A DNA stretch of 64,000 bases from Pseudeuparius sepicola (taxonomy: Eukaryota > Arthropoda > Insecta > Coleoptera > Anthribidae). The stretch lies in NCBI GenBank assembly GCA_963920635.1, contig OY987307.1, positions 16,755,735 to 16,819,734 of the forward strand, written 5' to 3'. Both the position numbers and the translations under genes were made by a program. This document shows positions 1-64,000 of the stretch, in pieces (positions within the stretch are counted from its first letter, which is position 1; each line of letters starts with the position of its first letter). A model generated the notes under the pieces. That model was not told where the DNA came from and ran no database searches. It saw only the letters and a program-made list of their open reading frames with translations.

Positions 1-40
1 GGTAATTCATAGGTCCCGGGTTCAATCGCAGAAGTTTTTT
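1..40 (+). repeat. tRNA-related fragment (possible SINE remnant)
   Basis: The motif GGGTTCAATC resembles a tRNA T-arm / box B and is followed by a T-run. The window edge cuts off anything upstream, so no tRNA fold can be tested. Similar box-B-like pieces occur near 33450 and 34645. Confidence 0.2.
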
Positions 41-241
41 TAATTATCACTGCATTCTACCTCTTATATTTATCACCGATTATCATTTTTAGTAATAATT
101 GGACAATGGTTATTATAAAGATTATTACTCACAATCTACTCCATAGTGTATTTACAAAATTACCTACCTACCTAATATGAAATTGTCAGTAGCAGGAAAA
201 ATATATATAATATAATAATATAATATAATATAATATATATA

Positions 242-355
242 ACATTGCTCGATGCGTAAGCTCTTTTGGCCTCGGAAATAGTTTTAATTCCCGAGGCAAC
301 TCGGGCGTTAAACAACCTCCTCGGCCAAAAAATGCACTTACGCATCTCGCAATGT
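242..355. repeat. Short hairpin repeat (MITE-like)
   Basis: Imperfect inverted repeat of about 35 bp per arm: the left arm holds ACATTGCTCGATGCGTAAG and the right arm holds its near reverse complement, with CCTCGG / CCGAGG in the middle. It is preceded by an AT-rich simple repeat (about 203-240). The hairpin at 20878-20996 has the same length and the same CCTCGGCAAC core style. No coding potential. Confidence 0.6.
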
Positions 356-1088
356 AAATAATAAAACTATTTAATACAGCACACATTATCAACAATATGA
401 AGACTGAGATAGACTATAATAAGACGGATAGACAAGGATAGGACGTTCTTCTTGCTCTTTCTAAACAAAGCGTGGTTTACACATGGTGCCGCCGCCCAGA
501 GGCGCCACCACCAACGAGCTACTTGAAGTCACAACCAAGGAGGGCGCGTTACAAGAATGATTTGAATTATGCAGTTTTTTAATTGCATATATTTATTACA
601 TAAAAATAAGAAAATAGTTTTTTGTGTACTGTGTTTCATTTAATGGCAATGGATTACGTTTTTAAGTAATATTTTTCAAATTTAATTTTTGTGCAAGTTC
701 CCATTGTGTCTTGCATGGTTTTCAGCGGAGGATAGGAGGCAAGGGAGTGACCAGTCAGACCAGTGACCCTTCGATGTGTTATATCTTCGATTGTTTCATC
801 ATATATGTATGTTCTCAGCATAACACTGTGTCATCCTGTTTATTTGAAATTTTTAGACAAGGTATAGATAGTTGATTAAAAATCTGTTGCCGGACTTTTA
901 TTGTCTTGATTTCTTTTTATTTTCAAACAGGGCGATTCGATCAATGTTCGCGCGCGGCTTTTCAATTAGAAAAGCTACGTGAAATGAACTATAAAAACCC
1001 AATAGGGGCGATTTTAAGAGTATTCCCAAAGTGAGCACCTGATATGATGAAATGAGCAAAGAAGAAACGGGATACTTGTCCAGCTTAC
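356..1088. other. No feature recognised
   Basis: Mixed AT-rich sequence with a GC-richer patch at about 480-550. I see no domain, RNA gene or repeat structure that I can support. Confidence 0.5.
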
Positions 1089-1177
1089 CTTTTATCTGCA
1101 ATCTGGGTGACTCGCTGGTGTTCTGATTCAGTCAGATGAGATGGCAGCAACGGCTTCTTGTCGGGAACACTCTCGCG
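1089..1177 (-). CDS. Candidate host exon, function unknown
   Basis: Read on the minus strand, this 89-nt interval is open and ends at a good splice donor (AAAAG then GTAAGC). A possible acceptor (GCCAAG) lies just upstream, though its pyrimidine tract is weak. The peptide is hydrophilic, with a PDKKPLLPSHLTESEH-like stretch followed by a short amphipathic helix. The LSHLTxxE pattern recalls the helix that precedes FYVE-like fingers in Rab effectors of the RIM family, but that is only a resemblance and I do not assign a name. The surrounding 1090-1480 is GC-richer than its neighbours. No companion exon could be identified, so this may be an isolated exon in transposon-filled introns, or chance. 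Confidence 0.3.
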
Positions 1178-1640
1178 CTTGGCGTGACACACCACCAAGA
1201 AATATAACTGTTTTCGGACAACAAAAGGAGTCGACGGTTTTCCTTTTCGTGCGGAGATGGAATTATTCCCGAAAAGTAGAAACTCTTAAGGGATGCGGCG
1301 GTTTTTTGCGGTTTCGTTAGGAATTCGATGCGTCCATGTGCACGGCTAACAACGGACACCCCACGTTGTCTCACATCCCGGACAATGAGAACCTCGGATG
1401 CGCGCGCGTAGACATTTAGGCGCCTTCCAAATATCCTTTTATATGCGCGTGGTTTATTTGAATTCAAAAATGAATCAACAGGCAATATACGCACTATTTG
1501 GGAATACTTTTATCTTAAATTTAATAAGAAATTAAATCAACTAATTTAATTAAATGAAATGTAAGCTATTCTGAACAATCAATATACAAATATTTTTGAT
1601 CGAGTGAAAATTGAATTTGAAAAATATAAAAAAAACAAAA
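1178..1640. other. No feature recognised
   Basis: GC-richer to about 1480, then AT-rich. A 120-codon open frame on the minus strand has no recognisable motif and partly overlaps the candidate exon in another frame. Confidence 0.4.
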
Positions 1641-2040
1641 AAATGACTTCAAAAATTTGCCTGTATGCACACTCCACTAAAAATTAAAAAAAAATTAACA
1701 AAAAATAATACCGACTTCACAAATTTGCCCGTATGCATATTTCAACTAAAATTTTAGAAATATTTTTCTCTTTCTAAATTGAGTTATCTTTGGATTTGGT
1801 GACTTGTCAAGGCAAGGAATTTAAATATATTTAGATATGAATACATCATATCCTACATACATCATAACTTACTGTCACCGACTCCAAAGATAACTCAATT
1901 TAGAAAGAGAAAAATATTTCTAAAATTTTAGTTGAATTGTGCATACCGGCAAATTTATGAAGTCGATGTTATTTTTTGTTATTTTTTTTAATTTTTAGTG
2001 GAGTGTGCATACGGGCAAATTTTTGAAGTCGGTTTTATTT
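1641..2040. repeat. Long hairpin (foldback) repeat
   Basis: Two arms of about 165 bp (1641-1804 and 1875-2040) are reverse complements with few differences, separated by about 70 bp. Shared blocks include CCAAAGATAACTCAATTTAG and AAATTTGCCCGTATGCA. Each arm itself repeats the GACTTC..AAATTTGCC..GTATGCA block twice. Non-coding; transcription would give a long double-stranded RNA. Confidence 0.8.
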
Positions 2041-2414
2041 TTTTGTTAAATTTTTTTTATTTCGATTGTAAATAGACCTTCTGCCTATCACAAATATTAC
2101 AAATAATTTTTCTAAATTTCTTATACTTATCAAATACAGAACAAACTGGCAAGTGTGAAATATCAAATTAAATGGGATATTTTGCTTTATAAAAACTGCT
2201 TCAATAATTTTGTTTCCAGATAATTTAATCTGCGATCCCAAGAGAGCCCAAAGTTAGTCATATCTAATATTTTAAAATTGATACAATAGTTGTATTTTCA
2301 CAGTTGTTGCAAACAATTTTCATATTAAACTTTTTTTGTACCTCTAGAAATATAAAAGTTACAGTGGTTTAAATTTTTTTATTTTATTTTTGTTTTTGAC
2401 TATAGTTTTCCTAG

Positions 2415-2570
2415 GTAGCCATGGACAGCAACTTTCATCATGACAAAAGAAGGTCGCTCGGAAGAGCTATCGATCGCACCCGCCACCGATTTTTTCTGTC
2501 AAAAAATAGTCGAGATATTTTGAGCGAGCCACTCATAGAAGCCATCCTGTATTTTTCTATAAAACTGGAT
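2415..2570 (+). CDS. Candidate exon, function unknown
   Basis: A 52-codon open interval is framed by a strong acceptor (T-rich tract ending TTTTCCTAG) and a donor (CTGGAT then GTGAGT), both in phase 0. The peptide has a basic, His/Arg-rich first half with a Met at codon 3, and a second half (DILSEPLIEAILYFSIKLD) that reads like a hydrophobic helix. I do not recognise the family. It lies on the opposite strand from the candidate exon at 1089-1177, so both cannot belong to one transcript. The open frame runs past the donor to 2633, so an unspliced reading is also possible. Confidence 0.3.
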
Positions 2571-3219
2571 GTGAGTAATAAATTGTCAAAAATCCATTGT
2601 AATTTTCTCAGAAGTTTCAATCACGCTAAGTGAAAAATATACTTAGCTTCCTCTTGGGAACTATCCAACCACATTAGTGAATTTTTTATAAATGTGGAGC
2701 TTCCGCCCGTGCAGCCGACTATAATTTTTCACCTCGAGAGGGGAGCTAAAATAAAAGTTTTAATGTAAAAGTTCCTTTATACCCGAAGGTGTCTACAGAT
2801 ATTTTTCTTTGAGAAATATACTTTTATTCAAACATCAAAGGTGCGGGATTTTCTCTATGAAACATAGAAGCTCATATTGCGGTTATCACTTTTTGCTTGG
2901 TGCCTGTATTTGTAAAACAAAATTGGCGGAAAGGGACAACTTTTGAACAGATTTTGAGAAACTGCACAATAATGTCCCAATAAAACAAGTGAACTGAACA
3001 AGTAAGTAGGGAACAGAGGAGAGGAATCATATTTTGAAAAGCAAGATTCGAAAGCTCGCTTTTGGAACGAAATACACACATCAAAAAATGCGCATATTTT
3101 CTTAATTACTATAATTACCTTAAAAAAATAGTACGACTCTGAGCAGTTCTAGCAACTGATAGTACAAACGTATTAATGTTTTTTACATTTAACGAAAAAC
3201 CTTTTTAAATTCATAGGTA
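2571..3219. other. No feature recognised
   Basis: Short overlapping minus-strand frames at 2855-3084 have no motif. No repeat structure seen. Confidence 0.4.
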
Positions 3220-3220
3220 T

Positions 3221-4250
3221 TTGTCACTCAGTGCTGGGCAAGTTTGGTTTTATTTTAAACATTTTATGATGCATAGACATCATTTGAAACGTGTAACGAT
3301 GTTAAGTACTATTGGCATGTTGGAGGTTGGAATTTCACAAAGTGATGTCTCAGAAACTCTTAACACATCCACGAGTGTTATTAATCGTTTATGGATAAGA
3401 TTCCAAGAAACAGGAGACGTCAGAGGTGACTACCCCAATTCAGAATAGATTTCTAAGATGGCTAGCCTTGCGTGAGCGCAGTATCACTGCTTCGCAATTG
3501 GTTATTCAGCTGCACAATACACACAATGTACGGGTTAGTGACCAAACTGACCGAATCAGGTTCCACGAAGATCACGTTAATGACCGCCGGCCTGTAAGAG
3601 TTCCAGCACTATCACAAGGAAATCGCACAGTTTACAGTGGGCACAAGAACATTTAAATTGGCACCAGCAGGAATGGACTCCAATTTTCTTTTCTGGTGAG
3701 CCCCGATTTGGACTTCGGCCAGATTCAAGGAGGCATCGCGTGTGGAGTTGTCCTGGAAATGCAGAACGCCTTACAGCTGTTCGAGCGGTTCAGGAGGTAC
3801 GATGGGGCGATATCAACATCGGCGGAAGAACTAATCTCGTTTGGTTGGAGCGGTACCTGAATTCCAATGATTATCAAAACATTGTTCTTCGGCCTATTGT
3901 TGTTCCATATGCTGAGAGAATTGGACCAAAATTTCAAGTAATGAACGACAATGCTCGTCTTCATGCGACAAGTGTCGTACGCGAATTTCTGCAGGACAAT
4001 GAAATTAATGTTTTGCCTTGGCCTTCTCAATCCTCTGACTTTAATCTCATCTAGCACTTAAGAGATATGCTCGGACGAAGACTTTTGGTGCAAAAAATTG
4101 TGTTTTACACGGATCAACAACTATTCTAGTGCCTTTCAAATGAATGGAACGCCATCGATCAACATGATATTGACAACCTAATTCTTATATTCGTAGATGT
4201 AGAGCAGTTGTTAACAGTCGTGGTGGTAATCCTCTATCATTTAATGTTGC
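3221..4250 (+). pseudogene. Tc1-like transposase relic
   Basis: Degenerate Tc1/mariner-superfamily transposase (a DDE recombinase that cuts and pastes its own element). In order: a paired-type helix-turn-helix near 3280-3420 (ISQSDVSETLNTSTSVINRL), a frameshift, a second HTH-like segment at 3440-3600, then the catalytic core. The first catalytic Asp is lost (FSGEPRF where FTDESRF is usual). The second is kept in MNDNARLHA. The third acidic residue is now a stop codon in the block WPSQSSDFNLI-stop-HLRD, normally DLNPIEHLW. Later stops follow. No terminal repeats could be recognised at the edges, so this is an old, dead copy. Confidence 0.85.
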
Positions 4251-4529
4251 TTTATTGTTGTTAATTATGTGTTGCAAAAACATGCATAATTTTTTTTCTG
4301 GAAACTATATAAATTTTCTTAATTCTTTTGTGAATCTTGACACATACATATAAGTCTATTTAGAGATCAGCTATAATATAAAATATATGTGTTTTCAAGG
4401 GTGTTACACTTTTTGTTATTATTTGTTACGTCATTTTCCAAATTTTTTTACAATCTCTTTTTGCATCGATAAGTTTGTTCCTGTAAAATTGATTTATAGT
4501 TATTTTGATTAAGTTATTCAACCTATTTC

Positions 4530-5747
4530 TACAGGGTGTCTCACTTTAAAACTGTACAAATCCGTAAAATCTTCATTTTTGAAAATAATCGCCTAAACTT
4601 TTTTTTGTTTGAAAGGCCTTCAAAAACCCCTTCTTTTGACTTTCCTGCCATTTTCAAAATGCCAGTCCAGGGCCGGCTGCGAATTTTTTATTCCCCCGAT
4701 TTTCACGAAAACCATTTAGCGATTTCTTTATTTAAAATCTGACCCCACCGCGTTAATCAGAACACCCCCAAACCCCTGTATACCAAATTTGAACAAAAAA
4801 TATACAGGGAGTTCCATTCTGTAGGGAGTCAAAGTTGAGCAACATAGGAATTTTAAAAACATCTGGTGAGTCAAGTGTTCCATGGAATTCCTTCAAAACA
4901 GTCGAATGGTCAACAAGACCAATCAAAATGTTGGTGTGAAAAGATTTACTACAAAAATATACAGGGTATTTTTCTCTGAGCCATCTCAAAATTCTGAATT
5001 TTTATTAAACTTTATACTGGTCAGGAGTGCTCTGCAATCATTGAAATAATATTAATAAACGCAAAAGTAATTTATTTCTTTACAAAATGCCAACCAACAA
5101 AATATAAGATGTCTAAGATGATACATTTTCTCTGCCTTTCCTGTTGTGGCACACCTGCCACCTTAACTGATATGGGCTTACTGACTGGCAGCCTTCTGTA
5201 TTTTTTAAATTTAGTTCGTTTATAGTGTGTGGAGCGGTTTTGATATACTCGATTTTTGACCCGTATAAAGTTCCAAAAATTCAGTAATTTGAGATGGCAC
5301 AGATAAGAACAGTCTGTATATTTTGTATTGGACCTTTACACACCAACACCTTGAGTGGTCCTGTTGACCATTCAACTGTTTTGAGGGGATTCCGTGGCAC
5401 ACTTGACTTGGCAGATGCCTTTCAAATTCCTATTTTGCTCAAATTTGACACCCTGCAGAATGGAACTCCCTGTATATTTTTTATTCAAACTTGGTATATA
5501 AGGGTTTTGGGGTGTTCTGATGAACGCTGTGGGGTCAGATTTTAAATGAAAAAATCGCTAAATGGTTTTCGTGAAAATCGGGGGTATAAAAAAATCGCAG
5601 CCGGCCCTGGATTTGCATTTTGAAAATGGCAGGATGATCAAAAGAAGCGGTTTTTGAAGGCCTTTTAAACAAAAAAAAGTTTAGGCGATTACCTCCAAAA
5701 ATGAAGATTTTACGGATTTGTACAATTTTAAAGCTGGACACCCTGTA
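4530..5747. mobile_element. Non-autonomous long-inverted-repeat element, TACAGGGTG termini
   Basis: Arms of about 460 bp (4532-4996 and 5292-5745) are inverted copies, both starting CAGGGTGTC and flanked by TA, as for Tc1/mariner-type insertion. The arms share GGCCGGCTG / CAGCCGGCC and the block AAAAATATACAGGGAGTTCC. The 295-bp centre has no coding potential. A related single arm lies at 62004-62740. The apparent ORFs in both arms are mirror images of one another and are not genes. Confidence 0.85.
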
Positions 5748-5749
5748 TA

Positions 5750-6430
5750 TAACCGAAATTCGTTATGCCGTTCTTCAGAATAACTTCGTAATAATCCTTT
5801 TTTCATAATATCTCTTCTGTAAATAGATGTTAAGAGTCCATTAGTTATCCAAGGTTTTATTTTATATTTTCTGTTGCTATGTATTTTATATGAAGTAGTA
5901 GATTTTGCGATACAATTTTTTAACTCTTGCGTTCGTCCCAAGTTTCAGTTTGTAAATAAGTTTTTAAGTTACTCCAGTTAAGTTTGTTTAATTTGATACT
6001 TTTATTCTTTTTTTCTAGACTAACGTGAGTTTTTGCGACACATTCAATGCAACTGCATAGTGGTCCGTCAGGTTTAGTTCTATGTAACCGCAGCAGTTAA
6101 CTCAATATTACCTACCTATTTTATTAGTCCGCCTTACAAATGTGATCTATAATACTCATTCGGATACACGGGTCGGCTTGTTAATATAAGACATAAAACC
6201 AGACTCAGATAACACATTTAAATATTTAGTAGCTGTTTGTGAAATATCCAGGATATTTATGTTGACATCACCCACAAATACGTCGACATTCTGGAAACTG
6301 ATGCCTTGGAAGAATTCATTTATTTCGTCTATGTAATTTTTAGGATTTCAATGAGAGCTGTGGCACCAAAAATGCCCTTGGAGTAAAACCGTAGTGAAGG
6401 CCAAGAGCATTAAGGAAAATGTATAGGTTT
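5750..6430 (-). pseudogene. LINE relic: APE-type endonuclease plus linker to RT
   Basis: Non-LTR retrotransposon ORF2 fragment on the minus strand. From about 6380 downward it reads an apurinic-endonuclease-like domain: VFVGDVNINIL (the GDFN catalytic block), YLNVLSESGFMSYINKPTRV, then after a frameshift SIIDHI. Next comes the last block NLTDHYAV (the S/T-D-H motif). At 5770-5900 the connecting region YKIKPWITNGLL is the stretch that precedes reverse transcriptase in jockey/CR1-like elements. Several stops and shifts are present. It is cut by the inverted-repeat element ending at 5747 and the mariner-like element starting at 6437. The LINE 3' end at 22000-23230 may be the same group. Confidence 0.75.
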
Positions 6431-6954
6431 TTCTCTTATACAGGGTGTCCGGAAATAAATGCACCAACTCGAAAAATTAAAAAGAAAAATGGAAAATATG
6501 ACGAAAAGTTCATATGAACATGGGTCCGCAGATGTTTGGTTTTCGAGATGCAGGGTGTTGAAATTTAAATTTTATTTTCGATTTTTTTAAATAACTTTTT
6601 GAGACGACAAAATTTTCGTGCAAAATTTGGTAGTCGGGGTTTTTTTGGGATAAGAAATCATAATTTGGTATTATTTTTGGTGCAATACGTAGAGGGCGCT
6701 GCGTACGCTATCATTATTTAATTTAATTTGCCCTAACTTTTTTGACAGTAAACTTTTACGACATTTTGTGAATGTATCCTCTTCTTACACGTTTTCTAAG
6801 CAAAAAAGGTATACTTGGTGCATAACGCCAAAGGGGACCGTTTTCGAGAAATTTTCAAATTTCTGCATCGATGCAGGTGCCATATCGACACTCGTATGCA
6901 ATTAAATTCTAGGCGTTAATCATAGGTGCCTGGCGTTCACAATAAACAAACACA

Positions 6955-7110
6955 TTTAAATTTACGCCAAAAGGTGAACAAACAAAATTGCTACATTAAT
7001 TCGGTTAGAATCATCGGAAGATGGCATTATCATACCATGTTTCATGTCCCCAGTCTAAACTCGGAAACTTACCTGCATTTCATAGAAAATTGCAAACAAG
7101 AAACCATGAA
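6955..7110 (+). pseudogene. Opposite-strand fossil of a related transposase
   Basis: Between the left terminal repeat and the intact transposase, the plus strand reads a stretch that aligns with the core of that same transposase: RQ-6 residues-C-x-(I/V)-N, then a G, then VPSLNSETY opposite PPRLNAETY, with near-equal spacing. It therefore looks like a diverged piece of a second transposase copy in reverse orientation. It is not simply an inverted duplicate of the present gene because the DNA differs widely. No function is expected. Confidence 0.55.
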
Positions 7111-7170
7111 TGTTACAAATTATTTTCATGAAACTTTTATTAAGAGTTCGATTCTTACAATTGAATTTTA

Positions 7171-8268
7171 TTAGGTAAGTGAAATTAACCAATTTCGTAA
7201 AACGTGTTCAAAGTGGGAACCGTTTTGTTGAACACAAACCCGCAGACGTTTTACAAAATTTTGACGTATTTTCCAATGAATGTTGGGTATCTGTTTAATA
7301 TCTTCAGCCGCGGCAAGGATTCGTTGTTGTAAGTGATCGCGATTTCTAATTGGCACGGCATAGACGCGATCCTTCATGGCCCCCCAGAAAGAAAAGTCCA
7401 TAGCGTTTAAGTCCGGAGAACGGGGAGGCCATGCTGCGTTGGGGGAATTGTTACCAATCCAACGTCTTGGATAATTTTCATTCAGCCATTCGGTTACGAT
7501 CCGCCCTCGGTGTGGTGGGGCACCATCATGCATAAACCATAAACTCTGTCTAATATCGAGGGGAATATCTTCCATAAGAATTGGTAGTTCATGTTCCAAA
7601 AGATACCGGTAAGTTTCAGCATTTAACCGAGGGGGCAAGAAATGTGGACCAATGATGTAATCTCCGACGATTCCAGCCCAGCAATTGACTGAACATCTAT
7701 CTTGCGAACGAGTCTGCCTTACGACGTGTGGATTTACCATGGCCCAGTAATGAAGGTTGTGTAGATTCAGTACACCATCTTTTGTAAAACAGGCCTCATC
7801 AGTAAAGAGCAATCGGTTTACAAAATCCGGATTTTGGTTATAACGTTGAAGAGCCCATAAGCAGAAATTTCTTCTTCGTGGTAAATCCTCTGGTTTAAGT
7901 TCCTGTACTTTTTGAACACTAAAAGGATGCAGTAATTGCAGTTTAATAAAACTGTGGACTTGCATTTTAGGAATTCCAAGTTGCAGTGATGCCCGTCTTA
8001 TGCTTATTTCGGGGTTTTCGTCAAATAAATCCAAAATATTTTCTTCTTGTTGCACTGTTAACAAACGACGTCTTCCTGCATTAGATTTTGTTACATTTAC
8101 AGAACCCGTTTCCATAAGTTGCCGGTGCACACGTGAAAACATTGAATGATATGGAAGTATTCGTTGGGGAAATCGGTCAGAGCACAGTCTCCGCGCGAGA
8201 CGTGAATTTCCACGGGCCTCTCCATACATCAGGTGCATTTGAACCTTTTCTTGCATGGATAATATCAC
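7171..8268 (-). CDS. Mariner-like transposase, D-D-D type, intact
   Basis: 365 residues, no stop or shift. It catalyses excision and TA-targeted insertion of the surrounding element. The N-terminal 120 residues form helix-turn-helix DNA-binding domains (start EKVQMHLMYGEARGNSRLA, of the kind annotated DUF4817 in insects). The RNase-H-like core follows: first Asp in LLFTDEACF, second in WFMHDGAPPH, then PRSPDLNAMDFSFWG, where the third Asp falls about 42 residues after the second. That spacing is longer than classic mariner (D34D) and nearest to DD41D groups. The length is normal for the family. The gene lies between two 520-bp terminal repeats, which should contain its promoter and binding sites. 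The start at 8268 is the first Met; the Met four codons on is an alternative. Confidence 0.93.
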   Translation of the reverse strand: MILSMQEKVQMHLMYGEARGNSRLARRLCSDRFPQRILPYHSMFSRVHRQLMETGSVNVTKSNAGRRRLLTVQQEENILDLFDENPEISIRRASLQLGIPKMQVHSFIKLQLLHPFSVQKVQELKPEDLPRRRNFCLWALQRYNQNPDFVNRLLFTDEACFTKDGVLNLHNLHYWAMVNPHVVRQTRSQDRCSVNCWAGIVGDYIIGPHFLPPRLNAETYRYLLEHELPILMEDIPLDIRQSLWFMHDGAPPHRGRIVTEWLNENYPRRWIGNNSPNAAWPPRSPDLNAMDFSFWGAMKDRVYAVPIRNRDHLQQRILAAAEDIKQIPNIHWKIRQNFVKRLRVCVQQNGSHFEHVLRNWLISLT

Positions 8269-8934
8269 CGTTTTTCGAGAAAAAAGTAGAAAAGATAATC
8301 TAACAACAACAAATTAATTAAACTGTCAAAAAATAAATGTGTTTGTTTATTGCGAACGCCAGGCACCTATGATTAACGCCTAGAATTTAATTGCATACGA
8401 GTGTCGATATGCACCTGCATCGATGCAGAAATTTGAAAATTTCTCGAAAACGGTCACCTTTGGCGTTATGCACCAAGTATACCTTTTTTGCTTAGAAAAC
8501 GTGTGGGAAGAGGATACTTTCACAAAATGTTGTAAAAGTTTACTGTCAAAAAAGTTAGGGCAAATTAAATTAAATAATGATAGCGTACGCAGCGCCCTCT
8601 ACGTATTGCACCAAAAATAATACCAAATTATGATTTCTCATCCCAAAAAAACCCCGACTACCAAATTTTGCACGAAAATTTTGTCGTCTCAAAAAGTTAT
8701 TTAAAAAAATCGAAAATAAAATTTAAATTTCAACACCCTGCATCTCGAAAACCAAACATCTGCGGACCCATGTTCATATGAACTTTTCGTCATATTTTCC
8801 ATTTTTCTTTTTAATTTTTCAAGTTGGTGCATTTATTTCCGGACACCCTGTATACTTTTAAAAAATTTAAATTTTCAGACTTAGCTTACATTGTCATTTA
8901 TGGATTTTCCACCATTATATTTATTAAACAAAAT

Positions 8935-9225
8935 GAATATTTAGTGTCCCCATTATAATTTTAAAAGAAATGGCTTGTGGCATATGGGACAAAATGCTTT
9001 CGTAATTGGCAACACCAAACTAGTTTCCAATATCTAATGGAAATTGTGTATGGGTCCTTCGGAGGTGTGCAGACCACGACAGGTACCTGTTTCGGGCTTG
9101 TTGGCCCTCATCAGGCAGACGCAGCGCACCTCAACCGAAAAGACCCAGACACGTTCGCTAAGTGGAAAAGGAACTAGTATAATGCGGTGAGCATTTACCA
9201 TCCAACGCCATCTAGCTTATTTTAA
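8935..9225 (-). repeat. Hammerhead-bearing repeat, single arm
   Basis: Closely similar to the left arm of the palindromic element at 36201-37642. The match runs from AAATGGCTYGTGGCATATGG (8970) to CCATCCAACGCCATCTAGCT (9219). The first 30 bp match 36170-36200 and then skip about 400 bp of the larger copy, so this is an internally deleted version. It contains a hammerhead motif (9062-9132). Confidence 0.8.
9062..9132 (-). ncRNA. Hammerhead ribozyme, type I
   Basis: Self-cleaving RNA motif on the minus strand. It has core CTGATGA (9108-9114 complement), stem II GGGC / GCCC with loop CAACAA, then GAAA, stem III as the 12-nt palindrome ACAGGTACCTGT, and cleavage triplet GTC. Stem I is formed by CTGC against GTGG next to the core and by GAGGTG against CACCTC at the outer end (9127-9132 and 9062-9067). 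All conserved core bases are present. Very short or palindromic stem III is typical of hammerheads in Penelope-like elements and animal retrozymes, which probably act as dimers. Confidence 0.85.
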
Positions 9226-9486
9226 TTCGGCTCTCAATCGCGCAGCAGTATTTGTTACGACAGAGATATTGCCATTGTCCTTCAAACCCGCTAGGACCGC
9301 CCTCGTGGTGTCTGGTATCGTGTGGACAATTAACCTATTCTTCGGGTTTCCCCCATGGAGTTGGCTGATCCCCCGACAATCACAGTCGTTCGCAAGCGGG
9401 CAATCCCGCGGGATTCAGTGGCAGCTCGTAAAAAAAGCGGATTGGCCCTGCACAGACACAAAAATAATATCGGACGTAAACATGTA

Positions 9487-9966
9487 TACAGCGACCGGCA
9501 GAAAGTTAGACACAAATGGAAAACTTTTTTATTATTAATTTCTCAGAAAATTTTATTCTTAATAAAAGTTGGTGCATCATTTCTAACTCAAAATGCATGT
9601 GTCAAAATTTAAATATATTTTTTTGGATTCAAAAATGTCAAAATAACTCAAGAGTAAAGTACCTTATTTTTTAAAATACGGTAAAAAGTTACTTACAAGA
9701 GTTGTTTGTAATCAAAGGTCAGATTTAAAGTCACAGCCACCTAGCCAAAAAAAAAAGAAATTTAACTTTTTTTGTATTTTTTTCGACCACCCTGTGTATT
9801 ACAAAAAAAAAAACAAAATACCGAAGGCGCAACTTATCATCGGATAACTCATGAATTTGTTACTACACTTTAATTTAGATCGATTACCAGCTAGAAATTT
9901 AAATTAATCGAAATCAGAATTTAAAAATATTAAATTTTTGTGTCCAACTTTCTGCCCGTCCCTGTA
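9487..9966. mobile_element. Non-autonomous TIR element (about 480 bp)
   Basis: Inverted ends: left TACAGCGACCGGCAGAAAGT, right complementary to TACAGGGACGGGCAGAAAGT, continuing about 30 bp with GGACACAAA. It is flanked by TA. The centre is AT-rich with poly-A/T tracts and one extra CACCCTGTGTA block at about 9786. No ORF of note. Confidence 0.7.
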
Positions 9967-10369
9967 TATATTATTTCATTTTTAGATTTTACGCACAATT
10001 CTAGACATTTTATGTATAATATCTTATACGTAAGTCTAACAGTTTTTGACATATTTTATATTTCTTCTATATGAAAGGCTTTATTATTAAATTGGGGTTG
10101 GTTTCCTTGTAAAATGGGATCTAATTTAGCAGACTCTGTTGTTATTTTGATAATAAATAAATACAGGGTAAACAAAACTATCATTAAAAATTAAATTGAA
10201 AAAATCGTTAAATTTTTTTTCAACTGGAAACCCCCTATGTTTATAATTTTATCTTATTTAACATTAAAAATAAGGGTGAATTTGTATAAGGCTGCCTATT
10301 CCAAAATGCTGCCCAATTATAAAAAGTGTCCAAAGTTTATTTTTCGAGAGATCGATCAAGGCAATTCGG

Positions 10370-12470
10370 CGTGGGACACCCTTTACGCCAGTGCAGTTAT
10401 GAAATTCACCATGTTGAAATTGCAAAAATTTTTATAAAGCTGCGACTGTTAAAAATAGTTAGCATTAGTAACCCTTATGTCCCCATTCGTACGGTTGTTG
10501 CGTCATAAGAAAAAATCGTCCGCCATCTTGAAAACAGTAATAAGTCGAAAACGGTACATTTTATCAAAAAAACTCAAGAGGTCAAAATTGAAGAGAATTA
10601 AAAAATCCAGCAGAAGCATTTAATTCTGGAAATTTTCCGGTTTCAAACATTTGCGGCGCGAAAGTCGTAGAGAATACAATATGTTTTAAGTTTGATTTCT
10701 TGTTTACAATTCCAGTCAGTGGTCTTTAATATTAACATTTACACAAACATAAATGCAAACTACACCTGTCCGTATTTGAGTTTTATATTTATTTTTATTA
10801 AATCAAAACCCAAAGCTTGCGATACTGTGAGCAAAGGAATGATGAATGGGCTGGAGGTGTTCGATCAAGAATAGAAACAGAGTGCGCTTTAGTAGCTTGT
10901 GATGCAAGGTCTCATAGGGACTGTTATGCAAGTTTTTCTGTGTTGACGACTGGTAACAAAAATGCTGGTAGGCCAACCACAGAAACTAATTTAATCGGTT
11001 TAGACAAAATTTTAGAATATTTGAATGAATCCAAAGATGATGTGTGCCAATTTTCGTTAAATGATCTTCACGAAAAATTCAAAGAGTTTGCAACCAATGC
11101 ATCACAGGTTTGGAATAAAAGCCATTTTCCTCAGAAACTTAGTGAACATTACAAATATGAAATAGTTATTGTTGACAGATATGGAGAAAGTTCTGTGGTC
11201 TGCTTTAAAGGTAGCACTGAAAATATAATTAAAGATACATGGAGGGAGACAACATTGACATTAGAAGAAACACGTGAACATATTACCCAACTTAGCGCCA
11301 AAATTTTAAAAGAAGAGATTAGATCAGAATCTTACAATCTTAATCAGTATCCTTCAGCTAGTGCAATCCTAAATGGAGGCATAGAATATATACCACGTAA
11401 GTTATTATCATTTTTGTCACTTCTGTTCGGAAAATCGGAAAATAATGAAAAGGTAATTTCAGTTGCTAACGTTATCATTTCTGGTGTACGACCAAGGTCT
11501 TTTACATCGCCAGTCCTATTTAGTCTATCAGTTTATTTACATATAAAATTCGGTTCAAAAATTTTGTTGAACTTACTGCATTCTCTAGGCTTTTCGGGAT
11601 CGTATAAAGAAGCTTTGAAATTTGAAACACAGTAGGCATCCTTCGAAAATGATTTAAACATTTCAAACTCTGTTTTCCATCAATTTGTTTTTGATAATGC
11701 CGATTCCAATATTAAAATATTGGATGTCAAAGGCAGTGGCACCAGATTTTGTCCTAAAGATGATATACTGCAATTGCAAATATCTGGATGCAATAAATTA
11801 TGCACATGTTTAAAGTCGAATATGCCATATTCAAGCTTATGTGGTAGTTGTAATGGTATTTCTTGCGACAACAAACAAATGTCGGTTGATGAAGAACGAT
11901 TCGAATAAACTAAATTGTAGCTTAGTTTCAGACAAGGTGGTAACAAAAAAAGACCTTGGTTAGCATTTATGTTTAATTTTAACACTGTAGAGGAGAGCTT
12001 TTATTATTACTTTTTTATATTTTTATATTTTATAGTAATGTTGCAATATTATCAAGTCTTTCATTATTATAGTTCATGAGTTGTTTATCAAAATTGTCAC
12101 AATGTGTTTTAATTAAAATTATGTTAAATATACATTTTGTTTGTTTATAAGGTTAAAAAAAATGCAAAAATTGCAGGATATTACATTACATTTTATTGCT
12201 TCCGATAGATTTTTTTATTTTCTTTAATTTTTACCTTTTGAAGTTTTTTGCCAAATCGTACCGTTTTCGACTTTATTACATTTTTTCCTACAAAGTACCA
12301 AAATTCAAGATGGCGGCCGATTTTTTTTGATAACGCAACAACCGGACCAATGAGGACTTTTAGTATGTTAATTAGGCTTACTAATGCTAACTTTTTTTGA
12401 TAGTCGCAGCTTTATAAAAATTTTTGCAAATTCTAATGTCTACTAAAGGCGTCTTTCCAGCTGAATGTCT
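10370..12470 (+). mobile_element. Unclassified element with inverted flanks around a Cys-rich ORF
   Basis: Arms of about 200 bp (about 10415-10610 and 12195-12445) are inverted copies, sharing AAAAATTTTTATAAAGCTGC, AGTTAGCATTAGTAA, GGTTGTTGCGT, CCGCCATCTTGAA and GTCGAAAACGGTAC. Outer boundaries are fuzzy and I see no clear target duplication. The centre carries the degenerate gene at 10817-11908, which suggests that the gene belongs to the element. Confidence 0.6.
10817..11908 (+). pseudogene. Uncharacterised Cys-rich element-encoded protein, broken
   Basis: A long plus-strand frame (272 codons to 11635) continues after one stop for another 90 codons. The N-terminus has the pattern CEQRNDEWAGGVRSRIE followed by LVACDARSHRDCYASF, a Cys/His arrangement I have seen in unnamed arthropod and cnidarian proteins. 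After the stop, the block FVFDNADSNIKILD belongs to the same family. It then jumps to a Cys-rich tail (CNKLCTCLKS, CGSCNGISC) that would normally lie hundreds of residues later, so the middle appears deleted. I do not know the biochemical role. Its position between inverted repeats suggests a transposon product. The 10817 Met is probably internal; the true start is not clear. Confidence 0.6.
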
Positions 12471-12679
12471 TTCATAATAGTTTACTTTTTGAAATTTAAT
12501 AGGTAACTAACCTATACGTAAATTGTTTTTTCTTGAAATCGGCAGTGAAGTGTCTCAAAATTGTCATTAAAAGCTCAGAAATGGGCTTTGAAGTAGCCCA
12601 TTATTGTAGGTACGATTTTTTCAATAAGTAGGCCTTGACGATATGCAAACATCAAACGTCAGACGCGGAGCCATCGCCC

Positions 12680-12830
12680 GTCAAAAGTGACCAAATATTC
12701 AAAACCCAGCCAATAAAGGCCCCTTCAACTTTTCGTACACATTGCCAAATTGTTACCTACAGCAGCGCAATCCATCAGTATAAATATTTTAGTAGGTTTG
12801 TAGGCTGCACAACAGGCAGCAATTTGGAGT
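12680..12830 (+). promoter_or_regulatory. Repeated promoter-like unit (copy 1)
   Basis: Shares about 150 bp with 20571-20740: AAAAGTGACCAAATATTC, CCAATAAAGGCCC, then TCAGTATAAATATTTTAGT and GGCTGCACAAC. The CCAAT-like box, the TATAAATA box and the spacing look like a pol II promoter with leader. It is probably the promoter of a repeat family, since both copies lie in repeat-rich DNA. Downstream there is a tandem duplication of about 55 bp (12834-12945) with CTTAACCTAGGTAAATAACT in both units. Confidence 0.4.
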
Positions 12831-12945
12831 TTCTGTTGGGAAGCGTCGTGCCTCGTCATAGGTACTTAACCTAGGTAAATAACTAGTATTACTGTTGGGA
12901 AACGCCGTGGCTCGCCATACTTAACCTAGGTAAATAACTATTATT

Positions 12946-13559
12946 AATTCTTTTGTTGGGTTGGTAGACCGATTAGCTCTTCCCTGACGAACAGCTACTG
13001 ACGGCAGGCCTGGCATGGTGCGGTAAAAGAACTATGTTCTATATACCTGAGCGGTGGGTTTCCCTAGGGACTAGGGCAATTTATACGTGTCCGCGGGACG
13101 GAGATCAGATTGGAAAAGGCGAAAGAGGGTTGGACAATATCGCAATAAAAATGGAGACCTCGAGTATTTCAGCTCGAGATGTAATTTAAGTTTTATTTTC
13201 AGTTAGACCATTGCGACGAAAAATGAATTTATCAGTTCGTTTTGCGTTCGTTTGTTTTGTTGAATATCTACCAACAATATCTAAGTTTTAATTGGGTTTT
13301 TCGCCATCAAACTGATTAAAAGACAACTTTTTCAAGTTGCCCCGAAAATTCATAATTTCTTAACAGTAAATGAACGAAACTTTGAACTTTGAACTCAAAA
13401 AATAACTTCAACAAATTTGTTTTCTAAACTTTCGGAGAATAAATCTTCTTCCTTCCTCATATAATTATATCTATACTAACTTCTTTTTGAATAACTGGCA
13501 ATAATATTTCACTGAATTCCACTGAACATTCAGCAACACAGTAGTCCGTATTTCCTAGA
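12946..13559. other. No gene recognised
   Basis: GC-richer to about 13190, with a short CTCGAG-flanked hairpin (13158-13182), then AT-rich. It could be part of an LTR-like leader following the promoter-like unit, but no LTR ends could be paired. Confidence 0.35.
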
Positions 13560-14030
13560 GTAAATGCTGATTTTGGTAGAGTCAAACTTAGACAGATTAA
13601 CAGATTCCAAAGATTAGTTGAGGAAAAGCACAGTGAGGAATTGAATCAAATAGGCAACAATAGAAAAGTTAGTTTTGGCAAAAGGGTAAAATTTTTCTGT
13701 TGTTGAAAACAAAAGTTTTAAGCTCGACATAGTAGTACCTATCGGTAGAGGAAACAGCTCAAGCATTGAGGAATTAGGTCAAGAATTTACAGTCAGGTCA
13801 AAAATAATCTTCGAAAAATATTTTAAACCCAAGTCAAATATTTCAAATGAAGAAAAATCAGCAATTAGATCGCTTAAATCAGATAGAATAAATAAAATAG
13901 AAAAAACTGTGTATGCTAATAAATTAAATAATAGTAATTCTAATATAGAATTAAACACAAAATTTCGGTCATGGTCTTCCCGCAAACGTCTTCACGTTAT
14001 GACGTTTGATTTTCCCCCAAATTAGATCAT
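13560..14030 (+). pseudogene. Possible Penelope-like ORF fragment
   Basis: Two plus-strand open pieces, separated by a shift at about 13700, are rich in Lys, Glu, Asn and Ser. The second contains SNISNEEKSAIRSLKSD, which resembles the EEKxAxxxLKxD block just before the first RT motif in Penelope-like elements. The ADKG motif expected next is not seen. The piece is short and the similarity weak, so it could also be an unrelated helical protein. Confidence 0.3.
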
Positions 14031-14146
14031 GACTTAATATCTATTTTACTTGATTTATCCGAATTCGCTACAGATTTTAAATAAAAGCGAGATTATTTAA
14101 TATGCGTCCGATAATACAAACAGTGAATTTTTCAAAAAGTTTTGCC

Positions 14147-15460
14147 CAGCGCCGGTTTTAGCTTGAGTACCGCCGGGTGCTAAGTTTAAAAAACGCGTTA
14201 TCTTTCCTCTCAATTTTTTACTTTTGCCCAGAAAGCTAAACTTTTTTGTTGGGAGGTAGTCAGAAATAAAAAAATAATATTGAATTTTTGTGGTATACAG
14301 GGTGACCGTATTTCGAGCCTTTGCATGGGGATCTTGGTTATCTTAAGAGATACGAGGTCGGTTAAATTGGGGCAAAGTTGCGGAATTTGATGCCGAGTAA
14401 CTTGGTAAAAAAAATTTTGGCTGGCCCTTCTCGTTTTGAAAATAATGCGAAAAAACTGAAAATTGTCGTTTTCGTTTTTATTTTTTTAAACGAAAACGAA
14501 TGGCGCTGGACATTTCTAAGTTAAACATTATTAAGGCACTTTTTTACAAGGAATCTAAATATGATATCGCATTTTTTTTGTCGCCTCCCTGGACGAAGAT
14601 ATGACGATCAATTTTATTTTTATTATGGGTGCCATTTTGGATTTTTGCATTTTTGAAAACAGGATTTTTTCTGGTTAAAATGATATGTCACACATTATGC
14701 TTTACTTTGTTTTTCTTGCCCCATAATGTTTGACATTTCTGCACAGAATGCCTTGGAAACATAGCCTCAGTTTTCTTTTATAGAACAACTGTGACAGAAA
14801 TTTCTAAATTTGTATTGGTGTGAGCCTATAAAAATCATTGCTTTTTAAAGCGGCTATACAAAAGAAGCAGAGGTGTTTGATTATTAAAATGCGCCGTAGG
14901 CGAACATTTTTAGAAATATGAAGCACAGATAGTTTAAATGAGGTAGATATAGGAAATTACAAAATCATAACAGTATACTGTATTTTTCCTCTTTTCTCAA
15001 TGTAAGGGGCTTGAACCCCCAAACCATATACAGCCCTGGGCTTACGTATAGGAAAAGAGATTTCGTGGAATCGGTAGTTAGCTACTTGACAATAATTACT
15101 AGATATATTTTTCAATAAATCTATCTATGTTACACAATATTACATGACAATTTTCCAATTTATATTCAATCAATGAATCAATGTTGTATATTCTGCGTTT
15201 AGTATATTTTCACTTAGAAATCTTTATTTTCGTCCAAAAATCCAGGAGTAAAATCTTCAACGTACTGATGAAGATGATGAATAGGAGAACGTTTTAGATG
15301 TTATGTTTGTAGACGACGATCAAAATGAAGGTGTCGCGTCGTGAGTGACATGGCAAACAAAATGTGATTTATTTTTAGTTATTAGACCAGCTTATTCCGT
15401 CTCCTAAAATTAACCGCCGGGTGCTATTAGTGCCCTAGCACCCCCCTAAAACCGGCGCTG
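14147..15460. mobile_element. hAT-like non-autonomous element
   Basis: Terminal inverted repeat CAGCGCCGGTTTTAG at both ends, with the CAGnG start typical of hAT. It is bounded by a perfect 8-bp target duplication GTTTTGCC (14139-14146 and 15461-15468), the hAT length. Subterminal CCGCCGGGTGCTA also occurs inverted at both ends. The 1.3-kb interior has no transposase but contains a piece of the TACAGGGTGA..CATGGGGATCT repeat (from 14296), which probably inserted or was captured. Confidence 0.85.
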
Positions 15461-15468
15461 GTTTTGCC

Positions 15469-16780
15469 TCATACCTTTCTCTATTCCTCGGCCCAAAATG
15501 ATCGCGCACAAATTTGTAGTTTCTGTAAGACCATGTCTGAAAGTAAAGTATTTTTACTTCTGTTTTCGCATCGTTTTTGCACTGATGCCACCTGACATTT
15601 TTGGTAACTTTTACTGGCACTATTGGTCTAGGTTAGGGAAAGTGGCAAGAAACCAGCATTCCGCGGACCGTTTGAAATCCCACGATATTAGCCAGAAAGT
15701 TAAAGGCCGATCAACGCATACGCACGTGATTGATCACGCATTGATCACTGTTTTGACGTACTCCGTTTGGTGGATGGATCGAGTTTAGGTTGTTCGATAT
15801 TTTTTAACAAAATTTGGTAAAAACCCGTTCCGTTCCAAGCGATGTCCAATACAGTGACGTGGTCAAAATGTTTATAAAGGTATCCCTGATATACTTTGTC
15901 CAATTTTGTTACTAAAAATATATCGTAGGAGGCCAATATTTTCGCATCTTCTAATGCTGCTCTTTATAATCCCCTGTCGTGCCTTATCCCCTTCAAAATG
16001 AGCGAATGCCCCAACCACCTTTCTTCTGTTACTACGGAATGAAACTGTCGAAATATCCATATTCTAGGTTCTAAACCATAAAAAATGTGCTAATTAATAA
16101 ATTATCTGCAAACATATTAAGTAGAAAATATCTAATAGCAATATGCGATAATAACCTTTACAAAAATACCTAACATTTTTGTCGAAAAGCAGCTTCCTCT
16201 TATGCATTCTCATGTCATAAACAGAATACTTTTAAATTTCTACTACACTTTTAAAATTTATAGAATAACGGTGATCTAAAATAAAAAGAAGTCCCGACCT
16301 GACTCGGCGCGTTCTAAATGCAGTTTAGCACGTGGCACTGACGAAAAAGTGTATATAGCTGGGTTTTATTATTGTCAATAACTAAAATACTTTTATGAGG
16401 CAGGAGTTTCATCTCCCAGGTTATCCCGGCTAGCTTTTCAGACTTGGCGCTAGTTTGTAGTTGGCTCGATAAGTTTGAAGGCTATCCCCCATTCATTTCA
16501 GAGGGCAGTCCCTTCGGAACGGAAGCTCGGAGTTACTTCGCAGTTTTTTTGGCGAAGCAAGTGAAATCTTGTATACAATTCAATGCTTCAGTGAGGACAT
16601 TATTTTCTGCCTGTTATAGAGATACTGTAACTTACTATATACAAGTGTCGGATAATGTAACCTCATTACTGTATTTTGGGCACTTCCGAATAAACATACC
16701 TAGGTACTTCCAAGATGTAGTAAACAAGGCTATAATTATAATTGCATCAGACGGCTGGTATTAGACTAACCAAAGATATA
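15469..16780. other. No gene recognised; one dispersed repeat
   Basis: About 16340-16500 resembles 28050-28190 (AAAAGTGTATATAGCTG, TTGACAATAACTAAAA, CTGGCTTTTCAG, GGCTATCCCC), so a dispersed repeat is present. The remaining open frames show no motif. Confidence 0.4.
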
Positions 16781-16874
16781 TACAACCATCTTCGGCCTAA
16801 CATAGCCACTAATTAACACAACACCGGTGAAAATCTATTCCTATGAGGTTGTCCATTTTACTGCGAACAGATAG

Positions 16875-17220
16875 GGGAGACCTTGGTCGATTTCAACAAG
16901 TTCAATAAGTTAGATATTGCATGTAAGGCACATGATATAGCCAACTAAAAAAAGGACAAATCATTAGTAAGACATAAAGACAAGTTAGAATTTTAAACAA
17001 AGTTTGGGAACGGGTGAAGGTCTAAGATGGCAAATGAAGTGACAGTTGCTACTTGCCCCAATGAATTATAAACGAAAATTTACTTATGAGATTTAGAAAA
17101 AAGAGAGAAGTGGAGATATTACTGAAAAAAGCATTCAGATTCAATAGGTCAGTTAGGTCAATTAGCTACGACGAAGAACAAATGCGACAACACATTAAAA
17201 AATACTTGAACGATACCTAA
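16875..17220 (+). pseudogene. Relic with phospholipase-A2-like motif (parvovirus / Polinton-type)
   Basis: One plus frame reads NKLDIACKAHDIA, the D-x-x-C-x-x-H-D active-site motif of the PLA2 domain found in parvovirus-type capsid proteins and in Polinton/adintovirus-like elements. It is followed by a basic stretch with a DK-L pattern and, in a shifted frame, by WERVKV, which fits the next helix of that domain. Stops occur right after the motif and again within about 20 codons, and at least one shift separates the parts. No capsid, replication or polymerase gene is visible nearby. This is a dead fragment of virus-like or transposon origin; the alternative is chance similarity. Confidence 0.4.
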
Positions 17221-17355
17221 TAATAATAACAATAATTGCAAAAAGCGTTCCTTTCAGTCGGAGAGATCTTTGCGTGCTTTGCCACCCGATGTTTCAGGTG
17301 GTCATATTTAAGGTCTAACCCTGACTAGAACAACAATAAAAACATTACCTTATAC

Positions 17356-19772
17356 TAGAGGCCCTGTATGACACGAAAAGTGACAGTTATTCGTTTTAAC
17401 AGAGGTTGGACAACAGATTTTGGCAGATCTAGTAACATTGTTTTTATTATATTTTTATATTGGCGGGTGTCAGTTTGTCAACAAACTGTCAACAAATTAT
17501 TGAGCATAGATAAGAAATAAATATACGATTATTGAGCGTGCTAATTTTCTTTTGCAAAAAGGAGGTTAAAAGGTAAAAATGACATCTTGCGAAATAAGAA
17601 ACTGCAAGAATTCTGAGCAGGATGGATTTTTCTTACCTCCTTTCAAAAAAGCGCAGAAGAACGAGCACGATGGAAAGTGCAAATGAAATACCCTAACATG
17701 AGAGTTGGAAATGATACGAAACTTTGCGAGGTAAGTAAATTTAATTACATAAGTATCTAGTTCCTTTTTATTTTTTGTTTGATCTGTGATTTTAATCTGC
17801 AGAATAATTTCCTTAATCTGCATCAGCAACATAACATACCTAAGGTACCTAAATTAATATTAAATATTAGTACCTATTTGTTTTCAATAAAAGTCCATAA
17901 GGTTATACAAACCACTTATTAGAATTATTATGAAAATTTCCCAAAATAATTATTCTAAAGTTTTTGCCTTCAAGGAGGTAAAACCTGTTGGGTATAGGTA
18001 TTTACTGGACCAGCATAGGCATTTTTTCGTTTTGCGTTTCATGGAATAATAAAAAATGTATTTATTATATAAGTTGTGCGTGATAACTTTGGATTGGTTT
18101 ATAATATTTTGTTACTGTAAAGGAAATTTTTCTACGACTAAATTCTCATAACGAAGAGACGTATATTCCAGAAAACTATACAGGATCTTCCACATCAAAA
18201 CTTCCACCTCCATAATTTTTTGACCTATTTTGTTAATTTTTTAAAATTTTCGTTGCTTCTCGAAAGGAGAAAACTAAAAAATACGAAAAAAGTTGTTTGC
18301 AATTAGAAAATTCTTCCTATCGTGAAATTTGGAAAGAGACTGTAATATAATTTAATTCGGAAATACTTGTTCTAATACATTTTTTCGAAACCTACAGGAA
18401 AAAACGCCACGAATAGCAATAAAATACTTACAAAATCTTACTTGTAAGGATATTTTAGAATTTATAATAACTGTTAGAGAGAGACAGTTTTGAAGGAGCT
18501 TTATTTTCCACTAAGACCAACAAAATCGGACAAAAAAGAAGTTAACACGGGTGGGAATTTTATATAAAGAACCCTTTTTGTGTAGTCAGTTAAATGTGTG
18601 AGCTTATTTTGTATTAATATTCCATTACAAATTTCTTGCTGATAAAAAAATAGCATTTGATGGCAGCGTTTTATTATGTTTAGGTAGCTTAAATTTAGTT
18701 CTTTAACTTTCACAGGTTCACTTCTCCGACATGGATTTTGAGTGTCAGGTTGTGCTGAAGAAACGATCCTCTCCTGCAACGTTTGATGAACGTGACTTTA
18801 GCAAGAAAGAACCATTAAATATGTATAAATTTCTGAGAACTTGTACTAGTTTGATTTTTCCTATTTACTTACAATATATCTTTGAAAACAAAAATACTGT
18901 TGTCTTCTTTTTTGAAATATAGATGATCTCTCTTGCATTGAAAAGTTATTAACTTTTATTTACAAAAAATGAAAGAAAGACTAATATCGATATTAAATAC
19001 CTAGGTACTCATTTTTTTATTCAGCCTAATTCTATTAACCATGTTTTTCAATAGTGGTTGATTCATATTACCAAAACAAACTTTCCAACTTTTTATTCCG
19101 TATAAATTTCAGTATTAATTGTCTTAAAATTTTGACGGTAGGTATAAGAAGAGAGTTTGAAGAAACGAAACCATACAGTTTAAACCATTTAAAAGACCCT
19201 TTTGATTTTTATTTTTAAATGAAAGGAATAATAATTATTATTGCAGCTACGATTCCTATTGAAGAAATATTCGAAAGTTTAGTTAGTTGGTATGCTAGAG
19301 CCTTGTTTAATTTTATGTATCTATATAAGTATACCACATTCCTATACAAATTTAATAAATGTTTTTATCCTGATATCCTAAAATTGCTGTTTGCTTGGAA
19401 CAAATTATATGTTTCTTCACTTTTCCATTCAAACTTCAACAATTATTATTAGTGAAGCTTTGCAAATAATATACTTACTACCTACCCAATTTATTGGTTT
19501 TATCTATATTTTTATACATTTTAAACTGTGCCCTCATCTACCTACGTTTATGGCAGTTAAATGTCGTTTAACCTTAAGGCTTAACCTTAAAATCCAATTT
19601 TGACACATCCTGCTGCTAGGGGAATGATAGAAAGAGCGAAAAAATATATGTCTGTTGCACAAAATGAATTTCATAGGGAAAATAAGACCCTCGCCAGAGA
19701 GAGAGATCCGATCGTTGTCCAACCTCTGTTAAAACGAATAACTGTCACTTTTCGTGTCATACAGGGCCTCTA
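17356..19772 (+). mobile_element. P-superfamily transposon, internally degraded
   Basis: Terminal inverted repeats of about 60 bp begin TAGAGGCCCTGTATGACACG (17356) and close with the complement at 19772, with few mismatches (GTTGGACAAC block included). They are flanked by a perfect 8-bp target duplication CCTTATAC (17348-17355 and 19773-19780). Eight bases is the P-element length. A spliced THAP domain sits at the expected 5' position. The catalytic part of a P transposase is not visible in the remaining 900 bp, so the copy is presumably non-autonomous. Total length 2417 bp. Confidence 0.88.
17579..18840 (+). pseudogene. P-element transposase N-terminus: spliced THAP domain
   Basis: THAP zinc finger (C2CH) that binds the element ends. 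Exon 1 (17579-17730) begins MTSCEIRNCKN, giving the first two Cys, then FFLPPF, a one-base shift in an A-run near 17648, then ARWKVQMKYPN and DTKLCE, with the third Cys just before a GTAAGT donor. Exon 2 starts at 18716 after a TTTCACAG acceptor and opens VHFSDMDFE, giving the His and the canonical HF. It runs on as DERDFSKKEPL to about 18840, then loses similarity. The intron is about 985 bp. The A-run shift means this copy could not make the protein unless the sequence is in error there. Confidence 0.8.
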
Positions 19773-20105
19773 CCTTATACCACATAGTAACAAGTAATAC
19801 AGACAACTCGTCAGCGACATGACATCTGTCAAATAGAGTCTTGCTTTTAGGCGAAATGTCTTCTGAAACATTGTGAATATTATTTGATTTTACCGTAATG
19901 TTCAGGGTTATTCACATAACATTCAACCACCTTAACTTTTTGTTTTTAATTTTGAAAAAAAATGTAAATGTGAAATCGTATAAAATTTTCTTGCGATTTC
20001 AGATAAACAAATGAATGTCGCGTTCCAAACTTATGTTTTTCAGATGGAACACCCTGTATGTTTCTCGATTTTCGAAATATACGGACTTTTTTTATTTCAA
20101 CGATA
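19773..20105. other. Spacer with one orphan TACAGGGTG end
   Basis: Contains AACACCCTGTATG at 20046, the reversed form of the common terminus. Its partner end is not identified. No gene seen. Confidence 0.4.
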
Positions 20106-20570
20106 TACAGGGTGTCCCAATAAGGACTCCCGTCGGCGATATCTCCGGAACAAAAAGAGATATTTTAATTCTGCAAACGCCGTTCGCTAGGACGTGAAGA
20201 GGGCTTTATTCGAATATGACAGGCGTTCATTTTGATATTGGCGTACAGATGGCGCTGCGGTGCAAAGAATCTTTTCGATCCTAGGAACTTTGGAGCGTAG
20301 CGCATTTGATAGACTGGGTAATTTGGAGAAACTTTTTGCTACTGTCACTAGTTTCTGAGATAACCGCTCTACAATGTCATTTAAAAAAATGAACTAACTC
20401 GCTTAAAATTAACTTTAGAGGAAAAGTTATTAAAAATATCTTTGTAGTTCACTAGGACGAAGAAAATAGCAACACGTGTCAAATTATTACACATCCGATT
20501 TGACCGGAAGTACCGGAAGTGACCCATTTTTCAGTTTAAAATGGACATACTGTATAATTTATCCCGAAAA

Positions 20571-20740
20571 AGTGACCAAATATTCAAAACCCGGCCAATA
20601 AAGGCCCATTTAACTATTCGTACCTACACATTGCGATATTGTTACCTATATAGCAGCGCAATCTATCAGTATAAATATTTTAGTAGGTTTGAATATCAAT
20701 AGATTTATTATGGAGGCTGCACAACAAGCAGCCGTGTCTT
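20571..20740 (+). promoter_or_regulatory. Repeated promoter-like unit (copy 2)
   Basis: Second copy of the CCAAT/TATAAATA unit described at 12680. Here the downstream part reads ATGGAGGCTGCACAACAAGC, so an ATG follows about 50 bp after the TATA box; the frame closes after 15 codons. Confidence 0.4.
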
Positions 20741-20877
20741 TGTCATACTTGACCTAGGTAGAGCGATCGTCAAAGTCAAGCAACGCCGCGCGTAGTCGGT
20801 TCATGCACGGGTGATCCCTTATTATTATTTTCTTGCCTAATAAAACATTTTTTTTTCGATTTCAAAAAAAATATAAT

Positions 20878-20996
20878 ATGTACCTCGGCACTGAAGTTCT
20901 TTTTATGACTCATGTGGTTTATTTGCCTTGGCCAGAGGCCTCGGCAACTAAATTCCACATGAGTCATAAAAAGTTGAACTTCAGTGCCTTGGTACA
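20878..20996. repeat. Hairpin repeat (MITE-like)
   Basis: Arms of about 42 bp: TACCTCGGCACTGAAGTTC at the left and its complement GAACTTCAGTGCCTTGGTA at the right, plus TTTTTATGACTCATGTGG and its complement. Centre GGCCAGAGGCCTCGG. Same type as 242-355. Confidence 0.7.
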
Positions 20997-21706
20997 TAAA
21001 TAAATATTCTTGCCTAATTAGTTAATTCTTGTAATAATGGTTAATAATAATAAATTATGGAGAATGCGGTAAAAACAGTGCTCGTATTTAGGTATGGAAA
21101 TAATTTTGAACATATTTATCGTAAACATACATGATGTTTATTTTCTATAATGTCACCTTCGGTTAATAAAAATAAATTCAGCTAATTGTCGTTGTCTACA
21201 TGTACCTACTAGGTGTTATTGTTATTAGGTAAATTTTTTCCAATTTTGAGGAAAAATTGTACAGTATGTTCATTTTGAACTGAAAAATGTTTCACTTCCG
21301 GTACAACCGGATGTGTAATAATTTGACACTTGCCGCTGTTTTGTTCGTTTTAGTGCATTACAAAGATATTTTTAATAACTTATTCCTTTAAAGTTAATTT
21401 TAAGCGAGCACATTTTTTGTAAATGACATTGTATAGAGCGGTTATCTCAGAAACTAGTAACAATAGGAACATTTTCCATAAAACAAAAGTTTCTCCAAAT
21501 TACCCAGTCTTTCAGATGCGCTACGTTCCAACGTTCCTAGGATCGAAAAGTTTATTTGCACCGCAGCGCCATCTATACGCCAATATCAAAACGCACGCGT
21601 AGCAGTTACGAATAAAGCCCTCTTTACGTCCCAGCGAACGGCGTTTGCAGAGTTAAAATATCTCTTTTTGTTCCGGAGATATCGGCGACGGGAGTCCTTA
21701 TTGGGA

Positions 21707-21997
21707 TTCTACTTACAGTTTTATAATTTTTATGATTAGTTTAGAAGCATTTTCCGTGGTAATCTATCATTGGCCAGGGATATTCTAGATTAGTCTCCAG
21801 TCTTCCATTTGAGTATGTAAGCCCTAGGAATTGGGCCTGGTTGCTGTTGAAGGTTATAATGCGATTTTAGTGCGATTTTTTTGTGGCTGATAGATTATTC
21901 TTGGTCAGTGACAGTATCTGACAAGTTTATTTCTGAAGGCTAAACAATAAAGGTGGTAACCAAGGCAACGAGTTTGGACTGTAATTGTTGAGATTCA
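21707..21997 (+). repeat. Gypsy LTR fragment
   Basis: Matches, in reverse orientation, the LTR at 51916-52431: GTTTTATAATTTTTATGATTAG, ATCTATCATTGGCCAGG, GGAATTGGGCCTGG, then the LTR end GAGATTCA after GGCAACGAGTTTGGACT. The first third of the LTR is missing. Confidence 0.75.
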
Positions 21998-23230
21998 GTG
22001 AGTATGAATTGAAGCTTAATGCCTCAAAAACTAAGTGTATGATTCTCGGATCGAAACGAAATCGTCGAAAATTCATGGAAGATCACTACTATAACATAAA
22101 AATAAACAACGTAGTCATTGAATGCGTAACCCAAATAAAATACCTAGACGTTGTTTTGGATCCGGGCCTCACATTCACACGACATATATAGATTTGCTGT
22201 GTAAAAAATGGGAAAGAAAGTGTTTTTTTTTTCGTCGAGTGTCTAGTTGTTTGTCTAAATGGTGTAGAATTTTCATATTATAATACCCAAATTATATCCC
22301 CAAATTATGTACTTACTGTTGTATTGCCTTCTGCTTTCATGCAATACAACAGATTTGACAAGATTGCAGTTGTTGCAAAACGGAAGCATGATGATAATTC
22401 TAAATTGTAGCAAGTATACATCTATCTCGTCTATGCTTGAGGAATTGAGATGGTTATCGGTGGAAGACTGTATTACTAGTGCTGATTTAACTTTTAGATA
22501 TAAGATTAGTAGAGGCATGTTGCCATCCTACCTACAGAATTTATTGACACGTAGAGAAACTATGCACACTTATAATGTAAGAAAATGGGATAATTTTCAT
22601 ATCGATTTTGCGGGCTCTAGATTTAGAACCTTGCAGATGGGTTCCTTTAAGGCTCAATGTACAGCACTTGCGTGGTGATTCAATATTTTGACCCATAAAA
22701 TGGCTTTTTTCGATCTGTAGAGAGTAACACGCATAATTTTAAACTTTTGCTTAATACAAATTTTAATCTAAGTAATTACTCACATTTTGAGCCAAAAATT
22801 ATTTAAAAATATTTATCACAATGGTCGTTATTAGAATTTGCGCAATAAGCCTAATAACTGCCAGTGTGATAAATATTTTTAAATAATTTTTGTCTCAAAA
22901 TGTGAGTAATTATTTAGATTAAAATTTGTATTGACCAAAAGTTTAAAATTATGCGTGTTGCTCGCTACAGATCGAAAAAAGCCATTTTATGAGTCAAAAT
23001 GTTGAATCACCACGTACGTGCTGTACATTGAGTCTTAATGATGTAATGTATAATGCAATGCCGACTGATATCAAGAATGCGCATAATTTAATAGACTTTA
23101 CGAAACGATTGGGACATTACCTAAGGAATAAAAAAGACTGTAAATGTACATTATATTATCACGTAAATTAGCCTTTTTAGCTAAATAAATATTTACTTTA
23201 CTTTACTTCATTTTAGCCTTAATAAAAGGC
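21998..23230 (+). pseudogene. LINE 3' end: RT C-terminal region, broken
   Basis: Three plus-strand pieces of a non-LTR retrotransposon ORF2. Piece 1 (22000-22190) reads LNASKTKCMILGS and IKYLDVVLDPGLTF, the region after the RT catalytic block. Piece 2 (22330-22670) reads RLQLLQNGSM, SSMLEELRWLSVED and SRGMLPSYLQNLL, the conserved tail of jockey/CR1-like ORF2. Piece 3 (23030-23171) reads YNAMPTDIKNAHNLIDF. Pieces 2 and 3 are separated by a palindromic insertion. A short TTTAC repeat at 23190-23210 is a plausible 3' tail. Several shifts; inactive. Confidence 0.75.
22655..23032. mobile_element. Palindromic MITE inside the LINE relic
   Basis: Nearly perfect palindrome: left arm from AATGTACAGCAC and GTGGTGATTCAA, right arm the inverse TTGAATCACCAC and GTGCTGTACATT. 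Arms are about 160 bp and meet near 22835. Long matching blocks such as ATTATTTAAAAATATTTATC occur in both arms. It splits the LINE frame. Confidence 0.75.
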
Positions 23231-23270
23231 ATATTTATGGATGGAACGTGATACTTTATTATGAATTAAA

Positions 23271-23995
23271 TTAAATTATAAAAGGTGTTCTATAATGCTT
23301 CCATTTTGTGCAGCACTGAGAGCCTACATTCCTAATAAACATATCCACGATACTTGCCTCGTTCATCTCTCTGATCTCCTGAGATATTTTTTCTTTAACT
23401 TGGTCGATATTATTTGACCCCTCCGCATAATATACCCGGACCTTCAAAGTGTCACACAGAAATAAATCGAGTGGGGTCAAGTCTGGGCTTCTGTCAGGCC
23501 ATAAAATAGTTCCATTTGAACCAATACACTATAAAAAAGTGTCATCTAAATGCTTCATGACAACATTTAATTTATGTGTTGGAGCACCGTCTTGTTGCCA
23601 AACAATATTCGGCTTTTTAACTTGATTCAATAGATTAGAAATTTCTCCTCTTAAGAGCTGTAAATATTTTAGTCCAGTTAAACCACCTTCAAAAAATACT
23701 GGACAAATACATTATGTGATTAGGAAAAATACCGCACCAAACATTTATTGAAGTTCGACCTTGTCGTTGAATTGTCGTGCATTTTCTGATGACCAATAGT
23801 GTAGATTGTAGATTTTTCTCGGGGTCGTTCGGTCCTAATGGCCTTTCTGCCTCACTGCGAACTAGGTAGATCTTTTGTGAATGGACCCTACTCTAATAGA
23901 TACCAATGATAACCAATAGTGAGTGTTTCTTCTATTAAAAACGCCACATGTTGCAAAAGTGGCTTCATCATCAGTCCACAATATAGAATCTGTAA
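23271..23995 (-). pseudogene. Mariner-like transposase relic (D-D-D type)
   Basis: C-terminal two thirds of a transposase related to the intact one at 7171-8268. It shows the first Asp block ILWTDDEATF and RRNTHYW, then NVWCGIFPN, the second Asp in WQQDGAPTH, and SPDLTPLDLFLCDTLK with the third Asp. Stops and shifts occur, and a 120-bp insertion (23802-23921) lies after the HYW block. No N-terminus is present. The TACAGGGTG-type repeat at 24118 lies just 5' of the relic and may be its end. Confidence 0.8.
23802..23921. mobile_element. Small insertion with 10-bp target duplication
   Basis: Interrupts the transposase relic exactly after the HYW codons. ACCAATAGTG occurs at 23792-23801 and again at 23912-23921, bounding about 110 bp of new sequence that is GC-richer than its host. 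No inverted ends are visible, so it may be a short retroposed sequence. Confidence 0.55.
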
Positions 23996-24117
23996 TAGTA
24001 TAATAACCGTAGGAGTAGCAATAGAATAGTAATGTCTAGTAGTAGTTACTAATCTTAGTATAATCTTTATAGTGATAATTTACAATTTACAAGTGATAAA
24101 AATACGCATCTAGGTAT

Positions 24118-24340
24118 ACACTGTGTCCCGGATAAGAATGAACAGCATGGGGATATTGCAAACGGTGAGAGAGCAACGGTTAAATGAGGAAAAAGTTGCG
24201 CAATTTTGAGGTCAATAAGATGGCACAAACAGATTTCTAATATCTTTTTTCGTTTTTGAGTTATTTTGAAAAAAGTAAAATTGTTATCACAGATAGAGAA
24301 AAAAGAAAAACACTTTCTTATGGCACTTTTTAACGGGCTT
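24118..24340. repeat. Copy of the CATGGGGAT terminal repeat family
   Basis: Begins ACTGTGTCCCGGATAAG and continues CAGCATGGGGATATTG..GGTTAAATGAGG. The same layout (CAGGGTG, about 20 bp, CATGGGGATCT, then GGTTAAAT) occurs at 14296, 28379 and 62875. Confidence 0.55.
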
Positions 24341-24819
24341 TAAGATGGCGTTTTTAGATTTGTTCTACAACGTTTCGTTTTTGAGAAACCATCATCAACT
24401 TTATTTTTTTAAATACGGATCTGGATTTTTTTTGCAGATTGTAAAAGAACTTTTCATTGCAAATACCATGATGTATGACACGTAATATTTTTAAAATGTT
24501 TTGAGACAATTATACTGAAAATTCCTTTTTTCCATTCATTTTTTTCTATTTAATAATAAGAAATGTAAATATTAATTAGTATTGTCAACAATTTAACTTA
24601 CAACTTATCTTTCAATTGGAGAACTAAAAAAAGGACGACAAAGACTAATAACAGTCACATACGATAATAAAAAATAAATAAAAATCCTCCACCTAGAAGG
24701 CTTTGAAACAACGAAACCAACCCCTTGTCATTTGTCATAACTCCCACTCATTTAGTTAACAATTAGTATTATAATAACAGTAGAATAATTTTTTGTAGAG
24801 AATGGAATTTTTTACAAAG
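24341..24819. other. No feature recognised
   Basis: AT-rich spacer between a repeat and the 273-bp array; no gene or structure that I can support. Confidence 0.4.
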
Positions 24820-24834
24820 TGGTTCAAATTAATT

Positions 24835-26488
24835 AATAATAATTAATAATGTTTATTCCCAACGAAAATCGAGAATCAATGGTGTAGTCCAATGCCGGAA
24901 GGGGTATTAGCCCTCGGAGTAGTTGTTTCTGTTGGTTCTATCTTTTGAATCCATCTGCACTCCGGATTTTGCCTACGTCCATCTGATGATTCCCAAAGAG
25001 GATGAAACCGGTAATGGGCTGGCTGGGATCATTGTGCCTGCAGCATGTCAGGACATGTCCCAACAAAGATAGCAGTATCTTTGACGTTACGTTGGTAAAG
25101 GAGAAAACTTTGATCTATGCAATGTTTATTCCCAACGAAAATCGAGAATCAATGGTGTAGTTCAATGCCGGTAGGGGTATTAGCCCTCGGAGTAGTTGTT
25201 TCTGTTGGTTCTATCTTTTGAATCCATCTGCACTCCGGATTTTGCCTACGTCCATCTGATGATTCCCAAAGAGGATGAAACCGGTAATGGGCTGGCTGGG
25301 ATCATTGTGCCTGCAGCATGTCAGGACATGTCCCAACAAAGATAGCAGTATCTTTGACGTTACGTTGGTAAAGGAGAAAACTTTGATCTATGCAATGTTT
25401 ATTCCCAACGAAAATCGAGAATCAATGGTGTAGTTCAATGCCGGTAGGGGTATTAGCCCTCGGAGTAGTTGTTTCTGTTGGTTCTATCTTTTGAATCCAT
25501 CTGCACTCCGGATTTTGCCTACGTCCATCTGATGATTCCCAAAGAGGATGAAACCGGTAATGGGCTGGCTGGGATCATTGTGCCTGCAGCATGTCAGGAC
25601 ATGTCCCAACAAAGATAGCAGTATCTTTGACGTTACGTTGATAAAGGAGAAAACTTTGATCTATGCAATGTTTATTCCCAACGAAAATCGAGAATCAATG
25701 GTGTAGTCCAATGCCGGTAGGGGTATTAGCCCTCGGAGTAGTTGTTTCTGTTGGTTCTATCTTTTGAATCCATCTGCACTCCGGATTTTGCCTACGTCCA
25801 TCTGATGATTCCCAAAGAGGATGAAACCGGTAATGGGCTGGCTGGGATCATTGTGCCTGCAGCATGTCAGGACATGTCCCAACAAAGATAGCAGTATCTT
25901 TGACGTTACGTTGGTAAAGGAGAAAACTTTGATCTATGCAATGTTTATTCCCAACGAAAATCGAGAATCAATGGTGTAGTTCAATGCCGGTAGGGGTATT
26001 AGCCCTCGGAGTAGTTGTTTCTGTTGGTTCTATCTTTTGAATCCATCTGCACTCCGGATTTTGCCTACGTCCATCTGATGATTCCCAAATAGGATGAAGC
26101 CGGTAATGGGCTGGCTGGGATCATTGTGCCTGCAGCATGTCAGGACATGTCCCAACAAAGATAGCAGTATCTTTGACGTTACGTTGGTAAAGGAGAAAAC
26201 TTTGATCTATGCAATGTTTATTCCCAACGAAAATCGAGAATCAATGGTGTAGTTCAATGCCGGTAGGGGTATTAGCCCTCGGAGTAGTTGTTTCTGTTGG
26301 TTCTATCTTTTGAATCCATCTGCACTCCGGATTTTGCCTACGTCCATCTGATGATTCCCAAATAGGATGAAACCGGTAATGGGCTGGCTGGGATCATTGT
26401 GCCTGCAGCATGTCAGGACATGTCCCAACAAAGATAGCAGTATCTTTGACGTTACGTTGGTAAAGGAGAAAACTTTGATCTATGCAAT
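24835..26488 (+). mobile_element. Retrozyme-like element: six 273-bp units, each with a hammerhead
   Basis: Six head-to-tail copies of a 273-bp unit (starts 24851, 25124, 25397, 25670, 25943, 26216; array ends 26488, exactly 6.0 units). Copies differ by only a few bases. The block is preceded by a 16-bp AAT-rich stretch (24835-24850) and bounded by the 14-bp direct repeat GGTTCAAATTAATT (24821-24834 and 26489-26502), so the whole array behaves as a single insertion. Each unit has a type I hammerhead on the plus strand. There is no coding potential. Known animal retrozymes have this form: short hammerhead-bearing units in tandem, flanked by target duplications, moved in trans. Confidence 0.85.
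24961..25040 (+). ncRNA. Hammerhead ribozyme, type I (unit 1; repeated every 273 bp)
   Basis: Core CTGATGA at 24983-24989 and GAAA at 25004-25007. Stem I is GTCCAT (24977-24982) against ATGGGC (25014-25019), six pairs including one G-U, continued by GCC/GGC and GAT/ATC across internal loops. Stem III is the 6-nt palindrome ACCGGT. The cleavage triplet is GTA, predicted cut after 25013. Stem II is weaker: TCC/GGA closed by a U-U mismatch. Equivalent cut sites follow at 25286, 25559, 25832, 26105 and 26378. Unit 5 has GAAG instead of GAAA. GTA and the mismatch may slow cleavage compared with a GTC hammerhead. Confidence 0.75.
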
Positions 26489-26727
26489 GGTTCAAATTAA
26501 TTTACAACTTAACTGTGGGCAAAAAAGTTCTGAGCATAATAAATGAAACTGGTTGGCACAAGTGTCGGTGCGGATACTGCACTATAACATAATTATCTAT
26601 GAACGTGTGCAAAAGATCATTAAAATTAGGGCGTTCGAACCGGCGCCGCACCGTAGTATTCCATTACACGACTATTAAATATCGTCGGCGTTTAGTCTCT
26701 AAATAATAATTTAAAAAACTTTTAATA

Positions 26728-27092
26728 ATGAGGTGTGCTGTATCCGGATGTAATGTGGATAACGAAGGCAAAAACTTCGATAAAAATATAAGGTTTTTTA
26801 CTTTTCCCAAAGACAAAAAAGTGTGTAATGAATGGGTTCACTTGTGTATTCGTAAGGATACATATTTAATACAACTTCTGCACGTATTTGCTCAAAACAT
26901 TTTGAGAAAGATGATTATGTAAGTAATCTGTAACACGAACTACTTGGATATTTATTATATATTTAGAGCTTTAAAAAATGAAGCAGTGCCTTCCAAAAAT
27001 TTATCAATGCCAAAAAAGAAGCAAAATACAGCAAGAGATTTTCGTTATGAAAAAAGGAATAGAATACAACTTCTGGAAGAAATTTGCATTGG
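26728..27092 (+). pseudogene. THAP-domain gene relic
   Basis: THAP zinc-finger N-terminus: MRCAVSGCNVDNE gives two Cys, then RFFTFPKDK and NEWVHLC. The last part of the finger is in a shifted frame, where ICSKHFEKDDY supplies the third Cys, the His and the canonical HF. A GTAAGT donor follows at 26919. A second exon from about 26967 reads LKNEAVPSKNLS, the AVPS block that follows many THAP domains, and ends near a GTATGT at 27093. One frameshift near 26870 disables it. Such domains are found in P-type transposases and in host genes derived from them. No catalytic domain is seen nearby. Confidence 0.7.
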
Positions 27093-27099
27093 GTATGTA

Positions 27100-28370
27100 A
27101 TTTTCTTAGATATCTTATACCTAATTTTAATATTGAAATAATGAAATGTTTGGGTTTTTACATAATTACCTTATCCATGCATAATTGTTATTTGTTTAAT
27201 TAATACATTTTCCAGTATGTATTGCTTTCTATAAAATTATTGGAAATGACAGAAATGTCCCAGAATTGTTTCTATAAAAAACAACTTGTATTAACATTGC
27301 AAATTATAAACTAATATAAATAACTTCTAAAAACTAAAGTCGCCTTTCAAACGGGCAGTTTCGTGTTTTTTGCTACTTACGGTTAATAAACCTTTTTAGT
27401 TGAAAGTAAACGCGTTTATTTTTTCAAAATATATTGTTTTCAAACCAACTGTTTTGGCGCATTTATAATGAAGGTTATGTTTAAAATGAGCTTTTTTAAA
27501 TTCACAAATTTTCCTGTGAAATAGAGAAAATAGGTAAAACGTAATGTTACATGCCTCTAACGCATGCATCTCAATAGAAACCACGCACGCAATGACGTAA
27601 CTGCGCGCGGCGGGTCGATATTCAGACGGTTAGGTGTCATACCTTCACCTCTTTATATCATGCTTTATATCATGCTGTGATATAAATGACAAAGTATGTG
27701 ATACAAAGAGCTGCTAAAGAGTCGTCCAGTATAAAGTATGCTTTTAACCTCATGTTAAACTCCAAGCTTAATAAAACCTATTACGTTCAACTTCTTTATT
27801 TGGTAAATCCTCTATTACTTTACGTAATAATAGTCTCTACAATAATAGTCCATTTTCGATGAAAAGCAGCCTCTCTTCCTCCGTTCTCCCATTCCGTGTA
27901 TAATGTTAAATTTTGCTGAACTTTTAAAAGTTCGCTAATGTCAGAGCCAGAGCTGGGACTGTTGTGTTCCGTGGAGTGTTTCAATTTTCCCAAAATAAAA
28001 ATCAAAAAGTTCCACAGCGCGGCTTGATGCTCGTGCAAATGCCCTATTTAATGAAAAAGTGTACCTATATAGCTGAAACTCCATTCAAGTTTATTGACAA
28101 TAACTAAAAGAAATAAGTTTCATCTCGCAGGATATTTTTTCTGGCTTTTCAGCGTTTGTTGTCTAGATAAGTTGCAGGCTATCCCCAGAAGCAATCTCTG
28201 TCGTATTTTATTTCCGCCGGACTAACTTGGTTCATATTTGTTGTTAAGGGAATTATGTGCATTGTGCATTGTTAAATTATGTGCCGAGGACCAAGACCCG
28301 TAAAGTAAGATGCTTTATAACATCGGCATCTCTCTCTCTCTCTCTCTTACTAAGATACTAGGTAACCTTA
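27100..28370. other. No gene recognised
   Basis: AT-rich to 27560; then a GC-richer patch near 27580-27640. About 28050-28190 is a dispersed repeat also at 16340. A (CT)n microsatellite lies at 28329-28347. A minus-strand frame at 27820-28038 reads a Ser-rich helical stretch but has no recognisable domain. Confidence 0.4.
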
Positions 28371-28375
28371 CCTTA

Positions 28376-28620
28376 AATATACAGGGTGAGCTTTTTTGGA
28401 TGATCAGCATGGGGATCTCGTAAACTAAAGGAGATAGAAGAAAGGTTAAATAGGAAAAGAATTGCAGTTTTATGGGCCAAATTTAACGCGCCTTGTGAAT
28501 TTTTGAAAAAGTCATGGCTTACTAGATATTTAGAAACAAACTTCGTTTTTCCAATTTTAGACAAAAAGTGTAAATGCCAAAGTTAGAAAGGAATTGTGTC
28601 CCCAACGCGGTTATTATATC
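28376..28620. repeat. CATGGGGAT family terminal repeat
   Basis: Starts TATACAGGGTGAGC, followed by CAGCATGGGGATCTCG and GGTTAAATAGG. Closely parallel to 62875-63060. It is probably one end of the mariner-like element whose transposase relic lies at 28800-29240. Confidence 0.65.
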
Positions 28621-28799
28621 CTAATTTCCGCGGCAGCTGCCAGTTTCAAGATATAACACAAATTTGTGTTTTTTAAATGGAAACCATAGTTATTTCCGTG
28701 ATTTTTCTAAGTAATCATATAGAGTATTATATCGTTGGAAAGCTCTAAAGACGCCTGACCAATTATACCAAACTAAAAAAGAAAAGGCATTCTTGGTTA

Positions 28800-29240
28800 C
28801 TTTTGTATGTAGGTTCAACATGAGCTCCTTCTAATGTTATAGGTTCCAGAGTTCTACGAATTGAAGATTGTTGGATTCAACCAAATGCTTCAACATTGAT
28901 CCTTATTTCGCGGCAATGAAAATTAAACCTTTCTAATATACGTTTTCCCTACTGTTGACTGGATTGGCATAGACTAAAGTTTTTAAATATCCCCACAAAA
29001 AAATCTAATGGGGTTAAATAAGGCGATCGAGAAGGCCAAACCACCGGTTCTCCTCTTTCTATCCAACGATTTTCGAAATGTGTGTTTAACTTCCAGACTA
29101 AAATGAAGCACATACCATGTCGTATAAAAGTTGTGGCAAATTGTTTTGTAGAAATTCCAAATAAAGTTCTCCAGGAAAAAGATAAAGTAGAAAGAAAAAT
29201 TCCTCGTTGTTGAGCCTCATACAGTATCCCAACCTGCCAT
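28800..29240 (-). pseudogene. Mariner-like transposase relic (C-terminal)
   Basis: Minus-strand remains of a D-D-D transposase: GELYLEFLQNNLPQLL, then after shifts NRWIERGEPVVWPSRSPYLT and PLDFFVGIFK, where the third Asp sits. The rest is full of stops. The second catalytic block is degraded. Paired with the repeat at 28376 it marks a decayed element of the same group as 7171-8268. Confidence 0.65.
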
Positions 29241-30054
29241 AAAATAAAACTCTGTACGGATATTAGCCAAGTTTCACGGGCTATTCTTCCAATCTCCTGG
29301 GCTTCTCATGTTCATATATATGTGGATAGTTTCCTTTAAATATCCCCCCCCCCATAAAAAAGTAGAAACTCTTTCTCATTGTCTTCAGATCATTCAGATA
29401 AAAACCCTTTCTAATTGGTTTCTCGCATTCGCCTTTTTTAGTAGGTATGATATACGTGACAAGATATCATAATTTTGAGCCCGGGCTGTTAGCATTGTCC
29501 CACAGTTTAGTTGGGTATAATCCCAGGACAAATAAACTACTTTACCGGGGACATAAAAATTGTAGGTGTAAAAGGAAAGGTTGGCTTTCAAAGCAACTGG
29601 ATACGGAGTTATCAATTTTTGAGAAACAAAGTTATTATAAGTTGGCAGAAATGGAAGAATGTATTTAAACATTGTACACGCGATATCGTGTGTAAGTTCA
29701 ATATTGTGGTGTGTGCTGTCTAATAATGTATTATTATGTCTCCAGACTTACCCGACTGAACTTACCACATGAGTTTTTTCTTTTATTACGTACAGACGGT
29801 GGATAAACTGTGGATTCAGCACGGTCTCAAAGCGAAGTGTATCCATTTTTTAGATTAGAGTTCAGGGTGTTAATTTTCGGTGAAAATACGGTTGCAGACA
29901 GACCTACTATGCAAAAACTGAACTCCGTAGTGGGAAACAATAATAATGTAACAATACTCCAAACTAGGAGTACCCCAGAAGCAACCACATGCTTGTGCGG
30001 GGGAGGGGGGCAATTACTATTATTTTGTCTTCGTTGCCATTGCGGCTAGGGCCA
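29241..30054. other. No gene recognised
   Basis: Several short overlapping frames without motifs. A G-run (GGGGGAGGGGGG) lies near 30000. Confidence 0.4.
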
Positions 30055-30334
30055 ACTTTTTTCCCGATAGAACTAGGATAGCATTCGCTCAAGTACTACG
30101 GAAAACCCTAGAAAACCGTAGTAATCCCATTGAGTGTAGGACAATTAGTAAATTACACGGATAAAGCCTATTTAGGAGCAATACCGTGAACCCACATTTG
30201 TCCAGCGCTCTTGGCCAGAGCGGTGTTTTTCTTTAAAGACATATGCATGCCCCTGCCTCGAACCAAGGTCCATCGAAGGCAGAAAAACATGCAGTCTAAA
30301 AAGTCAGCGCCGGTACGAGCGACGCCACCGCGGC

Positions 30335-30680
30335 CCTAAAGTTGTTATATCAGCTTTCAATGAACATGTTTGCACTGTTTTCTAACCTACTCAAAGATTT
30401 AGTAGATAAATCTTAATTTTCGGTATTCTACTTACATAGTTTTATAATTTTTATGATTAGTTAAGAGGCATTTTCCGTGACATCTTTGATGACTTGAGGC
30501 GCCCAGTTCACCCCAGGGCCCCATTTTCTTTTAGTTTTCATTGTTTTCCCTGTAGAGCTTCCATAAGTTTCTAGAAATATGCTAGAACTTTATGGTTTGT
30601 GCATCTATCATTGGCCAGGAATATTCTAGAGTCGTTTCCATTTGAATATATAAGCATTGGGAATTGGGCCTGAGGAAAGT
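30335..30680 (+). repeat. Gypsy LTR fragment
   Basis: Plus-orientation match to the LTR of the element at 51916-56846: AAAGTTGTTATATCAGCTTT, TCTAACCTACTCAAAGATTT, GGGGCCCCATTTTC-like block, ATCTATCATTGGCCAGGA and GAATTGGGCCTGAGG. Lacks the first bases and the last third. Confidence 0.8.
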
Positions 30681-31659
30681 TTTTTTAATTGATTATAATA
30701 GTTTCATAAAATATGGGCTGTTTTCCATGGGCGTGCATTGTTATTTTATTTTGATTGATTCGAAATCTCCACAAATAAATATATTCCAGCACATAACACT
30801 GGCTTTACATTTGGGAAATTAGCTGCAAATAAATACCAATATTTCAAATTACATGTAAGTCAAAATTAACTACCTTTTCATTTTTAACATTTTTGTGATA
30901 TTGGCTAAGAACGCGTTTTATGCTACGCCACTGGCCTGTCGTGCGATGTGGCAGTCGGTAACACGGCCGCGAGGGCTGTTATTAGGCGTCCTCTCTGTTT
31001 CCTTGTCCAATCTGTGGCTTTCACGGCAAAATGTTTATTCCTGATGAAAAACTGGGTATAGGTGTAAAAAATTTCAAAACCCCGAGTAACACTCATCTAA
31101 AAAAAGTTAGTTAAATTATTTTTAATTAAAGGTAGCTATGCAAGGATATGGTTAGGCAACTCATGCGCGATTTGTTTCTTTATAGGTACAATATTAACTT
31201 TTATAAAAAAAAACACCTTTCATTAGGAATACAGATGAGGGTATATAGGTCGAACTTATTCGGGATCTTGTTTGTACCTACTATAAGTATCGTGGTCTTT
31301 TTTTTTAAGTCAAATGTGACGTATTGCCCTAAAATACAGTTTTAGATGCCCAAAAACAAAAATAGAAATTATATGGGCGTTTGAAGTGGAAGTGGGTCAC
31401 ATTGTAGATAATTATTTACTTGAAGCACGTTTGTTAATGATAAGCCCGTTATTATTTCCCTCGAATTGTTAGGTAAAATATTGCCACGATTCCAAGTGTC
31501 GTCAGATTGCAAACGAAGGGGCTTTGATGGGATATAAGAGGAAAGACTTATTTACTTGATATTTATCATCTAGACCTGCTGTTAAACTTTTTCCGGGACA
31601 CGCCATAATAAAAAATATCCGGGAGACAATTTATTCCTTTCAGGCAGGAGGCGGCAGAC

Positions 31660-31956
31660 GTGGGCAAACTTTGGCGGTCTCCCTTTTCAGTCGCTCCCCG
31701 AAATCCGCCAATCAGTGACACACCATTTACTATTTTCAATATGCCAGCGTCTTTACGCCGCCCGGCTACTATTCAAGGCAAGTTTCGTGGAAGGAGGGTC
31801 CCTTTTTATTATAAATACGCCCTTGATACGATATTCACGTCGGCTGTATTAGGTATGGGAAATATAAAACGTGTCGTCCGTCACCCGGCTAAACATGACG
31901 GAGGTCCCGTCCGTGAATTTATGAGAATACTAAAAATGTTGCATGAAAAGATCTAA
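31660..31956 (+). CDS. Unassigned ORF, 98 codons
   Basis: Open plus-strand frame in a locally GC-richer patch, basic and proline-containing (ends VREFMRILKMLHEKI). No domain, signal peptide or homologue recognised, and there is no supporting splice or poly-A signal. It lies inside the inverted-end element at 30055-32074. It may be chance. Confidence 0.15.
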   Translation: MGKLWRSPFSVAPRNPPISDTPFTIFNMPASLRRPATIQGKFRGRRVPFYYKYALDTIFTSAVLGMGNIKRVVRHPAKHDGGPVREFMRILKMLHEKI

Positions 31957-32168
31957 CTATACATATTATGTTAAGTTTTTTTTAATATTGTTGCGCATAC
32001 TGGGATTACTACATTTTTCTAGGGTTTTCCATAGAACTTGAGTGAATGCTACCCTAGTTCTAATGGGAAAAAGTCGGTCTAGTTCAGTCAAATGGTACAC
32101 AAAGAGGGTTCAATGTGGAAAGTTATGTTGTACCTAATTGTTTTTAGTGGTTATCTGAAGTAGTCCAA

Positions 32169-32244
32169 AGTAGTAAGACTATGAGAGTATGACGCCAAAC
32201 TTGTTGAGACAGGTTTGGCGTCATACTCTCATAGTCTTACTACT
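32169..32244. repeat. Perfect 32-bp hairpin
   Basis: 32169-32200 and 32213-32244 are exact reverse complements with a 12-nt loop (TTGTTGAGACAG). The arm includes GACTATGAGAGTATGACGCC. Size and loop resemble a small-RNA precursor, but a perfect stem more often marks a recent palindromic insertion. Confidence 0.8.
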
Positions 32245-33660
32245 AGCCTATAGAATATTATTTACTTACATGAAATAAAAAATATAAATTAATGGTGTTT
32301 TTCCAAAAATTAATGAAGTTCCTCGATTTTTCAACATTCTTTTGCAAGGAAACCATACGATGTACAAAAAAATGTTAGGAGAGGTAAATAGATAATTTTA
32401 TTCTTTTTATTTTACTACAGGGCCACTTTTTGCATAAATACCTTGCTTTGCCAGTTATAAGGTGAATATCACTAAAAAACAATATTTTAATGTTTTTTGG
32501 TGATTTCTTATATTTGAGGTAAAATCCCTCGAGCTAAAACAATTTCCGGCACATTTGTCGAGATTATTTCTCGAATACGATTTAATAATTTCTGTAATAA
32601 TTGTTCTGTTTACATTTCCAAAACGATTCATTTTGAACGAGTTTATTGGCAGCTTCGACTGTAGCGTTCGAGTAAACAAACATGACGCTTGGATATCCAA
32701 GGCAAATTAATGCGATTATACCTACATTCTGTCAGCGTTGGTTTATTTTCTGAATGTGTCATAAATTTAAACGGAGAGGGAGGTTCAATAACAAAAATTT
32801 AGCAATGTAAAAGTTATATAAATTCATTGATACAATGCTTAATAGTGCCGCAACATAATTTATAAGCTGCATAATTTAGAAGAGTGTGAAACACACAAAC
32901 TTTAAGAAGTAGGTACGTATTTGTATCCATCAGATTCGCGGTTGCTAAGCAACCAAGTGATAATTTGCACAAGTGCAATTACCGCGATAATTTGCACAAG
33001 TGCAATTATCGCTAGCAGAGGCATATGATTGGTTGAATTTTTATGGAAGGACCTACCTTATTGGATGCAAGCAGTATGAGGGAAATAATCGCTGAAATCC
33101 TACTCTCTTAGTTACGTCCTAGTTACGCTAAACCAATATTGCGGCAGCTAAAACTGATAACCCCATAACTTCTTCACATTACCAAATTTAATATAGGACT
33201 AGAAGATATGTTTTCAATTAACACATTGATATTTAAATATCTGTTAGCACAAAAAACATATTCAGAACCGATAGTTCAACCTAAATGACAGCTGTCAAAT
33301 GAACTAACTTTTAACCATGGTACCTAGTTAAATTTATATACGGCTAGTTAAGTAAAACATTCATCTGACTTAATGCAAGCAAGCAAGTAAATTTAAGCCA
33401 CCCTTATAAATAGTACTAAGTAATAAAGAGACATTAAATTGGAATTGGCTTTGCGTACGATAGGTCGCGAGTTCAAATCCCGGTTGTGGCTGTTTTTTTA
33501 TTTTTTAAATTACATTTTGAAGAGGGGAAATATTTATAATTCTTAAAGTTAATTTATTCCTAAGAAGTCGGGTTGTTAAATTATGGCTATACATACACAT
33601 TGAATAATTCCTAAACTGTTTGCAGTTGTTAAATTCTCTTTTTAAATACAACTCGTGGTA
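32245..33660. other. No gene recognised
   Basis: A short tandem duplication of GATAATTTGCACAAGTGCAA lies at 32959-33010. A tRNA-related fragment with box-B-like GAGTTCAAATC lies at about 33450-33490. Otherwise AT-rich sequence with no supported feature. Confidence 0.4.
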
Positions 33661-33810
33661 TGCCTAATAATAGATAATACCTTTCGTTAATTTATCACTC
33701 TTTATAATCCCAATGCTAAGAAAATATCACTCCTGCTGCGCAGTCGTGGTATTTTCAGCTTTGGGATTATAATTCGTAAAATTAACGAAAGGTATTATCG
33801 ATAACAGGCA
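33661..33810. mobile_element. Palindromic MITE (about 150 bp)
   Basis: Inverted arms: left TGCCTAATAATAGATAATAC and CTTTCGTTAATTTA, right TAAAATTAACGAAAGGTATT ending AACAGGCA. The inner TTATAATCCCAA and its inverse TTGGGATTATAA continue the stem. Confidence 0.75.
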
Positions 33811-33988
33811 CACCACTTGTTATATTACCCCTGATAATATCATAATTACAGAACAATTGAGTTTAAGTTTAAAATTGTTAGGTACATAAAAGTAATTAAT
33901 AGCTACATTTGTTAATGCGATATTCCTTCATTGCTTCATTTAATCCCATTATTAAACCCGTCTATTTTGGATTGAAGTGCTGTAAACA

Positions 33989-34129
33989 ATGAAGGACGTG
34001 GCATCACTCAAAAAGATGCTGGCTCTGTCCTTACTCCCTCTATTCTTGGTTACCTATTTCTCTGAGGGAGCAGTTTCCCACAACGAATGCACGTTGTTTG
34101 CAGAGACTGCAGAAGCAGACAAAACATAA
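33989..34129 (+). CDS. Small ORF with apparent signal peptide
   Basis: 46 codons from ATG to TAA. The N-terminus KKMLALSLLPLFLVTYFSEG has a positive start followed by a hydrophobic core and small residues, typical of a signal peptide. The remainder is short and acidic with one Cys (HNECTLFAETAEADKT). Local base composition is GC-richer than the flanks. It could be a first exon of a secreted-peptide gene, or chance. No promoter or splice donor is clear. Confidence 0.25.
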   Translation: MKDVASLKKMLALSLLPLFLVTYFSEGAVSHNECTLFAETAEADKT

Positions 34130-34512
34130 AACTAAGCATAAAATGTGCAAATATGCATCAAAATTAAAACACTCTGTCACTGTTTACTTTCAACTTCAAT
34201 AGGTAGGTATATTGGCACACTTGGGCTTCGCCCTCGTTAGTACAAGTTCATGGTCTCGTGAATCGCGGAACTCTCTACACGCCACAGTCGGTATTGTTCC
34301 TTCCTACAGCATGCTGCCCCCACCATCATTGCTTTTGTTTTGGGAATAGTTATTCATCTGCAGTTAGTTCAACGAAAGTCAGGGGACCCTAAATTTACTT
34401 TAATATTTAATTCACAAAAAAAGAAAAGTCAATGGCTTTATTGGACTACAAATTTCGGCATCTGGTAATATCATACCAGCATCCAAGATTTAATGGATGT
34501 GCCGCTGTGCCG

Positions 34513-35283
34513 GTATTTCATATTTGAATCGTTCGAGGAGGTAGATTAAGACAGCTATTTCCCTTTATTAGGTTCATTCCACGATAGACTTACCCACGGT
34601 ATGTCAGTAACGAATCCGAAAACAAGGCAAATCTGCGCATCTACGTTAGTTGCGAGTCACGAATTCAAAATGCGGTTGTGTTTTACGATTTTTTATAGTT
34701 TACAGTTTAATGTGTCAAGAAAAAAGTCTAAACAACTGCCAGTCCAGCTCGACAGTGCTTTAAAATAGGCCAGAAATGCCGGGATGTGCAGTCAGCGTTT
34801 GTCCAAATAATAACAGAAACAGTAAGGGAATGGAAATTAAGTACTATAGATTTCCCAAGGACAATAATCTTGCCAAAAAATCGATTGCTGCATGCCGCAG
34901 ACAAGACTTATGGAGCAATTTAAATTCTGACTCGCAACCATATAAAATATGCTCGCAACTGACGCGTCACAAGATGCGCAATGACATACCGTGGGTAAGT
35001 TTATCGTGGGTTCATTGAAGGCAGCAAAAACCACCTCCAACAACTCAGACCCAAAATACCTAGTAGAAGTTATAATAGTGTAACTTGCACTTGGAGGTGA
35101 GAAAACCGACCAGTAGAGCCATCTAGTATCAAGCTGATAGTGCCAGAACCAATATTTCACAAACCATAATAAACTCCAACAAAGACGAGACGTTAGGTTG
35201 GTGTTGATGTTGATGAACCTATTAATAAGGGGAAACAGCTGTCGTAGTCCGTCTCCTCGAACGATTCGAATATGAAACACCGG
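34513..35283 (+). mobile_element. Inverted-repeat element carrying a THAP exon
   Basis: About 60-bp inverted ends: left TGCCGGTATTTCATATTTGA with TCGTTCGAGGAG (34513-34572), right its complement (35222-35283), which also includes the GACAGCTRTTTCCC block. The THAP exon at 34776 lies between them. No target duplication was found, so the true ends may lie outside. Confidence 0.55.
34776..34995 (+). pseudogene. THAP-domain exon relic
   Basis: Opens MPGCAVSVCPNNN (first two Cys), then KYYRFPKDNNLAKKSIAACR and KICSQ (third Cys). The HF that should follow CSQ is lost (LTRHKM in frame), and the tryptophan of the AxWIxxCxR block is replaced by Ser. A GTAAGT donor follows at 34996. Same domain type as at 17579 and 26728 but clearly different in sequence, so three separate THAP sources are present in this window. 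Confidence 0.65.
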
Positions 35284-36200
35284 CAAGACAAGGATGTTTG
35301 TACTAAATTTCTGCCAGGTAAAATGTTATTAGATTTTATGCTATAAGTACAACTTAAAAAAAAATACGAAATCTAACCTCGCACTTTCTCTGTCGGCAAC
35401 CCTCCCTTAACAAGTTAATAACGAAAAATCAGTAAAATACTAAAAAATCTACGCCGAAGTAGGTACTTACTCCTCCTTAATGTTTATTACACAGAGCTAT
35501 TCATAAAGTTTGCACCAAATATTATTAGATTCTTTGAAAATCTGGTTTCGGGCTACGTTGACGTATGTTTTGGGTATACTTGCGCCTAAAGAGAGTTGTG
35601 ACGTCACAGCCCATGCCTGACAAATATGACATTTAAAATTGAAATTTGAGAAAAATTCTATTCAAAACTCTACCTTATCATTTTGTTTCACTGAATTCCA
35701 AAATATGGATGTGTTTTGTGCAAAAATATTGCAACAATGGTCCAGGGAATGAACTCAGTTTAAAATTAAAGAGTCTTTGCACCCATATTGCGTTGTTAAA
35801 TAACTATTTTTAAAAATCTTATTTTTCGCTTTATTTTTGAGAGCAACTAGTAAATAAGTGTCTTCGGTTATTTGAAGGAAAAAATAAATAATTAAGAAAG
35901 AATAAATATTCTCATATCTTTCTGAAAATTGGCATGGAGGCACAATGACACAATGTGAACGTGTTTTCATCTAAAAATCTCATTTAATTTAAGGTACTTA
36001 CGAATACAGAAGTTTAGGTAAACAATAATTATTATAATTATTAGCGGCATTATGTAAAAGTCTACGGAGTTTGCTGCTTTGGTAGCAGGGCCTTTACATA
36101 TATATGGTATGTACATAATTAATTAATGAACGGTCAAAAATATATGCTAGGTAAGGTAAATTTGAGACACAAATGAATATTTAATGTCCCCGTTATAATT
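35284..36200. other. No gene recognised
   Basis: AT-rich with no convincing frame. The last 40 bp (GAATATTTAATGTCCCCGTT) also occur at 8935, so the neighbouring palindromic element may start here. Confidence 0.4.
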
Positions 36201-36702
36201 TTTTAAACATCCTGATGAGATTATGAGAGAAACATATGGCAAATTTCAGATTTATTTCAGTTTCTCTTCACCTGATCATATTTGAAATAGAAAATTGTTA
36301 TGTTACTACCAATAATATGTCAATCTGGAAGGAATCAATAATGTCATAAGATTTTTATTTCAATATTAAAACAAATTAAGTCCAGATCCTTCTCAGTTAG
36401 CAACTTATGGTATTGGAGGTTCTAGGTGTCGCATTCTTGCAAATTGTTAAATAACTCGCTTTCTTGTCTGTCTGTCTGTCTGTTTGTTTGTTTGTCACCC
36501 TTTCTTCTTAACGCGTTTATAACACGTTATTTTTAATTATTACCAGCTTATGGCATGTGCTTATCTGTTCCTAAGTTTCCACTAGTCAAATATTTTTATT
36601 TTTAAAAGAAATGGCTCGTGGCATATGGGACAAAATGCTTTGGTAATTGGCAACACCAAACTAGTTTCCAATATCTAATGGAAATTATGTATGGGTCTTT
36701 TG

Positions 36703-36773
36703 GAGGTGTCCAGACCACGACAGGTACCTGTTTCGGGCTTGTTGGCCCTCATCAGGCAGACGTAGCGCACCTC
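36703..36773 (-). ncRNA. Hammerhead ribozyme, type I (left arm)
   Basis: Same core as at 9062-9132: CTGATGA, GGGC/GCCC stem II, GAAA, palindromic ACAGGTACCTGT, GTC. The outer stem I pairs GAGGTG with CACCTC. Confidence 0.85.
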
Positions 36774-37137
36774 ACCGAAAAACCCAGATTTCGTTGGCTA
36801 TGTGGAATAGGAAATAGTATAATGCGGTGAGCATTTACCATCCAACGCCATCTAGCTGGTACTGCCAAAACCAAAGCAATGTGAGTGTGTATATACCGAC
36901 CGGTCGATCGACATATAAAAAGAACTCTTGGCTCCCCGTATGTATGCTTCTTCTGGTTTTTCCACCGTGCCCCGCCGCTTTGCAGAGTTCTTTTTATATG
37001 TCGATCGACCGGTCGATATATACACACTCACATTGCTTTGGTTTTGGCAGTACCAGCTAAATGGCGTTGGATGGTAATGCTCACCGCATTATACTATTTC
37101 CTATTCCACTTAGCCAACGTATCTGGGTCTTTCGGTT

Positions 37138-37208
37138 GAGGTGCGCTACGTCTGCCTGATGAGGGCCAACAAGCCCGAAACAGGTACCTGTCGTGGTCTG
37201 CACACCTC
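37138..37208 (+). ncRNA. Hammerhead ribozyme, type I (right arm)
   Basis: CTGATGA at 37156-37162, GGGC/GCCC stem II with loop CAACAA, GAAA at 37177-37180, stem III palindrome to 37191, GTC ending at 37192 (predicted cut after it). Stem I is CTGC/GTGG next to the core, then GAGGTG (37138-37143) with CACCTC (37203-37208). Confidence 0.88.
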
Positions 37209-37671
37209 CGAAACACCCATACATAATTTACATTAGATATTGGAAACTAGTTTGGTGTTGCCAATTACCAAAGCATTTTGTCCCATATGCCACGAGCCAT
37301 TTCTTTTAAAAATAAAAATATTTGACTAGTGGAAACTTAGGAACAGATAAGCACATGCCATAAGCTGGTAATAATTAAAAATAACGTGTTATAAACGCGT
37401 TAAGAAGAAAGGGTGACAAACAAACAGACAGACAGACAACAAAGGGAGTTATTTAACAATTTGCAAGAATGCGACACCTAGAACCTCCGATACCATAAGT
37501 TGGTAACTGAGAAGGTTCTGGACTTAATTTGTTTTAATATTGAAATAAAAATCTTATGGCATTATTGATTCCTTCCAGATTGACATATTATTGGTAGAAA
37601 TTTGCCATATGTTTCTCTCATAATCTCGTCAAGATGTTTAAAATCGGTTGCAAAATTTCAAACACAAGACT

Positions 37672-38055
37672 AAAAATTGAAAATAAAAAACAACCCTTTT
37701 TAAAAACAAGCTTTTATTTTAGCAATGTATAGTACTAAAACGAATAAAATACGTTTAAGTTTTCGTTATGATAATTAAATTCCAAATTGCGACAAGTTTT
37801 TGCAAATCGAAAAGCTTGTCGCGCGAAATGTTGATGAAAGTAGGTACCAATTAATTTTACTGGACAGTGATTGGTTGATAATCAAGTACCTATTTGCCAA
37901 AGACAAGCTTTTCAATTTGCAAAAACTTATTAACTTCTAAACTTCTTAACGAAAACCTAAACTTATTTTATTCGTTTTAGTACATTTCTTAAAAAATAAC
38001 AGCTTGTTTTTAAAAAGGTTTTTTATCTTCAATTTTATTTTGCGCTTTTTAGTAC
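37672..38055. mobile_element. Foldback element (about 380 bp)
   Basis: Inverted arms of about 160 bp sharing CTAAAA-TTGAA, AAAAACAAGC, ACTAAAACGAATAAAAT, TTTTTGCAAATCGAAAAGCTTGTC and TAGGTACC/AGTACCTA blocks. Centre around 37865. It abuts the right arm of the hammerhead palindrome. Confidence 0.7.
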
Positions 38056-39331
38056 CTATTTGATTCCCATGTCAGGAGGGTGGTAAACAAATTTAGTCCG
38101 CCATATTGGGGCGGCCGCCATATTGGATTTCGTATGAACTCATTCACCTTATTGTTTTCTACCCGTCGAACCCTTTCATTTTATACCCATGTTGGGTATC
38201 AAATAGGTAATCCGCCATCTTGGAAAAGTTTAATATACAACGTTTTTAAAAAGGTCTAGAAGTATAATAAATTAATATAATAATTTAAAAAAAACAGAGT
38301 AAACACTAACAATAATAACAATAATTGTAATGCACTTCAAATGTTTTCTCAACTCCCCTACTCTTGTTACTGTTATCTATTGCATGCGCCCCACGTTTTT
38401 CGTACTCATCGAAACCAAAATTTCTGAACCCGGTTCCATTTTCGCTGTTAACAACTAAAAACTCTGAGCCGGCTTCAAAAGCGTCCACACCGGCACGGAG
38501 TTCAGAACAGGTTCTGAACAGCTTCAGAACTTTGTGAGTACGCGGGGCTAAAACGTGGTATATAAAAAATTATTTAAATTTTATTATTTTAAACCAGTCC
38601 GGCAGGAAATGTTTAAATATTTGCTTCTCCACCTACAATATTTCGGGAGACGTACAAATATACCTATTTTTTCACTAGTATCTGATATTATTTGGAGTAC
38701 CTATTATGAACTCATTTTTCTACAATTAAATCATAAATTGTCAGATTGTTTTGTTTGCAGCGAACCGTCGTTCATAACAACCACAGCCCACTTTTCGTGA
38801 CGAATATTTATTTCTATATTAGCTTAAACTGTTGAGTTATGAAAATACAGGTTCGTGATTGGCCAAAAAATGTGTGGTTATGTATGAGTTCATAAATACA
38901 CAATTTTGGCTTCCAACGGGTAATAGGTGCAATTGTTTATCAGTATGCGAATGCATAAAGAGTGTTATTTTCAATTGTCGTGGAAAAAGATTAAATTCAT
39001 TTTAGCTCTTGTCCGCCTATGGTCAGTAACAATTTTGCTCTTTGCTTTAACCCCATTAATATCCTGGTTGGTCCGGATTCGGACGCAAGCCCTTCTTTGT
39101 AGCCGAACTCCGTTCGAGTGGAATATTGCATCAATACTTAATAATGCTGTATCTGCGGGAAGGTCCGAATTTGGCGAGCGTTTTGGGCACCTAATTAACT
39201 GAAGCCACAATTCCAATGTTGGCTCCCTATTAAACAACTTTCATATGCTTCTGTTTTTTTCTAAACTATGTAGATATTTCCATCCTTCGATATTTCGTCC
39301 GCAGCAGGCCAGGTAGTTCGAGTGTCCAGAA
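38056..39331. other. No gene recognised
   Basis: Three CGCCAT(A/C)TTGG blocks (38098, 38118, 38213). An open minus-strand stretch at about 38320-38540 (FRNFGFDEYEKRGAHAID) and one at 38971-39237 have no known motif. GTTCAGAAC / GTTCTGAAC forms a short palindrome near 38500. Confidence 0.35.
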
Positions 39332-41025
39332 TCTATACCTTTTCAACTTCAAATTGGGAATAATCAATTTCAAATTGGGAATAAACAACTTCAAATTGAG
39401 AATAGTCAACTTCAAATTGGGATTAATCAATTTCAAATTGGGAATAGACAACTTCAAATTGGGAATAGTCAATATCAAATTGAGAATAAACAATTTCAAA
39501 TCGGGAATATTCAATACTAAATTGAAAATCAACAACTTCATATTAAACAATATTTTAATTACTTATATCTAAATAAACACACAATATGTGCCTACTTATC
39601 GAATTTAAAATATCATATTTTTGCAATACAGTGTGGTCATTTAAGTGTGCAACATATGGGATTTTTTTTTATTAATTAGCACAACGAAAATACAAATACT
39701 CCCGAAAGTTGGTACATGTTGGATAATTATACTAGGCCAACTTAGAATGGTTGCAAGTCAAACAGCGTACAGGGTAGGTAAAAAAATACAAAAATTGTAC
39801 AAGAGTAAAGTACCCTTATTTCAGAAAATTTAGCAAAATGTTATTGAGAAAAGTTGTCTATATAGAATTAAAAGTTAAAAGCCTAAATACCGAAACATGG
39901 CGTCCTAAGAAGAAAAATTTTTTTTTTTTTGAAAAACATTCATAATTTTCTAAAAAAAATTGTCTTACTATTCACCCTAGATAATTTCATAAATCAATCA
40001 AAATTAAATCATTTTCGCATAACTTTGTTCAAATTCAAGCATATTTGTAAAATTTACTTAGATTTTTAATTTTTTAGGGAATCACAAACTTTGTTGCAAC
40101 GATATTAAACAAAACTTTAAAATTTCGCAAAAATTCTTCGGAACAAGGTAAAACATTAGTAATGATAATGTGCATATTAAAAAACCCTCATTTAAGATGC
40201 AAAATTTTGATTTTATTTGTTTATAAAGAAATTGGAAATTAATTATTGACGAAAAATTTTTTTCTTAGGTGGCTATGTTTTGGTATTTAGGCATAGCTTT
40301 TAATTCTAAACCACTTTTCTTAATAACCTTTTGCTTAATTTTTTGAAATAAGGGTACTTTACTCGTACAATTTTTATATTTTTTGACCTACCCTGTATGC
40401 TGTTTAACTTGCAACCTTTCTAAGTGCACCTAATATGATTATTGAACATGCATCAACTTTCGGCAATGTCTGTATTTTGGTTGTGCAATTAATAAAAAAA
40501 AGTCCCATATGTTGCACACTTATATTTTTTAATCCTTGTCAATCATTTAATATTTCTGGTATATATGTATCTCTGTATATTTCCGATAAATCTGGTGCAA
40601 CTCGCTACAGTTAATTTGTTATTTATGTTATTTTGCACTACTTATACTTTCTAATTTCTATAAGTTAACTTTAGTTTGCGATAAATGATTTGGTCTTTGT
40701 CTTCTTTCTAAGATTTCTGGCCTTTTTGAACCTTACCAGGCAGTCGAAATTTTGCTTAATATTATAAACTTTAGTTAACAAATTGAGTTTTTCTTGTTGA
40801 TAAGTGTTTTTATTTCATGAAGTTATTGATTTTCAATTTAATATTGAAATTCCCAATTTGAAATTGTTTATTCTCAATTTGATATTGACTATTCCCAATT
40901 TGAAGTTGTCTATTCCCAATTTGAAATTGATTAATCCCAATTGGAAGTTGACTATTCTCAATTTGAAGTTGTTTATTCCCAATTTGTAATTGATTATTCC
41001 CAATTTGAAGTTGAAAAGGTATAGT
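39332..41025. mobile_element. Foldback-type element with 21-bp repeats in its arms
   Basis: Arms 39332-39545 and 40813-41025 start CTATACCTTTTCAACTTC and are inverted copies. Each arm contains about nine tandem 21-bp units of the form CTTCAAATTGGGAATARTCAA with small variations. Because 21 is a multiple of three the arms are open in several frames, giving a false repeat peptide (NFKLGI-type heptads). Drosophila FB and Galileo elements have the same design. A second inverted-repeat element (39642-40522) lies in the middle. Confidence 0.85.
39642..40522. mobile_element. Nested inverted-repeat element
   Basis: Ends TAAGTGTGCAACATATGGGA and its complement. Arms of about 270-340 bp (39642-39980 and 40250-40522) share GTACAGGGTAGGTAAAAAA-type and AAAGTACCCTTATTTCA blocks. 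It sits inside the 21-bp-repeat foldback element. No ORF. Confidence 0.8.
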
Positions 41026-41639
41026 ATGTACAGTACTATTGACTTGGCACAAGTGTTCAAAAGATCGTTAAGAAGGGGTTCGCTAAGCGTTTTCTGTACC
41101 ATTTCTAGATGAATAACTGAACTATACGTTTCTCCACGACCATTCGTGAATGTAAGTATTCTAAAATCATTTTTAATAATAGAACTTAAAAATTCTCACT
41201 CTAGAGCGAGATGATTTATTCTTAAATACTTGCTTCTCGAGTGTTTTGCATGTATTTCCAGGATCTTAATATAATTTTTGTAATCTATTGCACATAAATA
41301 AACAATATAATAATAGGGATACTAATATTTCGTACTACTAATAATAAATCATTGCATTATTTTATATATTTTCATTCCATAAGAAGACAATGAATGAATA
41401 TACGTTAATCGAACTAAACACAGCATAGAGTGCCATGGATTTCAAGACTGTCAACCTCGCTGTCAACAATAGCGGCGTGGGGGTGCGCGTCATAATAAGT
41501 ATTTTCGTGGCCAACGATAAAGACAGGCCACGGCGTTAACGCATAATCGCGTAGTCACGTGACCAACTTAGTCCTATATAATGAAAGGCATTTTTGGAGA
41601 TACGAATTTCTTTGTGTTTTCCTGGTAGGTTTTTTATCA
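41026..41639. other. No gene recognised
   Basis: AT-rich with a GC-richer patch at 41430-41560; no motif. The end may be 3' sequence of the Penelope-like relic. Confidence 0.4.
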
Positions 41640-41704
41640 AGTAGACAAAGACTTCGTGGGCTTCTACCATTTATTGCAGATTAAGACACATTTAGGTTCT
41701 TTTT

Positions 41705-41746
41705 AACGACGTACGTTTCGGCCTTTTTTGTGGCCATCATCAGGTT
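41705..41746 (-). ncRNA. Hammerhead ribozyme of the Penelope-like element
   Basis: Minus-strand core CTGATGA (complement of 41737-41743), stem II GGCC/GGCC with an extra U next to the core, GAAA (complement of 41716-41719), minimal stem III in the palindrome ACGTACGT, cleavage triplet GTC (complement of 41708-41710). Stem I starts AAC/GTT and may extend through A/T pairs. The very short stem III is characteristic of this retroelement class. Confidence 0.8.
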
Positions 41747-42299
41747 TTTAAAATTTGTTAACAAAAATGTTTAAAAAATTTTTGTTTAACATTAAAATTT
41801 CATCTAAAATAATAAATTACAAAACACTCAATAGAACATTCCTCCAAGTCAATATTCACATTCAAAACATCATTTATAACAAAAGAATACTTACAAACGA
41901 CATGGACAAATTAAAAAATTAAAAATCTCCATTAGTGCACAGTTGGTCTTTACATGGTTTGATAAAAATTTTTACAACATTTTGTGTAGAGTTTAAAAAT
42001 ATTTTAACATGTTATTCTTTAGTTGTGTTGGGAAATACAGCGGACCGTTCCATATTCGGAAAAAAATATACATTTTTTTATAATGATTTAAAAAGGAGAA
42101 GCACTTCGATTTCATACTTTAGAAAAAACATTTCACTATACAGTGTGAAGAATAAATTACAATTGGGACAATCTACAGTGAAACATGCAAAAACCTAAGA
42201 CCCAGGAATCATTTAAACCTTTTTAGTTTATATTCTTATTTTGATTAATAAATTTCATATTCTAAATTAGTTATAATAAATATGTGAAAGTCCTTCAGT

Positions 42300-42780
42300 G
42301 TCAGTTCTAAAATTAATAGAAATCTTATGTTTTTTAATTTGAACCATTTCCAAAACATTTCGTTTGAGAAAATCACTTTCCTTGCATAAAATTTCAGAGT
42401 TGCTAAAATCAAACCTGTGGGTATTTTCTATTGCATGTTTACTGAGGGCAGTAGAATTTTCGTTGTTATTTTTAACGTCATACTGGTGTTTCTAAATTCT
42501 TTTATGTAAGTATTGCTTGGTTTGGCCAATGTAAGATGATGGGCAATCAAAACAATTAATTTTATAAATAAGATTTGTTTGTATATCATTAGAAATTTTA
42601 GGTTTAAGATTGGAAAAAAATTTTTTAGTGTTATTTTGTGGTTTATGAGTTTATGAGTTTTGGAGATAAGTAGAAAAAACAAATTTCGTAACAATTTGGC
42701 AAGTTTTCTTTCATCTATTACATTATCGGTTTTGTGCATCCAAGCTTTCTCTAATTGTTTTTTCAAAATTTTCAACCTGC
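42300..42780 (-). pseudogene. GIY-YIG endonuclease domain of a Penelope-like ORF
   Basis: Nicking endonuclease used for target-primed insertion. In one minus frame: NLIYKINCFDCPSSYIGQT (the L-Y-K-I and Y-I-G blocks with the CxxC unique to Penelope-like elements), QYLHKRI, a stop, then ALSKHAIENTHRF and KRNVLEMVQI, which are the usual H and E blocks. Upstream KKFFSNLKPKI is the linker from the RT. A shift lies near 42690 and one in-frame stop follows HKRI. The copy is inactive. Confidence 0.85.
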
Positions 42781-43904
42781 CTCAGCTGTTTTAGGCTGAG
42801 GGTTAAACGGCACTGCACTCACAATATTTTGGCACATTCTCAAAAATTGTTTCTTTAGCTTAGGTGATATTCTATATGTATAGGTATTTTCCTCCCACAA
42901 AACATTTGTCCACTTTAATTGTTTCACTTTCTTGAAAATGTGTTAGCCACACATACTTAAGGGTTTTTTAGAAATTAAATCTCAGTTGGAATTTGACGAA
43001 TCCATTTTTGGCGGAAATTTTCATCCCGAGGCAAAACAAATGTTTGTTATGGCGACACTTTCTTCCTGGCTTTTGTAATATGTATAAATATAATATAAAC
43101 AGACCCAATATTTGGTATTTAGGTTATTTTTTACGAAATAAAAATGAAAACTTACCTCAGTAGGCATACTGTAAATATTGACGAGGTCTCAGTTGATCGG
43201 CAGCGTGAAAGACCGAATAGAAACCGTATCAGGGCATGGGTCGACAACGAAAATCCTCGAGTACGTTACAATACTGATTTATTTCGCACAAGGTGAAAGG
43301 TAAATACAATAAATACACAAACCCGAACGTGGTCAACGGGAACGGCTTCCAGCCACCCGGACCGTCTGAACTCGCGGATCTCCCGTAAGCAGTTCACCCC
43401 TCTGTGTCTCAGGCTTCACTGTCAAATACTGTCCATGTCCATAATAGTCCACTCCGGGTTCCCTATTCAGTGGTTCGGGGGAGAATTCCCTTTTACAGCG
43501 CTCACGCATCGGTGCGAGCGGCACCAATACTCTTGGACGGCACGACTCCCACCCAGAGGCCATAATAACACCTGGGTGGTTCCCTTCCGCACTAGACACA
43601 AACTTGTTTCTAAAATATAAACTAAGACGACATTTAAAACTTCTCAAAACCCAAGCTGCCGCTTTCAGTTATGTAACAAATGACATGTAACATCGGACTA
43701 AGATGGTCACGTGATTTTTGTGCGCCAGGGCCTGTCTTTATAGTAGGCCTTGAAGTATTTTCGAACGTGTTTTAAGTTAAATAAAATGAGTGAAAAATCG
43801 AGAGTTTTGATATGGAATTTGATAATACTACACCTGAAATTACATTCACGAATGGTCGAGGAGAAAATACAGTCTGTTACTCGGTTAGAATGAAAAAATT
43901 CGAT
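42781..43904. other. No gene recognised
   Basis: A 50-codon plus frame (43143-43295) reads a basic stretch with NRIRAWVDNENPRVR. A GC-richer minus-strand ORF of 104 codons (43333-43647) has no motif. Neither can be assigned. Confidence 0.35.
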
Positions 43905-44960
43905 ACTCATTATACGAAAAAATTGTGCTCTTGTTGAACTGCGATAGCGTACACTGTTTTCGAGCAAAATCGTTTTGAATTTTTTTGCAGAGGGCCATGA
44001 AAATGCGTATTAGAAATAAGCCTGCCATAATTTAACAGCACTTTCTTCGATCCAAAAAAATGAAAAAGTTCCTATAAACATGACCTCAAAAATGCCCCCT
44101 AAGAGGACTATAGCCCCCGACATAGACACTTTGGCAAACAATTTTTTATACATATTTCCAGAACGCGAATTGATAAAGTTCTGAAACTTGGTATGTGATA
44201 TACCTGTGGGATTTAACATTTACCTAGGTAGAGATAGTTTGACATTCTTTATCATGGGCCTCCCAAATGGGGGGGGGGGGTCGGAGAGTTAAAAATAGCC
44301 CAAATTTTTCTTGTGCACTTGTTTCATGATTTCTTCTCCCAAGTATGTCACATACCAAATTTCAGAATTTTATCTTTGCTCGTTCTTGGGATATTTAGAA
44401 AAATCCATTTGCCAAAGTATCCATTTCGGGAGCTATAGCCCCCTTAGGGGGGCATCTTTATAGGAACTTTTTTCATTTTTTGGATCGCAGAACGCGATGG
44501 TAAATTATGACAAGCTAATTTCTAATACGCATTTTCATGCCCCCCTGCAAAAAAATTTCAAAACGATTTTAATCGAAAACTGTGCACGCTAGCGAAGTTT
44601 AACAAGAGTTCGTATAATACCCTGAAAGTTCATAAATTCGCAAGAAATCTGGGAAAAAGACACATACCAAAAATTTTGCGTATTTTTAACCCCTTAATTC
44701 CCCATTTGGGACGCCTATGATTAAGAATGTCAAATCTCACAGGTACATTACAGACCAAATTTCAGAATTTTATCTTAGTTTGTTCTGGAAATATTTAGAA
44801 AAAACCGTTTGCCAAAGTGTCCATTTCGGAGGCTATAGTCCTCTTAAGGGGCATTTTTGAGGCCATGTTTATAGAACTTTTTCATTTGTTTTGGGTCGCA
44901 GAACGTGCTGGAAAATTATTGCACGCTAATTTCGGGATACCCTCTATATTCGGGAAATAG
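43905..44960. mobile_element. Inverted-repeat element with a third arm
   Basis: 43905-44250 and 44330-44620 are inverted copies (TTCTAATACGCATTTTCATG, CAAAACGATTTT, GGACTATAGCCCC blocks). 44630-44960 repeats the arm once more in the left-to-right sense of the right arm. A run of 12 G lies at 44269-44280 between the first two arms. No genuine ORF. Confidence 0.75.
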
Positions 44961-45204
44961 GAGAAACCACCCAAAAGTTCCCAATTAGGTACATAGTGTA
45001 GTGTGTATGTCTTGCATCCTGTATCTCCAAAAATGAAGACGGTGTGCAACAACATATATTATTTTGAATCCCAAAATACCTGGTTTTACAAGTCTCGCTA
45101 AGTCTCCTACTACTCCCCCTATAATAATTTTTGTTATAGATTTTTTTTTAAATAGTTGTAGGGAATTTTACGCAGTTTTCTGGGATAGGAAGAAATTGTA
45201 TAGG

Positions 45205-45760
45205 TACAGGATGTTTCACAAATGCGTGGCAATCCAAACTTATGTTTTTTAAAATTTCTTCAAGGCAATCAAAATGATATAAAACTTTGTATCATTATCT
45301 TTTTCCGTTTTTGAAATATTTTGTATTCAAATTTTATCATAAATTTATTTAACTTGAATTTGTAGATCTCGTGATAAATATAGACCAATACAACTAAAGT
45401 TAAAGCAACTATTTTTTGTTGTTGCCTTGATCGTCTATCTCTCGGTCTATCTTTTCAGTTCAAGTTTCATAAATTTAATTTAAACCGAAAAGATAATGAT
45501 ACAAACTATTATATCGTTGACTGATATATTATTAAAGACTGCTCACGGCTGTCACGTCTGACATATTTTGGGCTCACCATGCGCTTTCCGGAGATAAAAT
45601 ATAATGCAGAATATACATTGTTAGCCATCAGAGCCATCTGTTTTCCAGGACATAACTATAGCCGTGAGAAGTCTTTATAAATACGTCAGTCAAGGCTTAT
45701 ATCCTTTCGATAGCCTTGACGAGCAGATTTTTGCCACGCATTTGCGAAGCACCCTGTATA
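45205..45760. mobile_element. TIR element (about 555 bp)
   Basis: Ends TACAGGATGTTTCACAAATG and the complement of TACAGGGTGCTTCGCAAATG, with AATGCGTGGCAA in both. Inner inverted blocks are ATATCGTTGACTGA / TACGTCAGTCAAGG and GACTGCTCACGGCT / AGCCGTGAGAAGTC. No coding potential. Confidence 0.7.
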
Positions 45761-47090
45761 AAATTTGTTATTATCTCAGAAAATTACAAATAGTCCCCTG
45801 CATTTTTCAGTACGGATATTCACATAATTTTATTGATTACCTATGTGAAGTAAATTTCGAAGCAAATATACACCTGATCCTAACATTTACCTCATTTTCA
45901 AGACGCCTTCATCACTTTATCAACTGATTGGCAAGGTATCAACCAGGTGAGTCAGTGCCCTGCAAGCAGAATGTTTACACGCCCATGCCATCTGCAATTC
46001 AGTTCGGTCAAATGTCCGTAATTACTAATTGCCCTCCCACCTTGGATCGATACCTGGAAGCCAGGTGATTTTGCTGTAAAGGCATTGTTCGGGTGAATGG
46101 TAAAGGTCGGACAATATTGTTTCAAGCCCCCTGGCTAAAATTAACCGGGACAGCAACTACTGTACTGCAGTTTTGATGTAATAACTTTGCTGTGTCTAGC
46201 ACTAATTCTGCTCCACTAAACATCCATTTCATGGCACACTTTTCCAAATCATAAAAAAAAACATTCCAATATTAAGGCACACTAGGCACAGAAAATCTAC
46301 TTACGAAGACTAACTAGGTAGATTTTCTGTCGTTGAATAGCCTCCAACAAATTCCGAGAGAAGTCATGTTTATCCATCTTAAAAATCGTTCTGCAGATAT
46401 GCCCCCGGGCAATTCTTTATTTTAAAAGATAAAAAAATTGTGAATCTAAAACCACATTCCATTTCACCTGTCTTCGATATCTAATTAATAGTGGATATTG
46501 TTAAAGCTGTATTATTGAGCCTTCCTAAACAGTTTAAACATTATTATTTTGTTTCCCATGGTCACGTAGACAACGAATCCGTCGGCATTCTTGGCGACGA
46601 ATTCCTAACGTGCAAGACTGTATAGTATAATCCACGACCGAAAATACCTCAAGAATAATTTATGCCTGACTCGTACAATGTACGGGGGTCCTTCAAAATT
46701 TTGATGCAAACGTGACTTTAATCACAGACCTATATAGCTAGCGAAGCTATATAGGTCTGTGCTTTAATTAATATCTAAACCAGAAATCACAAACTCAGCT
46801 AATTTGTTCTATTCTGTCGCTAAACTGTGCCTTTTCTGTTCTCTCATCATGCCCGACTTTCCACCAAGCCACCAAGCTTCCTAAACAAGGATTTCGCCTG
46901 TATTCCATCATATACATATGGAAAGTATCCTAATATGAGACCACATTACATTTTGTTCTGTATTTTGTACTATAATATATTATAATGCGCGAACTTACGA
47001 CGAATACGTTAATATAGTCTCTATTTTCACTGCAGTTTATGTAGGATTGCCAAATATTAACCGTTGTTGCGTAAATGAGAATGGTTGGCG
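45761..47090. other. No gene recognised; one perfect hairpin
   Basis: The hairpin at 46723-46761 has two exact 17-bp arms (CACAGACCTATATAGCT and complement) with a 5-nt loop. Otherwise no supported feature. Confidence 0.5.
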
Positions 47091-48247
47091 GAAAAAAGAT
47101 CGAAAATCAAAAGGTCGAATCACAATCGACCGAATCACAAAAACAAACAAAACAAAATATAGAAACTACAAAAGGTCGAATCACAAAAGGTCGAATCACA
47201 CAAGGTCGAATTACAAAAGGTCGAATCACAAAAAGGTCGAATTACAAAAAGTCGAATCGCAAAGGGTCGAATCGCAAAAGGTCGAATCACAAAAGGTCGA
47301 ATTACAAAATGTCAAAAAACAATAATTAGATATATTTTTTAGCGAGTAATCGAAAATTATGAGTCGCGGCAACACAAATATTGTGGATTGGCGAAAAAAA
47401 AGGTCGAAACACAAGAGGTCGAATCACAAAATATAAAAACTGCAAAAGACCGAATCACGAAAGGTGTCGAATCACAAACAGTCGAATTGACAAAAAATAA
47501 TTCTAATTTGTATCCAATAATTTGAAAATAATGATTGGCGGAAAAAAGTCGAAAATCCAAAGATAGAAACACAAAAGCAGGAAAAGCTTATTTTGTATAA
47601 ACGAAAAATGACTTCAGCTTAGGCCAGAAGTGAGCGTCACAGTTTTTTGAGACACCATGTATATTTTGCGGCAAAATATACAGGGTGTCTCAAAAAACTG
47701 TAACGCTCACTTTTGGCCTTTGATTTTTTTAGACACCCTGTATCTTTTGCGCAAAAGATAAGGGTGTCTCAAAAAAATCATAGGCCAAAAGTGAGCGTCA
47801 CAGTTTGTGCCAAAGATACAGGGTGTCTCAAAAAAATCTTAGGCCCAAAGTAAGCGTCACAGTTTTTGAATCACCCTGTATATTTTTCCGCGAAATAGAC
47901 ACAGGGTGTTTAAAAAAATGTGACGTTCACTTCTGGCCTAAGCTGAAGTCAGTAATTGGTACCTACTGACAATAATAATTTTCGTTTATAAATAAGACGC
48001 CTTTGGCATCGGCGTACCTAGCTGCAGTTTGTCTTTTTGGGCTCAAAATGTAGGTCCTTTCAATTATTGAAGACCAATTATCACATATCGAGTTTTAAAA
48101 TTTCCACCTTTTGTGATTCGACCTTTTGTGTTTCGACTTTTTGTGATTCTATCTTTTGTTTTTCGATCTTTTGATTATTCTACCTTTTCTGTTTTCGAGA
48201 TTTTTTAAAATTTCGACCTTTGTTTTTCGACCTTTTTTCCGCCAATC
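47091..48247. mobile_element. Foldback-type element with AGGTCGAATCACA repeats
   Basis: Outer ends GGTTGGCGGAAAAAAG and its complement CTTTTTTCCGCCAATC. The left arm (47091-47590) consists of tandem units of about 15 bp, AAAAGGTCGAATCAC, interrupted by two further GGCGGAAAAAA starts (47389, 47535). The right arm (48105-48247) holds the inverse units GTGATTCGACCTTTT. The centre is a palindromic cluster (47594-47990). Open frames with K-V-E-S-Q heptad-like repeats are by-products of the 15-bp period. Confidence 0.8.
47594..47990. repeat. Palindromic cluster of TACAGGGTGTC units
   Basis: Outer arms GACTTCAGCTTAGGCCAGAA and its inverse bound five or six alternating units, each reading ACACCCTGTATcTTTTGCG or the reverse GATACAGGGTGTCTCAAAAA next to GTGAGCGTCACAG. 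Units of 60-65 bp alternate in direction, giving palindromes within a palindrome. Confidence 0.75.
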
Positions 48248-49505
48248 AATTTTTATTTCAAAAACATTAAATGAATATCAACTTAACACAGTATACAACT
48301 TGTTAATTATATGACACTTGACATTCTATTCAAATTATTAGTAATCTAAATTGGATGAAGCGAGTCTCCTTATATGAGATATCTCATATTAGGAATCCGA
48401 TGTACATATCATAGAATTGTTTGCCATGTTATTAAATGCGATATATACCTACTTTATTTATAAAATAACTTTTATTCAATATAACAAACTACAAAAATAT
48501 ATTAAACACCTACCACGTTATTCAGAATTACACGGTAACCGAAGCTCTTACTTTAGGAGTTAGTGTGGGGTCTCATATTAGGGTACTTTCCCCAACATTT
48601 AAGATTCAAGTTTTTAACCGACCAATAGTCCATCGAAACAAAATAGTGATATCTCTATGTGTTTTGAAGTTTAACAAAATTATTTTGATCGAATCAAAAG
48701 TTAACAATATTCTAATCATTAACTGTGGGCTTTAATAACGTCAACATTTTCATGATTTCTACAAGTAAAACGAGGAAATATTTTGGACAGCCCTCGTAGC
48801 TCATCTGCTGCATTGAGAGGTGAAGAGGAACAAAAAGGGCGCCCCGACAACCTATTTTAAACCAGCGGGTGTGAAGTTATTCGGAAAATGCACTAGCCGT
48901 GGAACTGGCAGCCAAACAATATTCAGATATATTGCAGGGCCCGTCGAATCGTCTTATTTTCGCACCACGGCGAACATTTTTTAGAGTCGAGTTTTGCATC
49001 GCTTCTCGCTTGCCTTTGAAAATCATTTGCATATAGAGAGAAAAATCATGCTATATTATGCAATAAAACCACATAATATGATAGTTACCGCTGACCATAT
49101 TCACATGCAACATAATTTTTTTGAGAAAAACGCAATTTTTGCAAATGTGCATTATCCTTGTATAATGTAGATATAGGTTACGTACTGCACTAACGGGAAC
49201 TAAATCTATAATAATAATAATAGTTCTACTATCTTTTTCGCAAAGAGATCGTTTTGATATCTTTCTTTAGACAGAGTAAAGGTTGTTCCATTTTTGATAC
49301 CTTTGAAGGGTATCCCATCTTATTTTTAAGAGATAAGGAATTTTCGAGTAAAAACATAGACATAGTTAGATCACAGAATAAGCAATCTGTGGCTAGATCC
49401 ATTGTTGAAATTTCCGCCAGTTCCTACCTACACCAAATATTTTGCAAAAATATATATATAAAAACTACTAACCAAATAAAAGACTTAGATATTCGAGAAA
49501 GTAAG
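48248..49505. other. No gene recognised
   Basis: AT-rich; GC-richer near 48790-48980. The plus frame from 49254 has no motif and runs into the next element. Confidence 0.4.
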
Positions 49506-49974
49506 TACGGGTGGCCCACATATCATGTCCTATCCCCTTATCTCGAGAATTTGTGGAGCTCTGGAAAAAAGTTTTGTACAAAAGTTGTTTGTAATCAAGA
49601 GAAATCCCTATTTTTAAGTGTTGGTTTATACAGTGTTGCGAAATTAGCGAAAAACACCAAAGTTACGTTTTTTAAATAATGAGGCCCTCTTTTTTATACA
49701 CTATATTACTCGCACTTTTAAGAAAGAATTTGATTGTTTTTTGTTTTTGAAGATCGGTTGCGGCGTTGTCAAGTTATTAGATATTTCCTATAATTGCAGA
49801 CATTTGGAAAATCTGTGATATTCCCGTTTCTGCTACAGGCTGTTCAATTATGATCGCCATTTTAAAAAATAAGAATTTCCCCTGATTACAAACAACTTTT
49901 GTATGGAACTTTATTCCGTATCTCCCCAAATTATCGAAATAAGGGGATAGGACATGATATGTGGGCCAACCTGT
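49506..49974. mobile_element. TIR element (about 470 bp)
   Basis: Ends GTGGCCCACATATCATGTCC (left, after TACGG) and complementary GGACATGATATGTGGGCCAA (right, before CCTGTA). Arms of about 125 bp also share CAAAAGTTGTTTGTAATCA. Confidence 0.75.
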
Positions 49975-50266
49975 ACCTCAAGTACCTACGGAGTCCTAGG
50001 AACTTTAGGACATTAACATTTTATCTGTTTTTATTTGTTTTCGTTCCAAAATTAACTTAATATTCTTGTTATAAAACTATATAATATGGCATACTCTTCA
50101 ATCATTAATATAACAACTATAGATATAATATTCTCTGTTATATAAGTACAAATTATTTTACTCAATAGTGACTATTTGTTAAAACGTATCCAAGTAACAT
50201 TTTAAATTCTAAATGCTCTTCGGTAGGTTTTATGAGGGTTTTATTAACTCTTAAAGATGAAAAGGA

Positions 50267-50466
50267 TTTTTTCTACAAGCATGCGGAAAAGTAAATGCGT
50301 GCGGAAAAGTGTCTTACGTTTCCGCACGCTTGTAGAAAAAATAGTGTTCCTAACTCTTGCGGAAAGTGTCTTTTCCACACTCGATTTCTTGGCTGAACTC
50401 CGCTACACGTCGTTCAGCCAACTGCAATCGCGTGCGGAAAAGTGGCACTTTCCGCACTTGTTAGGA
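50267..50466. repeat. Nested TGCGGAAAAG hairpins
   Basis: Hairpin 1: TTTTTTCTACAAGC (50267) against GCTTGTAGAAAAAA (50329). Hairpin 2: TCCTAACTCTTGCGGAAAG (50349) against CTTTCCGCACTTGTTAGGA (50448). TGCGGAAAAGTG and its inverse occur seven or eight times in 200 bp. Confidence 0.7.
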
Positions 50467-50469
50467 AAT

Positions 50470-51915
50470 ATACTATATTAACGTATCTTAAATAGTTTTC
50501 TCAAAGACTAGGGCATAAGACTATTTGATCTTTAAGGGATTTTGCACTTAAGTATGTTTTCTTAATGGTATGCTTTGAGAAATTCATAAGAATTTTTACT
50601 CTCAAGATGCTCTTAAATTCAGTAAGGTTTTAATAAACCGCAAGGAAGTCTTAAAGGTCTTATAATGTTCTTAAGATTTAGTCTTATAGTAATCTTCAAG
50701 AGTAGTTTTTAAGATTACTAGAACTGAGTAATTTTTTTCATTTTGGAAATAACTTAGCCCTCCAATTTTACATTCTGGTTACGCCACTTCCATTTTATCT
50801 ACCACAATTGATAGACATATAATTGCCCATATGCTCTAATACCGTTTGTACGATTTTAAAAGGCATATTATAGGGCGGAAGCACAAGACGCCACACTACG
50901 CGGGAAATACTTATAAATTTCTAGGTTATGTATTCCTTACAAACATCTGGCGCTAGTGGTGCACCTGACGACGCATGCTCGACGACTAACATAAGATATA
51001 TTAGTCTTATAATACTCTAGGACAAGACTAGTAGTTCCTGATGAGGTATAAAATTGTCTTCCGTTACTATTTTCTCTTTGTAAAATTTTATTTATTTATT
51101 TACATTTATGTATTGTATTTATTACAGCAATAGTAAGTACAGTTTTATTTAAACTTAACTTAGTCTCGAAGGCAAAAGTGCCTTTTGACGATACTCGATA
51201 CTATAAAGAATTTATGCAAAATCCGCCATATTGTATGAGGATCCCAGTACAACCTTGTGAAATATTGTATACCCCGATTACTGTAAGAAGTCCCGATTTT
51301 GTCAGATGACATTCTCCACAAAATCCCTAGGAATTTTCTGTTAACCATGGGTATAACATTGGTATATGCGTCGCAACCAGTTAATGACGTCACTCATTGA
51401 TATATGATATGAAAAGTTACCCAAGTGATACGAAAAAAAGAACATAATAAAATAAAAACCCTATTGCAATCACGATTATACTGCTACAAATAAAAATAAC
51501 TATGACTGGAACTCATTTTAATAATAATTTCAAACGTCATGGAAACACTTTCATTTTGGTATTTTGGTAAAATCGCCTACTTGCGGCAGCGTCTATGGTG
51601 CGTACTCAGGCAAATTTTATTCCCATTTTCCGTGTTGGGAAAGTAAAAACCTATATATATTTTGTGGTTCAAAAGGGGTCAAACTTTGGGCAGTGGAAAT
51701 ATTCGCGGGTTTTGTAGATACGTTTCGTGACTTTTACCGTTATCTGTGTTGTTCTTGTTCGTGTTATTAGTAGTTATTCATTGTGCAAATGGGCTCGTTA
51801 CTGACCTGAACTTTTGACCCGGTTGCATTTTTTTGCTCCATCGATGCCAACTTAGGATCTCGAAATTACCAATTGACAGTCCCAGTAAGGACTTCTTATA
51901 ATAATTTTACTATAC
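50470..51915. other. No gene recognised
   Basis: Many short CTTAAG/TCTTA repeats at 50480-50730. Short frames at 51160-51393 and 51564-51770 have no motif. Confidence 0.4.
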
Positions 51916-52431
51916 TGTATCTCAACAATCAAAGTCCAAACTCGTTGCCTTGGTCACCACTTTTGTTGTTTAGCCTTCAGAAATCTCAAATAAACTTATC
52001 AGATTACTGTCACTGCCCAAGAATATTCTTTCAGCTCCAAAATTCGCACAAAATCGGTTTCTAACCTTTTTCACTTTACTTGGCCCAATTCCCAGAGCTT
52101 ATATACTAAAAAGGAAGACTGGAGAATACTCTAGAATATTCCTGGCCAATGATAGTTCACAAATCATAATAAGTTCTAGCAAACTTTCTAGAATGTTATG
52201 GAAGCTTTACAGGGAAAACCATGAAAACTAAAGGAAAATGGGGCCCTGGGGGCCTCAGGCCAACAAAGATGTGACGGAAAATGCCTCTAAATTAATTACA
52301 AAAATTATAAAACTGCAAGTAGAATACCCAAACTTAAAATTTATCTGCTAAATCTTTGAGTAGGTTAGAAAACCGTGCAGACATATTCATTGAAAGCTGA
52401 TATAACAACTTTAGAGGCATTTTTCGTTACA
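51916..52431 (-). repeat. 3' LTR
   Basis: Complete LTR; in element sense it begins TGTAACGAAAAATG and ends GATTGTTGAGATACA. Partial relatives lie at 21707, 30335, 56659 and 60060. Confidence 0.9.
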
Positions 52432-52446
52432 CTGCCCCCCTCTAAC
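52432..52446 (-). other. Polypurine tract
   Basis: GTTAGAGGGGGGCAG directly before the 3' LTR in element sense: the plus-strand primer of reverse transcription. Confidence 0.85.
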
Positions 52447-52461
52447 ATTTGATCGTCCCGA

Positions 52462-53336
52462 TCAAGTTATATGACCTTCATCTATCTGTTCATGGTACGG
52501 AGACAACCTGACGATATTTACTATCTTCATCTTTGCTGTTGGGCTACGTCTTATACGATAAACGACATCATTAATCTTTTTCACGACGATGTATGGTCTT
52601 TCCCAACTTCTATCGAGTTTCGGAGACCGACCTTTTGTTCGCATGGGATTGTATAACCACACTTTGTCACCCACATTAAATTCAACAGATCGTAGCGGAT
52701 CTTCATCCTGTCACTTTCGAGATGCAACTTCTGGCGAACGTCTTCATGAACTAACTGGAGACGCTCTCTCAGGTGACTCAAGTAGTCATCAGTAGATTCT
52801 AGATTTTCTGGCCGGTCGGTTATGATGTCGATAGGGAGCCTTAGATTGTCTCCGAAAATAAGCTCGGCTGGAGACTTTCCCGTCGCTTCATGCACAGCGG
52901 AACGGTAGGACAATAGAAAAGGTGGTATGCATGTGTCCCAATTACTTTGTTTCTGATTCACTACCATCTTCAGGTATGTTTCTAATGTCTTATTGAACCA
53001 TTCCACCATACCATCAGACTGGGGGTGCAGGGGTGTTGTTCTTGTCTTGGAAATCCCTAGCAGGCGGGAGACATTTTGGAATACCTCCGACTCAAAATTG
53101 CGGCCCTGATCAGAGTGTAGTTCTCTTGGGACACCAAAACGACATATCCAATTTTGGAACAGGACCTCTGCGACTGTGGTGGCCTCTTGGTTGGGGATTG
53201 GATAAACTTCTGGCCATTTGCTGAAGTAGTCCATGACGACTAACACATAACGGTTGCCAGATTCGCTGGTTGGGAACGGTCCCGCTGCGTCAATGGCAAT
53301 CCTTTCAAAAAGAGCTCCGACCAGGTATTGCATCAT
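52462..53336 (-). pseudogene. Gypsy integrase, N-terminus deleted and shifted
   Basis: Catalytic core from about 53310: AIDAAGPFP (first Asp), LHSDQGRNFES (second Asp), and PQSDGMVEWFNKTLETYL (Glu). The HHCC zinc-binding domain that should lie between RNase H and this core is absent: the preceding frame goes from QVARWLQ straight into the core region, so about 100 or more codons are deleted. The C-terminal part, GDKVWLYNPMRTKGRSPKLD and YHEQIDEG, is in a second frame (52462-52674), after a shift near 52670. Confidence 0.9.
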
Positions 53337-53709
53337 TTTGAAGCCATCTTGCCACTTGTCCTTCTGGGTTCTTGAACTGGAATAGCCATTTTAGTGATGC
53401 GTGATCTGTTCTTAATATGAAAGGTTGGCCATATAAATACTTGTGGAAATGTTCAACGGCCTTGACCACTGCTAGCAGTTCCCTTCTTGTCACCCAGTGG
53501 TTTCTCTCTGGCTTAGACAGAGTTTTACTGAAGTAGGCAATAACTTTTTCTTGCCTTTCTTGCTCCTGGGATAGCACTGCCCCAACACCAAAGTTGCTGG
53601 TATCTGTATCCACGATGAATGTCTTTCCAGGAACGGGAAACGTTAAAATCGGTGAAGAAGGTCTGAAATGCTTCTTCACAATCTGAGGTCCACATATAAT
53701 CGATCCCAT
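53305..53709 (-). pseudogene. Gypsy RNase H domain
   Basis: Removes RNA from the RNA-DNA hybrid during reverse transcription. Motifs: VDTDTSNFGVGAVLSQ (first Asp), RRELLAVV (Glu), LRTDHASLKWL (Asp). It is in a different frame from the RT, the shift lying near 53650-53690, and ends in the deletion junction with integrase. Confidence 0.9.
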
Positions 53710-54565
53710 CCTCTGTGAGCCTATGCAGCGGCCTGGCTATGTGTGCAAAGTTTAGGACGAATCTCCTGTAATAAGGGCACAGGCCCAGGAAGCTCCTTAG
53801 TTCATGTTTATCTTTCGGTCGCGGCCATTTTTCAATTGTCTCTATCTTTTCTGGGTGCGTTTTAACTCCTTGCTCTGAAATTACATGCCCCAAATATCTA
53901 ACTTCCTTCTTAAAGAAACAGCATTTCTTTGGGCTTAGTTTTAGGTTAGCTTCTCGTAACTTCTGGAATACCTCTCGGACATTCTTCAAGTGATCTTCGA
54001 ATGTTCTTCCCGAAATAATGACATCATCCAGATATACTAGACAGGTTTTCCATGTCATACCTCTTAGCACAGACTCCATGAGCCTCCCAAAGGTTGCTGG
54101 TGCATTACAGGGGCCAAATGGCATAACATTAAATTGCCATAAACCTGTACCAGTAGAAAATGCAGTTTTCTCTTTATCTTGAGTGTGCATTTCGACTTGC
54201 CAGTACCCACTCTTCAAGTCCAACGTAGAAAACCATTTAGAACTAGATAGAGTGTCTAAAGTGTCATCCACTCTGGGTAGAGGGTAGCTGTCCTTCTTGG
54301 TGACGTCATTTAACCGTCGATAGTCTACGCAGAACCTCATAGAACCATTCTTCTTCTTCACTAGGACAACTGGAGAAGTCCATGGGCTCTGTGATGGTTC
54401 ATTGATTCTCTGTTGTTCCATTTCCTTCATCATAGCTGAGACCTCTTCTTGCTTAGCAAGGGGTATCCTTCGAGGAGCCTGTTTGATCGGAGGGCTATTA
54501 CCAGTATTTATCATGTGCTGTACCAAACCTGTCCTTCCAAAATCGCATTCAGACGTAGCAAACAC
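53600..54565 (-). pseudogene. Gypsy reverse transcriptase
   Basis: Full RT fingers-palm: SPWTSPVVLVKKKNGSMRFC, DYRRLND, FSTLDLKSGYWQV (first Asp), AFSTGTGLWQFNVMPFG, TCLVYLDDVII (catalytic YLDD) and LGHVISEQGV. The thumb continues to PLHRLTEDG. Intact across these motifs but out of frame with RNase H downstream. The linker to protease (54676-54873, GLYKKGIFPAKTLTTKRGRV) is in yet another frame. Confidence 0.93.
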
Positions 54566-54890
54566 ATCACGATTTTCTTCAATCAGTTTCGCAGTTGGTA
54601 CTGCTGATCCATTGTTAAGTAAGCAGCGGCTTCTTCGACCATATTCTTCAGACTCTCTGGTAGGGGCTGTGGAACTTACTGTGGTGCAACCTGATTTCTC
54701 ATAACTGCCTGAACCTCATGGCATAACCCAATCTTTTCGCCATTGCTCAAATTTTGATCATAGTTCTTTAGGTTAGCAATCCGCACAATTATTACACGCC
54801 CTCTTTTGGTGGTCAGCGTCTTTGCAGGAAATATACCTTTTTTATACAGTCCGCATTCTTCTTCGGGTTCCACAATAATTGTTTCGCCAT

Positions 54891-55300
54891 TCAGTCCATC
54901 GTAGGTGGCCTTGATAACCTTTTCTGAATTAGCCGAATGGTATCTTCATAAGTGGTCACAGTGCGGGTAGTGTTGCCAGCCATGTTAGGACGTGTCATCA
55001 GAATCTCTTCTGTCTTTGTCCTCAAAATCCTCTCGTGAACTTCTATCTTGAACCGCTGTTCACGCCTGACATCTAGTCCTAATATGACATCGTCGGTTAT
55101 TTCGGCCACAAGGACTCTGTGCTTAAACTTATTAGAGCCTATGGTTATAAAGGCGTAGTGCTCTCCTGTAACTGTAATTTCTTCACCATTTGCCAATTCG
55201 ACGATGTAGTTTGGTGGTGGTGCAATCCTGCAGTGGGCTATGATGTTCGGCCTCACGATGGTATGACTAGAACTAGTGTCCACCACAATCCCGGCCGCAG
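54891..55300 (-). pseudogene. Gypsy aspartic protease
   Basis: Retropepsin-like: VVDTSSSHTIVRP carries the active-site D-T-S, then VLVAEITDDVILGLDVRRE is the ILGLD flap-side block. DTS replaces the commoner DTG, as in many insect Gypsy elements. It matures Gag-Pol. In a frame separate from gag and RT in this copy. Confidence 0.8.
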
Positions 55301-56139
55301 ATCTTTCCTGGTACTACCAAGCTGTCTCCTGAATTCGGCAGCCGGTTAACTTTTATCCTAATAGGTGGGGCTTGGTAGCACCCAGCCAGCTTTCGCCCCT
55401 CCTGCTTCTCACCATCAACAGGTTTGGGGCACTGGCGTTTCAAATGCCCCTCAACTCCGCAGCTCCAACAGCGCAGTGGTGTACTTCTTCGAACACCCAT
55501 CCCATCTTTGGAGGTCGTAGCACGTGAAAGGATGTTTTGGATATCCCGTACCATTTGTTCTACGTTGGTATTACTGGTACTGCTTCTGTTTTGCGGTCGC
55601 ACCTGTCTTAACCTCACTTATCTACGTGCTGACTGCATGGCGGCTTCGAATTCAAAAGCATGTGCCAAGGCCTCTGAGATGTTTTTATGGCGGGCTAGCC
55701 GAAGCGCTTGGCTAGTCTCGCTGTCACGCACGCCATCTATGAAGCCGCTTACCGAAATTTGTTCCCGGAATTCGACTGGAGCCGATGGATAGGACAGATT
55801 TACCAGGCGGGCAATGTCGGCTTCAAATTGTTGCAGGGTCTCATCAGTGCGTTGTCGTCGACCTTTCAGTTGCGCCTGGTATACCTGTTGTAGATGTGCT
55901 TCCCCATATCGCATTTCAAGTGCTCTAACCAGGGAACTATAATCATGCTGAGCGTCGGCCGGTATCGTTCGCAACACTTCGGTGGCCTCACCTCGTAGAC
56001 ATAACTTCAAATTCCGAGCTTTTTCTTCTCCTGTCCAGAAGTTTCCTTCTGCAGCAGCCTCAAACTGGTTAAGGTAAGTGCTCCATGCCACTTTTCCATC
56101 AAACTTGGGAGGCTTCATTTTCATAGAGGATGTAGTCAT
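55273..56139 (-). pseudogene. Gypsy gag: capsid and zinc knuckle
   Basis: Capsid part 55618-56139: MKPPKFDGKVAWSTYLNQFE, ARNLKLCLRGEATEVLRTIP, LQQFEADIARLV, a typical retrotransposon Gag core. A stop-shift at about 55617 separates it from the nucleocapsid part with CWSCGVEGHLKRQC (CCHC zinc knuckle, about 55460). It forms the particle and binds RNA. The segment after the knuckle runs into the protease. Confidence 0.88.
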
Positions 56140-56147
56140 GCCTGCTT

Positions 56148-56612
56148 CTAATTTTGATACACCCTGTAGTGGTACATCCTCGCCTCCAGCTGTTCCATTC
56201 TTCCTTCACTGTTGTCAAATCTCGTTTTTATTCTGTCCAGTTCGGTTTGTACTTCCATCTTAATTTCCGTCTTCATTTGGGCAATTTCTTCTTCAACAAC
56301 TTCTTCAAAGTTGGAAATTTTCTTCTGTAATTCTATTTGAATCTCTTCTAATTTCATGTTGGTTTCATCTCGTCCAGTTTTAATCTCTACTTTAAGGTCG
56401 CCCATCAGTTTTTCTTGTTTCGTGTCCCTATCCTCTTCCCTCTTGCGCCTTTCTTCTTCTTTTTCTTCTTCCCTCTTGCGCCTTTCTTCTTCTTTTTCTT
56501 CGTGTTTATTTTCTCTTTCTTCATATTTCTTGTCCATTTCGTCATATTTCTTCATAAACATTTCCATCAACTTTTCCATTTCCATTGCGGTCTGTTTTCT
56601 GGTTGTGGGCAT
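56148..56612 (-). pseudogene. Gypsy gag N-terminus: charged coiled coil
   Basis: 154 codons from MPTTRKQTAMEME. Residues 20-70 are a Lys/Glu/Arg coiled coil with an exact-looking EEERRKREEEK duplication, residues 70-145 a second helix. A one-base shift near 56170 separates it from the capsid: the other frame continues PLQGVSKLEAG straight into MTTSSMKM, so both were one Gag. Charged coiled-coil leaders are common in insect Gypsy Gags. Plus-strand frames rich in Phe/Ser here are antisense artefacts. Confidence 0.8.
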
Positions 56613-56637
56613 TCACCTCGGGGTCCTCTTAAAATCG

Positions 56638-56658
56638 CGCTTCTGACACCAAATGTAC
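56638..56658 (-). other. Primer binding site
   Basis: In element sense, TTTGGTGTCAGAAGCGCG follows the 5' LTR after a few bases. TGGTGTCAGAAG is complementary to the CCA-ended 3' terminus of tRNA-Leu as I recall it, so a tRNA-Leu primer is likely. Confidence 0.65.
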
Positions 56659-56846
56659 TGTATCTCAACAATCAAAGTCCAAACTCGTTGCCTTGGTTAC
56701 CACTTTTATTGTTTAGCCTTCAGAAATCTCAAATAAACTTGTCAGATTACTGTCACTGTCCAAGAATATTCTTTCAGCTCCAAAATTCGCACAAAACCGG
56801 TTTCTAACCTTTTTCACTTTACTTGGCTCAATTCCCAGGGCTTATA
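56659..56846 (-). repeat. 5' LTR remnant
   Basis: 188 bp, nearly identical to 51916-52105 (a handful of differences, e.g. TTGGTTACCACTTTTATT against TTGGTCACCACTTTTGTT). The rest is replaced from TACAGGGTGATTTATTC on. Confidence 0.88.
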
Positions 56847-59500
56847 CAGGGTGATTTATTCATAAATACATTAATTTTAACCACGTCATCAGGGAGGTAC
56901 ATATATACCGAAAACGCAAAAAAAAATTTTTTGCTGCATGTTTAAATAATGGGGCAATTTATCCCAAATCCCGCGTAACGAGGCGCACCTGAACGCATGT
57001 GGCTACGACGTTATGCTGCAGCACATGGCACCGGCCGCGACGTTGCCATTATTTATTGATAATTTAATTACGAAAAAATATTCAGTTTATGAATTATTTA
57101 CCTAGTTGATATGCCAATAACAGGGTGTTAGCACACCTTGGACTTGGCGTGTTCAGCATCTAACTCGAGAGACCCTTATCACTACACTTTTCACAGCACC
57201 CGCTATAACAATACAAAAGGCCTTCACAATCACACGCACAAAACGCACTCAGTGTCTACAGAGGGTGGAAAATACTGAAACCTCAAAAGACTGAAACTGT
57301 CTCCGAAATGCGCTAGATTTTGAGATTTAAGACAAAAGTTTTATTAAAAAGAACGCAGGCGTCCCATCCGCATTCCACAACTATTATTTATTACGTCAAA
57401 CTTGTCATTGTCAAGGATCTGCTGCCGGTTTCTATTGTATGTGGCGCCATCTCGTTGGTATTAACGTCGCCGAATCTGTGGTTGAGCTCTCAGTCACCCT
57501 CTGTGTGTTCAAAACCGAAAGTCTACAGCGCGCTTTATGACACGGTAACTAGCGAACCTTTCTAATAGATGGCAGCACTTACTACAGAAACCAGAGTTGC
57601 CTACATTCTGTAGGTATATTCGGTACTCTTTGTGCAACATTTTTGCTTTTTTACCAAAACGGTTCTCTAGACAAATGCGGAAATGATAGACATAATAATG
57701 ATCCTTCATGGAGAATGCCTGCAGAATGTCAGTCAAGCTACCGCGGAACTATTTAGAAGCGCGCCACCTATCGGCAGGTAGCGAAACTAAGTACGAAACC
57801 ACAACGACGTTTCATTACGGGAATGCTTTCTACGAACGAAGTAGTGTCAATGAATGCGACATGGGACATAACCTTTAAAAATATCCAAACCAAAATACGG
57901 AGAATGTGCACTGTGAAATACGGGAAACAATAACATCACATGTGCGATTAGTGAGGATATGTTATTATTTATTAATGCCATAACTCATAACAGTTCTTCC
58001 CGAATTATTATCATATTCGAGGAATATTCCAAATATGAATAGGCAGTGTGAAAAGTATGGTTAGGGGGCTATTTTTAGAGACACTGTTACAAGTTATATT
58101 TATTCCCTTTATTCCTGTTGTTTCTTCTTGTCTATGTTATTACCACTAGATTAATAACAATAGTCAGTAAAAGCATAGTCGAACCAGTTTCGTTCGACTG
58201 CTAAAATGACTCGTACTGAAAGCCCCGTCTACTTAGTAGTCGTTGTTTTTCAGCAGTTATTATTTTCTGTGTTTAGTGTGTTTTAATGTGTTTTTTATTG
58301 TTTAACTCCAGTAGTAGTTTTCTGTTTGATTTAAAGATAGGTGGTACCGATAGTAAAAAATAACACCTTTTTATTATTTTTGATACAATGGAAACTGTTG
58401 AAACGGAGAATGGAGGCAACTTAATTTGAGAATAGAAGACGCAGCAGGTGGCGTGTCCCCGAAGAATCTCAGACATGGCCGGAGTTACTTCAACATCATC
58501 CACAAGAGGTCAAATTGCTTTATTCATTAATAAATAATGTGTGAGGTTAACTATTTTTAAGTATATCAGGGAGAAAAAAGGTACGAAGCGAATTAGTGAG
58601 GGACATACTAAAAAACTCAAGAAGTTTAAAAATTCCTAACTGTCTTTATTATTTCCTATCTAACATATTTGCTTCCCTTACTTGTAGCTATTGCGATCTG
58701 CTGATAAGGAACTCACTAATCGATTTTATCTTTATTACATGTTTCCGGATTGCTGAACCAAGTTCGGTAGACTGGGAATATTAACAATGACCAAGACTGT
58801 TTATCTGTGATTTATCCGGACTGAAAGAGTACCAAGGACCTGTGATATGTATTTTCTAAATAGGAGTTAATTTTTATTTTGTTTCTATTCATTAAGTTTT
58901 TTTTATAATAATCCTAAATAATAGTACTCCTAGATTGGAGTATTGTGAGGGCGAGAATTATTATTATACCTGCCTGATATGTTTCTTTGGTTTTTGTTTT
59001 AAATATATATATAAAAAAAACGAAAATACTTTAATATATCTCTGTAGTCCTTTTAATTGTTTTATTTCTGAAAAGGAACACATAATGTGGCGGAATATAT
59101 CACATTATGCGCTTTTTTTTTTAAATAAAGCAATAATTAAAAGTAATTCAATATTCCAGTGGGAGATCCTAGTTCAAATTTCCCACTTCTCCCCCTTTGC
59201 CCCTCCCCCCCCCCGCAGAATTCCTGACAGAAATTCCAACCAAGGTTCATCCAACCCGGTAAGGTGGCGCTGACCGTTCTGCCTCCTGTCAGCGGTGTTG
59301 CCAGGCAAAAGCATTGACGCCGCATTTCTTAACCTATATATTTTGTGATTGCGCGTATAACGGATACTTCTCACAATTTTGCAATTTACCTGTAACAAAC
59401 ACATGTATTTGGCTATAATTTAGAAGGTTTAATACTTCTGCCGGCGTAGCCATTTTTTTGTAGAATTCCGTTGTTAAATACAACAACGCTCTGTCTGGTA
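56847..59500. other. No gene recognised
   Basis: Starts with a TACAGGGTG-type repeat (56845 to about 57130, where AACAGGGTGTTAGC occurs). GC-richer patches at 57340-57560 and 59170-59300 have no motif. A short hairpin AGTCGAAC / GTTCGACT lies at 58178-58200. Confidence 0.35.
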
Positions 59501-59504
59501 ATAC

Positions 59505-59995
59505 GATCCCTCAAAATCTTGGGCAAAATGATGATCTCGGGATCATTTTACCCGAACTTTGGAATAATGAAAACAAATAATAATTATTATCTTGCAGATT
59601 CATTGCATGTGTAAAAATGGTGCATAAATACAAGCGCAAGACTGAAAGGCAGAGCTGGATTGTTTTATTTAATTTTCCTACATATTGTTTCGGTAATAAA
59701 ATGGCGGGATCGTTTTGCCCTACCCTAAGGGATCATTTTACCCAACCCGTTAGGGTAAAATGACCCCTTTACACAGTTTTACATTAAAAAAAAAACAGGA
59801 CACATTAGTTTTGAAACAAAAAACTTATATTAATTTACTGGCATCACAGAAAATGTACTACTACGATATTTTCTGTGCTGGCATAAGCACTAAAGAATGC
59901 AAGAGATAATTTTATATTTCGCCACACACTTATCGTGAACGCTCCTCGAGTTTTTGCTTTTGCCTTAGGGGGATCATTTTGGGCCACTTTCCCCT
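59505..59995. repeat. GGGATCATTTTACCC repeat cluster
   Basis: GGGCAAAATGAT / GGGATCATTTTACCC occurs in both directions at 59521, 59538, 59708, 59730, 59755 and 59970. Possibly a decayed TIR element; boundaries are uncertain. Confidence 0.4.
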
Positions 59996-60059
59996 AAACT
60001 GTTTTTTTTCTCTACACTATTTTATTTGTAGATGTAAGGAATCGCTGTAGGTATTGTAC

Positions 60060-60787
60060 TGAATCTCAACAATCACAGTCCAAATTCGTTGTCTTGGTTA
60101 CCACATTTATTGTTTAACCTTCACAAATCACAAATAAACTTGTCAGATATACTGTCACTGACCAAAAATATTAGCCGCGTTCCTTTTGCCCCTACACTGA
60201 GAACTTTAGCTCAGTTGCCACTCAGTTTGTTTTTTTTCCTGTCAAAGGCTCATCTTGTGAAAGGGTCATTTTCCCCACCACCAAACTGACCCAATATGCT
60301 CGATAGTGAGTGTCCTCGCGAGGATGTGCTTGAAGGGTGAAGGGGGAGGTAAAAAATCTCACTTTAGCTCACATTCTCATTTGTAAAAGGAACTGCCACT
60401 AACTGAGATAAAGTAAGAATTCTTAAGAAAAGTGGCAAAAGGAACGCGGCTATTATCTCAGCTCCAAAAATCTCACTAAAATCGCGTATAACCTTCAACT
60501 TCCCTCAGACACTCAGGCCCAATTTCCAGGGCTTATATATTCAAATGGAAGCCTGGAAACTCTAGAATATTCTTGGCCAATGAGAGATGCACAAATCAAA
60601 GTTCTAGCAAATTTATAGAAACTGATTGAAGCTTTACAGAGAAAACAATGGAAACTAAAAGGAAATGGGGCCCTGGGGGATTCTAAAACTTAAAATTTAT
60701 CTGCTAAATCTTTGAGTAGGTTAGAAAACAGGACAGACATGTTCATTGAAAGCTGATATAACAACTTTAGAGGCATTTTTCGTTACA
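60060..60787 (-). repeat. Solo Gypsy LTR, split by a small element
   Basis: LTR of the same family as 51916-52431 from TGAATCTCAAC to CGTTACA, without internal sequence. Flanks GTAC / GTAT are a plausible decayed 4-bp target duplication. Interrupted at 60174-60450. Confidence 0.85.
60174..60450. mobile_element. MITE in solo LTR (277 bp)
   Basis: Inverted ends GCCGCGTTCCTTTTGCC and GGCAAAAGGAACGCGGC (perfect, 17 bp), bounded by a 5-bp target duplication TATTA (60169-60173 and 60451-60455). No ORF. Confidence 0.9.
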
Positions 60788-61470
60788 GTATATTAAAATA
60801 TTCAAGCGTCCTGCACACGCCTCATGCCTCGGATTCTAAAACGGTCGCTCCCGTTCTCTTCATTATTGCGTTCCCCGTTCATCAAGGAATTCTTCGCTAG
60901 AGCTTTATTGCACAGCCTTCCGCACGCAATTACTTTATAGTTCCCCTATACTTTGCTGAATTATTGTTACGGTGGAAACGGCAGTCGCGGGAAATCGCGG
61001 TGGATTTACTCGGCGCCTGTTCCGGAACAAGTTTGGCGATAATGCTTCGAGTTTAGTGAATTGTTCCGAGGATTCGAGGAAGGAAGGGGTTATTCTCGGG
61101 CGAGAATGAGGAGTTCCGTATCTACTACATCGGAATTCTACAATACGTTTCATTAGAGACACGCCCCTAGGTATATTATAGGTAAGCCGCCTTCTCATTC
61201 TTGTGTCACCCACCGTAGTTATAATATAACCATATCTGCGTACGGCGGCACTTTAGGCACACAAAGGGGTAAACATTGTGCATTTTATTTGATTTTACAT
61301 TAATCCACATTGCAAAGAGATTGTATTAGGACCAAATTTATGTATAAGTTATTGGTTATTTTTCTGTAAATTGAAATGGAGGCTCGCTTATTTTTGACAC
61401 ATGTCTTTATGGACGCTTCTGTTGTGAAGCTATTTATTCTGTGCTTTAGGCCAGGGAAAATAGAATTTGA
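60788..61470. other. No gene recognised
   Basis: GC-richer 60940-61210 with a 92-codon minus frame lacking any motif. Confidence 0.35.
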
Positions 61471-61990
61471 CCTAGACAAAAATATTAACTGCAATTTTGT
61501 TTCACCGTATCAAAGTTATAAGTAAATACGTTGGTAGAAACCAAAAATTAAACATTTTGAAAAAAACGGAACCTTGAGCAAAAATGTTAACTGGATTTTT
61601 TTAGACTCTTTAGGTTAAAAACTTCCCTTGCTAACATATATTAAGAAATTAAACATTTTAAGAATATGGAAGTAACTTTGATCGACAAGGAGAGATAAGA
61701 ATCGGATAATTTTCTATTTCGGCAAAAGCAAAAATATTAACTACGTTTTTATTGCAGATGATCATTCACTTTTACAAATAGAATGTAACTTATACAAAAT
61801 TAAACATTTATCTGAGCCGCATGTACGTCAGCTGTCACTTCTCATTGGTATAGAATAGGCAAAAATATTAACTGTTTTTTCTTTGCTTAATTTTTTACAA
61901 TATAAGTTAATGATAGGCCGTAATTTCAAGGGCGAATTCCTGAACCAATTTTAAGTATAAAAGTTCATTTAAACATGTGTCCTAAAAAGT
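61471..61990. repeat. Degenerate tandem repeat
   Basis: CAAAAATATTAACTG (or TGTTAACTG) recurs at 61477, 61580, 61730 and 61859, each followed by a T-run and later AAATTAAACATTT. Unit length varies from about 105 to 150 bp. Confidence 0.5.
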
Positions 61991-62003
61991 CTGGTTTTCA
62001 AGA

Positions 62004-62740
62004 TACAGGGTGTCAAACTTAAAAAAAAAATCTTTTTTTCAACAACATTTTAATAATCCTTTAGCCGATTTGATTTAAATCTGGCAATGTTATTTACGGT
62101 AGAGAGGGGTTAATTAAGCCCTAAGTAGATTCAAATTATTAAGTCCAGTGGCGTCCTGGGGGCACCGTGACCAATATTTTTGAAAGAAAAGTGTGCGCTA
62201 CTGACTTTTTTTAAAACTTTTATATTTTTTCGCATTAAGGAACTAAGAATACAACTTTTTGGTCTCTTGAATTTTTTTCGTATCTGGCTTCGTTTTCGAG
62301 AGAAAAAAATAAAAACCACGATGATTACCTATATTTCCCTGATCTTTTCTTTGTTTGAAAGATCTTAAAACGTCGTCTTTTGACCTTCTTACCGTTGTCA
62401 ACATGCAAATCCAGGACCGGATTCGATTTTTTTATACACCAAATTTTCACTAAATGCGTTTAGCTATTTTTTTGTTAAACTCGGACACCACAGCGTTAAT
62501 TAGGACACCATTGAACCCCCATATACAAAATTTGAACAAAAAATATGCAGGGAGTTCTATTCTACAGGGTTTCAAAATTTAGTAAAATAGAAATTTTATA
62601 AAGGCAACTGGCGAGTCAAGAGTCAAGAATGCCATGGAATTACCTCAAAACAGTTGAACGATCAACAGGATCACACAGGGTATTAGTATGCAAAGATCCA
62701 ATGACAAATATACACGTTGTTTTTCTCTGTGCCTATGTTT
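62004..62740. repeat. Single arm of the 4530-5747 family
   Basis: From about 62340 it matches 4600-4995: GCGTTAATTAGGACACC, CAAATTTGAACAAAAAATAT, GCCATGGAATTACCTCAAAACAG. Starts TACAGGGTGTC at 62004, with unrelated sequence to about 62330. Confidence 0.7.
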
Positions 62741-62874
62741 TGCTAAATTTTGGCCCCTGTAGAATAGAACCCACTAAAAATATTTCTTGGCGTCGCGACG
62801 CCTAGTGTCGTGTTTGCAAAAAGTCGTTAAATGAGCCGATTTATTCTTTTATACACCCTACATTATCTTCCATA

Positions 62875-63060
62875 TACAGGGTGAGTTTTTTTCGAAGCCC
62901 ACTATGGGGATCTCGGAAACTAGCAGAGCTAAAACCAAGGTTAAATGGGGAAAGAATTGCAGTTTTGCTCAATCTAATGCCCTTTTGGATTTTTAAAAAA
63001 GTTCATGACTCACTAGATATTTTGAAGAGTGATTTTTTGCTATTTCATCAGATCTCTGTA
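62875..63060. repeat. CATGGGGAT family terminal repeat
   Basis: TACAGGGTGAGTTTTTTTCG, CTATGGGGATCTCGGAAAC, GGTTAAATGGGGAAAGAATT: the best match to 28376-28620. Confidence 0.65.
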
Positions 63061-63378
63061 GCTCCGTTATTTCTGATTATACAGAAAAACTGTAGAGACA
63101 AAAATTGTAGATAATTTTGGGCTTAATAAGATAATCTTATCCAATTTTTTATGCTGTTTGTGATTTTTGAGATATGACTTAAACTTGTGTTTTATTAAAT
63201 GTTAATCATAGTTGGCTGTGGCCTTATCAAATCGGCCATCTTTTGAGCTTTCCAAAGATATAATACTCGGTATAGTTATTATAAAAAATAATAGAGCTAT
63301 TGCTAATTTTCTGTTTTTTTTTTAATTTTCACATAGTCAGCCACGGAATATTTTCATAATTACGTTCTATTTTATAAT

Positions 63379-63827
63379 TAGACATACTTCAAACTATCTA
63401 TAATATTTTGTTTTTAGCTGGTAACAAAATGTCACCTTTTAAAATAAAAAGCTGTTCAAATAATCCACCATTATTTATACAAATATTGCATTTTTTTAAA
63501 ACTGAATTTGTCGCCTTTCTTAGAGAGCACCTGTCAATACGGGCAATTGCTTCTAAAACAGCGGCTCTTAATTCAGCAATTGTCTCATACTTTATTTTGT
63601 ACTGTTCTCCACAAAAAGAAATCCAAAACAGACAAATCGGGGGATCGGGGCTGCCAAGTAATAGGTCTATTTCTCTCTGTCCAAATATTTGGATATAGCT
63701 GATCTAGGAAATTTCTTACGGGCAAATAATTATGTGGTGGAGCTCCATCATGATAATTTTTGTTTTATTTTGTTACATTTTGTTACCAGCTAAAAATAAA
63801 ATATTTGAAAGTTTGAAGTATGTCTTT
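63379..63827 (-). pseudogene. Mariner-like transposase relic between inverted repeats
   Basis: Minus-strand C-terminal fragment of a D-D-D transposase: HDGAPPHNYLPVRNFLDQLY (second Asp), then PRSPDLSVLDFFLW, the third Asp about 41 residues on. After a shift, AELRAAVLEAIARID and a Cys-containing tail follow. It is bounded by inverted blocks AGCTGGTAACAAAATGT (63416) and ACATTTTGTTACCAGCT (63773), and by GACATACTTCAAACT (63381) with its inverse. Non-functional. Confidence 0.75.
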
Positions 63828-63851
63828 TTAAAAGCTTTTATTTAACTTGCA

Positions 63852-63880
63852 ATGTATGTATGTATGTATGTATGTATGTA
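63852..63880. repeat. ATGT microsatellite
   Basis: Seven tandem GTAT units. The sequence after it, to the window end, has no recognised feature. Confidence 0.9.
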
Positions 63881-64000
63881 ATTTGTTCGGGAGGAATCTT
63901 GCAACTCAATTTTGAAGCAGATATCTTCAACCGATCGAGCTGAAATTTTGTACACACGTTTAATTTGGATGACAATGCATGATTATATGTGTGACGTCAT

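Follow-up and report, generated by a model that had tools for sequence, protein, structure and literature searches.

Six copies of a 273-bp unit, each carrying a hammerhead-like motif, lie head to tail in the 64,000-nucleotide stretch of Pseudeuparius sepicola DNA analysed here (the window), and they raise the question of what kind of element they represent and how six units came to occupy one site. A first-pass annotation had read the locus as a retrozyme-like insertion with a target duplication. This reading is well supported by the anatomy of the locus together with published descriptions of metazoan retrozymes, and we conclude that the locus is probably one insertion of a retrozyme of the metazoan (non-LTR) type, a new example consisting of six 273-bp units between 15-bp repeats; retrozymes are mobile elements proposed to move by way of small RNA circles. 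The units, the repeats, the ribozyme motif and the junctions can be read directly from the DNA and are described first.

Organisation of the array and its flanks

The insertion has the following parts.

24820–24834, no strand: left 15-bp target-site duplication TGGTTCAAATTAATT, a perfect match to the right copy
24835–24847, no strand: 13-base A/T filler between duplication and array, overlapping the 10-bp tandem duplication of TAATTAATAA
24848–25120, + strand: unit 1, with variants 42C and 52A
25121–25393, + strand: unit 2, identical to the consensus
25394–25666, + strand: unit 3, with variant 248A
25667–25939, + strand: unit 4, with variant 42C
25940–26212, + strand: unit 5, with variants 151T and 160G, the latter being the first base of helix III
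26213–26485, + strand: unit 6, with variant 151T
26486–26487, + strand: AA, the beginning of a seventh unit (AAT or AATG if junction bases common to the target are counted)
26488–26502, no strand: right copy of the target-site duplication TGGTTCAAATTAATT, a perfect match to the left copy

The head-to-tail array spans 24848–26485, and its six units start at positions 24848, 25121, 25394, 25667, 25940 and 26213, all 273 bases apart. TRF gives 6.0 copies with 99% matches, and units 1 to 6 depart from the consensus at 2, 0, 1, 1, 2 and 1 positions, respectively, so that the exact 273-bp period claimed in the first-pass annotation is confirmed with zero to two differences per unit. The accompanying statement that there are exactly six units is correct for the array but not for the insert as a whole, which also takes in 13 bases of A/T filler at its left edge and AA(T) at its right edge; the distance between the direct repeats is 1653–1654 bases, or 6 × 273 plus 15–16.

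The direct repeats had been described as 14 bp in length. They are indeed perfect in both flanks, but inclusion of the T in front of them brings their length to 15 bp. When pairs of positions with this spacing were placed at random 20,000 times outside the array, the longest word common to a pair was 12 bases, and none of the placements reached 14. An earlier run in which the array was included gave one match of 15 bases in 5,000 draws, which may be the real site itself, and one of at least 14 bases in 2,000 A/T-rich draws. Joined without the insert, the flanks form one plain site. At the left edge, positions 24830–24849 consist of the 10-bp tandem duplication TAATTAATAA TAATTAATAA. As the filler lies inside this duplication, the original junction between target and array may have contained only three extra bases (AAT). 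No further copy of the 273-bp unit was found elsewhere in the 64-kb window.

The hammerhead motif

The motif and its parts are located in unit 1 as follows.

24971–25023, + strand: predicted type I hammerhead, recurring every 273 bases in units 2–6; the outer stem I is GCC/GGC, with a UAC bulge
24977–24982 and 25014–25019, + strand: stem I
24983, + strand: CTGATGA core

The order of elements in each unit is GCC-UAC-GUCCAU, CUGAUGA, UUCC-CAAA(G/U)A-GGAU, GAA, ACCGGU, A and AUGGGC-U-GGC. Judged by its sequence, the motif would be a hammerhead of type I, with helix I as its open end and a predicted cleavage site after unit position 166; as a predicted site, the position after 25013 proposed earlier for unit 1 is right. 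Stem I (GTCCAT/ATGGGC) and CTGATGA are present in six of the six units, as had been reported. GAAA, which had likewise been assigned to each unit, is found in five of them, the exception being unit 5, where the sequence is GAAG and a G·U could stand in place of the A-U. The base of helix II is a U·U. Within one unit, helix III consists of a single A-U pair with a CCGG cap, and ACCGGU is self-complementary, the palindrome reading GCCGGU in unit 5. The stem III recorded as a palindromic ACCGGT is accordingly palindromic, but it is not a self-closing helix, pairing within the unit being limited to the A-U.

A strict hammerhead descriptor run on both strands of the window retrieved the six motifs of the array and no others; on 200 shuffles, it gave 0.04 hits per 64-kb strand, with any hit in 8 of the 200. 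Comparison with a covariance model had been proposed as a check, and the Rfam model Hammerhead_HH9 does match all six units, though at scores of 24.0–27.3 bits (E-values of 0.00036–0.0042) that are all below the gathering score of 52 bits. The Rfam scan of the whole window returned no family above gathering score. Folding of an 81-nt stretch around the hammerhead shows no advantage over shuffled sequence (z of +1.01; 176 of 200 shuffles at least as good).

Predicted dependence on two units

The ribozyme should need two units. Dimer dependence is predicted because the one-pair helix III with its palindromic CCGG, together with the U·U, resembles the ribozymes of the axolotl, among which HHR_Amex1 is described as having a one-pair helix III and a palindromic tetraloop and HHR_Amex2 as having a U·U at the base of helix II (PMC7229834). 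The helix III trait of dimeric (newt-type) hammerheads is present here, in that the helix is too short alone and is palindromic for the pairing of two copies. As reported in PMC7229834, axolotl repeats tested as monomers were 6% and 22% cleaved in one hour, and dimers were much more efficient. The same source gives lengths of 330–350 bp for the axolotl and newt repeats, from which the present element differs in its 273-bp unit, in having both features in one motif and in its arthropod host. It also differs from most invertebrate retrozymes, for which efficient self-cleavage is described (PMC7229834), in having a helix III like those of amphibians (axolotl).

By folding energies, which leave out tertiary contacts, two short cores in the dimeric form are predicted at −32.9 kcal/mol (best cofold, −34.7), and one core without helix III at −11.6 kcal/mol (best single fold, −14.3). 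The full two-unit transcript gives the opposite order: the dimeric form is predicted at −149.9 kcal/mol, and both the free fold (−160.9) and a pair of monomeric cores (−157.9) are predicted to be more stable.

Two other insect hammerheads invite comparison. The repeat-type hammerhead of Aedes aegypti also has a palindromic stem/loop III, proposed to serve in ribozyme–ribozyme pairing (Perreault 2011, PMC3088659). To go by its description there, it is set apart by a dimer stem III of 10 bp, as against 6 bp here (ACCGGU). Dolichopoda pDo500 is, like the present array, an insect tandem repeat with a hammerhead, and a double-hammerhead form has been proposed for it. As PMC2837043 describes that form, pairing between two sequences involves stems I and II, with stem III closed within one of them, whereas here stem III would form between units.

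A predicted blocking helix in the circle

One further segment of the unit emerges from folding of the 273-nt circle.

24885–24899, + strand: candidate blocking segment in unit 1 (unit positions 38–52), with predicted pairing to unit positions 160–174, recurring every 273 bases

In the minimum-energy circle, the stretch that comprises helix III, the 3′ strand of helix I and the cleavage point (unit positions 160–174) lies opposite positions 38–52, and in the consensus 14 of its 15 positions are paired, 10 of these pairs being Watson–Crick. The cleavage strand is thus predicted to be hidden by positions 38–52. The helix would have 13 pairs in unit 1 and 14 in the other five. Three of the variants fall within it: 42C (units 1 and 4) converts a U·G to C-G, 52A (unit 1) removes one pair and 160G (unit 5) changes an A-U to G·U. 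To open the ribozyme in the predicted circle would take 3.8 kcal/mol if helix III is left out and 11.8 kcal/mol if it is included.

Shuffling the rest of the unit produced at least 14 pairs in 21 of 5,000 cases, a frequency that refers to a helix spotted after the fold had been seen, and 10 of the 273 15-mers of the unit pair equally well somewhere. Metazoan retrozyme circles are described as stable and highly self-paired; here, the circle as a whole is predicted at −72.5 kcal/mol, an unexceptional value that 34 of 200 shuffles equal or undercut (z of −1.06), with pairing of 64% compared with 62% in shuffles. Self-blocked ribozymes are described in PMC7229834 for plant retrozymes and viroids and not for most metazoan circles, some mussel circles being exceptional. 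In having a ribozyme predicted to be hidden in the circle, the element is like the plant retrozymes and unlike most metazoan ones (PMC7229834).

Origin of the six units

Two of the variants recur, 42C being common to units 1 and 4 and 151T to units 5 and 6; 52A, 160G and 248A are single. In a simulation of seven independent changes, with transitions favoured and equal sites assumed, two or more coincidences arose with P of 0.00024 and one or more with P of 0.032. The variants common to two units therefore make it unlikely that a single circle was copied six times, with independent mutation afterwards. Any one of four processes would explain them: the template may have been switched between three or more RNA haplotypes, the RNA template may itself have been multimeric, a DNA circle may have been the source, or units may have exchanged sequence once in place. 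An assembly error behind them is possible as well. We rejected a trimeric circle copied twice (1 = 4, 2 = 5 and 3 = 6) on the grounds that 151T is common to units 5 and 6.

The array ends at unit position 1–4, and the cleavage point is at 166/167; the ends are thus far from the point at which a linear hammerhead monomer with fixed ends would have been cut, and such a monomer was discarded as the template. The whole-number copy count had been offered as a clue to the mechanism of insertion, but it proves to be a weak one. By simple arithmetic, start and end would coincide within 3–4 bases on a 273-base circle in about 3% of cases by chance, and this rises to about 1 in 7 if junctions can fall only at AAT, a word that occurs seven times in the unit, giving a range of 3–14%. 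A DNA circle, moreover, yields whole numbers too, and we do not take the count as proof of any mechanism.

Such a DNA circle deserves consideration in its own right. If an extrachromosomal circle of six units, derived from a satellite array, had been cut open at a single point and had entered a staggered break without reverse transcription, the single opening would give a whole number of units at any phase, the circle would carry pre-existing variants common to units and the ends of the array at unit position 1–4 would have no relation to the cleavage point at 166. However, retroelements typically leave a clean duplication such as this 15-bp one when they insert, and no source array is seen in the window. 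The length of the duplication is, in addition, exactly that of the 15-bp target-site duplications described for Nematostella retrozyme repeats (PMC4918200). Overall, we consider an origin from a DNA circle quite unlikely and retain the retrozyme insertion as the preferred reading.

Promoter-like boxes and the satellite alternative

The array contains a weak pair of boxes resembling an internal Pol III promoter.

25093–25103, + strand: weak Pol III-like A box in unit 1 (speculative)
25160–25168, + strand: weak Pol III-like B box in unit 2, 67 apart from the A box (speculative)

The A-box-like sequence, TGGTAAAGGAG, lies at unit positions 246–256 and the B-box-like sequence, GTTCAATGC, at positions 40–48 of the next unit, and four intact A/B box pairs are present in the array. 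They suggest an alternative in which the locus is a SINE-like Pol III element, its internal promoter driving the array and the hammerhead being an added processing signal. Among 20,000 shuffles, 0.3% contain such a box pair on the same strand and 0.5% when both strands are considered; 678 other 273-bp windows, read on both strands, contain none. The A-box/B-box consensus used for the scan is nevertheless loose, and the boxes were found after five kinds of motif had been tried. Further, the A box is broken by 248A in unit 3 and the B box by 42C in units 1 and 4, while TTTT at unit positions 96 and 120 could stop transcripts ahead of the hammerhead. Retrozymes in general seem to be promoterless, according to a review (PMC7761336). 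We regard the Pol III element as an improbable explanation of the locus as a whole.

Hammerhead satellites have long been known from newts, schistosomes and cave crickets. An ordinary satellite, that is, a local array formed by unequal exchange with a chance hammerhead and an incidental flanking repeat, would agree with the description of the Dolichopoda pDo500 hammerhead repeat as satellite DNA (PMC2837043) and with variants common to units, which fit unit exchange, but it is highly improbable here, given that a perfect 15-bp repeat stands precisely at each edge (a match that none of 20,000 random placements attained), that the flanks join into one simple site and that TRF over the 64 kb finds no second array of the 273-bp unit.

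Relation to known retrozymes and Penelope-like elements

We place the element among the metazoan non-LTR retrozymes because its size, tandem order, G+C content and repeat length fit those published. Six tandem units of 273 bp compare with units of about 150–450 bp, in dimers to large multimers, in the published class; the G+C content of the unit is 44.3% (class limit, below 45–50%), the target-site duplication is 15 bp (class trait, more than 4 bp) and coding capacity is absent, a reading through tandem units giving stop-free frames of at most 58 codons. The class is further characterised by the lack of LTRs, PBS and PPT, by many dispersed genomic copies and by expression as linear and circular RNA. 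The metazoan retrozymes described by Cervera and de la Pena (2020, PMC7229834) similarly have few-hundred-bp tandem units with one type I hammerhead each, low G+C content, no coding capacity and target-site duplications of more than 4 bp, and their RNAs are given there as about 170–400 nt. That account also reports retrozyme-like repeats from insects and crustaceans and proposes Penelope-like elements, which carry hammerheads themselves, as the mobilisers (PMC7229834).

Two other assignments were rejected. A plant LTR retrozyme would have a 4-bp target-site duplication, LTRs, a type III hammerhead and a circle of about 700 bp, as against the 15-bp duplication, type I motif and 273-bp unit found here. 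The locus is likewise not a Penelope-like element itself: the 273-bp unit holds no reverse transcriptase or GIY-YIG coding sequence, and the motif scan of the window found no telomerase-like reverse transcriptase with a GIY-YIG endonuclease. In six frames, the reverse transcriptase motifs in the window comprise a gypsy-like YLDD and none that is Penelope-like; the same scan also picked up two words resembling YXDD, in frames that are short or interrupted by stops, and, at about 61087 on the + strand, a single GIY-like word, which we take to be due to chance. The hammerheads of Penelope-like elements are described as usually minimal and without helix III (PMC6155905, PMC7761336), and rotifer Penelope target-site duplications, given as 8–10 bp or none, are shorter than that seen here (PMC3846280).

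Among openly licensed papers, none devoted to an insect retrozyme was found. Insects are named in one sentence of the available text of PMC7229834, the Aedes hammerhead is treated in that of PMC3088659 and the word 'retrozyme' was not found in that of PMC8490949.

A second hammerhead family and neighbouring features

A relaxed descriptor identified CTGATGAGGGCCAACAAGCCCGAAAC followed by AGGTACCTGTC at 37156 (+ strand), 36755 (− strand) and 9114 (− strand), the succession of the two forming the palindrome ACAGGTACCTGT. A fourth place, at 7307 (− strand), looks like chance. The three motifs belong to the following repeats.

36201–37643: gapped inverted repeat with arms 36201–36928 and 36984–37643, with about 96% identity over their aligned parts and a hammerhead-like motif in each arm (36755, − strand; 37156, + strand)
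8953–9217: solo partial copy of the second family, with its hammerhead-like motif at 9114 (− strand)

Rfam Hammerhead_HH9 scores these motifs at 26.5–29.7 bits, which is sub-threshold, and their stem I has one U-U in six positions. In an alignment of the three copies over 267 columns, 31 columns vary or hold gaps, and none of these is among the 51 hammerhead columns; P for the invariant 51-column stretch, which was chosen after the fact, is 0.00094, and that for the longest invariant run is 0.024. No clear target duplication was found for the family, the longest common words being 8 bases for the inverted element and 5 for the solo copy, and the motif scan of the window found no Penelope-type reverse transcriptase for it. 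The family may be a Penelope-like or retrozyme-like remnant. The window thus shows hammerhead-like repeats of two families within the same 64 kb.

Exact-pattern scans of viral contigs gave no match to the 273-bp element and none to the second hammerhead family; phage records gave no match, and neither did a stricter exact-pattern scan of genome contigs, although the collections scanned are mainly of microbes and viruses, so that such misses say little about animals. A looser scan of the genome contigs returned three bacterial loci (L001, L002 and L003), on which Rfam found no family above gathering score. L001 and L002 were rejected as relatives, for their common stretch looks protein-coding and they are taken for chance matches. 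L003, at positions 4202–4226 of a Patescibacteria MAG contig, has the hammerhead-like core CTGATGAGTCCCAAAAAGGACGAAAG.

Other features of the window are listed here for completeness.

3584–4051, + strand: transposase-like ORF, DDE_3 at 33.4 bits, above the Pfam cut-off
7174–8313, − strand: transposase-like ORF, DDE_3 at 19.8 bits, below the cut-off of 28.6, with a DUF4817 helix-turn-helix above the Pfam cut-off; among 120 of 236 relatives listed, the few that carry an organism name are from Euwallacea, Diabrotica and Armadillidium, which points to an arthropod as the likely host
26728–26886, + strand: THAP domain, Pfam 34.6 bits, 225 bases past the right duplication
39343–39544 and 40834–41014: 21/63-bp repeat arrays whose units are mutual reverse complements
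47093–47429 and 48101–48237: 15/30-bp repeats (ACAAAAGGTCGAATC and TTCGACCTTTTGTGA), reverse complements of each other
52581–56612, − strand: gag/pol-like ORFs split into several frames, with a YLDD motif, resembling those of a gypsy-type LTR retrotransposon

Proposed mechanism and implications

From the structure of the retrozyme insertion, we infer a path through cleavage, circles, a borrowed enzyme and target priming. Transcripts of an array, arising by read-through or started internally, would be cut once per unit, after position 166. The cutting hammerheads would form mainly between two neighbouring units, because helix III of a single motif is one base pair. A host RNA ligase could then convert the 273-nt pieces into circles, in which the cleavage strand would be masked by unit positions 38–52. 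Copying of the circles into multimeric cDNA would fall to a reverse transcriptase borrowed from a Penelope-like or LINE element, and the cDNA might enter a staggered break in A/T-rich DNA to give the 15-bp duplication.

The bases at the edges of the duplication bear on the choice of enzyme. The L1-like target consensus is TT/AAAA, and a LINE-type (L1-like) target was set aside since the edge bases are unlike it, although this is not diagnostic. The top-strand break implied by the duplication follows ATT; the bottom-strand break is not at ATT. A Penelope-like enzyme, that of Anolis, has A/T-rich DNA as its target and ATT as its preferred site of cutting, and it begins copying inside the RNA (PMC11167929).

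A bolder version of this scheme, which is conceivable but unlikely, is that the element is an arthropod retrozyme that is doubly locked and possibly has its own Pol III promoter: it would be cut only as a multimer, since helix III would form only between two units; the cleavage strand of its circle would be hidden under positions 38–52; and the reverse transcriptase would have switched among three or more different circles, with one and the same AAT as its point of initiation and of termination. If it were doubly locked in this way, the finished 273-nt circle would be protected from reopening. The locus touches on two questions in the biology of retrozymes, namely, how a circle escapes from its own ribozyme and how it is converted into a tandem genomic array. 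As a clean insertion, with an intact duplication, readable junctions, a predicted dimer ribozyme and blocking helix, and variants common to its units, it makes both of these questions testable.
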